Shown here piece after piece: positions 1 through 64,000 of a stretch of DNA of 64,000 bases. The notes below the pieces were generated by a model, which was not told the DNA's origin, did no database searches, and saw nothing but the letters and a program-made list of their open reading frames with translations. Source of the DNA: Owenia fusiformis (lineage: Eukaryota > Annelida > Polychaeta > Sabellida > Oweniidae); assembly GCA_903813345.2 (NCBI GenBank), contig CAIIXF020000008.1, positions 18,524,822 through 18,588,821 on the forward strand. Direction: 5' to 3'. A program made the position numbers and the translations under genes. Numbering within the stretch: the first letter of the stretch is position 1; every line of letters begins with the position of its first letter.

Positions 1-1016
1 TTTGCTATTGTTTTCAGCTTCTTTAAGAATTGCTCTCTCGCGGAGAAGTTTATGAATCTCTGTATTCCAGCTGGTATCACTGGATATGGCACTGGAGTCT
101 GAAGTCAGACTTGATTTACGACTGGAAGGTGTGGTACTACGGGTGGAGGGCCCCGCTATAGAGCTAGACGGAGTAGAAGTCCTCAGTGAATCACTACCAG
201 CAGACCGATTAAACGAAGAATCACTCATATCAGATTTGTTTAATAAATCCCTGAATGGTCTATGTGATGTGTTAAATGTGTCGGCTACATCCTGGGGGTG
301 GGGATGATGTTGGACACTCGGTCCCACCCCAGGAAGAGTACTAGAGTCATGAACCTCGTAAGAACGTTTACGGAACATTTTTTCCAAAGCACGTCTACTA
401 GGGGATCTGGTTGCTATATCAGTAGTAGGGGTAGAGGTTCTCTGACTTGAGGACGGGATTGGGATAGGAGTCGAGACTTCAGCAGTTTGTGGCCGCAATT
501 GGCTCTGATTTTTACTAGGTGGGGCAAATTTTATATCAGGATTGAACGTTGAAGTAAATAATTCCGTATCACTACACACTCCCTCCTCTACTAAAGAAGA
601 ATGGCGAATTCTTTGAGAATCCCCAGATGAACATGTCTGAAATATATCACCCCCTAAACCATAATTATCAGGCCCTATGTAGTAATCCAGGGCGCTTTTA
701 GTCCGTCGCACAGCTTTGCGTAACTTTCTAGGTTTGATCCGGTGGCCCGGGGACACCTCGGGGGCACTGGCTCGGATTTCCATCAAACTTGGTATATCTA
801 CAGTGATTGTCTTAATGAAGCCCTGTGAGTCTGTAGATGTGTTATTTGTAGATGCTATAGGCTGGGATGTATAGGGACGAGATGAAGAGGTTGTGAAGTC
901 TCTATGACCTTGTGGTGAATGTATCTGCTCTGCACTATGAGGTTCTAGCTGTGACACTGATGCCGATGCTGCTAACTGTTCACTGGATTGTGATTTACTG
1001 CCACGTCGTTTGACAC
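1..1016 (-). CDS. PCNX: Pecanex (PCNX), coding exon 6, runs off window
   Basis: Minus-strand exon, open in one frame from the acceptor (CAG at 1017-1019) to the window edge, with no start of its own. It enters in phase 1, as left by the exon at 11525. The encoded ~339 residues are Ser/Thr/Pro-rich and of low complexity, with a conserved-looking basic island RIKPRKLRKAVRRTKSALDY, as in the long hydrophilic region after the first membrane segments of pecanex proteins. Pecanex is a large multipass membrane protein first known from a Drosophila neurogenic maternal-effect gene, linked there to the ER and Notch signalling. No donor is visible before position 1, so the exon continues outside. Assignment rests mainly on the N-terminal exons. 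Confidence 0.85.
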
Positions 1017-1350
1017 CTGTAAGCAGATACGGTAACTTATAGTATATGAAACAGCATAATGAACAACAAAAAAATCACCTTATTAATATTTTATATGTTT
1101 ATAAATTATCCAAAGTTTTTGACAATGGATTGCTATAGTAAACGACTAAAGCCTCACATTTGTTTTACAAATCATTTACATGTAGTAATTTTTTTTTTCA
1201 ATCTGAAGCTAGCAAGTTGAAAGAAGGATGGGAAAGGTTTGTTTTTCAATTTTTTATGAAAACATTCCCTGACTTCTATTTTCATTAAAAAGAAAGCTTG
1301 AAACATACATGGTAGCATACTATAGCATTTGGGTGTTTACTTGGGTGTAC

Positions 1351-1850
1351 ACCAATCATCAAAATTCTTCCCTGGGATATATCTCATATCTTTACCCATA
1401 CATGGAATAACCTCTATATATACATTCTAGGGTTGACATAGGGGGTGATTACAGTGGAGAAAATCCATGATGTTTACCAATCACGAATGTCCTTCCCTGG
1501 GATGTATCCCATATCTTTACCCATACATGGGATAACTTCTATATATATACATACCAGGGGTGACATTGGGGGTGATTACTGTGGAGAAAATCCATGATGT
1601 TTACCAATCATGAATGTGCTTCCCTGGGATGTATCTCATATCTTTACCCATACATGGAATAACCTCTATATATACATTCTAGGGGTGACATAGGGGTGAT
1701 TACAGTGGAGAAAATCCATGATGTTTACCAATCATGAATATCCTTCCCTGGGATGTATCCCATATCTTTACCCATACATGGGATAACTTCTATATATACA
1801 TACCAGGGGTGACATTGGGAGTGATTACTGTGGAGAGAATCCTTGGTGTA
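1351..1850. repeat. ~125-bp tandem repeat, 4 units
   Basis: Four units, each with TTCCCTGGGATGTAT, CATATCTTTACCCATACATG and GGTGATTACAGTGGAGA. Lies in the pecanex intron; no coding potential seen. The flanking 1017-1350 shows nothing recognisable. Confidence 0.85.
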
Positions 1851-1925
1851 CATCCATCATGAACCATGACATCTAAACACCCTGGAACTGAGGGACCATC
1901 TCCACTACAACCATCTAGAAACATA

Positions 1926-2150
1926 AACACACAAAATATCAGGAAGGACATAAATTACAGGGTATGTGATGTGTGGTCTTTGGAAGGATCATGTGTAGCC
2001 CTATAAGGAGCCATAGGAGATGCTGCATTAGAAATTGAGACTAGAAATTCTACAGGGAAAATTCATTGTTTACGTCGTAAATCACACTTTCAATTACACA
2101 CAAACAGAAAAGACAAATTCATAATCAATTTCTCTTTTGTTTGTTTCATT
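1926..2150 (-). pseudogene. Relic of a further copy's 3' flank
   Basis: This stretch aligns with the 3' flank of copy 1 (2505-2673): both begin ACACACAAAATATCAGGAAG and both reach AATTTCTCTTTTG, the complement of the purine-rich downstream element. No hairpin or coding part follows, so it is probably a truncated duplicate. Confidence 0.55.
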
Positions 2151-2685
2151 GGCTTGCTCAAAAATCTCTTATTCGCAGAGTGAAGATCAGATATCCTTGA
2201 GTAAAAATCAAGTACAATATTCTCTATAATGAGTTCACAATTCCCATGAATGTACATGCGGCTTTAAGATAAATATGGTCTCAAGAAAACATAACGCTGT
2301 ATGCAACATGATATCAATTGATATTTAATGCAGAGAAAGAAATACAGGAGCTGTAGAGTAGTAACCTTAGTGATAACGACTAAAACGTTATTGACAACAA
2401 TTTGGAAAATGTACTGCACGCTCATTTGAGAGAATACGGTATATATTTTTCTAGTAGTTTGATCAAATCTTTAAGATTTAATATTTCAATATATTTGCCT
2501 CTAAAACACACAAAATATCAGGAAGGACATAAATTACAGTGATGTGTGTGATGTGTGGTCTTTGCTGTATAAGAAATTGAGACAATAAAATTCTACAGAG
2601 AAAATTCATTGTTTAAAACACATTTTCAATTCCACACAAACTAAAGACAAATTCATAATCAATTTCTCTTTTGTTAATATTTGGT

Positions 2686-2723
2686 GGTCCTGAAAAGGAC
2701 CGTTTGTAGCCCTGAAAAGTGCT
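2686..2723 (-). terminator. Histone-type 3' hairpins of copy 1
   Basis: On the minus strand, hairpin 1 (2708-2723, AGCACTTTTCAGGGCT) has a broken stem. Hairpin 2 (2686-2701, GGTCCTTTTCAGGACC) has a perfect 6-bp stem and TTTC loop, fits the histone consensus GGYYYUUHUHARRRCC and is followed by ACCA. A purine-rich element, CAAAAGAGAAA, at 2663-2673 matches the core of the histone downstream element. Confidence 0.85.
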
Positions 2724-2783
2724 GTTTTCTTGGCATGGAGGCGATCAGGGAAGTTGATGTTCCAGCAGAAAATATCTGCTTCT

Positions 2784-3182
2784 TCATTCATCTATATAAT
2801 CATCTTCTTCATCATCAATAAATGAATATTCAGACTCAGCATCAGAATCTTGGACTTCCATCTGTTGAACTTTGGTCTTCAGTTCTTGGACCACTTCAGC
2901 CATCTCTTGAGCGTAGTAGTAGAACATCATCTTCATGTTGCTGAGCGTGGATAGCTGTAGACGCAGGGAATAGCGATGAGCCTCTCTGTGGTTCTCCTTG
3001 GCTCGCTTGTAGCGCACCTCTACCATCTTGGTTCGGTCATCAATCACCAGTAGCTGGTCACAGGCCTTGGTGAACTTTCTGTAGGCAAAATCTAGCTGTT
3101 CAATTGTTTGTTCCCGATCTAGGTCCTGTTCCCTCTCTGGCACTCCATAAGCCTCAGATTCTTGTATAGAGTAGGAATCCAT
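2784..3182 (-). CDS. Histone-hairpin family protein, copy 1
   Basis: Intronless 132-residue ORF starting MDSYSIQESEAYGVPEREQ. I do not recognise the family. The ATG sits in the context CAC-A-ATGG-like (here TCAAAATGG), conserved in all copies. An acidic N terminus is followed by a long helical core without Pro or Gly (YRKFTKACDQLLVIDDRTK, NHREAHRYSLRLQLSTLSNM, MKMMFYYYAQEMAEVVQEL) and a C-terminal acidic tail with SEYSFIDDEEDDYIDE. It lies inside the large pecanex intron on the same strand, head to head with copy 2. Histone-type hairpins follow the stop. Confidence 0.85.
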   Translation of the reverse strand: MDSYSIQESEAYGVPEREQDLDREQTIEQLDFAYRKFTKACDQLLVIDDRTKMVEVRYKRAKENHREAHRYSLRLQLSTLSNMKMMFYYYAQEMAEVVQELKTKVQQMEVQDSDAESEYSFIDDEEDDYIDE

Positions 3183-3258
3183 TTTGAATTGATGTAATGT
3201 TGTGATGTGATTGCTAGGCAAGTCAGATCAGTAATGACTTGGTATGTCAGAGATGGAG

Positions 3259-3414
3259 TTTATATACTTTTTTCACAGGAAAAGGAAACCATGTCAGATT
3301 ATTGTTTATTCATGGATTGCATGCAAACTTCAAAGCCACCTGATATTAAAAACATGAACATCAAACACTGGCTTGTTTTGACAGGGACACCTAACTTACA
3401 CACTATAAGCCAAT
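3259..3414 (-). promoter_or_regulatory. Promoter of copy 1
   Basis: Minus-strand TATATAAA at 3259-3266, TTTGCATGCAAT at 3316-3327 (related to the ATTTGCAT octamer of H2B promoters) and an ATTGG (CCAAT inverted) at 3410-3414. The same three elements in the same order precede copies 3, 4 and 5. Confidence 0.75.
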
Positions 3415-3904
3415 CAAGCTAATCTCTATGATTAAAACCTGACTTCAAACACAATGCCAGAGGAAACAAACATATGAAAGGTAAGATATACTTAACAACA
3501 CAACTGCAAAAATAACAGGATGTGTTTATAATATGTAAAATATATTCTTTTTTTATCAATTTGAATAAATGTCATTTTTACTTTTTGCCGTATTTGTTAA
3601 TTCTTTATGTTGATTTACCTCATAATTATTACCGTAAGATTTTCAGATAAAATTAGACCAAAATTGCTGTTTGTAGCAATATATATAAAACGGTTTTCTG
3701 TCCTAGTTGAATAGATAATAGAGTCATTCATGTGTACCCGTATATTTACAGTAGTCAAGATTTTGTGTTAATCTGCCAGAAAATATGATTACATCTTGTC
3801 TTAAAAATACAGTTTTGGTAAAATTACACAAAATGTTGTTTTTCTTCATTTAACTTATATCTCCTACTTTTCATTTACTGTCATGATTATTCTCTGAAAA
3901 AATC

Positions 3905-4650
3905 TGTTTCAAACTGATTATTGAGTGTATATAGTGTTTGAAGTGATTGTTTTAATCATAGGGGGATAATAGGTGTCTTTGGTGTTTTTATATACGTTAA
4001 TCCTGAAACCATCAGACACTATAGTTTCAAACTGATTACTGAGTGTATATGGTGTTTGAAGTGATTGTTTTAATCCTAGGGATAATAGGTGTCTTTGGTG
4101 TTTTTATATACTTTAATCCTGAAACCATCAGACACTATAGTTTCAAACTGATTACTGAGTGTATATGGTGTTTGAAGTGATTGTTTTAATCATAGGGGGA
4201 TAACAGGTGTCTTTGGTGTTTTTATATACTTTAATCCTGAAACCATCAGACACTATAGTTTCAAACTGATTATTGAGTGTATATAGTGTTTGAAGTGATT
4301 GTTTTAATCCCAGGGATAATAGGTGTCTTTGGTGTTTTATATACTTTAATCCTGAAACCACCAGACACTATGGTTTCAAACTGATTATTGAGTGTATATA
4401 ATGTTTGAAGTGATTGTTTTAATCAGAATCCTAGGGATAATAGGTGTCTTTGGTGTTTTTATATACTTTAATCCTGAAACCACAAGACATTATGGTTTCA
4501 AACTGATTATTGAGTGTATATAATGTTTGAAGTGATTGTTTTAATCAGAATCCTAGGGATAATAGGTGTCTTTGGTGTTTTATATACTTAAATCCTGAAA
4601 CCATCAGACATTATAGTTTCAAACTGATTATTGAGTGTATATAAATACCA
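3905..4650 (+). repeat. ~117-bp tandem array ending in the copy 2 TATA box
   Basis: Six to seven units of about 115-124 bp, each starting TTTCAAACTGATTA and containing GAGTGTATAT. The last unit runs into TATATAAA (4638-4645), placed like the TATA box of the other copies. The octamer-like and CCAAT elements of the other copies are absent upstream. Confidence 0.85.
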
Positions 4651-4719
4651 GCACTTACAATTCTAAGTCATTACTGATCTGATTTGCCTAGCAATCACAT
4701 CACATTACATCAATTCACA

Positions 4720-5124
4720 ATGGATTCCTACTCCATACAAGAATCTGAGGCTTATGGAGTGCCAGAGAGGGAACAGACCATTGATTTGGAGCAAACCCTT
4801 GACCAGCTAGGTGTAGCCTATAGAAAATTCACCAAGGCCTGTGACCAGCTACTGGTGATTGATGACCGGACCAAGATGGTAGAGGTGCGCTACAAGCGAG
4901 CCAAGGAAAACCACAGAGAGGCTCATCGCTATTCTCTACGTCTACAGCTATCCACTCTCAGCAACATGAAGATGATGTTTTATTACTATGCTCAAGAAAT
5001 GGCTCAAGTGGTCCAAGAACTGAAGACCAAAGTTCAACAGATGGAAGTCCAAGATTCTGATGCTGATGCTGAGTCTGAATATTCATTCATTGCAGATGAA
5101 GAAGATGAAGATATGGATGATTGA
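4720..5124 (+). CDS. Histone-hairpin family protein, copy 2
   Basis: Intronless 134-residue ORF, ATG in CACAATGG. Core nearly identical to the other copies, with a few substitutions (LGVAYRKF, AQEMAQVV) and many silent changes (for example TAT for TAC in the YYY run), so it is the most diverged DNA with a conserved protein. The tail is SEYSFIADEEDEDMDD. Confidence 0.85.
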   Translation: MDSYSIQESEAYGVPEREQTIDLEQTLDQLGVAYRKFTKACDQLLVIDDRTKMVEVRYKRAKENHREAHRYSLRLQLSTLSNMKMMFYYYAQEMAQVVQELKTKVQQMEVQDSDADAESEYSFIADEEDEDMDD

Positions 5125-5183
5125 AGCCGATGTTGTCAACCAGCACTTCCTTGATACAGTAGCTACTATGGCCCAAAGAAAAC

Positions 5184-5242
5184 AGCACTTTTCAGCGCTA
5201 CAAACGGTCCTTTTCAGGACCACCAAAAACTTACAAAAGAGA
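5184..5242 (+). terminator. Histone-type 3' hairpins of copy 2
   Basis: Hairpin 1 (5184-5199) has a one-mismatch stem. Hairpin 2 (5206-5221, GGTCCTTTTCAGGACC) is perfect and followed by ACCA; CAAAAGAGAAA starts at 5234. Confidence 0.85.
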
Positions 5243-5249
5243 AATTGAC

Positions 5250-6780
5250 AATGAATTTGTTTTGTTCCGTACTTGTGTGAAGTAAGAAAGAGTGCTATAA
5301 ATAACTTTCCCTCTGTCAACCTTCTAAGGCAGAACATTTGACAACTCATTCATTTTTTCAATTCCAATTATCGTAGATATGTATTTTGAAGAAATCAAAT
5401 TTTCAATTCAGTTTTTTATTCTAAAATAATCATTGTATGGAATCTGTAGTACTGCACCAACCATAACTATTGGAGGTACCAAGATGCACTCACACCCAGC
5501 AATGACGAGACAACAACAATATAGCATTTTGATAAAGTGTGATACAATTGGCACAACACAATGGGCTCACATGGTAAAAAGTTGATTTCCGTTGCAATCC
5601 TAGATACTCCAGTGATATATTTTATGTTTTTCTCTTTCTAGAGGTGGCCAATAATGCTATATTGCCTCGGCGATTCACAATCTATGTAAATAATTATGTT
5701 GAATAATATGGAAATAAAAAACAATAACCTAAAAAAAAGGGAAAGGTAGGAGCCAGGACCTATGGTGTAAATTACCAGCAGGTACCCTAACAAAATGGAT
5801 ATGAGCATCGTTTCTGACAAATGCCACTTTTCATGATGGACAGCCCAATGACAGATAGATGAATGGGTGAGACTCAGAATCACTGTGTGATCCAGACATC
5901 GCATTATTTCTACTGGCATTATGATCATGATCTACCACAGAGCAAAAAATTATGTAAATAACATAACAATCAATTTCAAGGTTGTATGTTGTCATAGGTG
6001 ACATACTTTAGTTGCAAGTATCATCCATGGTGTATAACCATAGGACAATTTACATGTGAAAATATAGTTTTAAAAATAAAATGAAATATTTCAATATCAC
6101 ATTATGACTGAAAAATCCCCTGGTTTGCTTATTGTACTAATGATTGGGAACATTGAAGTTTTAAACACATAGATTTAAAAATTTAATCTCTTTGATTGTT
6201 GTCATAAAGACAAACTAGACAACAGCAACGCCAAAGTGTAGCAAATCCCATCGAACAGCCATGGCTGGCATTTTTAGAAACAAAGTATGTAGCAAAAATG
6301 GCAGCCATTTTTCAAAATGGCCACCTTCTACCAAAAGTGTCATTAGACTGTCTGCCATGCTTATAGTATTCACATACCAAATATAAACAAAATTACTCCA
6401 CTACTTTTCGAGTTACAGCAAAAATCGTAAAATAAAGAGTAAAGGCTGCCATTTTTCAAGATGACTGCCATGTGCTTCTTAAATATCTACATTTCTAGCT
6501 TTATTAATTCATTCGATGGGACAATAATTTGAAACCATTTATTAACAGTATCATAAGTTTAAGCTATTGGCGGAAATTTTTTAGATAATATAGACTTAAC
6601 TTATCACTTTTATATGAGTTAATGAGTTTATAAATATTAATTGAAATAAAATTGTGATTTCAAAATCCTAAAATAACAAAAAACATCCTGTTATTTTTAA
6701 AGTTCTATCTTAATATAATAGAAAGGGTTGTTGATATCAACAATACCCTTTGATATGTTTGAAGTAAAGTTTTAATCACA
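5250..6780. other. Spacer between copies 2 and 3
   Basis: AT-rich, no supported gene. The short ORFs here have no family resemblance. Nothing else recognised. Confidence 0.5.
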
Positions 6781-6792
6781 GAGATTAGCTTG

Positions 6793-6946
6793 ATTGGTTT
6801 ATAGTGTGACAGTGAAGTCAACCTGTCAAAGGAGACAGTATTTGAAGTTTTTGTTTTTAATACCTAGTGGCTTTGAAGTTTGCATGCAATACATGAATAA
6901 ACAATAATCTGACATGGTTTCCTTTTCCTGTGAAAAAGTATATAAA
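6793..6946 (+). promoter_or_regulatory. Promoter of copy 3
   Basis: ATTGG at 6793-6797, TTTGCATGCAAT at 6879-6890 and TATATAAA at 6939-6946, followed by a conserved leader (AAGTCATTACTGATCTGACT) that probably contains the transcription start. Confidence 0.75.
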
Positions 6947-7023
6947 CCCCATCTCTGACATACCAAGTCATTACTGATCTGACTTGCCTAGCAATCACAT
7001 CACAACATTAAAACAAATTCACA

Positions 7024-7419
7024 ATGGATTCCTACTCTATGCAAGAATCTGAGGCTTATGGAGTGCCAGAGAAAGAACACACTCCTGATCTTGAGCAAAC
7101 CATTGAACAACTAGATGTTGCCTACAGAAAGTTCACCAAGGCCTGTGACCAGCTACTGGTGATTGATGACCGAACCAAGATGGTAGAGCTACGCTACAAG
7201 CGAGCCAAGGAGAACCACAGAGAGGCTCATCGCTACTCTCTACGTCTACAGCTATCCACACTCAGCAACATGAAGATGATGTTCTACTACTACGCTCAAG
7301 AGATGGCTGAAGTGGTCCAAGAACTGAAGACCAAAGTTCAACAAATGGAAGTCCAAGATTCTGATGCTGAGTCTGAATATTCATTTATTGATGAAGAAGA
7401 TGATTATATAGATGAATGA
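7024..7419 (+). CDS. Histone-hairpin family protein, copy 3
   Basis: Intronless 131-residue ORF from MDSYSMQESEAYGVPEKEH, ATG in CACAATGG. Same helical core; one conservative change (VEL for VEV). The acidic tail, SEYSFIDEEDDYIDE, is the shortest in the cluster. About 1.9 kb before copy 4, with alignable flanks. Confidence 0.85.
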   Translation: MDSYSMQESEAYGVPEKEHTPDLEQTIEQLDVAYRKFTKACDQLLVIDDRTKMVELRYKRAKENHREAHRYSLRLQLSTLSNMKMMFYYYAQEMAEVVQELKTKVQQMEVQDSDAESEYSFIDEEDDYIDE

Positions 7420-7479
7420 AGAAGCAGATATCTTCTGGTGAAACATCAACTTCCCTGATCGCCTCCATTCCAAGAAAAC

Positions 7480-7560
7480 AGCCCTTTTCAGGGCTACAAC
7501 AGCCCTTTTCAGGGCTACAACCGGTCCTTTTCAGGACCACCAAATACTTACAAAAGAGAA
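7480..7560 (+). terminator. Three tandem histone-type hairpins of copy 3
   Basis: AGCCCTTTTCAGGGCT occurs twice (7480-7495 and 7501-7516), then GGTCCTTTTCAGGACC (7523-7538) with ACCA and CAAAAGAGAA at 7551-7560. All three stems pair fully. The extra hairpin is a 21-bp local duplication. Confidence 0.88.
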
Positions 7561-8696
7561 TTATATTATGAATTTGTTTTGTTCAATTTTGTGTGAAACT
7601 AAAGTGTTATATGAAAAAATAAATAAATGAGTCTTTGTATGCCTTACAGAAATGTAAACAGCACAAAAAAACTTTCAAAATTCCGAACTACAGTACATTA
7701 TTTTCACGACAATCAAACATCAATATATAACCTAACCTTTGAAAATAATTGTATGAAAACAGTAGTGATATTGCAATTGTAGCAACTGGGGAGCAATAAT
7801 CTTCTATGAGCCTAGGTCCTCCCCAAAAATATAAATGATATTATGTAATAAAAACAATATCCTTAAAAAAGTTGAAATATTAGTAGTAATATTAGTAGAC
7901 ATATTACCGAAAAAAATACCAAATTCTGAACAAGAGATAAATAAACAGACCATTCAGCTGGCTCATATGGTTAAAAAGCTGATTTCTTTCAAACAATGCA
8001 AAAGTAGGAGCAAGAGCAAGGACCAATGATGTAAATCGTGGACCCAAATACACATACGAACACTGGCTAAGAAAATGGGTCATTCTCATTTGTCTGTAGA
8101 TTATTGTAAGGTGGATGGACAGATGAGTGGACAATTCCATATACCTGTACTTGGCATGTTACCAAGAAATCACATTATTTCTTCTGACACTATCATGTAC
8201 TATCTATAAATTATGTAAAATTAAAAGCCATTACATTTTAAAGATGTACATTGTCAAATTTGAAATTAAATTAGTTAATGATAAATAATTCTTTCTTTGA
8301 ATTGCAAAAAGAAACAATTTGCACAATTAAAAATATTGTTCTCAAAATGAAATGAAATATTCTAGTTTTGTATTATGACTGATAATCCCATGGTTTGATT
8401 ATGTACAGTTGTTTGATAACCTTGTAGTTTAAACATATTATCAGTACAATAATCTCTTTGATTGACGACATGAAGATAAAACATTTGAAACCAATTATAG
8501 ACACTATAATCTTAGCTATTGGTGACATTGTGTTTAGGATTTAGTGTAGCTTTTTTAGCTAGTAAATTGAAACTTAATTGGTTTAAAAATGACAAATACA
8601 AGTACCTCTAATTTTGAATGAACATGTAATAATAAAAACATCCTGTTATTTTGCATGCATGTCTGAAGTAAAGTTTTAATCACAGAGATTAGCTTG

Positions 8697-8841
8697 ATTG
8701 GTTTATAGTGTGACAGTCAAGTCAAGGAGACAGTGTTTGAAGTTTTTGTTTTTAATACCAGGTGGCTTTGAAGTTTGCATGCAATACATGAATAAACAAT
8801 AATCTGACATGGTTTCCTTTTCCTGTGAAAAAGTATATAAA
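8697..8841 (+). promoter_or_regulatory. Promoter of copy 4
   Basis: ATTGG at 8697-8701, TTTGCATGCAAT at 8774-8785 and TATATAAA at 8834-8841, with spacing like copy 3. Confidence 0.75.
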
Positions 8842-8916
8842 TCCATCTCTGACATACCAAGTCATTACTGATCTGACTTGCCTAGCAATCACATCACAAC
8901 ATTACAACTATTCACA

Positions 8917-9321
8917 ATGGATTCCTACTCTATGCAAGAATCTGAGGCTTATGAAATGCCAGAGAGGGAACAGACTCCTGATCTGGAGCAAACCATTGAA
9001 CTACTAGATGTTGCCTACAGAAAGTTCACCAAGGCCTGTGACCAGCTACTGGTGATTGATGACCGAACCAAAATGGTACAGGTGCGCTACAAGCGAGCCA
9101 AGGAGAACCACAGAGAGGCTCATCGCTACTCTCTACGTCTACAGCTATCAACACTTAGCAACATGAAGATGATGTTCTACTACTACGCTCAAGAGATGGC
9201 TGAAGTTGTTCAAGAACTGAAGACCAAAGTTCAACAAATGGAAGTCCAAGATTCTGATGCTGATGCTATGTCTGAATATTCATTCATTGATGAAGAAGAA
9301 GATGATTATATAGATGAATGA
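8917..9321 (+). CDS. Histone-hairpin family protein, copy 4
   Basis: Intronless 134-residue ORF, ATG in CACAATGG. Core as in the others; Gln replaces Glu in the VEV segment (MVQVRYKR). Tail with DADAMSEYSFIDEEEDDYID. Part of a recent ~1.9 kb tandem duplication with copies 3 and 5. Confidence 0.85.
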   Translation: MDSYSMQESEAYEMPEREQTPDLEQTIELLDVAYRKFTKACDQLLVIDDRTKMVQVRYKRAKENHREAHRYSLRLQLSTLSNMKMMFYYYAQEMAEVVQELKTKVQQMEVQDSDADAMSEYSFIDEEEDDYIDE

Positions 9322-9381
9322 AGAAGCAGATATCTTCTGGTGGAACATCAACTTCCCTGATCGCCTCCATGCCAAGAAAAC

Positions 9382-9441
9382 AGCTCTTTTCAGGGCTATA
9401 AATGGTCCTTTTCAGGACCACCAAATACTTACAAAAGAGAA
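9382..9441 (+). terminator. Histone-type 3' hairpins of copy 4
   Basis: Hairpin 1 at 9382-9397 (AGCTCTTTTCAGGGCT, one G-U pair). Hairpin 2 at 9404-9419 (GGTCCTTTTCAGGACC) then ACCA, with ACAAAAGAGA at 9431-9440. AATAAA sequences about 60 nt further down could act as a fallback polyadenylation signal. Confidence 0.87.
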
Positions 9442-10602
9442 TTTTATTATGAATTTGCTTTATTCAATTTTGTGTGAAACTAATGTGTTATATAAAAAAT
9501 AAAATAAATGAGTAAACAGAAATGTAAACAGCACAATAAACCTTTAAAAAATTCCCAACTACAGTACATTATTATTTTCAAATCAATAAACATTAACCTT
9601 ACCTTTGAAAAAAATTGTATGAAAACACTGTAGTGCTATTGCAATTGTAGCAACTGGGGAGCAATAATGTTCTATGAGCCTAGGTCCTCCCAACAAATAA
9701 AATGATAATTATGAAATAAAAACAATATCCTTAAAAAAGTTGAAATCATAATTTCAAAAGCAAGACATATTACCAAAACCAAATTCTGAACAACAGATAA
9801 ATAATAAAAAGTACCATTCAGCAATGGTTAAGAAGCTGATTTCTTTAAAAAGTAGGTGCAGGCACCTAAATGATGTAAATTATCAGCATGGACCCAAATA
9901 CACACACGAACATTGGCTAAGAAAATTGGTCATTCTCATTTGTCTGTAGATTATTGTAAGGTGGATGGACAGATGAGGGGACAATTCCATATACTTGGCA
10001 TGTTACCAAGAAATCACATTATTTCTTCTGACACTATCATGTACTATCTATAAATTATGTAAAATTAAAAGCCATTACATTTTAAAGATGTACATTGTCA
10101 AATTTGAAATTAAATTAGTTAATGATAAATAATTCTTTCTTTGAATTGCAAAAAGAAACAATTTGCACAATTAAAAATATTGTTCTCAAAATGAAATGAA
10201 ATATTCTAGTTTTGTATTATGACTGATAATTCCATGGTTTGATTATGTACAGTTGTTTGATAACCTTGTAGTTTAAACATATTATCAGTACAATAATCTC
10301 TTTGATTGACGTCATGAAGATAAAACATTTGAAACCAATTATGAACACTATAATCTTAGCTATTGGTGACATTGTGTTTAGGATTTAGTGTAGCCTTTTA
10401 GCTAGTAAATTGAAAATTAATTAGTTTAAAATGACAATTACAAGTACCTCTAATTTTTAATGAACATGTAATTATAAAAACATCCTGTTATTTTTGCATG
10501 CATGTCTTAACAAAAGCTGCTAACATAAATAAACTGCTTTGATATGTTTGTTTCCTCTGGCATTGTGTTTGAAGTCAAGTTTTAATCATAGAGATTAGCT
10601 TG

Positions 10603-10757
10603 ATTGGCTTATAGTGTGTTAGTCAAGTGTCCCTATCAAAACAAGCCAGTGTTTGATGTTCATGTTTTTAATATCTGGTGGCTTTGAAGTTTGCATGCAA
10701 TCCATGAATAAACAATAATCTGACATGGTTTCCTTTTCCTGTGAAAAAGTATATATA
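10603..10757 (+). promoter_or_regulatory. Promoter of copy 5
   Basis: ATTGG at 10603-10607, TTTGCATGCAA at 10690-10700 and TATATATA at 10750-10757. Confidence 0.75.
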
Positions 10758-10833
10758 CCCCATCTCTGACATACCAAGTCATTACTGATCTGACTTGCTT
10801 AGCAATCACATCACAACATTACAACAATTCACA

Positions 10834-11238
10834 ATGGATTCCTACTCTATGCAAGAATCTGAGGCTTATGGAGTGCCAGAGAGAGAACAGACTCCTGATC
10901 GGGAGCAAACCATTGAACTACTAGATGTTGCCTACAGAAAGTTCACCAAGGCCTGTGACCAGCTACTGGTGATTGATGACCGAACCAAGACGGTAGAGGT
11001 GCGCTACAAGCGAGCCAAGGAGAATCACAGAGAAGCTCATCGCTACTCTCTACGTCTACAGCTATCCACACTCAGCAACATGAAGATGATGTTCTACTAC
11101 TACGCTCAAGAGATGGCTGAAGTGGTCCAAGAATTGAAGACCAAAGTTCAACAGATGGAAGCCCAAGATTCTGATGCTGAGTCTGAATATTCATTCATTG
11201 ATGAAGAAGATGAAGATGATGAAGATATGGATGAATGA
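10834..11238 (+). CDS. Histone-hairpin family protein, copy 5
   Basis: Intronless 134-residue ORF, ATG in CACAATGG. Core as in the others with Thr for Met in the DRTKM segment and Ala for Val after QQME. Longest acidic tail (IDEEDEDDEDMDE). It lies about 290 bp from pecanex exon 5, on the opposite strand. Confidence 0.85.
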   Translation: MDSYSMQESEAYGVPEREQTPDREQTIELLDVAYRKFTKACDQLLVIDDRTKTVEVRYKRAKENHREAHRYSLRLQLSTLSNMKMMFYYYAQEMAEVVQELKTKVQQMEAQDSDAESEYSFIDEEDEDDEDMDE

Positions 11239-11309
11239 AGAAGCAGATGTTTTCAACCAGAAATTCAACATCCCTGATACAGCGGCTGCTCCAATGGTTT
11301 GAAGAAAAC

Positions 11310-11371
11310 AGCCCTTTTCAGGGCTACAAAAGGTCCTTTTCAGGACCATCAAATACTTACAAAAGAGAAAT
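11310..11371 (+). terminator. Histone-type 3' hairpins of copy 5
   Basis: AGCCCTTTTCAGGGCT at 11310-11325 and GGTCCTTTTCAGGACC at 11332-11347, both fully paired, then ATCA in place of ACCA, and CAAAAGAGAAA about 14 nt on. Confidence 0.87.
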
Positions 11372-11524
11372 TGGTGATGACTTGGTCCAGTTTTTGTGTA
11401 TGAGGAGATTGCATAAAAAATTGTCCCTATGTTAACTTCAAAGGCAAAAGTCACAGGATTCAATCCTGTAATTTTAAATAATTCCAACTTTAGAATTAAA
11501 AGATGGTATGCTTTGCTTTGTTAC

Positions 11525-11614
11525 CTGAATTCTCCTGCTTTGTTGCGGGGACATTCTTAATAGTGGAACTACTTGTATCTTCTGATTCAATGTGGTGAAC
11601 ATCAACTTTCAAAT
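11525..11614 (-). CDS. PCNX: Pecanex, coding exon 5 (90 nt, phase 1-1)
   Basis: Acceptor TTTCAG at 11615-11620 (minus strand) and donor AG|GTAACA just below 11525. It encodes about 30 hydrophilic residues beginning DLKVDVHHIESEDTSSST, with no stop, joining in frame to the exons on both sides. It is part of the acidic/Ser-rich linker. The 10.5 kb intron that follows holds the histone-hairpin gene cluster. Confidence 0.75.
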
Positions 11615-12229
11615 CTGAAATGTATTTCAAAAATAAGGCATCAAGAAACATAAATGGCAACATTAAAAAAAATACATAAAATTGTGAAAAGCTATTAAAT
11701 GAAATAAAATTAATATTAGGAAAAATCCATATCATTTTTGGATCGATAATTTTTTTGCCTCACCTGGCAGTGAAACTGGTAACTACCTACTGGCACTTTG
11801 GTAATTCAATCGCAGCGCTTAATGATCTTAAACACATTAGCACAGGAACACTGCTCTGATTGGTGGCTGCCTATGGCAATTAGGTTTAACATTTTTTTAG
11901 AAAGCAGACAACCAAGGAATGGTAGTAGACAAGAAATACCAAATAATTGAACAAAACCTGTAAACAAACTTCAAACAAGTACAGAGAGTCATTTGCCTGT
12001 ATCTATATACATGTACAGTATATCAATTTCCAATTAAGCTACACGAGCAGTGTATCCATCAGGTCAAGATACATGCAAGTCTTAGCTGGCCTTGAGCTAA
12101 ACTAATGAGTGCGCTCTCGGCATATCGGTCGACACTTATGTCATACCCTATTTTGTTGAGTTAGCTTGAAAAAATCCTTTAAAGAACCAAAATATGCCAT
12201 TTCAAAATAAAATAAAGTATCTAGCATAC

Positions 12230-12331
12230 CTCTTTTATTTAGGCCAGTGGCTGTACTGAACTCTTCTCTGGCTAATATCTCCATGTTCTCCATTGAGTCA
12301 ACGGGTGTACCCCTGCGCATACTACCACTTT
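12230..12331 (-). CDS. PCNX: Pecanex, coding exon 4 (102 nt, phase 1-1)
   Basis: Acceptor AATTGCAG, donor AGAG|GTATGC. It encodes about 34 residues beginning ESGSMRRGTPVDSMENMEIL, in frame with the neighbouring exons. Its donor has the same AGAG|GTATG form as the exon 3 donor that has been amplified upstream. Confidence 0.78.
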
Positions 12332-12528
12332 CTGCAATTATAAAAGTGAATATCATATTTGTGTGCATTTTTAAAAGGAAGGGTTAGTTTTATGATTAAT
12401 CCATGAGATGCTCCTTTTTCACATTAATTAATTAATTATTCAAAAATTCAGGTTGAATTCTATCTTTTTGATTTTGTTATGATTACACATTTCAAAATTA
12501 TTTGGATATTTCATATCAGGGACTTAGT

Positions 12529-13755
12529 ACATACCTCTACTATCTGTCATACTGGCCCTTGAGCTACATAGTACTGGGGGTGTAATACATACCTCTACTA
12601 TCTGCCATACTGGCCCTAGAACTACATAGTACTGGGGGTGTAATACATACCTCTACTATCTGCCATACTGGCCCTAGAGCTACATAGCACTGGGGGTGTA
12701 ATACATACCTCTACTATCTGCCATACTGGCCCTAGAGCTACATAGCACTGGGGGTGTAATACATACCTCTACTATCTGCCATACTGGCCCTTGAGCTACA
12801 TAGTACTGGGGGTGTAATACATACCTCTGCTATCTGCCATACTGGCCCTAGAACTACATAGTACTGGGGGTGTAATACATACCTCTACTATCTGCCATAC
12901 TGGCCCTAGAACTACATAGTACTGGGGGTGTAATACATACCTCTACTATCTGCCATACTGGCCCTAGAACTACATAGTACTGGGGGTGTAATACATACCT
13001 CTACTATCTGCCATACTGGCCCTAGAACTACATAGTACTGGGGGTGTAATACATACCTCTGCTATCTGCCATACTGGCCCTTGAGCTACATAGTACTGGG
13101 GGTGTAATACATACCTCTACTATCTGCCATACTGGCCCTAGAACTACATAGTACTGGGGGTGTAATACATACCTCTGCTATCTGCCATACTGGCCCTTGA
13201 GCTACATAGTACTGGGGGTGTAATACATACCTCTGCTATCTGCCATACTGGCCCTTGAGCTACATAGTACTGGGGGTGTTATACATATACCTCTACTATC
13301 TGCCATACTGGCCCTTGAGCTACATAGTACTGGGGGTGTAATACATATACCTCTACTATCTGCCATACTGGCCCTAGAGTTACATAGTACTGGGGGTGTA
13401 ATACATACCTCTGCTATCTGCCATACTGGCCCTAGAGCTATATAGTACTGGGGGTGTAATACATACCTCTACTATCTGCCATACTGGCCCTAGAGCTACA
13501 TAGTACTGGGGGTGTAATACATACCTCTACTATCTGCCATACTGGCCCTAGAACTACATAGTACTTGGGGTGTAATACATACCTCTGCTATCTGCCATAC
13601 TGGCCCTAGAACTACATAGTACTTGGGGTGTAATACATACCTCTGCTATCTGCCATACTGGCCCTTGAGCTACATAGTACTTGGGGTGTAATACATACCT
13701 CTACTATCTGCCATACTGGCCCTAGAGCTACATAGTACTGGGGGTGTAATACTGC
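12529..13755 (-). repeat. 58-bp array of exon end plus splice donor, 21 copies
   Basis: Read on the minus strand, each unit holds ATTACACCCCCAG, then 39 nt equal to the last 39 nt of pecanex exon 3, then GAG|GTATGT. Donors occur from 13698 down to 12534, 20 periods of 58 bp apart (two units carry an extra TA). The recurrent differences between units fall at a few positions, which suggests array-wide copying. Confidence 0.95.
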
Positions 13756-13811
13756 TAGCATGCTGTGTTGAAGAACTTAGAACAGTCAGCTCAATACCCT
13801 CTGAAGTTTCC
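13699..13811 (-). CDS. PCNX: Pecanex, coding exon 3, conserved TPPV-CSSR motif
   Basis: Acceptor TTTTTAG at 13812 upward, donor GAG|GTATGT at 13698 downward; enters phase 2, leaves phase 1. The residues read ETSEGIELTVLSSSTQ, then HASSITPPVLCSSRASMADS and R. From memory, vertebrate PCNX1 has a similar TPPV-CSSR motif at this place. The last 39 nt plus the donor and first intron bases form the unit of the 58-bp array directly downstream; only this first donor gives a productive simple transcript. Confidence 0.82.
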
Positions 13812-14202
13812 CTAAAAATTGAAATCATTTTCAAGATAACTATACAGTCTAAATTAATATATATGATTGAGGAAAAAATTAATATTTGTATTTCAGAAAA
13901 TCTTCTTCTCCCAAATCAAAGCAGAAATTCTTTCCTTTACCTCGAAAAATATGATGCTCATTTTTGAAAATTGAAGGTCAAAACAGACTACAACAAGACA
14001 CTTGTTTATCACAGGAGTGACAAATATCGCACTTTGAAGAGCAAAATGGCTGGCATGTAATTTATCCAACAAGCCCAAAACCTAATCAGGTCTAAGTATT
14101 AGTCTGGTCTTGCATCTTAGATTCATGGGGTGCCCAGTCGTACACTCAGCAAAACAAATCAACAATATACCACTTTTCCAAAGTGCAATAAAATTGACCT
14201 AC

Positions 14203-14408
14203 CCTTGCGTATGTGACTTTGGTCCTGTAGTAGTGCTGACACTTTCTCTCTTGCCCACAGAACCCTCCTCATCCTCAACTTCTTCTTCAATACACTCACT
14301 CGTATCAAACATGTGGTGCAAGCGGAAGTTTAAGATCTTCACCGTCGTAAACAGAACTCCGATGAATCCACAGTATATTGTCCAGATTATCACAGATGGC
14401 GCCAATGA
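14203..14408 (-). CDS. PCNX: Pecanex, coding exon 2, second membrane segment
   Basis: Acceptor TTTTCCAG, donor AAGG|GTAGGT; enters phase 0, leaves phase 2. It encodes a hydrophobic segment (SVIIWTIYCGFIGVLFTTVK), then ILNFRLHHMFD, which matches the pattern at the same place in animal pecanex proteins (membrane helix then K-hydrophobic-N-RLH). An acidic stretch (EEEVEDEEG) and a Ser/Thr-rich tail follow. Confidence 0.9.
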
Positions 14409-17725
<3,317 letters not shown>

Positions 17726-18764
17726 TAGATATCGGCATTCATAAAATGTCTGAATATTAAAGATAAAAGCTGCTGTTCCCATGGGTGTAGCGCTATTTTT
17801 CTCAGTAGTATGCCACCACCACAGGAACAAGAGTTGAGTGAATAAAAAAACGAGCATCCAGGGGGGTCTGGGGGTTCTCCCCCAAGAAAATTTTGAAATT
17901 TGGTTGTATTTGGGGCGAATTTGCAACCATCTGGTACGCCTGTGCGTACTGGGCGCTACGCCCATGGTTCCCATCTTCCATATCTTGCATCAAGTTGCTT
18001 GCCCTTCACTTAGGTTTACTTCATACTAGACATTCAATGTCTTGTTGTATCCAGGTGTTTAGACAGAGTTTACTGTTTTAGCTTGAGATAAAATCTATTG
18101 TTTAATATGTTGGATATTATTAAACATTTTATATGTCCTAAAATTATCAGGGTAGTAAAGATATGCCTACATACATACATAAAATAAAGTGTTAAATGGA
18201 GTTTATTTATTGGTTGTTCTCAGAGTTGGAATTAAACCTGTGCTCAATTGTTCTAATTTTTGTTGATAAGAACAATACTTTAAGTCATAAATAAGTGAAA
18301 AGGAGGAACTTTAGTCAGACATTTCAGATAATCTTCTAGGAAGGGGAGAGTAAGACTAAGTTGACAGCTGATGGCTTTTACATGCCTATCAATGTGTTAG
18401 TATTTGCGTGTCAACAATTATTGAGTGTTATATATTGTATTATATGTGAGATTTTATAATGTTGAAGTTGAACCAACCGCAATATCTAAAAATCTATATG
18501 TTTATGCATATCGGCCACACCTTCGAAAATGAAGATTTTATTATTGTTTTCGCAGCTAGAGCTCAAAAATTATTGAAAAACATACATCTGTTGTTTATGA
18601 TAAACTGTTTGATACTGACAGATTAAATGGGAGATCACGATTCCCCCATTGAAATGTTGTGTATATCATGCTGATAGTTAACTAATCATTTATTCATTAG
18701 CCGAACTATTACTCAAAGTTCAATGTTATTTCCCTGATGTATTTAACCTTGTTCCAATAATATC

Positions 18765-18958
18765 AGTGATCTCCCCAGCATTAAACCAAGTGGGCGCTTC
18801 ACCCACTTGAGATTTGAATAAATAGCATGCACCCACCTGATAATCCATTTGCACCCACTTGAAAATAAGAAAAATCATGAATAATAGGCATATTTTGACC
18901 AAATTTGGTCTAAATTGAATTTTGCATCCACTTGAGATATAATCCTGGGGAGAACACT
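18765..18958. mobile_element. MITE, CTCCCCAG family, copy A
   Basis: Inverted ends AGTGATCTCCCCAG and CTGGGGAGAACACT, with AAGTGGGCG/CACCCACTTGAG inside. Related copies near 34790-34945, 41348-41508, 43321-44252 and 61150-61315. Confidence 0.75.
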
Positions 18959-19490
18959 GAATATACAGTACAAGTAGGCTCAGCTGTTTTGAACAGTAAC
19001 GCAATAAATCAAATAACATTAAAGAGAATTCAAGTTTTTACATCTGAAATTCTAAAACCCATGTGGGTATTTATTTATCATTGAAGCATCTCAAGCTCAT
19101 ATGATAAAGAAGACAGAAAAATATTTCTCGGGTTATTTATTTTTTGATGCAATTCGACTTTGCTGTACATCATTTAGTCTAATTTGTCAATGTGACAAAT
19201 CATCAACATTCCGCTGAGTTCATAAACAACATTTAAAGTACAAATACATAACTTCGTAAATCAATACATTTAACAGGTAAAATGAAACATTACTTTAGAA
19301 TACCACACCACCATTGAAAGGTTTGGCTTAAATCTTACAGTTGATTAAACCCAAAATCATAATTTTCTGGAATCATAATTTGTTAAAAACTGGATGTTTG
19401 ATATGAGGTGTGTTGTGAAATAGAAACCATCCCATAAAAGATTTAATGTCAGAGAAATAGAGCAGATAAGAGTATAAAGTAAAACCTATA

Positions 19491-19680
19491 CAGTGAAACC
19501 TATATATCCAGACACCTTTCTAATCCAAATTCCTCGCAATATGAACACTCTTTCTCAGTCCAACTTTGTTATTATCTCCCATTGACTCACGTATTAAGAA
19601 AACCTTGAAATGTGAACAGCTACTTAGCCGAACACTTTGGATTGGTCCCAGTGGCATTCAGATAAGACAGGTTTTACTGT
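19491..19680. mobile_element. TA-flanked MITE, CAGTGAAACC family
   Basis: TA on both sides, ends CAGTGAAACCTATA and GACAGGTTTTACTG. Another copy at 23541-23705 and further ones at 55311-55525; single ends near 19805, 26623, 54709 and 57549. The TA duplication suggests a Tc1/mariner-type source. Confidence 0.7.
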
Positions 19681-20889
19681 ATATCAGAACACTAAATCTC
19701 ATCTCATTTCTATTCTCCCAAATATTTTTAAATACATATATAGTACTATGAATACCTGCTTTTAAATACAAACACTTTTGGCCAGTTCTATGTGGTTCAG
19801 ATTACACTAGTTAGACAGGTTTTACTGTATGAGAAATATGTGAAATACACTTTAATATGATAAAAATGAAATTAGAAACTCCACTTTCTAATTTTAGCTG
19901 AACACCACAAAATGTCTGATAATAAGATTTAAGTTTTATGAAGCAGAATATGTGAATAGAAGTTATAGAACTGTGTCAGGATATGTCAATGACATTTTCT
20001 TCAGAAAGTCCTCTGTAACCACATCCTTGATAAAGTCTCAGTGACCTATAGTACATATATACATGTTTTTGACACACCTGTGGCTAGAACTTCCTTTGTT
20101 ACTATAATCTGGTTTTCTTTAGAAGGAATTACAGGAAGGGGTTTTATTGCAGAAGACAATGTGAAATTAATGTTTCCTGTTGTTTTTTAACCAAAATCGC
20201 TTGCTGTTCTGGAGAGTTTTGCAATTGTTTCCAAATTTAAATGATGATTTTCAATAATTTCACTCAAACTGTTGTTTTTATTCGTTTCGCCTATTGTTAC
20301 TTTTCTAATGAAATTACTGAAAAACATAGAATTAAGTGAGATACTATCACCAGCATGCTCGGCAGGTGTGATGTCTCACTTTTGTCTGTGTATTTCCAGA
20401 CAGACAAACACTAGATGGATTGATTTGATGGATTAATGTTTCTTGGTATGAAAAACTAGAGCTTTTGGACATGCTGGATAAGTTTTAAGGTTGCCATTTT
20501 TGATTTTTAGGTACATAATACAGTGCCTTGTGTTCCTTTTGATTCTAATAAAAAAAGTAAATATTTTGCATTTTAAACAACCTCTTTGACTAGGTTCTAT
20601 TAATGGATTTTGTGGTTAATATATGTAGACAATATAAAGGATATTGGGCTGGTTCCATATTAGGGATCTCTCCCATCCTGCTTGGTTACTTGGTATACAT
20701 TAGAAAACCACAATGCCCAGGGAACTGAAAAGATATCTGATAAACGGCTCATATCCAAGTTTGGAAAAATATCAAATGAAGGGTTAAGATAAACGATAAA
20801 GTCAGGGCAAGTTTATAATTAGTTACTCTGGAATTAAGTCTTGTTTTATGTATCCTGTCATAGAACCCAACTAAGTTCTCAAATACTCA

Positions 20890-21120
20890 ATGAGAAAATT
20901 CATAAAAAGGTGTCCATGTGAGATGTATAAGGGGTGGTGATTTAGGGAATTTATACAAGGGTAGGTGTGGCCAAGTGGGAAATTTATAAAGGGGCTGCAC
21001 AGTACCAATATATAATGGGGTAAGAAATATATAAAGGGGTGGCTAGGTAGGAAAAATATAAGGGGTGGCCATGTGGGAAACACTAGTATAGGGTGCTCAG
21101 GTAGATGATCCATATACATG
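20890..21120. repeat. Degenerate short tandem repeat
   Basis: Loose repeats of a TATAAAGGGGTGG-like word, about 20-35 bp apart. No gene seen. Confidence 0.5.
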
Positions 21121-22069
21121 TACTTAATACATAAATATAGAAATGTAGCTGAACATCCAGAAATATATAATATCATATTATCCTATTGAATAATCATAAT
21201 CACAAATTAATACACATTTTTGAATGCTAAATGATTTATGTCATAAATGATATTTATTAATATTGAGTCAATAGTACAAAATAACAAATTATGATATCAC
21301 AAAATTCACTTTTTTAAGTTAAATTTGTCTCACATGATAACAGAGATATCTTGTTTACTTCCTTCTTGGCTCTTGGTTTTGTTTCATTCTATCTGTAAAT
21401 AACCATGCTTTATCTGCTTATCAAGTTAGCAAGGTTTAGCATACTTAAAGGGGAAAACCGGGTATAAAAGGAAGAGGGAACAGCTAATTACAGTCAATTA
21501 TGTCTGTTGAAAATGTTTGAATCACTGAAACCAGTAAATTTATTTTGATTTTGCCAATATCATGAATTCTAGGAAGTATCAAAGACCCAAATTTGCTACA
21601 GTCATGTATGAAACCATAATGAATACAAATATGAAATCATATTCAAGTATTATGTAGTACATTTCAAGCAAACTTGAAAATAAATATTTTAAAGGTCTCA
21701 TTAAATATGAGCAGTTGGATGTGGATTTAATTTCAAATTGACCAATAGCCTGCAATGCTCTCAGGTCAGAGGTTAAAACATGTAAACATAGCAGCAATAT
21801 GCCTTGTGCTTGTGTTTATAAATGACCCCACTACTGCTAAGCCACATCCTCTGCTGACAGCTGATTGGCTGCTTGCTATCTGGTAGGCATTTCACATGTT
21901 ACATAAGACACCCGGGTGTAGCAATTAACTGAAGTTTTCCCCTTTAAGGGAATAACATTATAGAGATATTGCTCACTTATTGCAAACTGCATTCAAATCG
22001 ACTGGAAAATTAATGGTGTCATAGTAGTTTTCCATCTATTTCTGGATTAGTTGAGGAAGGGGGAGTCTA

Positions 22070-22190
22070 GCTACAAGTCCCTGTGACCCCCCCCCCCCCC
22101 ACTGCTCGTCTAAACAACTTCTCACAGGGAGGTGTAAAGTAGGGGGATCACACTACTAGGATCACAAGGGCATGTAGCTAGACTTGGGAA
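22070..22190. mobile_element. Foldback MITE, CTAGCTACAAG family
   Basis: Ends TCTAGCTACAAGTCCCTGTG and its inverted form GCATGTAGCTAGAC, with a C-run near the middle. Related segments at 22283-22400, 32500-32580 and 54490-54620. Confidence 0.65.
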
Positions 22191-22282
22191 GGGGATAGTC
22201 TAAATCATACATCAAACCCATATGCCTTATTTACCTCCCCCACCCCCCACCCAACCCTTATGAGAATGGCTCAATGCAAGAC

Positions 22283-22400
22283 TAGTCTAGCTACAAGCCC
22301 TTGTGAGCCCCCCCCCCCCCATTACATAGCTCCCCACCTGTGTAAAAGGTGTGCTGTCGAGTAGTTGGAGGGGGGTCACAGGAGGGACTTGGACTGAGAT
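22283..22400. mobile_element. Foldback MITE, CTAGCTACAAG family, second copy
   Basis: Begins GTCTAGCTACAAGCCCTTGT; the opposite end (GGGGTCACAGGAGGGACTTG) is diverged. Confidence 0.55.
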
Positions 22401-23540
22401 TATCAATAGACTTGACTATCCTGGTTGGAGAGGTTAGGGTTGATTGCCATTTTGGTAGTACTAGGTTCACCAAGTACATTGCCATTATGTAATCAAGTTG
22501 CAAATTATTTCCTTGCATGTTGTCTTATGGATAGCAGTGGTCAGTCAACCACACAGTCTCAAGAACTGGCTCAAAGTACTGTATTAATATACCTACATGT
22601 TGCTGTTGATTCTTGGATCTGTGTACCAGACTGTGCACAAATGTTTTAGCTTTAGGGAGTAAATTGCTTATTTGTTTGATTGCAATCCTTATGATTAGTG
22701 CAGTTATAACCAGTATACATATTGGGGTTATTCAGTACAAAGCTTTATATAGGACATTGATTTACTTGTACTGTACTTGCCAAAAGCAAACCTTACAAAT
22801 AGTTTCATTTTTTCTTTATTAAGAGAGCTGTTTAGTTCACCCGAGTTGCCCTGAGTGTTAAAATCTCATAGATGACATCAATGTAGATGAAACTCTCTTT
22901 TAAAGGAGCAAAATAAAACTGTTAGAAAGGGCATCAGATTAAAATATATTACGGACATATACAAAACATATAAGGAGTTTCAGGAAGTCTTGACCTTCCC
23001 CACCTAACTACTGAACATATTTTTCTGTCCGGTGTTTGATAAAGAAGCAATTAAGACATATGAAAAGAAGTAAATACGAGATGGCAATATTACATGCTCC
23101 TTCAATTATGAGTCCTATTTATTAGTTCCTCTTGCTAGGGCAGTAGGTTCATTCACTTCAATAATAGGATTACTTTAATCATGTTACATTATAATTCATC
23201 CGTAATGTGAAATTTTGCCGCTTATATTGTATTTGTTCCTTCGAGGAAAACTTCATTTCCGGAGGATGGTCTTGTACTAAGTTCTTGTAATGGTTCTTCC
23301 CCATTGTGATACCATCAGAGTCTGATAGATGAGGAAGGTCCCCAGTCCTTCCCAAATGCTCTCACCAGAAATAATTTGTTTGTGGTAGAGACTGTTTCAG
23401 TAGTAAGGGTTCAATGGTGGTAACTTTTTTTATCATCCATATTAAAGATATAATTAATCAGCAGGTTCATACTTTGCCAACAATCATGGCTAATATGGAA
23501 GACTGTGGTGCTCCAAAACAGTCTAAAAACTAAGCAACTA

Positions 23541-23705
23541 CAGTGAAACCTATAAATTGGAATACCTTGAAGTGGAACACCTCTGTTAGTAGAACAATTT
23601 TTAGAGTCCCAAGAACAACTGACTTAATGTTAAATGAGCCTGTATAGGTAGTAGTGGAAGACTTTTAGAAGTACCAAAGGTGTTTTAATTAGACAGGTTT
23701 TACTG
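23541..23705. mobile_element. TA-flanked MITE, CAGTGAAACC family
   Basis: Flanked by TA, ends CAGTGAAACC and TTAGACAGGTTTTACTG, ~165 bp. Confidence 0.75.
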
Positions 23706-26225
23706 TACCCATTTCATCTACTGCTTTCATGGGTCTTTGGAAAGTTGGAAACATCGAGGACATGTAAATATCATGATTATTCCATACTAGCTCTTTAAAC
23801 TCTGTCTGTTGAACCCATCCCACTTCCTGTTAAAAGAATAAAATAAAACTACTATAGTTTAATCAGCAGATATAATAGACTTTGTGTGAACATCTCTTGA
23901 AATATACCCCTGGGTTCGTCGATAAAAAACATGGTGATTTTTCATGAATGCAATAATTGCAAGTTAAACATGATTAAGATCTAGGCCTTGATTAAAATAT
24001 CATATTGTTCATAGTTTTATTCTAAAGCTCATATCTTTTTAAATTGAAAGGCTTAGTTATATCATGTATATATGTTAAAATGTGTAATTGTCTTATTCTC
24101 ATTTTTTTCTTCTTAATTTCTCCCTTTCCATTCTGTTTCATAAAACATGGCAGTTGGGCCTGTTATGGTATTTTATTTATAAGAAACTGGTTAGGTATCT
24201 ACACCAGAATTATTCCAATGAAACATGTTAAATTAAGAAATTCCATTTAAATAATTTATTATACTTGGGTAGAGCACCATAATGAAATTTCCTAAGATCA
24301 CATTTTGAATTGTATTCAAAGTGAAAACAGCAAAGGATGAAATATGTCATTAATGTGATAAGACCAAGAGATTTTTGGAGAGAATGCAAGAAATATGCAT
24401 GATTAGATAGATGTTTTTTGTAGGGGTGTTGGTTTTATTGTTCAATGGCTTATGGTATTTTATGTAATAATGGAAATGTTCATTAGAGTCAGGTAATGAT
24501 GTCAGGTAATGGCGTAATCCACATGTAAATTATTGAATAATCAGGTACACAAGAATAGCTTGGTTAATTATTGCCACATGCATGTGGATCCAATCACGGC
24601 ATCGTGTTAACCCACCTATCCACGCCTTCTCCGTCTCTGTCCTGCATCATGGGGCATCGCCATTTATCTGCTTTTTTAACAGTTTTTGATCAGTTTTCTT
24701 CGAGAAACATTGCAAGCACCAAAGGGTCAGTTAGACAAAGATGTCTTAAGAAGCAGATCTAATCAATCTAATTGAAAGGTATATTGCTACTCCTCACATT
24801 TCATGTGTAGTGGAGATAACGTGGGATTCAATAGGATAATCTCAACCTTCTATTTCTTCATAAATGGAGTAAAACTAACAAAGAGTTTAATTAGTTTAAG
24901 TCTAATGATGTGGTCAGCAACATTGATTTTAGCCGTATTGTCACCATTGATTTTCTTATCCCTATAATTGGTGTTTGCAATCTATGAAGTGTTAAATACT
25001 TAATATACTCAGAATAGAGGTTATTTTTTTTTTTTTTTATTATTTTTTTTTTTTCTTAATATACTCAGGATAGAGGTTATGTAAATCTTAAATAGAGTTG
25101 ATTAAGGAATGAAGCTAAGAACTCCTTTGAGTTCATCTCAAATTGAAAATAGATAGATTGTATGAGATTTGCGCCAATCTATTTCTTATGAACAAATCGA
25201 TTTTTAGATGTATTTTAGTCACCCAAGTGTTCCTTTTATATCAAAGCTTCTTGCTTCTTTGTTGAGCTTTTCAATCCCTGTCATTGTTCTGGTTGACCTT
25301 GTCCCGAGCTTAAGTAGTTTGTTATTCAAACCAAGCTGAAAAACCGTGGCCTTATCTTACATCTTTATTAATGGACTGTCCGTCATATTTATCCAAGTGA
25401 TTGTTTATGTTCAATGATTTTGCAGTTTATTCTCGGAAACCACAAGAGATGCATAATATCAATGTACTTATTTTCTCGACTGGAGAAGATGTTCCTGATG
25501 TGCTATTAATATCCCCAGACAATCAATGAAAATGAATGGAGCAATTTTCTGCAGCAATCATTTTGTGATATGTGCCATCAGTATTTGGAAATGTCAAATG
25601 TCACAGACCTAAATAGGAAAAGTATAATGATCAAAATCATTTTTAGTGATATGTGCCTTCACTCTTTGGAAATGTCAAAATATTACAGATATAAATATAA
25701 AAAAAAGTACATATTCTGATCAAAATGGTCTAAATGTAAATGATCACAGATAAAAGCATAAAATGTAAATGCATCATGTACCAATATTTCCTGTTACAGC
25801 CACTGGTTGACTCTTATTATGAAACCATGAAGTAGCTTTCTTCAATGACTTTGGCATGGCTTTTAGCACAATTGAACAGGGAATAAGTTGATAAGTTAAG
25901 GATATTCTAAAATATACTACTCCTGCCATTGTATTACACAAAGCAATATAAATATTATGGCAAATGTATTTTTTATTGGAAGAGTGGCTTCTAACTCAGC
26001 CAGGTCATTCTGTTCTACTATGGGGATAGTCTTGCATCAAACCCCTCATTATGTTGCACCCTCTCTGGTACTCTTTCCCACCTTTCGATTTCCCCACCCT
26101 CTCTATGTGGGGTCTCAGTCTATGTTGCATAAGGGAAATAGATACCCTTTTCAAGTTTGATAATCCTTTTTTTTAAAGAGAGCTTAACATACTCAGTGAG
26201 TAGTTTATACTTCTATCCTTATTAG

Positions 26226-26440
26226 GCTTCAGGGTAATATTTAGGTTGGGAAGTCTTGCTTGAAGACCCTGGACTCCCCCCCCCCTCTCATCTACTTTAT
26301 ACTAGTGTGTTGTGTTGGAGAAGTAGATAGGGTAGGGGGGGGGGGGTCCACAGTATTGAAGCAAGACAAGGTGGGAACATAGACTGTGTTGGAGAAGTAG
26401 ATAGGGGGGGTCCAAAGTACTGAAGCAAGACTAGGTGGGA
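26226..26440. repeat. Palindromic C/G-run repeat
   Basis: TCTTGCTTGAAGACCCTGGA-CTCCCCCCC is met by GGGGGGGTCCA-AGTATTGAAGCAAGAC-like inverted copies, with GAGAAGTAGATAGGG repeated twice. Probably a decayed foldback element. Confidence 0.5.
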
Positions 26441-26660
26441 ACTATAGATTGGATACATTAGACAGAGTACTATAAGTTGCATAAACTCATATTGATCTTT
26501 GTCCTTATAAGAAAGTGTTATATGTTGCTTATTGCTTCTATATGGAATTGTCAGGGTGACCCTATGAGGATGCATCTGTCTGAGCCAACTGCTCCGTAGT
26601 CCACATCCTGAAAAAGAATGTACAGTAAAACCTGTCTGATCTGAACAACATTACAACTGG

Positions 26661-26865
26661 CAGGCCCGTAGCCAGGATTTGCCAGGGCGGGGGTTCAGTT
26701 TTGAAAAAATTCCAGGGGGGTTCACATTCGACAATTTTAGCCCAAATATGGCTAAAATCACTTGAGAAGTGCTCAAAATGATGAGAAACTGCATGATTTT
26801 GAAAGAATTTTTGGCCAGGGGGGGTTCGACCGAACCTTGCAAACCCCCCCCTGGCTACGGGCCTG
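26661..26865. mobile_element. MITE with CAGGCCCGTAGCCAG ends and 5-bp target duplication
   Basis: Inverted ends CAGGCCCGTAGCCAGG and CCTGGCTACGGGCCTG, flanked by ACTGG on both sides (26656-26660 and 26866-26870). Second clear copy at 58136-58338, a decayed one at about 57153-57293. No ORF of a transposase. Confidence 0.9.
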
Positions 26866-27636
26866 ACTGGCATTAAGTGTTTGGATTAGCAGGTGATCAC
26901 ATTTCAATATTTATTGCGTCATTGCAGTAATGGTGCGAGGTCTTAGTAATTTTAGTACTTTATACCCAAGTCACTTCAAAAAATGATGTACAAATACTTT
27001 TTTGGGGTACTTTTTGAAAATCGCTGCAGCGAGCTCTTGTTGTAAAAACATTCGTTTATGTCCCCGCATGCACTCATGCAAGGCACCCCTGATTACCTTT
27101 TTCTTAGGCCTCCACTAATTTACTGGCTAGAGGCTCGAGTAAACTCCCTTTCTAAAACACGAAAAAAATGGTGTTAACACGAACCAAGCATTGAGAAATA
27201 CCAAAATTAGGACCCAGAAAAGTATTCATATTAAGAGGTGTTCAGAGACTAAGAGAGGTGTTCACTGTTTGGACATGTTTTACCATTTTAAAAATCAATG
27301 GGCAATATTTGATCACAAAGGTATGAAGTTTTCATACCTTGGTAGATTTCATACCTTGGTGAATACTGTACGTTGACAAGAAAACATCTCATATAATCGA
27401 CAGGACTAAATTGATGTATATCTGATTTTGAATTGGTAATCTATATTACATCAAGGATTGGAATGTTAACTTCATATTTATTTTATGATGAGGAATTATA
27501 ACAACCAATATTTACTTTTAAAGTAGCTGAATTCATTTGTAACATCACTATAAATGGGCTGAAGTATACACCTTTTTATCTTTAAAAATTCTTTACAGTT
27601 GACTTCAGTTTCTTTTCAAGTAGCCAAATTGTTTAA

Positions 27637-30600
27637 GGTGGGACCTGGTCCGTCAGCCAAAAAAAATCCTCGATAGATTTTCCTGAAAATCGCACAGTGT
27701 ATGTAAACCAGTGGTGTACATATGCTGTAGAAATTTTAAACAGAAAAAAATAAGTTGAGATATAGTAAGTAAGGTTCAAAGATCGTATTTTTGAGGAGCC
27801 TATGCTGCTTAAATTGTCATATTTAACATGTAACCCTATGGGAAAACCATACACTTACTTTACCCTCGGGAGATCCCAATTTACAGAAAAACGGCTCGAT
27901 AGATTTTTTTAAAATTTCAACATTTCCTTATTTGGAATATGATTATGCTTATGTTAGTTTTTTGTAAAAAGATTACAAAAATTGTAGTCACAGTATTCAG
28001 TCAAAGTACCTTGTATTTTGAGAAAAGACCGGCATCCAATTCTATCCGTTGGCGGAGAGAACAATTGAATTACGTCATAAATTTCTCACCTGAATGATCG
28101 ACAAAGATTAAGACGATTCCCAGGATAATTGGGTTTAGCCTTGCTAAATCAAATGAATTTTGTTGATTTTGAATATAATTCAATCGGTATGAATTACTAC
28201 CACTAAAGTTAGCGTCTCACAGTCTTTGAGAATCAAGGACGTCGATAGGCCTAGTACAAAGACCGTGAATAACGTGCTAAATCAACGGCGGCCGATCGCA
28301 AAATAACTAACTATTAATCAAATTATCGCCTCATGTACCTGCTATTTTGAGTATTGATGTAAGTTAAAAGTAAGCTTTTGTTTTTTACGTGCCGAGATTT
28401 AATTACGTATACGTTGTGTCAAATCATAGCATCGAATGATATCGTCTTTTTTATCTTCATTGCCCATTATCATGGCTCTTCTTTATTTTGATTTTTCATG
28501 ATGTGCAAACAGAAAATCCGCCGATCGCACACGTTGGCAATTCACTCAAGTAAAGGTGATCATCAAACGTTTGCAATCACCGGTTAATACTAAAATCCGA
28601 AAGGCTTCTTTTTCGAATAAACTGTGCACATCTGACTTGATTTAGTTAAAATATATTACGATAAGGCTCGGGTACTATTGATGTACGTACAAGTTAATAA
28701 ACGTTGGTACGTTGTTCTCGCTTGTTGATATGTAATATCGTTTTGTCAACTCAAGTTTCATCAGCAAAAAGTCAGCACTCGCGTACATAAAAAAGTCAAG
28801 CATATCATATGTGTAATCGGGAATGATCGTCATTATTGAATGACAAAATAAATAGCGCGATTGGGATGTACCCAATGTCTGCGGTAACAAGTACGATTGT
28901 TGAGTTCACTGAATGAGTACACAATTGTTTCATTGAAGTGTGTACAAAACATGAAAGATCCTATGGGAAACCATATATTACTTTACTCTTCTTCTTACTC
29001 TTTACTCTGAGGGCAGGGAAACAGAAAAACGGCTTGATATTTTTTTTAATTCCAACATTTATACGCCACGATAATGCCAATTTATTTATTTGTAAAAAAA
29101 TAATAAAAAATCGTAGTCTTTATATCTTGTTTTAAAGTACCTTATATTGTAAGCTATTGCATTTCTTTTATTTCCTTCAATTTTGTTGATAAGAAATATT
29201 TTTCAAAACAAAATCACCATATTGGCGTTAACATCAATTTACATTGATGAATTCTTCTACTAATTTATTCAACAACTCATCTAATTTGATATAACATCTT
29301 TTCATAAACTTTTCCTAAATATTTTTATTCTAGAAAAGAAGACTAAGCTTACAATGGATACGAATACGATGGGGTGGATTGCCGTACGCGAATATTTCAT
29401 GTTAGGTACCTTTACCATCGCCAGACATGATTCTCTAATCTCATCACTACCAGTTTTTTAGTCGGAATAATGAAGTCGAGCAGACCGAGATCTGTTTACA
29501 TAGCGATATACGCGCGGCCTTGACAGAACTAACCTACTAACCTAAATATGCGACCTACTAACCCAGACTGAACTAACTAATTTGAATAAAGTTTTTGCAG
29601 TCTGAATCCACTATTCTCGGTCTAAACTGGCTGTTAAAGAAATTGCATATATCTGTTTATGGCTCCGCTGTTTATTGACTAATTTTTAAATAAATCATAC
29701 CATGGATTAGATAGGAACGATAGCTTCCATGTGGTGCCATTTTTGTGGTGATCAACTTGCAAGAAAATGGAGGAAATCGAGGCTAAAGCCGATTTCTTGA
29801 GACTCCAAGTTTCACATAAGAAATGTTGCGTTCTGATTGGTCGGGTTTCTTGCAGTGCGAATCTTTTAGGTTTTCAAACTCGACGTTTTAGAAATGCCAC
29901 TAAACAATATTTTTCTTCTCTATTTCTCGGTCGATTTCTAAAAGAATAATGTCATCGTAAAGCTGACCAAACACGTTTCTCGATGGTATCACTTTTAAAG
30001 CGATCCATTAAGGGAACATGGGGCAAAACGGCCCTAAAAAATTAATTTTAAGTTGTTCTGTACGGGGTATTTTCTTATCTGTCAATCATCGCGCACTTTG
30101 ATGTTCCACTTTATCAATGGTTTGTGGTTTACATTTTTCGAGTGTTTTATACTTTCCTAGGACTATCTTCTGTGATTTTTCAATGGTCAAAAATATTGTC
30201 GAGAGTGGGGCAAAACGGCCCATGGGTGGGGCAAAACGGCCCACCCTCTGTTATATGGGTTTTAAAACCAAAATTAATCAATTACAAGACTCGTCCACAC
30301 ACATATTATCTCAGACGTTCAAACCTTTGACAGATAAAGTATTCTTAACCCCTACCATTATTCTAGTCATTCGATATGTGTCGGAAGGAAATAAGGTACA
30401 AGCCAAATGTTAAAATCGTTATATTTGAAAACCAATTGTTCTTGTATTTAAGATTTTTGTATGTTATAACATGTGTGGGTCGTTTTGCCCCAAAGACATG
30501 TGAATTTTCAAATAGACGTCATTTTAATATGCCTAATATTTGAAGCTCGAAATTTTTACAAATAAAGAATAAATGTGCATACTCTATGTAAAATGTTAAA

Positions 30601-32073
30601 TCAAAACGATATTCTATTGTATACTATTGTTGCCGGATTTTTTAGAGATTCTCGCGGGAGGGGTAATTTACAAAAAAAGGGTGAAAAGTAGAATTACCTC
30701 TTACGTAAAGCGAGACGCTGCTTGGTTAAAAATGGGCGGTCGAGAAGGTGGCAGAAATTTCAAAATTCGATTATGTGACTTTTGAAGAACCATCTTTTTA
30801 TAGATCAAAAGATATTTCGATGGGCCACTTTGCCCCAGAGGCCGGGCCGTTTTGCCCCATGTTCCCCTAGTGATAGATAGGTGAAATTCGTGCGTGGAGA
30901 CGTTTCTCGAGAATCAAAGAGTATGCACTAATAGGACATAGGCCTACTGATAAATCAGGCATTCTGAATTTGAAGGGTCGGCTTTTCTGCAGTCTCAGCC
31001 ACTTTCCGCCTGTTGTATAGGCACTTTATTGTGAAGGACTCACAGACGTAACTTGCCTATGTTTTTCATTCATTTTAATAATAATTCTCAGTACATACGT
31101 ATAGTTGTATACCTTCATAACGCCCTCATTAGCGACGATCAGTCGCCGTAAACCTCTACACCATTGATCTCAACCCCGGGGTCTCAACTGGCAACATATA
31201 GCCGGACACGCCCCTTCGCACTCCCGACATCGGGCATTGATTCATTGCGTTGCCATTTGGGCCACTTGCACTCAGTTTTAAAAGTTCTTGGGTGCTAAGA
31301 TATCTCTTATCAAACATGACGAATAAACAATTCATATATAAAAAATGTAAAAAAGGCAAAGAAAATATAACTAGACGAAGCTCATGATACGAAAGCGAAA
31401 GTGACAACAACTGAACTAGGACGAAAGTCGTGCCAATAAAAAGGATATTCTAAAACGTTTTACATATAAGAGAATATACAATTTTACGAAGTAATAAACC
31501 AAACAAAAGTCATTTTTGAATTTATTAAACATAAATACAGAGTAATATGTATTTACAAATATAATTAGTGCGACGAGCAACATAATATTTTTTTGAGCAA
31601 CATTAAATGTGACGTGTCGGTAACCATGTACACAGTGATCAGGACTCAACTAGTGTTTATATCACATCATGTATTTCATATGCTGTACATGTAGATCAAA
31701 CAAACTATGTGCTTTAGATTAATTAGTTTTACTATATTTTGAAAGAATTATAATAATATGACTTGGAAAAATTCAATCATTCATCGCCATATACTTCAAG
31801 ATGCTGCACGTAAAATTTGAGCGCCATTGTTTTCCCATGTCATAGAAACCATGACGTTACTAGCGCTCAAATAGTTCAAATGCAATACGCTAAATCTCCC
31901 AACTATAAATGCCCGAAGATGCAAATATTTCTTAGTACATGAAATTTTAAATACATTAGTATTATTATTACATCATAATTATTCGTATGGATGGGTGTCT
32001 TTGAGTTTGAAAAACTACATTAATAATTGAGCAATAGTATCGTGCTGGGTATGCTGACGGACCGGGTCCCACC
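27637..32073. mobile_element. 4.4 kb DNA transposon, TTAA-flanked, non-autonomous
   Basis: Inverted ends GGTGGGACCYGGTCCGTCAG (20 of 21 bp agree between ends) flanked by TTAA at 27633-27636 and 32074-32077. TTAA duplication is used by piggyBac and Kolobok elements. No transposase ORF visible. An internal duplication pairs 27830-27960 with 28960-29080 (both with TATGGGAAA-CCATA and CAGAAAAACGGCT). It carries a nested element at 30011-30867. Confidence 0.85.
30011..30867. mobile_element. 857-bp TA-flanked element nested in the TTAA transposon
   Basis: Ends RGGGAACATGGGGCAAAACG, flanked by TA (30009-30010, 30868-30869). The word GGGGCAAAACGGCCC or its complement recurs inside near 30209, 30227, 30480 and 30825. 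Probably a mariner-type MITE. Confidence 0.85.
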
Positions 32074-33119
32074 TTAAATATGTAACATTATTAAATGAAT
32101 ATAAGCATCAAACACGGTTAAATACTTGTGTATGTCATTTTATCTTAAACATTCCTTCCCTATAGTTCAGTAGTAAATAATACAGTGCTACCTCTCATGC
32201 TTTATTCTAACACGAGGGGCCATATCAAATATAAATCGATTTCTTCAAATATAATGCAAGCATTTTTTATTTATGTTTGTTCACTAGCTCAAAAACAACA
32301 TGTATACTGTATAGCCAATATTAGAAATAAAAAAAATGTTTTTCATATATTTTTGCAATCTTGCACCTGACACAAACCTGTTTGGAATGAACCAATATTT
32401 TATCAGAGTTTGGGGACCCCCTCCCTACTTAACCCCTAGCACAACCATACATGTACACACAACCACAACCACATACATGTACCAAAATGCTGAATAGTAG
32501 CTGAGCTACAAGACTGCACACAAGTGGGAGGTATTTAGTCAAGTAGAGGGGGGTCACCGAGGCTTATAGCTAGACAGGGCTCTTACCAGGAAATATTAGG
32601 GTGTGGTGCTAACATCTTCAGAATAACCGTTCAATCGTGATAAATCATATTTATGTTATGTTTTATCCTTTTTACATGCTATTATTGTATATTCAGTCAA
32701 GTTTAGACTGTGGAAACAGTCATGATATGCCAATAGGGTGTGGAGGGAGCTAAATAGAGTGTGGTGCTGCGCCACAGTCCAAAAGCCTGGCGAGAGCCCT
32801 GCTAGACTAGCTGAACAGTTAGATTCATTTATGATTTTCTAGTTGGCCCCAATGCAATTGACCTATACCAAGTTACTCATACATCACTGGATGATTTGTC
32901 TCATTCAACAGGTGCTTGTAACAAGTGCCTCTCTGCGTACCTGAGGAATGAATCAGAAAGGGAATTCCCTGTTTTGATGACATCATTACCTGCTTGTAAT
33001 ACAACATGCTATTTAAATGGGATATTCTTGTATTCTTTCATACTAAAGGCTGTGCCTTTCGTAGCATGCATAAATTGTTCCTCGCAAATTTCAATAATTT
33101 GAATTTTTTTTTAATTTAA

Positions 33120-33600
33120 AAAAATTCTTAGTGGTAGTGCTAACCCCAATCAAGACTCAGGGGGCATACAGGAGGTGCATTCAAATGTATTGTTGCATCT
33201 ATTACTATGACAGGTGAATCATCGGGTGTAAGTTAAATGACCTCACTACGGCTAACTTTAAACTGATTTGTGGGTTCCTCATAGGGGGAGGGGCATACAG
33301 ATGCAACATATGCTATTGTTCCTCAATTATTAATGGGTGACTCATAATCTATTTAAAGTAGGTCAGGTGGCTTGGTATCACTATGTCTACTGACTCGGAG
33401 GATTTATAATAGGGGGAGGGGCATTTAGATGCAATGTGTGCTACTATTGACTTGTGATTCATAGGGAGAATCTATTTAAAGTAGGTCAGGTCAAATGACA
33501 TCACTACAGAGCTAGGTTTGACCTTGGGACTTGACTAATGAATATTTCAGTATGGCTGAAATTCCTCAGATACAAGGCCAGGTCATATAATGTCACCTCA
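33120..33600. repeat. Degenerate ~120-140-bp tandem repeat
   Basis: Three to four units sharing GGGGGAGGGGCAT-AGATGCAA, TCTATTTAAAGTAGGTCAGG and a nearby ATGACATCACTAC-like segment. Confidence 0.65.
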
Positions 33601-33849
33601 TGTATTATCTCAGACTTGAATATATCCGGGGGGGGGGGGTACTGACTGATTCATTTGATGATTTTGATAATGGTTCTCTAATATATTTTTGATATACATG
33701 TACTTGACAATTTTAATTACGAATCAATCAGGGAAATTCCTTGAATGAACTCCATATTTTGAATATTTGAATGTTGTGAGAGGAGTTGAAAGAACGAAAG
33801 ATATACATGTATACATCTTAACACATACTGAATCCATATACTTCAAACT

Positions 33850-34330
33850 TCAAGTTGTCACAATACACAGGAAGTCATATGTTTTATTAAACCTTAGACA
33901 TCCTGTATCGTGTTGTTCACATAATTTATTTTGATTTCTTGCATCTTGACCCTCTCTTTTAACATTCATGACTTATAAATTTAAATTAGTTAAACGGTTA
34001 AAAGATAAGCAATATATAAGACTAGACTGCACGTCTTCTGTGCCATTTAAACTAACATTCAATTGTTCAAAGATCAACTGTTTTATTAATCAAGGTCAGT
34101 GCTTAATTACAAATATTTAAACATCATGGGGAGGTGAAAAAAATACATCATACCATATTTCTTACACTAGATCGTTGGATGTCATGTTATATGTTTTAGT
34201 AAACTTGAACATCCTGTATTGTGTTTACATCATTTATTTTTGATTTCTTGCATCTTGACCCTATCTTTTTATGTTCATGGCTTGTAAATTTAAATCGGTT
34301 AAATGGAGATAAGCAGTATAGAAGACTATA
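33850..34330. repeat. Diverged direct duplication
   Basis: Segments at about 33867-34020 and 34188-34325 share ATATGTTTTA-TAAAC, GATTTCTTGCATCTTGACCC and GTTAAA-GATAAGCA. Confidence 0.7.
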
Positions 34331-34789
34331 CCAAACGGTGTTCAAGGTCACCTCAAGGTCAAAATAAAATGTCCAGTCTAATAGAGATCATGAGCATAGA
34401 TGGCCAAAGTGGTTATTTTCGCCAATATTGCCTCATTTGACCATATGTAAGATAGTAAATGCAATTTTTTTAAATATTCCTCTGCTCTTTACAGATCTGC
34501 TTTAAAACAAACTGAAAAACAAATCTATTTTGGCTCATCATATCTAAAAATAGTAATTATGTAATTCATAATTCATTTGTTCATAGATCAGCTGTTTCAT
34601 CGATCAAGGCCAACACTAAATACAAAATGTCATGATGGTATTCAGATTCATCAGAGTCTCTCTTTATAGACTATTATCTCATTTGCGTTTAATTAATAGA
34701 CTTACAAGGCCCCGTGTTAAATATTTTCAAACTATGTATTGTTTTTTTCTTGTATTTTTTCTTGTGTTCAATTTTGAGTTATGTAAGGC

Positions 34790-34945
34790 GGTGATCTCCC
34801 CAGTATTGAAACAAATAAATGCCGCAAAAACTTGACATTGTCAATAATCGTAAAAATGGATATTTTGACCAACTTTGATCAGAATTATGAAAAAGAGAAT
34901 TAATTTCTCACGCACATGAAAGAAAATCCTTGGGAGAATGTTGTA
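34790..34945. mobile_element. MITE, CTCCCCAG family, copy B (decayed)
   Basis: Begins GTGATCTCCCCAGTATTGAA and ends CCTTGGGAGAATGTT; the interior is diverged. Confidence 0.55.
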
Positions 34946-35440
34946 TAGTAGGGTCAGGGTGGTATTTCATAAAGAGTCTATTATAAACGATTTACTTTAT
35001 CTCGGCAATAACTTAGCAATAACTTGATATCACTGTTATAAGGTCAATAGCAGGTAGTCGTAATTTGTTTATAATCGTTTGAAAAGGTACGTGTTTAAGT
35101 ACATGAAAACGAAAGTAAGTTAGTTAGTCCTAACTTAGTTCTCAAAGGTGAAGATCTTGTAATTAAGTGAAGGTAATTAAGTGAGAATGATATGCAATAT
35201 TAGAAATGTATTAATTGATTGATCTTGACACACTTATTACTTCAGGCTGGCTGACCTTTGTGTGCTTACTTAGCATGACTCATTTATGATCAAGATATGT
35301 GACTCAGTCAGCCTGCATCTAGATAGAAGACAGTCCCCTAGCTGTCTTTATATCTAGTTTTGCCACCATTTGCAGTCTTCACATATTGCCCACCCATTGA
35401 AGACATTGCCTACCCTTTGCAGTCTTTATATCTAGTTTGT

Positions 35441-37135
35441 TATGTCACCACCAAAAGTGGTGACATATTGTTATGGTCTCCGTTTTTTTGCGACGGCGGT
35501 TGGTGGTTGGAGGTTGGCGTCTGGCGTCCGGCGTCTGTAACAATTTCTTACAACTTCCTATAACTTAACAAATACTGTTTAGACTGACTTCAATTTTTTT
35601 CTAAATCATCTACATGTTCTCAGAAGTTCAAATCTGACTTTAGATTTGACATTTGACCTTCAATGACCTTCTCAAGGTCAAAAAGGTCTTTTTTCAACTT
35701 GCTTCACATTGACTAAATTTTTTTTCAAAATCATCTTTATGTTCTCAGAAATTCAAATCTGACTTTAGATTTGACTTTAGATTTGACATTTGACCTTCAA
35801 ATCTGACTTTAGATTTGACATTTGACCTTCAATGACCTTCTCAAGGTCAAACAAGGTCAAAAAGGTCTGTTTTCAACTTGCTTCAAATTGACTAAATTTT
35901 TTTTTCAAAATCATCTACGTGTTCTCAGAAATTCAAATCTGACTTAAGATTTGACATTTGACCTTCAATAACCTTCTCAAGGTCAAAAAAGGTCAAAAAG
36001 GTCTGTTTTCAACTTGCTTCAAATTGACTAAAAAAAATTTTCAAAATCATCTACGTGTTCTCAGAAATTCAAATCTGACTTTAGATTTGACTTAAGATTT
36101 GACATTTGACCTTCAATGACCTTCTCAAAGTCAAAAAAGGTCAAAAAGGTCTTTTTTCAACTTGCTTCAAATTGACTAAATTTTTTTTTCAAAATCATCT
36201 ACGTATTCTCAGAAATTCAAATCTGACTTAAGATTTGACATTTGACCTTCAATGACCTTCTCAAAGTCAAAAAAGGTCAAAAAGGTCTTTTTTCAACTTG
36301 CTTCAAATTGACTAAATTTTTTTTTCAAAATCATCTACGTATTCTCAGAAATTCAAATCTGACTTAAGATTTGACATTTGACCTTCAATGACCTTCTCAA
36401 GGTCAAAAAAGGTCAAAAAGGTCTGTTTTCAACTTGCTTCAAATTGACTAAAAAAAATTTTCAAAATCATCTACGTGTTCTCAGAAATTCAAATTTGACT
36501 TAAGATTTGACATTTGACCTTCAATGACCTTCTCAAGGTAAAAAAAGGTCAAAAAGGTCTGTTTTCAACTTGCTTCAAATTGACCAAATTTTTTTTTCAA
36601 AGTCATCTACATCTTTTCAGAAGTTCAAATTTGACTTTACAAGTTCTCAGAAGTTCAAATCTGACTTTAGATTCGACCTTTGACCTTCAATGACTTTCTC
36701 AAGGTCAAAAAGGTCTTTTTTCAACTTGCTTCAAATTGACTAATTTTTTTTTCAAAATCATCTACATGTTCTCAGAAATTAAAATCTGACTTTAGATTTG
36801 ACATTTGACCTTCAATGACCTTTTCAAGGTCAAAAAGGTCTTTTTTCAACTTGCTTCAAATTTACTTAATTTTTTTTTCAAAATCATCTACATGTTCTCA
36901 GAAGTTCAAATCTGACTTTACATTTGACATTTGACCTTCAATGACCTTCCCAATGTCAAAAAAAGTCAAAGAGGTATTTTTTCAACTTGTTTCAAATTGA
37001 CAATTTTTTTTTCAAAATCATCTACATGTTCTAAGAAGTTCAAATCAAACCTTCTTAAGGTCAGAAGGTATTTTCCAACTTGCTTTAAATTGACCAAATT
37101 GTTTTAGGTGGTGACATTTTGTCATGTTAATGCCT
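35441..37135. repeat. ~136-bp tandem array rich in AGGTCA words within a dispersed element
   Basis: Ten or so units (typical spacing 136 bp) carrying GTTCTCAGAAATTCAAATCT, TTTGACCTTCAATGACCTTC and TCAAGGTCAAAAAAGGTCA. The array sits between GTGGTGACATATTGTTATGG on the left and GGTGGTGACATTTTGTCATG-TTAATGCCTTGT on the right; similar ends without the array occur at 56025-56143 and 58739-58884, so the array is inside a dispersed element. Confidence 0.85.
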
Positions 37136-37139
37136 TGTT

Positions 37140-37510
37140 TATCCCTTGCAGTCTTCACATTGAAGACTTTAACAGACATTGTCCACCCCTTGCAGTCTTT
37201 TGTATCTAGTTTTTTTTATCCCCTGCAGTCTTCCCAGGACATTGAAGACTGCATAGGACATTACCTTTGAAGTCTTCCCCTTGCAGTCTATTTGGGGTAT
37301 TGCCTACCCCTTGAATTCTTCATACGCATCACCAACCCGTTGGATTCGTCACAGAGCATTGTCAACTCCTTCAAGTCCTTGTAGTTCAACCCCTTGCATG
37401 AAATCTTTTAGGACATTGTCCACCCCTCATAGCCTTCTCTTCTTTCTAAGGCATTGCCTATCCTTTGAAATCTTTGGAAGACATTGCCCACCCTTGTAGT
37501 TTAATAGGAC
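37140..37510. repeat. Degenerate short repeat (CCCTTGCAGTCTT)
   Basis: A CACCCCTTGCAGTCTT-like word and GACATTG recur at 20-50 bp intervals, also at 35370-35440 on the other side of the array. Confidence 0.6.
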
Positions 37511-38245
37511 ATTTCCCATGCATACCTTAATAACAGTTTTTAAAGTGCACTCTCAACGCATCATGAGGAATTACAGAAAAGGGGGGAGAAAGGCTAGATG
37601 TACTCATCATCAAGCCTAGAGGTTGGCATTGTACTAAGTAGAAAAAGCGATAATTCCACGTACAATGTAGGCTTGATGCAATACTTTTGCAATGTTGAAG
37701 ATATATTCAAATGAAATAATGTGCTTTGTCAATCATTTGAACGAATACATTAAAGAAAACATTAGATTTCTATGCTTGCGTGACACTTAATTTCAAAATT
37801 GATTTCAAAAATCTGAAGAATTTGATTAAGGTTGTTTTTGAGTTTCATTTTACTGTATTAAGCTCTTAAGTTTGAAGTTCTTTTTATTTAGATAAGATGT
37901 CTTCATCTTATGAATAGCTCAAAAGTGATAACATTTTATTGGTCTGGTCTCCAAAAAGGAAAGGAACCAAATGACAAATCATGCCACATTTATTGAAGAA
38001 AGGTATTTTCAAATCAAATATACTTTGCGGTTTTCAGCACAAAGAGTGTGGGTAAAAGTCAATATTCATGATGATTTTATCGTGTCTGGTTCAATTTTGA
38101 ATGAAGAAAATATAATTGAAGGTCATGAGAAATGAAAGAACTTTAAGGATCTAGACCGAGGGCTAAATCAAATTAAAGTGTTTTTATAATTGTGTGGCTG
38201 TCACAGATGAAGAATCAGCATAGAGAATGTGAAGTTAGATCCCCT

Positions 38246-38360
38246 TTGCATTCGTTCGACTTCACTTATTAAAAGAGAGCTTCGTCTTCACTTTTTCAGT
38301 TTACAATAACACAATAATACAACTTTCTATATGGTCATTTCCTCTGACATCATCGCATAG
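38246..38360. repeat. Dispersed repeat (TTCGTTCGACTTCACTT)
   Basis: Shares GCATTCGTTCGACTTCACTT, AAAAGAGAGCTTCGTCTTCA and a CATCATC-rich end with 50262-50415. Nature unknown; the second copy lies just before the LINE fragment. Confidence 0.65.
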
Positions 38361-39071
38361 TTAGTAGACACATGTTCCTTCCTCTTCGCTTATTGGTAGA
38401 GAAAGGGTCAGCGTGGCTGATTTGATTTATTACCCGGGCTGTCACAGGCACCAATCTTTGGGGTGGGACTGCTAAACTGTAATATAGTCTATACTAGGCA
38501 GAGGGTAGTTTATAACTAGATTCTACGTAAAGGGTAGAAGTTAGATAGACAGCAAAGTAAAATCATCAGTATTACTTCGGAAAAAAAATTATTATTGCAT
38601 TCAAATACAAGTACAAGGAATTTCTCAGAACAGACTAAATAGATGAAAACAACAGGCAAAATTAATTGAAATGATAAATTTAACATGGAAAAGTTGAAAA
38701 GTCCCTAAAAACAACCGGTAATTTTATGAACACAACCGGTGAAATTTGCCCGTTGCCTGCTGCTTTAATGAAACCCCTGTAATGCAAGTATTTTCGAATA
38801 TTTGTCGAACAAATGTGAACATATCAGCATCAATGTAACATTTCGGAATAAACGAGAAAGAGGATTAAAGCAATGGAAACAAACAAATCATTGATATCAT
38901 CCATCATTTCAAAAGATAAACTGACAGCTGTCGATGTGTATCCTGATTCAGTCTTGATCTTATGAACTCTTCTTTGAAAAAACTTTGTTAGGAGGAAACA
39001 GACTTGCGGTGTTACTTTGTAAATTATATAAAAATCCAGACAATGAGCATTATTTTAGTTATACAGTAATT

Positions 39072-40553
39072 TGATGCATGGTTGCATGTCTAAATCTGAT
39101 GCATGACTGCATGTCTTAATCTGATGCATGACTGCATGTCTTAATCTGATGCATGACTGCATGTCTTAATCTGATGCATGACTGCATGTCTTAATCTGAT
39201 GCATGACTGCATGTCTTAATCTGATACATGACTGCATGTCTTAATCTGATGCATGACAGCATGTCTTAATCTGATGCATGACTGCATGTCTTTATCTGAT
39301 GCATGGCTGCATGTCTTAATCTGATGCATGACTGCATGTCTTAATCTGATGCATGACTGCATGTCTTAATCTGATGCATGACTGCATGTCTTAATCTGAT
39401 GCATGACTGCATGTCTTAATCTGATGAAGACTGCATGTCTTAATCTGATACATGACTGCATGTCTTAATCTGATGCATGACTGCATGTCTTAATCTGATG
39501 CATGGCTGCATGTTTTAATCTGGTGCATGACTGCATGTCCTAATCTGATGTATGACTGCATGTCTTAATCTGATACATGACTGCATGTCTTAATCTGATA
39601 CATGACTGCATGTCTTAATTAGAAGCATGACTGCATGTCTTAATCTGATGCATGACTGCATTTCTTAATCTGATGCATGACTGCATGTCTTAATCTGATG
39701 CATGACTGCATGTCTTAATCTGATACATGACTGCATGTCTTAATCTGATGCATGACTGCATGTCTTAATCTGATACATGACTATATGTCTTAATATGATG
39801 CTTGACTGCATGTCTTAATCTGATGCATGACTGCATGTCTTAATCTGATGCATGATTGCATGTCTTAATCTGATTCATGACTGCATGTCTTAATCTGATA
39901 CATGACTGCATGTCTTAATCTGATGCATGACTGCATGTCTTAATCTGATGCATGACTGCATGTCTTAATCTGATACATGACTGCATGTCTTAATTTGATG
40001 CATGACTGCATGTCTTAATCTGATGCATGATTGCATGTCTTAATCTGATGCATGATTGCATGTCTTAATCTGATTCATGACTGCATGTCTTAATCTGATA
40101 CATGACTGCATGTCTTAATCTGATGCATGACTGCATGTCTTAATCTGATGCATGACTGCATGTCTTAATCTGATACATGACTGCATGTCTTAATTAGAAG
40201 CATGACTGCATGTCTTAATCTGATGCATGACTGCATGTCTTAATCTGATACATGACTGCATGTCTTAATCTGATACATGACTGCATGTCTTAATCTGATG
40301 CATGATTGCATGTCTTAATCTGATGCATGACTGCATGTCTTAATCTGATGCATGACTGCATGTCTTAATCTGATGCATGACTGCATGTCTTAATCTGATA
40401 CATGACTGCATGTCTTAATTTGATGCATGACTGCATGTCTTAATCTGATGCATGACTGCATGTCTTAATCTGATGCATGATTGCATGTCTTAATCTGATT
40501 CATGACTGCATGTCTTAATCTGATGCATGACTGCATGTCTAATCTGATGCATG
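39072..40553. repeat. 25-bp satellite, left block
   Basis: Unit TGATGCATGACTGCATGTCT-TAATC repeated about 59 times, with recurrent variants (TACATG, TTGCATG, TTTATC). Interrupted by a transposon at 40554-41653, then continues. Confidence 0.95.
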
Positions 40554-41653
40554 CAGGCCTCGAAATTAGCGTTGCGAAGGTAGCGATTCGCTACCTGTTT
40601 TCCCAGAACACTACTTGTCATTTCCTCCAATTAGCTAACTTCGCTAGTTCAAAACAGCCAGACCCGAAGATTTGGTAAGAAAAAAGATCGAACTTCTGAG
40701 AAATGAAGTGAGCGATAATAGAGTACTCACACTAAAAAGTGATAAAAATGACACATGTTGTAATTCGATGCATCCTCCCGATAAATATGCATCAGTGGGT
40801 CCTTTTAACACAATTCTAAACTAATATTATCTCAAAATAGGCTGAAATGAATGAAAGAAATGTTCAAATTTAGAGTCGTTTCCGCATTTAACCAAGTAGT
40901 CTTTTGCGCAGCTTTTTTGCGCATGTCAACATGACAGTCAAGGTCATGAACTTTAGTTTGACGTTTCCTCTTTCTTTCTAACATTTCTCGTTATTCTTAC
41001 GACTTTTACATGGAAAATGACGATCTATCATTAAACAAATAGCTTTCAGTATAATATCAGATTGATATCGAACGGTCTCTAGCCGAAATAATAAAGATAA
41101 TCGGGGAGAACATATCATTCAATTCGCGGGGCTCCACTAGGGAATTCTGCAATATTTTTTACTGATTTTATTTGTTTATTGATTCTTGGTTCATTTAGCG
41201 ATCTTTACCGTAAACTCTCCAATAACAATCCATTCCATTATTATACTCCGTTCTGATGTTGCAAATTAGTCATTTTTGGCAAGAAAACTTTGCCATACAT
41301 GAAATTCCCGGGGATTTTTTACTTCTTCCATATATCTAATAGAGTGCAGTGTTCTCCCCAGGATTTTATCTCAAGTGGGTGCAAAATTCTTGCCTATTTT
41401 TCACGTTTTTCTCATTTTCAAGTAGGTGCAAATTGATTCTCAGGTTGGTGCATGCCTATTACCAAAATCTCAAGTGGGTGCAGCGCAATTGCTGCTGGGG
41501 AGATCACTACAGTGTAATATCTTATTATTGCGCTAGTAAGTCATAAGAATAAAGATCGAAATCTTCACTATCTGGTTCTCTCAAATAGCTACCTGGAAAA
41601 TTCACTAAGTAGTGAAACAACTACCTGATAAAAAAAGTTAAGCGCGAGGCCTG
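40554..41653. mobile_element. 1.1 kb DNA transposon in the satellite, 5-bp TSD
   Basis: Inverted ends CAGGCCTCG, flanked by GCATG (40549-40553 and 41654-41658); removing the element and one GCATG restores a normal satellite unit. No transposase. A CTCCCCAG-family MITE is nested at 41348-41508. Segment 40690-40790 resembles 56290-56430 (GCGATAATAGAGTACT-ACACTAAAA). Confidence 0.92.
41348..41508. mobile_element. MITE, CTCCCCAG family, copy C, nested
   Basis: Ends AGTGTTCTCCCCAG and CTGGGGAGATCACT, with AAGTGGGTGCA near both ends; lies inside the 1.1 kb transposon. Confidence 0.78.
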
Positions 41654-43250
41654 GCATGACTGCATGTCTTAATCTGATACATGACTGCATGTCTTAATCT
41701 GATACATGACTGCATGTCTTAATCTGATGCATGACTGCATGTCTTAATCTGATGCATGACTGCATGTCTTAATCTGATGCATGACTGCATGTCTTAATCT
41801 GATGCATGACTGCATGTCTTAATCTGATACATGACTGCATGTCTTAATCTGATACATGACTGCATGTCTTAATCTGATGCATGACTGCATGTCTTAATCT
41901 GATGCATGACTGCATGTCTTAATCTGATGCATGACTGCATGTCTTAATCTGATACATGACTGCATGTCTTAATCTGATACATGACTGCATGTCTTAATTT
42001 GATGCATGATTGCATGTCTTAATCTGATGCATGACTGCATGTCTTAATCTGATGCATGACTGCATGTCTTAATCTGATACATGACTGCATGTCTTAATGT
42101 GATACATGACTACATGTCTTAATCTGATGCATGACTGCATGTCTTAATCTGATGCATGACTGCATGTCTTAATCTGATGCATGACTGCATGTCTTAATCT
42201 GATGCATGACTGCATGTCTTAATCTGATACATGACTGCATGTCTTAATCTGATGCATGACTGCATGTCTTAATCTGATGCATGACTGCATGTCTTTATCT
42301 GATGCATGACTGCATGTCTTAATCTGATACATGACTACATGTCTTAATCTGATGCATGACTGCATGTCTTAATCTGATACATGACTACATGTCTTAATCT
42401 GATGCATGACTGCATGTCTTAATCTGATACATGACTGCATGTCTTAATCTGATGCATGACTGCATGTCTTAATCTGATGCATGACTGCATGTCTTAATCT
42501 GATGCATGACTGCATGTCTTTATCTGATGCATGACTGCATGTCTTAATCTGATACATGACTACATGTCTTAATCTGATGCATGACTGCATGTCTTAATCT
42601 GATACATGACTGCATGTCTTAATCTGATGCATGACTGCATGTCTTAATCTGATGCATGACTGCATGTCTTAATCTGATGCATGACTGCATGTCTTAATCT
42701 GATGCATGACTGCATGTCTTAATTTGATGCATGATTGCATGTCTTAATCTGATACATGACTGCATGTCTTAATCTGATGCATGACTGCATGTTTTAATCT
42801 GATGCGTGCCTGTGTGTTTTAATCTGATGTATGACTGCATGTCTTAATCTGATGCATGACAGCATGTCTTAATCTGATGTATGACTGCATGTCTTAATCT
42901 GATGCATGACTGCATGTCTTAATCTGATGCATGACAGCATGTCTTAATCTGATGCATGCCTGTATGTCTTAATCTGATGCATGACTGCATGTCTTAATCT
43001 GATGCATGACAGCATGTCTTAATCTGATGCATGCCTGTATGTCTTAATCTGATGTATGACTGTATGTCTTAATCTAATACATGACTGCATGTCTTAATCT
43101 GATGCATGACTGCATGTCTTAATGGATTGCATGGCTGCATGTCTTGATCTGATGCATGACTGTATGTCTTAATCTGATGCATGCCTGTATGTCTTAATCT
43201 GATGTATGACTGCATGTCTTAATCTGATGTATGACTGCATGTCTTAATCT
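41654..43250. repeat. 25-bp satellite, right block
   Basis: About 64 more units of the same satellite. Variants cluster at the right edge (GCCTGTATG, GACAGCATG), as expected of an array boundary. Confidence 0.95.
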
Positions 43251-43320
43251 ATTCCTCTATTCAATTTCCTAACCGAACATGTTTTCTTAATCTTGTGCCA
43301 GAATCTGGCATGGCATGGCA

Positions 43321-44252
43321 ATGATCTCCCCAACACTGAAGCAAGTGGGTGCCACGCCAACTCATGATTTTGAAAATAGGTTTGCACTTTACCATGTTGT
43401 CATGGTGACATTCTGAACTCCAATGGGGATTACTCTAAGGGATGTGATTTATGATACTGTCTTTTTGATTAATTTCTCTCACAATTCCAATTTGTAATAT
43501 TCTGGTTGCGACTAACAGGCATATACATCAGACTGATTGCTCCCTCACACGCACTGGGAAAATGCCTAATTTGATTGTATGGAGGGTTCTCCTTTGGGAA
43601 ACTATAGATCTCGGGTTGGCGTTTTGAGAGTAAGTGAAAAGTGTTTAGACTAAAAGTAGCAGGATGATAGACCTAGCTAAATACGTTTTTGGTAGAGACT
43701 TTGATACTAGAATGGGGCATTTAGGTGGCCCAACTCCTCAAAAATATATATAGGGTTTATGAGTAGCCGATAGCCCACTGCCCCACAAAGCCCACTTGGG
43801 CTTCATTTTTTAAGTAGCTTTTTGAAGTACAGTAAGTATTAAGTAATGGCTAGGATAAGTTAATTTTCTGTTTCCGATTCCTCCCTGCATCCCCTCTAGA
43901 CCTCCAATTTCACTTTTTCTTAAAGATATATTTTTGATAAACTCAATTACAGGTTGTCAGATAAGTAAAGATTTTATTGAAATTTTCAAAATGGCAAGTA
44001 ATCTCTGAGGTCCAGCACCTCCATGCATTTCATAAAACCAAAATACTCCTCAATTCAATTAGATGCACCTCCTAAATGTTCCAATAAAAAAGAAGGAAAT
44101 TCTAAAATGTTGCACAAAAAATTACAAAATCATAGAATGTTGCACAAAGAATTACAAAATCTTAAAATGATGCACAAAAAGTTACAAAATACTAAAATGT
44201 TGTACTAAAAAATAACAAAATCCTCCACACAAAAAATCCTGGGGAGAGCACT
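43321..44252. mobile_element. MITE, CTCCCCAG family, copy D (enlarged)
   Basis: Ends ATGATCTCCCCAACACTGAA and CTGGGGAGAGCACT. About 930 bp, so probably carrying an inserted segment; it includes a short degenerate repeat around GTTGCACAAAAAATTACAAA (44100-44210). Confidence 0.5.
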
Positions 44253-44572
44253 GAAATATGTTTTGTTTGTTGGGATTTGCTTCTGCTGGAGTTGCTGTTT
44301 TTCTAGTTCAAGAATTTTCTATTTAGAATGATAAATGTGACATTTCACTCCAGTATAGCAATACACTAATGGACATACTCCATTCTATCTGACTGACAAG
44401 AGCTATGGGGCCAATTTCCAGTTACATTGATATTACCAGTGGTGGTTGAATGGGAATTGTAAGTTTTCTCTCAAAATAAGTGCATTCTTCAATAAGGAAT
44501 TGTTTATAAAAATCTTGTTTGTGTATGCATCACATCTCAGGCACAATGTTCACCCCCTGAGAAATAAAAAGA

Positions 44573-44690
44573 GGTGACAAGAGAGTTGATGTCATGCCAT
44601 TCTGGTATGCCAGAGCCCCTCTTATCTGCCGTTTGCGAGAGACTTTGGAAGGATAAAGACAAAGGGGGCGCAGCTATCACATTGATGTCA
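44573..44690. repeat. Dispersed repeat (CATTCTGGTATGCCAGAGCC)
   Basis: Shares about 75 bp with 57705-57780 (TGCCAGAGCCCCTCTTATCT, AAAGACAAAGGGGGCG). Origin unknown. Confidence 0.65.
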
Positions 44691-45424
44691 TGCTTATGTT
44701 AGACAATGTACAGTTCTTGAATAAGACTAATGCTAATTTGGCAGCTGCTCCTCTGTAGTCCCGTTGGAGACATCATTTAGTTTACATAAATCTAATGTGA
44801 GATAGTTGCATTTACTCATTATGATTTACATAAAGTCAACCTCTATTATATTCTTAGATAAGCATATTCTTATGTCAAGTCTCCGGCCCCCTTCCCCCTC
44901 CAATATACATCACCTCCCCCCCACTCCAATATACATCACTTACAAAGGTGAACATGAGAAGCATATGGGGTTACATGGGCTTGAGGTAAGATTATGAATT
45001 GTTTATTTGGAATTTCAAGGTATATTGTGCTATTTATCTCCTATTGGTTTCAAGCCCTTGTTGTAATCCTGTGACTATGAATGACCTTCTAGACACCTTA
45101 CTAGCAGGTGTTGAGGAGACCATATACATGATTATAATGTGGCAGATATATTAAATACCTAATATGACAGACTCTCTTATTGATTACTTTTATTATATGA
45201 TTGTTTTCGAATGTTTCCCCTTGTGTTTTCTGATTATTCTATTCGATTTGTCTGGAGCTTTATATTTTGGACTTGACCTTCAGTCTGGCTATCTTAGATA
45301 TCTAATGGTTTAATTCGATAAACCTACTGGGAATCAATGGCAAAGTTATTAGATTAAGATCCTTGTTTCATCAATGTATCTGATGTGAAGGAAAGTAGAT
45401 GCTTCAGTTTGGAACTGGTACTTA

Positions 45425-45570
45425 CTGAATTAGTCTGTTAACAACTGACTTGTTAACAACTGACTTATAAACAACTGGTCAACAAGCAATTTGCTTGTAA
45501 ACAACTGGTCAACAGACAATTGGCTTATAAACAACTGACTTATAAACCATTAGCTTAGAACAACTGGCTT
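45425..45570. repeat. Degenerate tandem repeat (AACAACTG)
   Basis: About nine loose units of 15-20 bp such as TAAACAACTGGTCAACA and TTATAAACAACTGACT. Confidence 0.65.
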
Positions 45571-46443
45571 GTTACAATGTTGACTTCACTGGTACGTCTG
45601 ACCCCTTACCATATCTTCGCCACCACTTTCTTGGACTTGGCACCAGCTTAGAGGTAAAGAGTAAGCCAAGATAGGGGGCACTTTGTCTCGATGCAAGACT
45701 ATTATTAAACACTTAAGTTTAGTTCAGTGGGTAACATTGATTTGCTGATTTCTAATCAAGCTTAGTATGTGGTAAAAAGAAATCATTAAGTTTTATTTTA
45801 GTGAGAAAACATTCTGAACAATCTGATTCTGTATCAAATCAATCATTAATAGCTTTTGCAGTAGTGTTAACTTTATCTAGAGGGATTCGGTCAGCTGTCT
45901 CCTTATTTATATCCTAAGAGAGGATTCAAAATATATGATACGCCCCTATAAATAGACTGTTTTGTCTGGCCCAAGATAGACTGAGATTCTTTGCAATTTC
46001 AGTTAATATTTTCCCTTTGATATATAGGGAAAGGGAATAGGATGGTGTATTTGATATAGGGAGATATAACAAGATTATCCTTTATGAGGGTCAGGATATT
46101 GAGATTATCCCATGGCCAATAAAATATATCTGCTTGTCAATGATCTAGTCTCAAAACATCAATGTATCCATGATACATGCTTTCAAACATGTGTACATAA
46201 TTTTAGAAAATACTGATCATCCTAAAAAATTTGAAGGAGTGATATATGATCATTAATCGGTAATGGTAGGAGATAAAATATAATATCAAACACCTGTATT
46301 ATGGCCTTTCGCTGTTATATGACGTAAATGGTATTAAAATGGTTTATTTGAACAACTCTTGTATAATTGCTATATGCCCTTGTTTCCCTTGTCTAACAAC
46401 CTCAGGTATATATGATAACCTTCTAAGGCATATTAGTAGCAAG

Positions 46444-46487
46444 CAACAGGCGATTTTCACCAGTTGTTTTCACAAAATCGCCTGTTG
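46444..46487. repeat. Perfect 14-bp inverted repeat
   Basis: CAACAGGCGATTTT (46444-46457) pairs with AAAATCGCCTGTTG (46474-46487) across a 16-nt loop. Similar words near 38648-38790 (CAACAGGCAAAATT, GAAACCCCTGTAAT) suggest a dispersed family. Confidence 0.6.
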
Positions 46488-49400
46488 TTTCTAGGGACTC
46501 GTCAACATTCCAATTTTATATTCATGATTTCCATTAATTTTGCATGTTGTTTTCATTTATTTAGCCTGTTGTGAGAAATTCTAGTGAAACCCCTGTAATC
46601 AGTGAAAGTGATAAAACTGCCAAAATAATTAATCATCCCTAAATTGTAGTACGTTGGGTAAAACATGTTTCACTAACAGAAACAAGTCAAATTCTTTACT
46701 TCAGAGAATATTTTTAATTTACTAAGCCTACCATTTGAAGACTTTACAACATCATGACGTTTGTAATAGGTTACTAACGTATGTAATAACGCAAGTAGAG
46801 GTACTTGAACCTTGTGTCGAGGGAGGTCTTTTATATGAGATTTATCCAATGTTTGTGTTTTTGACAAACTGACAGCCAAGCCCCTTGATAGGTTAAAGAT
46901 GCAGAATGGCACTTGTGTTTTTAAATGATTAACCAGTTTATTAGAGCTATGAGGGCGGGGGCGTAAGATAAGTATACAATTGACGGTTACAGCGAACTTA
47001 TGTATCGTGAGCATGTTAAGTTACGATAATAATGTTCACAAGTACCTTTATTAACTTAAAGTTAAATGTACATATTGATAAGATTTTGAACATGACTTCC
47101 AAAGAGGAACTTGCTTTTCTTGGAGATATATTCATATATTAAGTTCAAGGTCAAGGTTACAACTGTGAAAAAGTCTACTTTCTGGTTTGAAAATAAAGTA
47201 TGTATACATGGATCTATTTCCTTACTTTTTCCGAAAAGTGTCCTTGTATTATTTACTTTTATTTAATCTTGTAAAATGTTAATGTCAATTCCAGAAAATA
47301 TTGAAGTTTAAGCCAACTCCATTTTTCATTTTTCAAAAATAACATACCATGGTTGATTTTTCTTGAGAATGATGACCTCAAACTTGTAACTTCAAAATTT
47401 AAGAAATCTGGAAGATAAGTGTTTATGTGGGTGTCAAATGTCAGTAGACCCAATAGAATTGTGCTGAAATATTCGCTGAAACAGGTTTTGGTGTAAATAG
47501 AACTCTAATCCAATTGAGCTTGAGATAAGCAAATGTAAATAGATAAGTGTTGACCCTTCTTATAAATGATACTAAGTAATAGTCAATAGAAAATCTTTAC
47601 TCAATGATTGCAAACCAAATGTTCTTCATAATTCTTCATTTCAAATCATATATCCGTTTTAAGGAAAGGGGTGCAATGAGTACTAGGATAGATACTATAG
47701 GTGTCACTAGAGGTGTTCTGACATGAAAAAAAATTCAACATTTCGATTTGGTTCTGGGACAAGAAAACCTTTTACCTTTTCACAGCTTTTGGCCCTCAAA
47801 TCACCACAAAACAGTATTTTTCTTTCAATTTTTTGCATCGAAAGAAGTTCAATTTTTGACTCTGTCTCATTGAAGAGTTTTGAAGAGCTTTTTGCTACCA
47901 CATAAACCTAGTTAACTAACTTATTTTATACATGCATTGAAGGATTCGCACTGTTCCCAAATTGTTCAGTTCCAAAGCCTGATGTTCTGAACCGAACCAT
48001 TCCAACTTTTTTTGTTCCGTGATACTTCTAATAGATCCGCGTTTATTGTGACATTGACAGATTATGACAAGCATTGACAAATGATAGTTCATTCACTATA
48101 AGATGTTCAGGATATCTACAGGTTAATGTCTTTACATTCTGCAAAGTTGCTTTACTTCTTATTTTCTTTTCTGATTAGTATTTTACAATATCACCCCTGG
48201 TATTTTATCAAGAGATGCACACTGTTTGATGAATGTAAACCCAGCCACTGCGCTGAGCTCTAGACTGTTAAGTCGGCAAAGCAAAGTCGAGTTGATCATT
48301 TGTACAAACAGATGTAATTCGTTAGATGAAATGAATTGGATTGATGTAAATTACATCGCAATATTCGTTGATTGATAAGGACCCCATCGTGGGTTCAGTT
48401 TAATATTCCTTTTGCATGTAAAGTATAGTAAAAACAGCTAAATTAGCTTGTCTATAGGACCTAACTAAAGTATCCTGATTAACAGTACTTTCACATTAAA
48501 AGGTTTTTAACATGGGAGCCAATGGGAGAATGAAAAATTGGGCAGAACATGTGTTCACATTAAGTGTTGGATATAGATTTAATTTTAAACTGTATATCAA
48601 GGCAGTAAACTCTATTAGAAACAGTTCATTGCCAGTCATATAATCTGAAAATAAAACCTGATATCACAATCATGTTTTAAATTAGTAAAATTATAAATCT
48701 TGAGATCAAAACGAAAATGCCAGAAAATTGTTATCTCAATATCACTGTGGAGATAAATTGCTGAACGTATAAATAACTTAACACAATGCTAACATCATTC
48801 TTTAAAAAACATGTAAGAAAACCTGAAATGACCTTTTCATCGTGCTTTTATCCAAAATGTTCAAGAAAAACATACAGACATCAATTTCTGAATCAGTAGT
48901 GAAATATAATAAATTCACTGAATTAAGTGCAGTTTTCTCCGTACAAAAACAATTACATATAACAAGACTGTCAAGTATTGTTCAAAATGTTGATAGGTTA
49001 TCATGGTAGGTATGTGAACCTATTGACATTCCATCCTCCAGATCCCTTCATGTTCACCTGTATCTAACTTGTCAGGTAGAATTGATTACATGTACCTGGT
49101 TTACCTGTGTATATAGTGGGACTTATTGCATAGTTGAGATACTTGAATACAGTGAAACTGTTTATTGTAATCACCTTTAAGTTGAAATTTTTAGACCAAA
49201 TTTAGTTTGAGGTAAACACCTTTTTTTTGGGGGGGGTTTATAAAGACCTTTAGTTAAAGATAAACACTTTTATTTTGAACTAACATATTTACGTATAGTT
49301 TTGAATAAACACCTTTCATTTATCATGAACACATTTTGTTCAAGATGAATGCCTTCAGATTAGGGTGAACACCTTTAGACAAGCATACATCATCAAAGAT

Positions 49401-50511
49401 AGGTAAACACCTCATCACCACCCAACTCTTGGAGACGGCTGATAGTGTTCAGCATCTCTGGTAACAATGGCAGTAGGTGAAAATTTGCATGTTAATGCCT
49501 TCTATAAACTTGGTTTGTTTGAGATGAACATCTAGATTAATTTCATTTAAAGCTTAAGAGGTGTTCATGAAGACAAGTTATAATGTACTTGCTTCTCACC
49601 AGTAACTGACAGTAAGTGATTGCATTATACAACTAAATGTCTATTTCATCTTTTTATTAGCTGATATATCCTGAAACCTGACATTCATATACATACCATG
49701 TGCTTTATCACTTTATTGTAGTGCTTGAAGATCTATTAATGTTGTACTAAGTACAATGATGTTAATGATTGTATTTATGTCACCTTAACTTGTTAGCTTC
49801 AATGAACCAATCATAGTAAATATTCTTACTGAAATGATTTTCCATACAGTTTTAGAAAGGAGGGATGATTTACCAGCGTGAGAAATATTTTTCAAGGTGT
49901 AACATAAGATTTGATTCTATTTCTCGAAAATGAAAATGTCTTGAATTAGGATTCTTGAAATTCAATTACCATGGTTACACGACATGAATTACAATTGAAT
50001 CAGGATCTTCAATAATTTTGAAAAAAATTCTCCAGGATTAAGCAGATATTGCCATTCTTGTATCTTGGCCTAATATTTCATTGCCAGTCTATGATTGCTT
50101 AAGATTTTATCTCATTTTATTGAATAGTCCTCATTTCCCCAATTTAGACAAAACCACATTTTTATCATATGGCATTTATAGATTGATTTGTAGGATAGCC
50201 CTTAGGTGAGATGCTACACTTAAAATATACTTAGTGTTATAAAGTAAGCTTAAAGGATTACCATTTGCATTCGTTCGACTTCACTTCTTAAAAGAGAGCT
50301 TCGTCTTCACTCTTTCAGTTTATAATAAATATCTGAACTTCGTTACCAAGCTAATCTGAGTTTGCGTCTATATACGGATGGCTTTCTAATATATGTTCAT
50401 TTTCTCTTACATCATCACAATATACCGAAATGAGTCTCCATACAGTTTTAGAAAGGGGTTACTAATTATAAGGACACATTTACCATATGTTCCTTTTAGC
50501 TTGCTGATTAT

Positions 50512-51446
50512 TTGGGTTTCATCTTAGATGAGAATTTGACTTTTAATGACCATATAAACTATCTGTCTAATAAAGTTCAAAAACTGTTAAATCCTTTGAA
50601 GCTCATATCAAACAAAATACAATCGCACCATCTTGAAATAATGTATAATTCATATTTGGCGTCTCATTTTGACTATTGTAGCTCCATTTACGGATCGTCA
50701 TCCTTGGCGGCCTTGTCAAAGCTTGATAAAATCCACTACCAAGCTGCTGTTATATGTGCTGGGGTTCTGCATGGCTCAAACACCTCAAAAACTTTAAAAT
50801 GTTTACAGTGGAAATCGCTTACTGACAAAAGACACGAAAAAAATCTAAGACTGATGTTCAAAATTGTAAGAAAGGAAGTGCCTTATTATGTCCATAGTCT
50901 TTTTGACCAACATCGCAACCAAGCAACTAGAATTTTAAGACACTCTTTACCCTTTTCCTGCCCAAGAAATATTTCAATGAGACTCTCCAAAGCACCAGTT
51001 TTAAAACTAATAAATGATTGGAACCAACTAAGCCAGACTTTTCGTGAAATTCAAACCATATTTCAAACTTCATACCAACTACAAAACTAAATTTAAGTAG
51101 AACCAACGAAAAACTGCTAAATAGGCTTCGAGTTGATTTTGCCCTTAAAGACCATTTCTTTACTCATAATTTTACTGGAATAATTGACAACAAATGCCTC
51201 TGTGGCTCTACTGAAGACACAAAGCATTTCATTCTAACCTGCCCTCGCCATACCCATGAACGTAATAAAATGATGACTGCACTTCGTGAACAAAATTTAT
51301 TGTTTGATACTCAACTTATTTCTAGTAAGACAGAACAGGTCAAATACTTAATTTATGAAAATGAACTCACTATTGATTCTCAGAAAATCCTGATAGATAT
51401 AGTGATGCAATTTGTACAGGCCTGTTATAAGTTTCCATCAAATTAA
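50512..51446 (+). pseudogene. LINE (non-LTR retrotransposon) 3' end of ORF2, frameshifted
   Basis: The first frame (to 51090) encodes the region after the reverse transcriptase: GFILDENLTFNDHINYLSNK, then YNSYLASHFDYCSSIYGSS, typical of Jockey/CR1-like ORF2 C termini. A shift near 51070-51090 moves to a second frame with CLCGSTEDTKHFILTCPRHT (C-x-C...H...C zinc-knuckle-like), ending at TAA 51444-51446. Truncated at the 5' side; no RT catalytic motif present. Confidence 0.85.
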
Positions 51447-51651
51447 TGTTTTTCTCATTTGTATCTTGTGACAACCCCCACCCCCCACCCTCCCAACCTC
51501 TCACATTACCAATAAACCATCTATGATTACTGTAATTAATCCTCTATTGTAATTTAAACTACCTAGAATGCCTATGGCGAATGGTAGTAGATACTTTGTG
51601 TATTTTTTGATTATGAAGGAAATAAATAATATGTTAAAAAAAAAAAAAAAA
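51447..51651 (+). mobile_element. 3' UTR and poly(A) of the LINE
   Basis: About 190 nt after the stop, ending in a run of A at about 51635-51651, as expected for a retrotransposed 3' end. Confidence 0.75.
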
Positions 51652-51999
51652 ATTATTTGAGAAAAATAATTAGACTGCAAGGTAGCTTAGGATATGATAG
51701 ATATAGTAATGATATAATAACCAAGAGGCCACTATACTTTAAATAAAATTTTCCAAGCCAATGTTCAACTTGTTTGAGTATATAACATGTCATTTAAAGT
51801 GATTTGACCTTATATTAAACAAAATCTTTTTTTGAAGATATCGAATTTTTAAAGATTTCTGAGAAATTTAAGTCTTGCCTCTAGACCTCAATATACATTA
51901 TTTCTCCACATTTTTGTTTTCAGTCAGGGAGGGTGCGATTGTGGCATAAACAAGCCAAAAAATTAAGATTTATCTTGAATTTTATCAAAAATTGATGCA

Positions 52000-52090
52000 A
52001 CTTCCTTTCTTCTATCTCATGGTTATATGTTAATTGGTTATAGGCAGTGGTGCACCCCCCCCCCCCTTCCCCCCTGGCTACGCCTATGAG
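52000..52090. repeat. Fragment with CCCCCTGGCTACGCCTATGA end
   Basis: C-run followed by CCTGGCTACGCC, resembling one end of the CAGGCCCGTAGCCAGG MITE family but not matched on the other side. Confidence 0.4.
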
Positions 52091-52579
52091 AGATGTTAAT
52101 GATTTTGATTGAGAAAAATAGATTTCAAGCTCATTTGCTATTGGGGTTAATGGGTGCATTACTTGATTAGAAATTGAAATTTCACGAATCAACTTATTTT
52201 TCCTTTTGAGACTCATTGTTGTTTTTATAAAAGAAATCTAAAATATTTTAATTACATATTCAAGCCTTTTTATATTGACTTGAATATGGCTTGTTATTAT
52301 TAAACATCGGTAAAAACAACCAACTTTTTGATCTGTTGTCACGCATGTTCAATTGAAAATAGCAAACTAATGTTTTTCAGACTAATTATTGGATACCACG
52401 AAACAATATCATGTGGGTTATGTTGTACCATAGACATGCAAGAAATGCTTAATTAGATTTTCTTTGATTCTTGTGAATAGGTAAAAAATGGTTTGAGGCA
52501 TTTTACCAAATATGGCTAACATGTGTATTGATTGGGACCTTATTTGATCTGTTTGGTATCTGTGATATCTGATGTGTAT

Positions 52580-53240
52580 GGGAGATATCTACCTTCTTTG
52601 GGAGAATGTTACCTTCTCTGGGAGAATGTTACCTTCTTTGGGAGAATGTTACTTTCTCTGGGAGAATGTTACCTTCTTTTGGAGAATGTTACCTTCTCTG
52701 GGAGAATGCTACCTTCTTTGGGAGAATGTTACTTTCTTTTGGAGAATGTTACCTTCTTTGGGAGAATGTTACCTTCTCTGGGAGAATGCTACCTTCTTTG
52801 GGAGAATGTTACCTTCTCTGGGAGAATGTTACCTTCTCTGGGAGAATGTTACCTTCTTTGGGAGAATGTTACGTTCTCTGGGAGAATGTTACTTTCTTTG
52901 GGAGAATGTTACGTTCTCTGGGAGAATGTTACCTTCTCTGGGAGAATGTTACCTTGTTTGGGAGAATGTTACCTTGTTTGGGAGAATGTTACCTTCTCTG
53001 GGAGAATGTTACCTTGTTTGGGAGATTGTTACCTTCTCTGGGAGATATCTACCTTGTTTGGGAGAATGTTACCTTCTCTGGAAGACTGCTACCTTCTCTG
53101 GGAGAATGTTACCTTCTCTGGGAGATATCTACCTTCTCTGGGAGAATGTTACCTTCTCTGGGAGAATGTTACCCTCTCTGGGAGAATGTTACCTTCTCTG
53201 GGAGAATGTTACCTTCTCTGGAAGACTGCTATCCTATCCT
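52580..53240 (+). repeat. 20-bp minisatellite open in three frames
   Basis: About 33 units of GGGAGAATGTTACCTTCTCT with small variants (CTTTG, TTGTTTG, GATATCT). No stop in any forward frame, giving overlapping ORFs of 266, 239 and 220 residues with the same 20-residue repeat (GRMLPSLGECYLLWENVTFS). Probably noncoding: it is intronic, with no family resemblance. Confidence 0.92.
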
Positions 53241-55310
53241 TTTGGAAGCTTGCTCCATTCTCCATTAGAACTTTCTGTGGGAGATTGCTAGATGCTTTTG
53301 GGACACTGTGGTTTCTGGTTCCTTTATATTAAATAATAGAATATCTACATTGCGGCAACCACAATCTATTGTTGCTGTCAAAAGAGAATGGAACATTCTT
53401 TATTGGAAAATGGAACTGAAAGGGTATTTCAGTTTTTTTAATTTGAAGAAGTTTGAACCAAACCTGGTACATTCCAGGACATGTAATTATCTTTAATATT
53501 AATTGTTCATTATAATACAGTCACAGTAAATGCAGTATTTTGTTATTAACCAGTTATTTCAGGACAGGTCAGATCTGAACTAATTATATTGAATTATAAT
53601 TCCTAGATTTTATCAGTGTGTTTCTAATATCAGGACAGGTCAGGGAAAGGGCAGAGGTATATAAGGTTTAATACTAGATCAATCACCTGGACAACTTATC
53701 CTCCTATGCCCCAATGATGATGGTAATTGTAGAAAAGATAAAAAGTAATTTGTAGCATAATAGAAGTAGAAATAGATAATGCCATAATCTAAGAAAGAAT
53801 TAATGATATTTTTTATCTCCAGTACAATTTACCATGCTGTTATTTTTTTTATTATTTTGTTGCTTCTTTTATTTAGATTTAACTGAAACTTCAAACTATT
53901 GTATATATCCTGGCCATATTCTGGAGATATAATCTGTGCAATCTAGAGTGTGAAAAATAGGTAATCGAGGTAATACTAGAGACCCAATACAAGCTGGCTG
54001 ATGCTCAAACCATGAAACAGCCCCCCCCCCTATCATACACAATTTAGAGACTGGAAAATAGGTAACTGAGGTAATACAAGAGACTTCATGCAACAATAAA
54101 ACCGGCTAAAATCAACGCAATCGTGAGTTTCATCATCTATGGTATGAAATTGTTGATGAAATTCACACTGTAAATTAAGTACTGTTTGCACTGGATCTAT
54201 CAGGAATAATTCTTGGAATAACATTTATTGGCTCAGAAATAAGATGAATTCACTTGAAACCATTTCCCTTTCCTCTCATAGTTTATTGAATCAGCTCAAT
54301 CACTCATTCTCTCCCTAGTAGGAAATAAGCTGAGTATGTCACATTCAAAGACGAGTTAATCGATGGAGTATAGTACTTGCCCAGAGGCTAGTGATGATTA
54401 TAGAACTTAAACTATTCAAAGGGTTATATTGTTACAGTCGTCTATTCAATAATTGCCCCCTCCCCCAATATATAATGCTCCCTTCAGTTATAGTCCAGTT
54501 ACAAGCCCTTGTGACCGCACCCCACTGCACAACTCCCCACCACAAGATAAGGGGAACCAGAGACTTCAAGCAAGACTAACCAGTGTCAGATAGGGGATAC
54601 ATGGGGGCTTGATGCAAGACTAAGAACAATAGAAATAGGCATTTCTGGGTCTCACTAAAAATGTTCACATCAAGAGGAGTTTGCACTTCTATTACTTGAT
54701 CTCGTTTACAGTGAAACCCATCTTTTAGGCGAATGCCACTTGGACTGGGTAAAAGCATTTTGATACCAGAGGTTTTCACATAAAGAGGCTATGACATAGC
54801 ATGGGAGTCAATAAGTAATCCAAAACCTGGAACTGGTAAATGGGTTCACCTTAACCACTATATTCATAATAATGAAAGAAATTTTGAGTCTCAATAAATC
54901 TTCATTTATACTATTATTTAACTACTTGCACTTACTTAATGTATTATATTATCAAGATAACGATCTAACTATTGATCTTCAAATGTCCATAAAAGCACAC
55001 GGCAGTCCTTCCATTAGCTGGAACAAAGGCTAGAGTTTACCTAAAATAGTAGGCTTTAAAGTTCCCATGTAAAGTTTGAAAATATGTAATTGAAAAAAGG
55101 TCTCACATATCACACTTTGATAACATTGGGTAAGATTATAATATAAGCCAAAGTAGTTTAAACTTTATATGGGGCCTTTATAGAAGGCATGTCCGATAAA
55201 ATTTTAAATTCTAGAAACATGTATCAGTAAATAATTAATTCCTGAAACAGATTCCCAGTTTAAATACATATGACGTGTATTCATCCCCCCCCCCATCTCT
55301 AGTACATTTA

Positions 55311-55525
55311 CAGTGAAACGTGTTGAACACATATTGAGCCATAGAAATGTGATCACTGGTTATTTCATTACAGAGAGGGTAATTTATACAGAAGTAGAAT
55401 ATGTTGTGAGGAAGGTATCTACTAAAAACAGGTGTTCACTAGTGACAGGTGTTCACTAGAGAAAGGTGTTCACTAGAGAAATGCATTGGCTAGAAAATGT
55501 GTTCCACTAAGACAGGTTTTATTGT
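55311..55525. mobile_element. TA-flanked MITE, CAGTGAAACC family (diverged)
   Basis: Ends CAGTGAAACGTGTT and AAGACAGGTTTTATTG; inside is a short repeat of GTGTTCACTAG at about 55430-55480. Confidence 0.6.
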
Positions 55526-56024
55526 ATTATCTCTCCTGAAATGTAATTTTATGATTATTGCTACAATTGTAACAGATGCCTCTGTTAACATAATGTTAAT
55601 CCAGAACAACGCTTTCTTTGCTTTGTTGGAATATCGGAAATGTGAAAATGTTTTGCATCATTTTGTTAGAGGGACTCTGTTAAATTAGAATTGTTATTTT
55701 TAGGTTTCTTAGAATCATTATATACTTGCTAGTCTTAAATAACATGTCATAAATTTTTTTTTCATGTTTTGTCATTTCATTAATTGTTTTTCTCAGAAAA
55801 CAGAATTTCTCTTGTATAATTGAAAGCTATAGGTTATCTGTCATTCTGATGCTTCTAGCAATTTTTCTGTTACATCGTAGATGAACAGAGAGAGAGGAGG
55901 TATGGCTATATCACAGTGGCTTTGTCTGTCAAGTTTTATTTTACTGTCAAAAGATTAAAAAAATAAACTATGGTTATGGTATGTAATTCACAGAGATATA
56001 TTACTATTTGTAGCCCTTGTTATG

Positions 56025-56143
56025 TCAGTACCACAAGTGGTTTATAATCTCCAACTTTTTTGTAGATGGTGTCTGGTGTTTGGTTGGTATTTAGAGTTTG
56101 GTGTCTTTTTGCATCTTAATGCCTTGTATGTAAATGTCATGGT
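56025..56143. repeat. Dispersed element relative, no inner array
   Basis: TTATGTCAGTACCACAAGTG on the left, TCTTAATGCCTTGTATG on the right; same ends as the element holding the 136-bp array. Confidence 0.6.
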
Positions 56144-57152
56144 GGCCATGTTAACAATTATGTTCATGATTATTGACCTATCTAGAGGTTGACAATTCAA
56201 TTATGTACATTCCAAGACTTGTCATTCTATTCTGATACTGTAATCGTCGTAATAAGTGCCCACCCCACTTCACAGAGATCAAGAAATATTGAGGAATGAT
56301 CAAGTATTAACGAATATATCAGAAAAAATCAAATTTTCAAAGAAATATAGTGGGCGATAATAGAGTACTTACACTAAAATGCAGAAAACATGACGCATTT
56401 TGTAATTCGCTTTTTACGGCGAATACGGCATGTCCAGACCCATATGGAGGACATCTTCATTATTGACAAGGTTTCAGTCGCTCAAACTTCACCCTGGAAG
56501 TCAAAGAATTTTGGGCGATAAATTTTGCCACAAATTGATAATCCCATGGCCACCATAGTCATTGACCATCAAGTTATGCTAACATCTAAGTCAACATTCA
56601 TTTAGTAAGAGAGCACCAAGATAGAATTTGATTAGAGTGACTCGAGAATAAATGACCAAGTTTAGATCTTCAGACACTGGCGACAAGATTTAATCAGTTA
56701 ATGAATTTGATTTCCATCAAATAAACCCTGGAAGACTTCACGCCAGTTTGCAACTTTTCATGACTTGTATGAATTGTTTTATTCGACATGGATTTCTGTA
56801 AGCTTAATGTAGACACGAAGCTCCATGTAAGTGAAGAAAGATATGTGTACATTTTAAGAACGTACCAGAGGGGATTGATTTATACATCGGATACTTCAGG
56901 AAATTAACGTCAATATCTATCAGGATCTCTAACAGTTACTAATACTAAATGTAAGCCAAAGAGCTTGGGTATTATGTACCGATAAAAAGTTAAGTCGTCA
57001 CCGTGAAAAAATAAACTATATCCATATGCCAAGGAACGCAGAAAATAAGCTATATAGATGAATGTTGCAAGGCTTCCTGGGTTTAAGAAAGGGAGTTTGA
57101 ATAGATAGTTGAGTGAATTGATATCACAGAGTAACATAATAAGGTAGAAAGG

Positions 57153-57293
57153 CAGGTCCAGTAGCCAGCGTATGCTAAGGGGTTCATCTTTAAGAAAATT
57201 TCAGGGGATTCATATTTGACAACTTTGGCCCAAAACCACTTGAAAAATGCTCAGAATTGTGAAAAACTTTTGACCAGAGGCTAGGGGCCTTAA
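57153..57293. mobile_element. Decayed relative of the 5-bp-TSD MITE
   Basis: CAGGTCCAGTAGCCAG at the left and internal words shared with 26661-26865 (TTTGACAACTTTGGCCCAAA, CACTTGAAAAATGCTCA). Confidence 0.6.
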
Positions 57294-57921
57294 GGGACTG
57301 TATCAAACCCTTGTCTTTGCTGCCCTCCCCATAGCGCCATCTATACCCATTCATGAAATGAGAGCAGATACATTATGCAAGCCTAAATACACAGCCATCC
57401 ATCAATTTTTTTCCTTTGCTAATTTGAAAACAGAAAGATTTGATGAGTATAAGAATGTCATATCTGTTATTGTGAGAGATTGCAGCCTTGCATCAGTTCT
57501 TTCCTTTGCTAGTTTAAAACATATGATGAGTATCAGAATGAAAGACAATGCAGTGAAACCTGTAAATGAGAACACAAATGTGTTGGGGAACATTTAACTC
57601 CTTGTTAAGATTCACTTATAAAATAAACCTAGAGTCTAACTGGAACACCTCCCAAGTAGAACACTATTCCACTTTTTTTCAGTGTTCCACTATTTTACCT
57701 ATGTTTCCATTCTGGTATGCCAGAGCCCCTCTTATCTGCCCTTTGGAAGGGTAAAGACAAAGGGGGCGTGGCTATCGCGATGCTGTGTTCCATCTACAAA
57801 AATTTTACTCAACTGGTTAATGAAAAAAGAATGAAATTCTGCACTAAGGGCTGATGTGAGTAGGGAACGAACCCACATCCTCTCAGTGATTTGTTGTACT
57901 GTATTATCCAAACAATTCTAA

Positions 57922-58128
<207 letters not shown>

Positions 58129-58135
58129 TGAGAAC

Positions 58136-58338
58136 CAGGCCCGTAGCCAGGGGGGGTTCATAGGGTTCGGGCGAACCCCCCCTGGCCAAAAATTCTTTCA
58201 AAATCAAGAGGTTTTTCACCATTTTGAGCACTTCTCATTGATTTTAGCCATATTTGGGCCAAAATTGTCAAATGTGCACCCCCCTGGAAATTTTTGAAAA
58301 CTGAACCCCCCCCCTTGGCAAATCCTGACTCGGGCATG
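58136..58338. mobile_element. Same MITE, in MLK intron 2 next to the donor
   Basis: Ends CAGGCCCGTAGCCAGG and a decayed CCTGACTCGGGCATG, flanked by AGAAC (58131-58135 and 58339-58343). The left duplication starts at the fourth base of the intron. Confidence 0.88.
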
Positions 58339-58738
58339 AGAACTGTTTATGCACATCATTGCATCTTATCATATCATCATGCATATCCAGCAAGCCAGTT
58401 TTCAGCATCTGTAACAAATCGTCACATTTTTGTAATTGCAACCAAGTGGTTACATTTTGTTGTTTTGAATTGATTTTCTGATTATTGGAAATTTTGATTT
58501 GATTTGAATTGAAAACTATATTCATTCTGGGTAGCTCTATCAGTATAAAATTAGTCTTTCTAGAGGCCCAGTGATAATTTACAATATGTATAAATTTTGA
58601 AGTTCAGGTGATCATTGTTGAATGTTATGTAAGCTGAGACTTGAATTCTATTGTTCTAGTCATCCTATCTCAAATTTTTTATGTATCACCAGGCCTATAT
58701 TTATGAAACAATTTTTCATTACATAGTATATATCATTA

Positions 58739-59156
<418 letters not shown>

Positions 59157-59743
59157 TGAAGAACTGTACTTTCACAGTGTTATTGATATTTACAGCGTTT
59201 TTAATTAATCACTAGCCAGGGCACTGTTTGATTGACAAAATTATGATTCATTTTTGATTTTCATTTTTGATGTCATGAATTCCTGAAAGATAATTTCTTC
59301 AAGAAAATCCAGATTATTTATTCATCTATGCCTGCCTTAATTCACTGAGACAAACAGCTGGGATTTTTCTATGAAGGCAAACCTATGTGGGATTGATTCA
59401 TTAGATTACGCGAAATGTCTATGCTACATGGTTTCTATTTTAGAGGATTAGTAATGAGTTAATTAAAGTAAATTTCCTGCAAGATATGATCCACATTATT
59501 ATATGGCGATATGAATATACATGTATATTCCCATATGAAGTTCTTTGGAATTATTTTTCCTGCAGTGCTAAGAGAAATATCAATTATAGCAGGCAATACA
59601 AAAATTCAAAGGTTGACATTTTAAAGATTAAACACAAAAATTAAATCTTAGGTTTTGGAGATGTATATTGTCAAGATAAACCCCATATCTAAAACCTTCC
59701 AGTGCATAACCATTTGAGTACATTGTTTGTTTCTTTCTTGTAG

Positions 59744-59919
59744 ACTGTTGGAACCCTGAACCTCATGAAAGACCTACATTCCGGGAGCTTCTAGCTGTGC
59801 TAGAAGAGATTGCTGACTCGCCATTCATGGATACCCCCAACGAGTCATTCCACACGATGCAGGAAGACTGGCGGCTGGAGATTGAGGATATGTTTAATGA
59901 GCTCAGGAAGAAAGAAGCG
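59744..59919 (+). CDS. MAP3K9-like (MLK): MLK coding exon 4: end of kinase domain
   Basis: Acceptor CTTGTAG, donor GCG|GTAAAT; phase 1 in, phase 0 out. It begins DCWNPEPHERPTF, the conserved final kinase subdomain, and runs into FHTMQEDWRLEIEDMFNEL, the start of the leucine-zipper region. Confidence 0.93.
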
Positions 59920-60181
59920 GTAAATAGGATTAAATTATTATTATATGCCTATAAGTGTTCACTTTCCTTGGCAACCCCAAATCCCTATTGGATAGCCTTT
60001 ATACGAATCATTACATAGTTTATCACAAATTAAGATAAGTTTTTTTTCATGTTATAATTTTATTTCAAATATAAACTGATATCAACGGACAATCAGCTAA
60101 TTGCCAAGATTTTTCAACTTGAGCAGCAATTTGAATTTTTTATTTTTTCCAAATGTTTGACACTAACAGTTTCTATTTCAG

Positions 60182-60431
60182 GAGTTACGATCGAGAGAAG
60201 AGGAGCTGTCGAAAGCTGCGTCAGAACAAAAACTGCAGGAAGAATTCCTGAAAAAACGCGAACAAGAACTCGCTGAGCGGGAAATCGATCTCTTAGAACG
60301 TGAACTAAACATTCTTATCTTACATCAAAACATAAGTAAACCCGTACCAAAGAAACGTAAGGGAAAATTCAAGAAAAATAAACTCAAGATGCTTAAGAAT
60401 AGTGGAGGGAAAATCATCAGCGAACCTTCAG
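60182..60431 (+). CDS. MAP3K9-like (MLK): MLK coding exon 5: leucine zippers and basic stretch
   Basis: Acceptor ATTTCAG, donor TCAG|GTAATT; phase 0 to 1. Residues ~417-499 form a heptad coiled coil (ELRSREEELSKAA, REQELAEREIDLLERELNIL), the tandem leucine zipper by which MLKs dimerise, followed by KKRKGKFKKNKLK and the first half of the CRIB motif (ISEPS). Confidence 0.93.
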
Positions 60432-61149
60432 GTAATTTTTTTGAGGTTTTATGCTCAGTAATATTTCATTAAATTTTGTACATTCGCCCCATAAAGCACA
60501 AAAATAGGTGCAAGTGAACAATAGGGATTTTGCAGGAAAATTCAGTATGTCTGCAAGTTTTTTTTCTCGTGAAAGTTTACAAGTTTATCGCTTTATAAAA
60601 TATGATCCCAGAATGGTAAAAAGTGACTTCCATATCGGTTCAACATTGCAAGTTTTACTTTAATGCATTATATAGAATTGACTTTTTCACCTTAACAAGA
60701 ATGAAATCCATGGAGTCCACGACTATCGGGAATACCTTGAGGGGATAAATATCAACTTGTTTAGTTTGCAATCAAACAATATTGATTATCAAACAAACAG
60801 GAAATTGATGTCTTGAAACTTGGTATTGACGAGTAATTGGAAAATGAATTTGTGGCCAGCATAAGGATGTCTATCTTTGACAGCTAAGGACATGAAATAG
60901 ACAGATCACTTTACATTTAATAGATAGAATAAAACTCGATTGATTGTTCAACAGTATATACTCGCTTAAGTGATTATGTCAACGTCAGTTTCAATGTAAA
61001 TTATAAATTACATTTAAAAGTTTCTCCTTGACATACTAATATCTCACAAAGTATTTTGTCAAACTCTTTGACATTTTCAGCTATTTTTAGTATTGATACT
61101 TACGCCACATCTTTGTACTTATTAATTGTACTATTAAATGTGAATAAAC

Positions 61150-61315
61150 ATGAGAGCAAGTGGGTGCTACATCCTGTTGTTAGATTGAAAATTACATGCC
61201 ACCCTCTCAAAATTTGTAAGCACCCTATCAAAAAGATGTAATATTGAGGTATCTTGAGTTGACCAAATATAGTAAAATCAGAATATGCAGAGAAAAAAAC
61301 CTGGGGAGATCACAG
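61150..61315. mobile_element. MITE, CTCCCCAG family, copy E, in MLK intron 5
   Basis: CAAGTGGGTGC near the left, CCTGGGGAGATCACAG at the right end; the left inverted end is eroded. Confidence 0.5.
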
Positions 61316-61946
61316 AATAATGAATAAAGTTTCTCTAAGCCTTAAGTAAAAGCATGACAAAAATCACAAGGGGTTAATTTCTCTAAACAGCATTGTTGGT
61401 TACCAAATCAATTGTCTATTATGCAATAGCTCTAGAAATCTGAAGAAGTCAAACAATTGATTTAAAGACCTGTAACTTAAGAATGTTTTGAGAAGTTGAC
61501 CCTGTGACACTTTGATGAATTAAGAGATTTGATACAGCATAATATTGACAAACCTCATTGATTTCTCCCACGTGTAAAACTGGTACTTGTGTTACAGAAA
61601 TCAATTTCCTGTTCTTTTATTAATTTCTGTGTTAAGATTCAAAGAACGAGTGTCTGATAAAGTCGATATGATAAACTACTGTTTGTTCAAGAAGTATACT
61701 TAATAGGCAATTTGAAAGGGCAAAGGTCAAAAAAATAGTCAATACTCTTGCACCAAACCCTTAAACCACTCCCACCCCTTATTTCTGACACAGATTATAT
61801 AAGACAAAAATTCAATAATAACGCTGGTTATCGGTACTTAAACTTTAATCAATCCCACCGCCTTATCTCAGACACAGATTATATTAGACGAAAAAATCGG
61901 TAATAACCTAGGTTATTGGTACTTTACCTTTAATGTTTATTTGCAG

Positions 61947-62075
61947 ATTTCCGCCACAATATAACAGTGCAATCAGAGACTCCGACAGCGCACAGTAAAC
62001 GTGTTCCCTCGACCCCAGAAACTCCCCCTCCCCCGGGATCACCCGGCTTTCCTCCCAGACTCAGGGCTATAGCAT
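61947..62075 (+). CDS. MAP3K9-like (MLK): MLK coding exon 6: CRIB motif and Pro-rich segment
   Basis: Acceptor TTTGCAG, donor GCAT|GTAAGT; phase 1 to 1. It completes the CRIB-like GTPase-binding motif (ISEPSDFRHNITVQ across the junction), then has a Pro-rich segment with PETPPPPGSPGFPPRLRAIA. Confidence 0.9.
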
Positions 62076-62214
62076 GTAAGTACATTATATGTAGCCTTAT
62101 AACAAGTTTTACTATGTAAAGATCATACTTGATTGAAAATATTTATTATTGAATTTAAGTTGTTCAAAAGAATCATTTTCATGTATGTATTAACCTTTTC
62201 CTTTTCTCCCCCAG

Positions 62215-62231
62215 CCACACAATATGGTTGA
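62215..62231 (+). CDS. MAP3K9-like (MLK): Alternative MLK terminal segment (short isoform)
   Basis: A much stronger acceptor (long pyrimidine tract, then CCCCCAG at 62208-62214) lies 103 bp before exon 7. Spliced from exon 6 it adds only STQYG and a stop, giving a 547-residue kinase without the C-terminal tail. Predicted from sequence only. Confidence 0.4.
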
Positions 62232-62317
62232 TAGAATTAAGACCACTTACTTGAAGCTGGACTAAAATGTCTAAATTTTGTCAATTAACATCATCAGAGT
62301 ATTATGCTTTAATTTAG

Positions 62318-62520
62318 TTCCATTAGATGGCATTAAGGGCAAGACGTGGGGACCAAGTACGATGGAACGACATCGCCACCACCACCATAGAGCACTACAA
62401 TGGAGCAAGAGTGCCCCTAATCTCGATAAAACTCTCCGTCATGTCGGAGGACATTCCAATATTGGGGCGCTCCAGGAGTTAGGTGAGAGGTCGGAGGAAG
62501 ATGACACGTCAGGTTTGTGA
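62318..62520 (+). CDS. MAP3K9-like (MLK): MLK coding exon 7, probable end or partial
   Basis: Acceptor TAATTTAG (weak pyrimidine tract); joins in phase. It encodes KGKTWGPSTMERHRHHHHRA and LQWSKSAPNL, both with counterparts in the C-terminal tails of vertebrate MLKs (TWGPGT, QWS-SAPNL). The reading frame stops at TGA 62518-62520, for a 609-residue protein. Vertebrate MLKs are longer, and a good donor (TTAG|GTGAGA at 62483) and a weaker one (CAG|GTTTGT at 62513) could continue the gene beyond the window. Confidence 0.8.
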
Positions 62521-63249
62521 TTGTGCCAAAAACAAAATGGCCGCCACTTTTTTTTACACCAGGTGGCAGCATGTGTGGTGTGGTATCTTTATGTCTTTAT
62601 CAAGTTTCTGATTTACTTTATTTTATTTTTACCCCTTTTTAGTTAGATTTCTTTTTAGAAATGCCTTTTTTCACTGGCCAAGATGTCTTACATTGACAGC
62701 TTACTGTACTCACTGTGTATGCTTATCATTGTGTCTTTGAACTGTACACAATTTTTTCATTATTGTAATTGTGGAATGGTTAATGGGCCTGGTGTTGGAT
62801 CATTTTATCCTTAAATTTATTTTATTTATTTTTTATTTATTGTGATTGATATTCTGCTATTGTGGAGTCAAATTGATGTTTGCTAATGTAAATATATGAT
62901 AATCAACATCAAAATACAAATACATTTTTTTCTATTTTCTTAAAATTTGAAATGTGACTATATTCTCCTGAAATAAGTACTGGTACATGTTTTTATTCAT
63001 ACTGTTTAACAAAAACTTCAACAAAAAAAAGTGTACTTTAGCCAGGATAAAGATACCAGTTCCTGTCAGATTAATACTGGGAGCTGTTTCTACCTTAGGA
63101 TATCAAGTTACATTATCCTACCACACGTATATGCCCTATGGTGTCTGTGTGAGATATGTAACTCAAATGAAAAAAATAATGAAGAAGAGCCTTGAATTAA
63201 TTATTGCTCACTTTACAATTGGATTCATTTGTAGTGACGTCAATCACAT

Positions 63250-63520
63250 TTTCTCCCAAAGAAAAACCTCACATAAGCATCACAAGGGGCAACCTTTGAA
63301 GTTTCACATTGTCTCTCAAAGGAGAAACCTTTGAAGTTTCACATTGTCTCTCAAAGGAGAAACCTTTGAAGTTTCACATTGTCTCCCAAAGGAGAAACCT
63401 TTGAATTTTCACATTTTCTCTCAAAGGAGAAACCTTTGAAGTTTCACATTGTCTCCCAAAGGAGAAACCTTTGAAGTTTCACATTGTCTCTCAAAGGAGA
63501 AACCTCTAGTCTCACATTGT
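63250..63520. repeat. 35-bp tandem repeat downstream of MLK
   Basis: About seven units containing GGAGAAACCTTTGAAGTTTC and ACATTGTCTCTCAAA. No gene is seen from 62521 to 64000; an AATAAA lies near 63608. Confidence 0.88.
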
Positions 63521-64000
63521 ATCCTATAGGAAGCTGATAGTTCCCTGAAACTCCATCTTTAAAAATTTACATTTTAATTAAAATCTATTCTAACAAGTGT
63601 GTATTATAATAAACCTCTCTTTTAATAATTAGTATAAGAAAAGTTAACAAAAATTTGTGAATTACAATTTTTTTTGTTTTTCATAATATTGCCATGGTGA
63701 TGCTTGTCCATGATAAATAAATGAATTCCATAACTCTTAGAGTAATTACAGTAAAATATATTAGAGAAACGGCCTTTAAAGGGTGACGCATATCGTTTAG
63801 CAAATCGAACGCTCGTTTCTGGTGTTACTCACCGTTTAGTATAAAAGGCCCGATCCCGGAATAATACTCAAGGGTTCACAGGCTCGAGGTCGTTGTGTCA
63901 ACACCTCTAACTGTTATATAGCATAAGTATATTATAGATCGTCACATATTTATAAAACAGTGATTTTTATTTTGATTCCACATTTATGGGTGAAGTTTCA

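Follow-up and report, generated by a model that had tools for sequence, protein, structure and literature searches.

Histone-type 3′ end elements on a superfamily of non-histone genes in Owenia fusiformis

RESULTS

The window, a stretch of 64,000 nucleotides (nt) of the Owenia fusiformis genome, contains five uninterrupted ATG-to-stop open reading frames (ORFs) of 131 to 134 amino acids, with gene 1 on the minus strand and genes 2 to 5 on the plus strand (Table 1). Each of the five is followed, on its own strand and 81 to 103 nt 3′ of the stop codon, by the hairpin sequence GGTCCTTTTCAGGACC, which occurs five times in exact form in the window; in shuffled sequences, 0.27 matches were expected when up to three mismatches were allowed, and the largest number was two. 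The stem is followed by ACCA in four genes and by ATCA in gene 5, and in every copy the element CAAAAGAGAA begins 12 nt after the stem. A scan with Rfam assigned Histone3 (RF00032) to all five ends, with scores of 39.3 to 42.3 bits against a cut-off of 34; apart from RF00032, no Rfam family reached its cut-off in the window. The hairpin, flank and downstream element that the initial annotation had described after five intronless genes were recovered in every copy. Its description of the hairpins as tandem was also borne out, since each of the five genes carries a second hairpin of this type, beginning 22 nt ahead of the main one, and gene 3 has a third. If G-U pairs are allowed, the upstream hairpin is fully paired in genes 3, 4, and 5; genes 1 and 2 each show a single mismatch in it. 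Folding of the whole 3′ untranslated regions (UTRs) gave z-scores of -0.63 to -4.01, which constitute weak evidence. Among the promoter 7-mers common to the focal genes, the histone genes, and other hairpin-bearing classes, TATAAAT, AATCACA, and AAACACA alone passed the set counts.

Table 1. Positions of genes, promoter boxes, hairpins, and downstream elements in the window
Feature	Position	Strand	Remark
Gene 1 TATA box	3260..3266	-	~84 bp before ATG
Gene 1 ORF	2784..3182	-	132 aa; dN/dS of 0.17 in its subfamily (purifying selection)
Gene 1 upstream hairpin	2708..2723	-	One mismatch
Gene 1 main histone-type hairpin	2686..2701	-	Rfam 41.7 bits
Gene 1 downstream element	2664..2673	-	CAAAAGAGAA
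Gene 2 TATA box	4638..4646	+	82 bp before ATG
Gene 2 ORF	4720..5124	+	134 aa
Gene 2 upstream hairpin	5184..5199	+	One mismatch
Gene 2 main hairpin	5206..5221	+	Rfam 39.3 bits
Gene 2 downstream element	5234..5243	+	
Gene 3 TATA box	6939..6946	+	85 bp before ATG
Gene 3 ORF	7024..7419	+	131 aa
Gene 3 two upstream hairpins	7480..7516	+	7480-7495 and 7501-7516; 21-bp tandem repeat
Gene 3 main hairpin	7523..7538	+	Rfam 42.3 bits
Gene 3 downstream element	7551..7560	+	
Gene 4 TATA box	8834..8841	+	83 bp before ATG; read from sequence
Gene 4 ORF	8917..9321	+	134 aa
Gene 4 upstream hairpin	9382..9397	+	One G-U pair
Gene 4 main hairpin	9404..9419	+	Rfam 39.8 bits
Gene 4 downstream element	9432..9441	+	
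Gene 5 TATA-like box	10750..10757	+	TATATATA, 84 bp before ATG; read from sequence
Gene 5 ORF	10834..11238	+	134 aa
Gene 5 upstream hairpin	11310..11325	+	
Gene 5 main hairpin	11332..11347	+	Rfam 39.4 bits
Gene 5 downstream element	11360..11369	+	

The genes of the window form a single array within a superfamily of about eighty small genes distributed across the genome. Searching the whole genome with one window protein yielded 88 matches, including 8 short fragments that were left out of the locus set; the family with histone-type ends proposed from the window is real, and its extent had been understated. Of 83 superfamily loci, 81 were found to have a hairpin in which five or six of the six positions pair (L065 and L066 have none), and a strict AAGAG starts 14 to 16 nt past the hairpin at 71 of 83; 10 further loci have weaker forms of this element or none. 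The flank after the stem varies (ATCA, ATCC, AACC, ACCA, ACCT, and others). Stem pairs 1 and 3 covary, changing on both sides: among 80 hairpins, pair 1 is G-C in 60, A-T in 13, T-A in 3, G-T in 1, and mismatched in 3, and pair 3 is T-A in 59 and C-G in 21. Two loci (L006 and L098) with a TCTC loop were missed in this stem-pair scan and are included in the final count of 81. Across 13 distinct hairpins, 76 of 78 cells were paired, a value reached by none of 5,000 shuffles in a test that ignores relatedness.

Conservation is concentrated in these elements. Among 26 members of the window clade, identity was 0.96 in the hairpin and 0.94 in the downstream element, against flanking values of 0.50 and 0.56; when four divergent clades were compared with each other, the values were 0.89 and 0.90, compared to 0.41 and 0.54 in the flanks and 0.39 to 0.49 for random sequence, with the hairpin and element identities being raised in both comparisons because these segments were located by pattern. 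Within arrays, gene conversion is a further process by which copies may stay similar. Histone-type ends were retained among paralogues down to approximately 25 to 35% protein identity, and mean dN/dS values of 0.10 to 0.24 across nine subfamilies indicate purifying selection on the proteins.

The genome's own histone genes carry the same signals. In H2B, H3, and H2A of one repeat, the stem GGTCC/GGACC, the ACC flank, and AAAAGAG at 13 nt are found as in the focal genes, and the H1 genes, both dispersed and clustered, have a GGCCC-type hairpin, ACC, and CAAAAGAG. A gene for the stem-loop-binding protein SLBP is encoded, with its RNA-binding domain (PF15247) on two exons on C5 (58.7 and 33.8 bits; cut-off, 27). 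The searches did not recover U7 snRNA from the genome: the best Rfam match reached 24.2 bits (cut-off, 34), and two pattern searches for U7 gave fewer matches than their controls (73 versus 129 and 194 versus 222). Since U7 must serve the histone genes as well, we regard this as a failure to find it.

In animals, the hairpin and downstream signal are generally regarded as reserved for histone genes, and the initial annotation had started from the premise of a near-exclusive use of such ends by them. This premise did not hold in O. fusiformis. The hairpin pattern occurs 222 times in the genome, compared to none for the backward control. Out of 75 scored Histone3 matches (73 over the cut-off), histone genes and the focal superfamily account for 25 each, so that 50 are not on histone genes; as 75 of 98,277 candidates were scored, this census is a lower bound, and the class labels were assigned by hand, with H1 identity being based on Pfam for four proteins and on inspection by eye for the others. 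The remaining scored matches are located at the ends of further small gene families, of transposase genes, and of dispersed repeats. The same module is carried by dispersed repeats without an ORF, by transposase genes, and by a retroelement ORF. Among the open-access PMC articles listed, as judged from titles and abstract openings, we recognized no description of non-histone genes with histone-type 3′ ends.

The focal proteins have a long helical core and an acidic tail. The five window proteins are acidic (net charge, -14 to -17), and basic proteins occur among the divergent members (L131, +10; L032, +5). None of the five reached a Pfam family cut-off, and Pfam histone families gave no match to them at E values up to 10 or to any of 23 superfamily members at an E value of 0.05. 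As positive controls, four H1 proteins of the genome scored 99.5 to 106.1 bits with Linker_histone, and PF00125 recovered the genome's core histones without a focal locus among its 75 matches. A histone identity was rejected on these grounds, in agreement with the earlier view that the proteins are neither core nor linker histones.

The sole recurrent similarity, which we treat as a weak lead derived from profile comparisons, was to tubulin binding cofactor A (TBCA; PF02970). Seven of the 23 members matched at an E value of 0.05 (best, 5.1e-5) over nearly the whole domain; the best score, 24.0 bits, fell short of the cut-off of 30.3, and out of ten members scanned only the three belonging to the window clade matched. 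Eight reversed sequences gave no TBCA (best E value, 0.013), and a profile search of solved structures returned a TBCA structure at an E value of 0.19. The superfamily is not called a TBCA member here. A match to BAP31 (E value of 1.7e-5 with profile A2) resembled a coiled-coil match and was not taken as homology, and the same applies to bS21, CENP-U, and other solved structures, which had E values above 0.005. AlphaFold predicted a single helix (residues 23 to 115; pLDDT, 79.6; pTM, 0.37) from the five window sequences and was uninformative. With respect to a viral origin, tblastn revealed no relative in viral contigs, and no PHROG matched below an E value of 0.03.

DISCUSSION

The focal loci are, with high probability, functional and protein-coding, with the histone 3′-end pathway forming the ends of their mRNAs, as judged from the elements, their spacing, their agreement with the genome's own histone ends, their conservation and stem covariation, the purifying selection on the proteins, and the presence of an SLBP gene. 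According to this model, transcription would begin downstream of the TATA box located 82 to 85 bp before the ATG and would yield an unspliced pre-mRNA. SLBP would bind the hairpin, and U7 snRNP would pair with the CAAAAGAG element, for which the 5′ end of U7 snRNA is expected to pair with CAAAAGAGA. A cut just past the hairpin, at or near ACCA, would leave an mRNA ending in the hairpin without poly(A). If the 3′ ends of these non-histone genes are truly of histone type, the mRNAs should therefore be replication-coupled; they would share the regulation of histone mRNA, with synthesis and stability tied to DNA replication, and would probably be stored in the egg for use in the fast cleavages.

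Polyadenylation further downstream would be possible given the A[A/T]TAAA hexamers found 78 to 203 nt past the stem in four of the five window genes. The hairpin would then represent an SLBP-binding element within the 3′ UTR, or both types of end might be formed, for which the dual 3′ end reported for human H2A.X mRNA (PMC7807067) is a precedent. However, gene 2 lacks this hexamer in the 330 nt that follow its stop codon, and the downstream element, which is useful only for U7-type cutting, is conserved like the hairpin and at histone spacing; we consider this explanation improbable. The occurrence of the module on ORF-less repeats, transposase genes, and a retroelement ORF, together with the similarity of young arrays, could also indicate that the hairpins are hitch-hiking sequence without a function at the focal genes, having been spread by mobile elements or through gene conversion involving histone genes. 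This reading appears very unlikely: changes in the stem are compensated, the spacing is constant, hairpin and element alone are conserved between clades with near-random flanks, and the module is found at the same position past the stop codon of ORFs under selection.

The ends would be ordinary if the proteins were unrecognized histones or histone-like basic proteins, and the genes are indeed small, multicopy, uninterrupted, and tandem, with basic proteins among their divergent members. The acidity of the window proteins and the missing histone matches, in searches that did find the H1 and core controls, make this scarcely credible. The 3′-end pathway reading is separate from the question of what the proteins do, for which our confidence is far lower. 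That they bind histones or assemble chromatin in eggs or embryos is a guess that homology does not support; neither single-protein nor profile searches returned a histone-chaperone domain or fold from Pfam or PDB. A tentative proposal, which we hold to be doubtful, starts from the helical core, the acidic tail, and the histone-like tandem arrays: the protein may be abundant and required in amounts that follow DNA replication, for instance as a chaperone-like partner of histones or, given the weak TBCA similarity, of tubulin.

Beyond the focal superfamily, the census suggests that histone-type mRNAs include a second set, which encodes no histones and also comprises further small helical families, Cys-rich and GDSL-like families, a Tc1-like transposase, and a retroelement ORF. 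It is likely that the histone module ends this set of host genes and mobile elements, in which case the restriction of such ends to replication-dependent histone mRNAs would be broken wholesale. If so, the pathway can be recruited by a large set of non-histone genes and mobile elements, and the role of the histone-type end could be studied separately from the histone protein. Poly(A)-selected RNA sequencing would then under-report a whole gene class in this species and perhaps in other animals.

Among known systems, the focal genes resemble replication-dependent histone genes (RF00032; SLBP and U7 snRNP). They share the 6-bp stem, the 4-nt loop, the purine-rich downstream element and its spacing, the short UTR, the uninterrupted ORF, the tandem arrays, and the element letters of the genome's own core histones. 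They differ in that their proteins are not histones, in the loop, which is mostly TTTC in the focal genes and TCTC in those core histones that were inspected, and in the second upstream hairpin of many copies. The H1 genes of the genome are similar in hairpin, ACC, CAAAAGAG, and dispersed and clustered layout; however, their proteins are unrelated to the focal proteins, and most H1 promoters read contain a TTCTCTRACGTCCGC box, which is absent from the 130 nt examined in the focal promoters. TBCA (PF02970) is likewise a small helical protein, but its family cut-off was missed by the focal members.

Histone-type 3′ ends of the window genes

The window contains five ATG-to-stop open reading frames (ORFs) of 131 to 134 amino acids, whose proteins share 90 to 94% identity with that of gene 3. 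Each gene carries a TATA box 82 to 85 bp upstream of the ATG and the hairpin GGTCCTTTTCAGGACC 81 to 103 nt 3′ of the stop codon, followed by ACCA in genes 1 to 4 and ATCA in gene 5; the purine-rich element CAAAAGAGAA lies 12 nt beyond the stem in all five. The initial annotation had reported hairpin, flank, and downstream element for every gene, and this was borne out: all five hairpins exceeded the cut-off of the Rfam family Histone3, and no other Rfam family surpassed its cut-off within the 64 kb. A second hairpin of the same type starts 22 nt upstream of the main one in each gene, and gene 3 has a third. Repeats and kinase-like ORFs of the window are included in the table.

Mean dN/dS was 0.10 to 0.24 in nine subfamilies (an estimate made without gene conversion). 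Within the window clade, identity over 26 members was 0.96 for the hairpin and 0.94 for the element, values inflated by the location of both segments by pattern; the flanks reached 0.50 (45 nt before) and 0.56 (60 nt after). Across four divergent clades, the pattern-located hairpin and element showed identities of 0.89 and 0.90, and the flanks before and after showed 0.41 and 0.54, with a baseline of 0.39 to 0.49 for random AT-rich sequence. Over 80 loci, stem pair 1 was G-C, A-T, or T-A (three mismatches) and pair 3 was T-A or C-G. The pairing of 13 distinct hairpins was reached by 0 of 5,000 shuffles; these compensated stem changes are no artefact of locating segments by pattern.

The superfamily and its protein

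Searching the 498-Mb genome with one window protein returned 88 matches, in arrays on contigs C3, C6, C8, C10, and C12 plus divergent relatives. Eight short fragments were left out; the other 80, seven of which have an in-frame stop, were joined by L032, L039, and L053, which were reached via their hairpins. Of these 83 loci, 81 (all except L065 and L066) have a hairpin with five or all six stem pairs, and hairpin-bearing members fall in each half of the superfamily tree. AAGAG starts 14 to 16 nt past the hairpin in 71 of the 83, and degenerate elements (AAAAGTG, TTAGAG, GAGGAG, and the like) occur among the remaining 10 hairpin-bearing loci. The hairpin-bearing loci L140 and L141 are probably distant members, since they scored 32.2 and 30.9 bits with the family profile versus 11.5 for the best shuffled control; L037 (17.6 bits) may be another, and L041 (9.7 bits) was inseparable from the shuffled controls.

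None of the proteins scanned matched a Pfam family at cut-off. A weak recurrent match was to tubulin cofactor A (E = 5.1e-5; 24.0 bits versus a cut-off of 30.3), with nothing below E = 0.013 among eight reversed sequences; a profile matched a TBCA structure at E = 0.19, and none of seven divergent members scanned matched tubulin cofactor A. AlphaFold, run on the five window sequences, predicted a single long helix and a low-confidence acidic tail, too little to settle the fold. The window proteins have a net charge of −14 to −17; their core is slightly basic and their tail acidic. Some divergent members are basic.

Other genes and mobile elements with the module

The hairpin pattern GGYCCTTHTYAGGRCCA occurred 222 times in the genome versus 0 for its backward control. 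The Histone3 census scored 75 matches, a lower bound for the genome, and 73 of them passed the cut-off. We assigned 25 of the 75 to the focal superfamily and another 25 to histone genes (20 H1 and 5 core histone, two of the latter adjoining PF00125 matches that carry an in-frame stop). Small helical proteins of other kinds accounted for 5, a Cys-rich family for 3, Tc1-like transposase genes for 3 (one intact, two judged broken by eye), and GDSL-like proteins for 2; the last 12 sites had no intact ORF. L021 exceeded the Pfam GDSL cut-off (5.4e-8), L044 fell under it (1.2e-4), and L023 exceeded that of DDE_3 (4.9e-18). Among the sites listed beyond the Histone3 matches, the pattern marked a basic protein of ~250 amino acids (intact in L144, L145, and L148; broken in L146, L147, L150, and L152) and a further Cys-rich family (L154 and L155).

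At L158, such a ~250-amino-acid ORF lies 3′ of a reverse transcriptase ORF (634 amino acids stop to stop; RVT_1, 6.4e-13), which we take by eye to be Penelope-like. The smaller ORF has its own TATA box and shares the promoter box TTCTCTGACGTCCGC with H1 genes; it also has a histone hairpin plus downstream element. Two copies are arranged as a perfect inverted repeat of 2,812 nt. Dispersed ORF-less repeats (L027 to L031, L035, and L036) have a conserved 3′ part terminating in hairpin and element, with two extra hairpins upstream in L028. The H1-promoter box TTCTCTRACGTCCGCR occurred 140 times versus 0 for its backward control; many of 100 listed sites have no Histone3 or hairpin-pattern site nearby, which means that other genes or repeats carry the box as well.

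Coordinates of repeats, loci, and promoter boxes
Feature	Location	Positions	Remark
Tandem array, 124 bp × 4.1	window	1351-1863	
Tandem array, 118 bp × 6.2	window	3906-4643	immediately 5′ of gene 2, extending into its promoter region
Tandem array, 58 bp × 21.1	window	12528-13752	
Tandem array, 25 bp × 167.2	window	39067-43250	
Tandem array, 20 bp × 31.8	window	52590-53225	
ORFs resembling kinase exons	window	16883-17728, 58821-60472	SH3-domain, mixed-lineage type (by eye)
L158	C1	50077501-50087400	
L159	C3	1549001-1554500	intact Tc1-like transposase gene (DDE_3, 7.8e-18) with a histone-type hairpin at its end; no terminal inverted repeats clearly identified at the locus
L056	C4	28161136-28162130	single small helical ORF with module; no detectable relation to focal family
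L142	C1	46450237-46451213	as L056
L051	C12	29023172-29024168	as L056
TTCTCTRACGTCCGCR (examples)	C6, C9, C1	277524, 4767248, 50079939	

Processing and comparison with histone genes

The mRNAs of the focal genes would very likely be cleaved 3′ of the hairpin and carry no poly(A), because the conserved parts of the compared 3′ UTRs are the features recognised by the histone pathway, spaced as in the genome's own histones. An SLBP RNA-binding domain is encoded on C5. Against this reading we counted A[A/T]TAAA hexamers downstream of four of the five window genes; the hairpin-less L065 and L066 also weigh against it, as does the failure to find U7 snRNA, which Rfam did not recognise in the genome and for which two sequence patterns gave fewer genome matches than their controls. 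Replication coupling and embryonic use, implied by the known behaviour of SLBP-bound mRNAs, would by analogy extend to the focal mRNAs.

The histone-type 3′ end itself is already known; its use by non-histone genes would be the new part, and our searches of the open-access literature found no report of it. PMC12153100 describes the O. fusiformis core histones as two large clusters and one small, with H4-H3-H2A-H2B units and H2A on the opposite strand, and the clusters on C8, C11, and C10 agree with that arrangement. Among core histones, H2B, H3, and H2A of a single repeat (L075) terminate in GGTCCTTCTCAGGACC followed by ACC, and AAAAGAG lies 13 nt past the stem. H1 genes, four of which were confirmed as linker histones by Pfam, have GGCCC-type hairpins and an element of the same kind. 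The focal genes and the histone genes of the same genome are alike in their 3′ module and its spacing.
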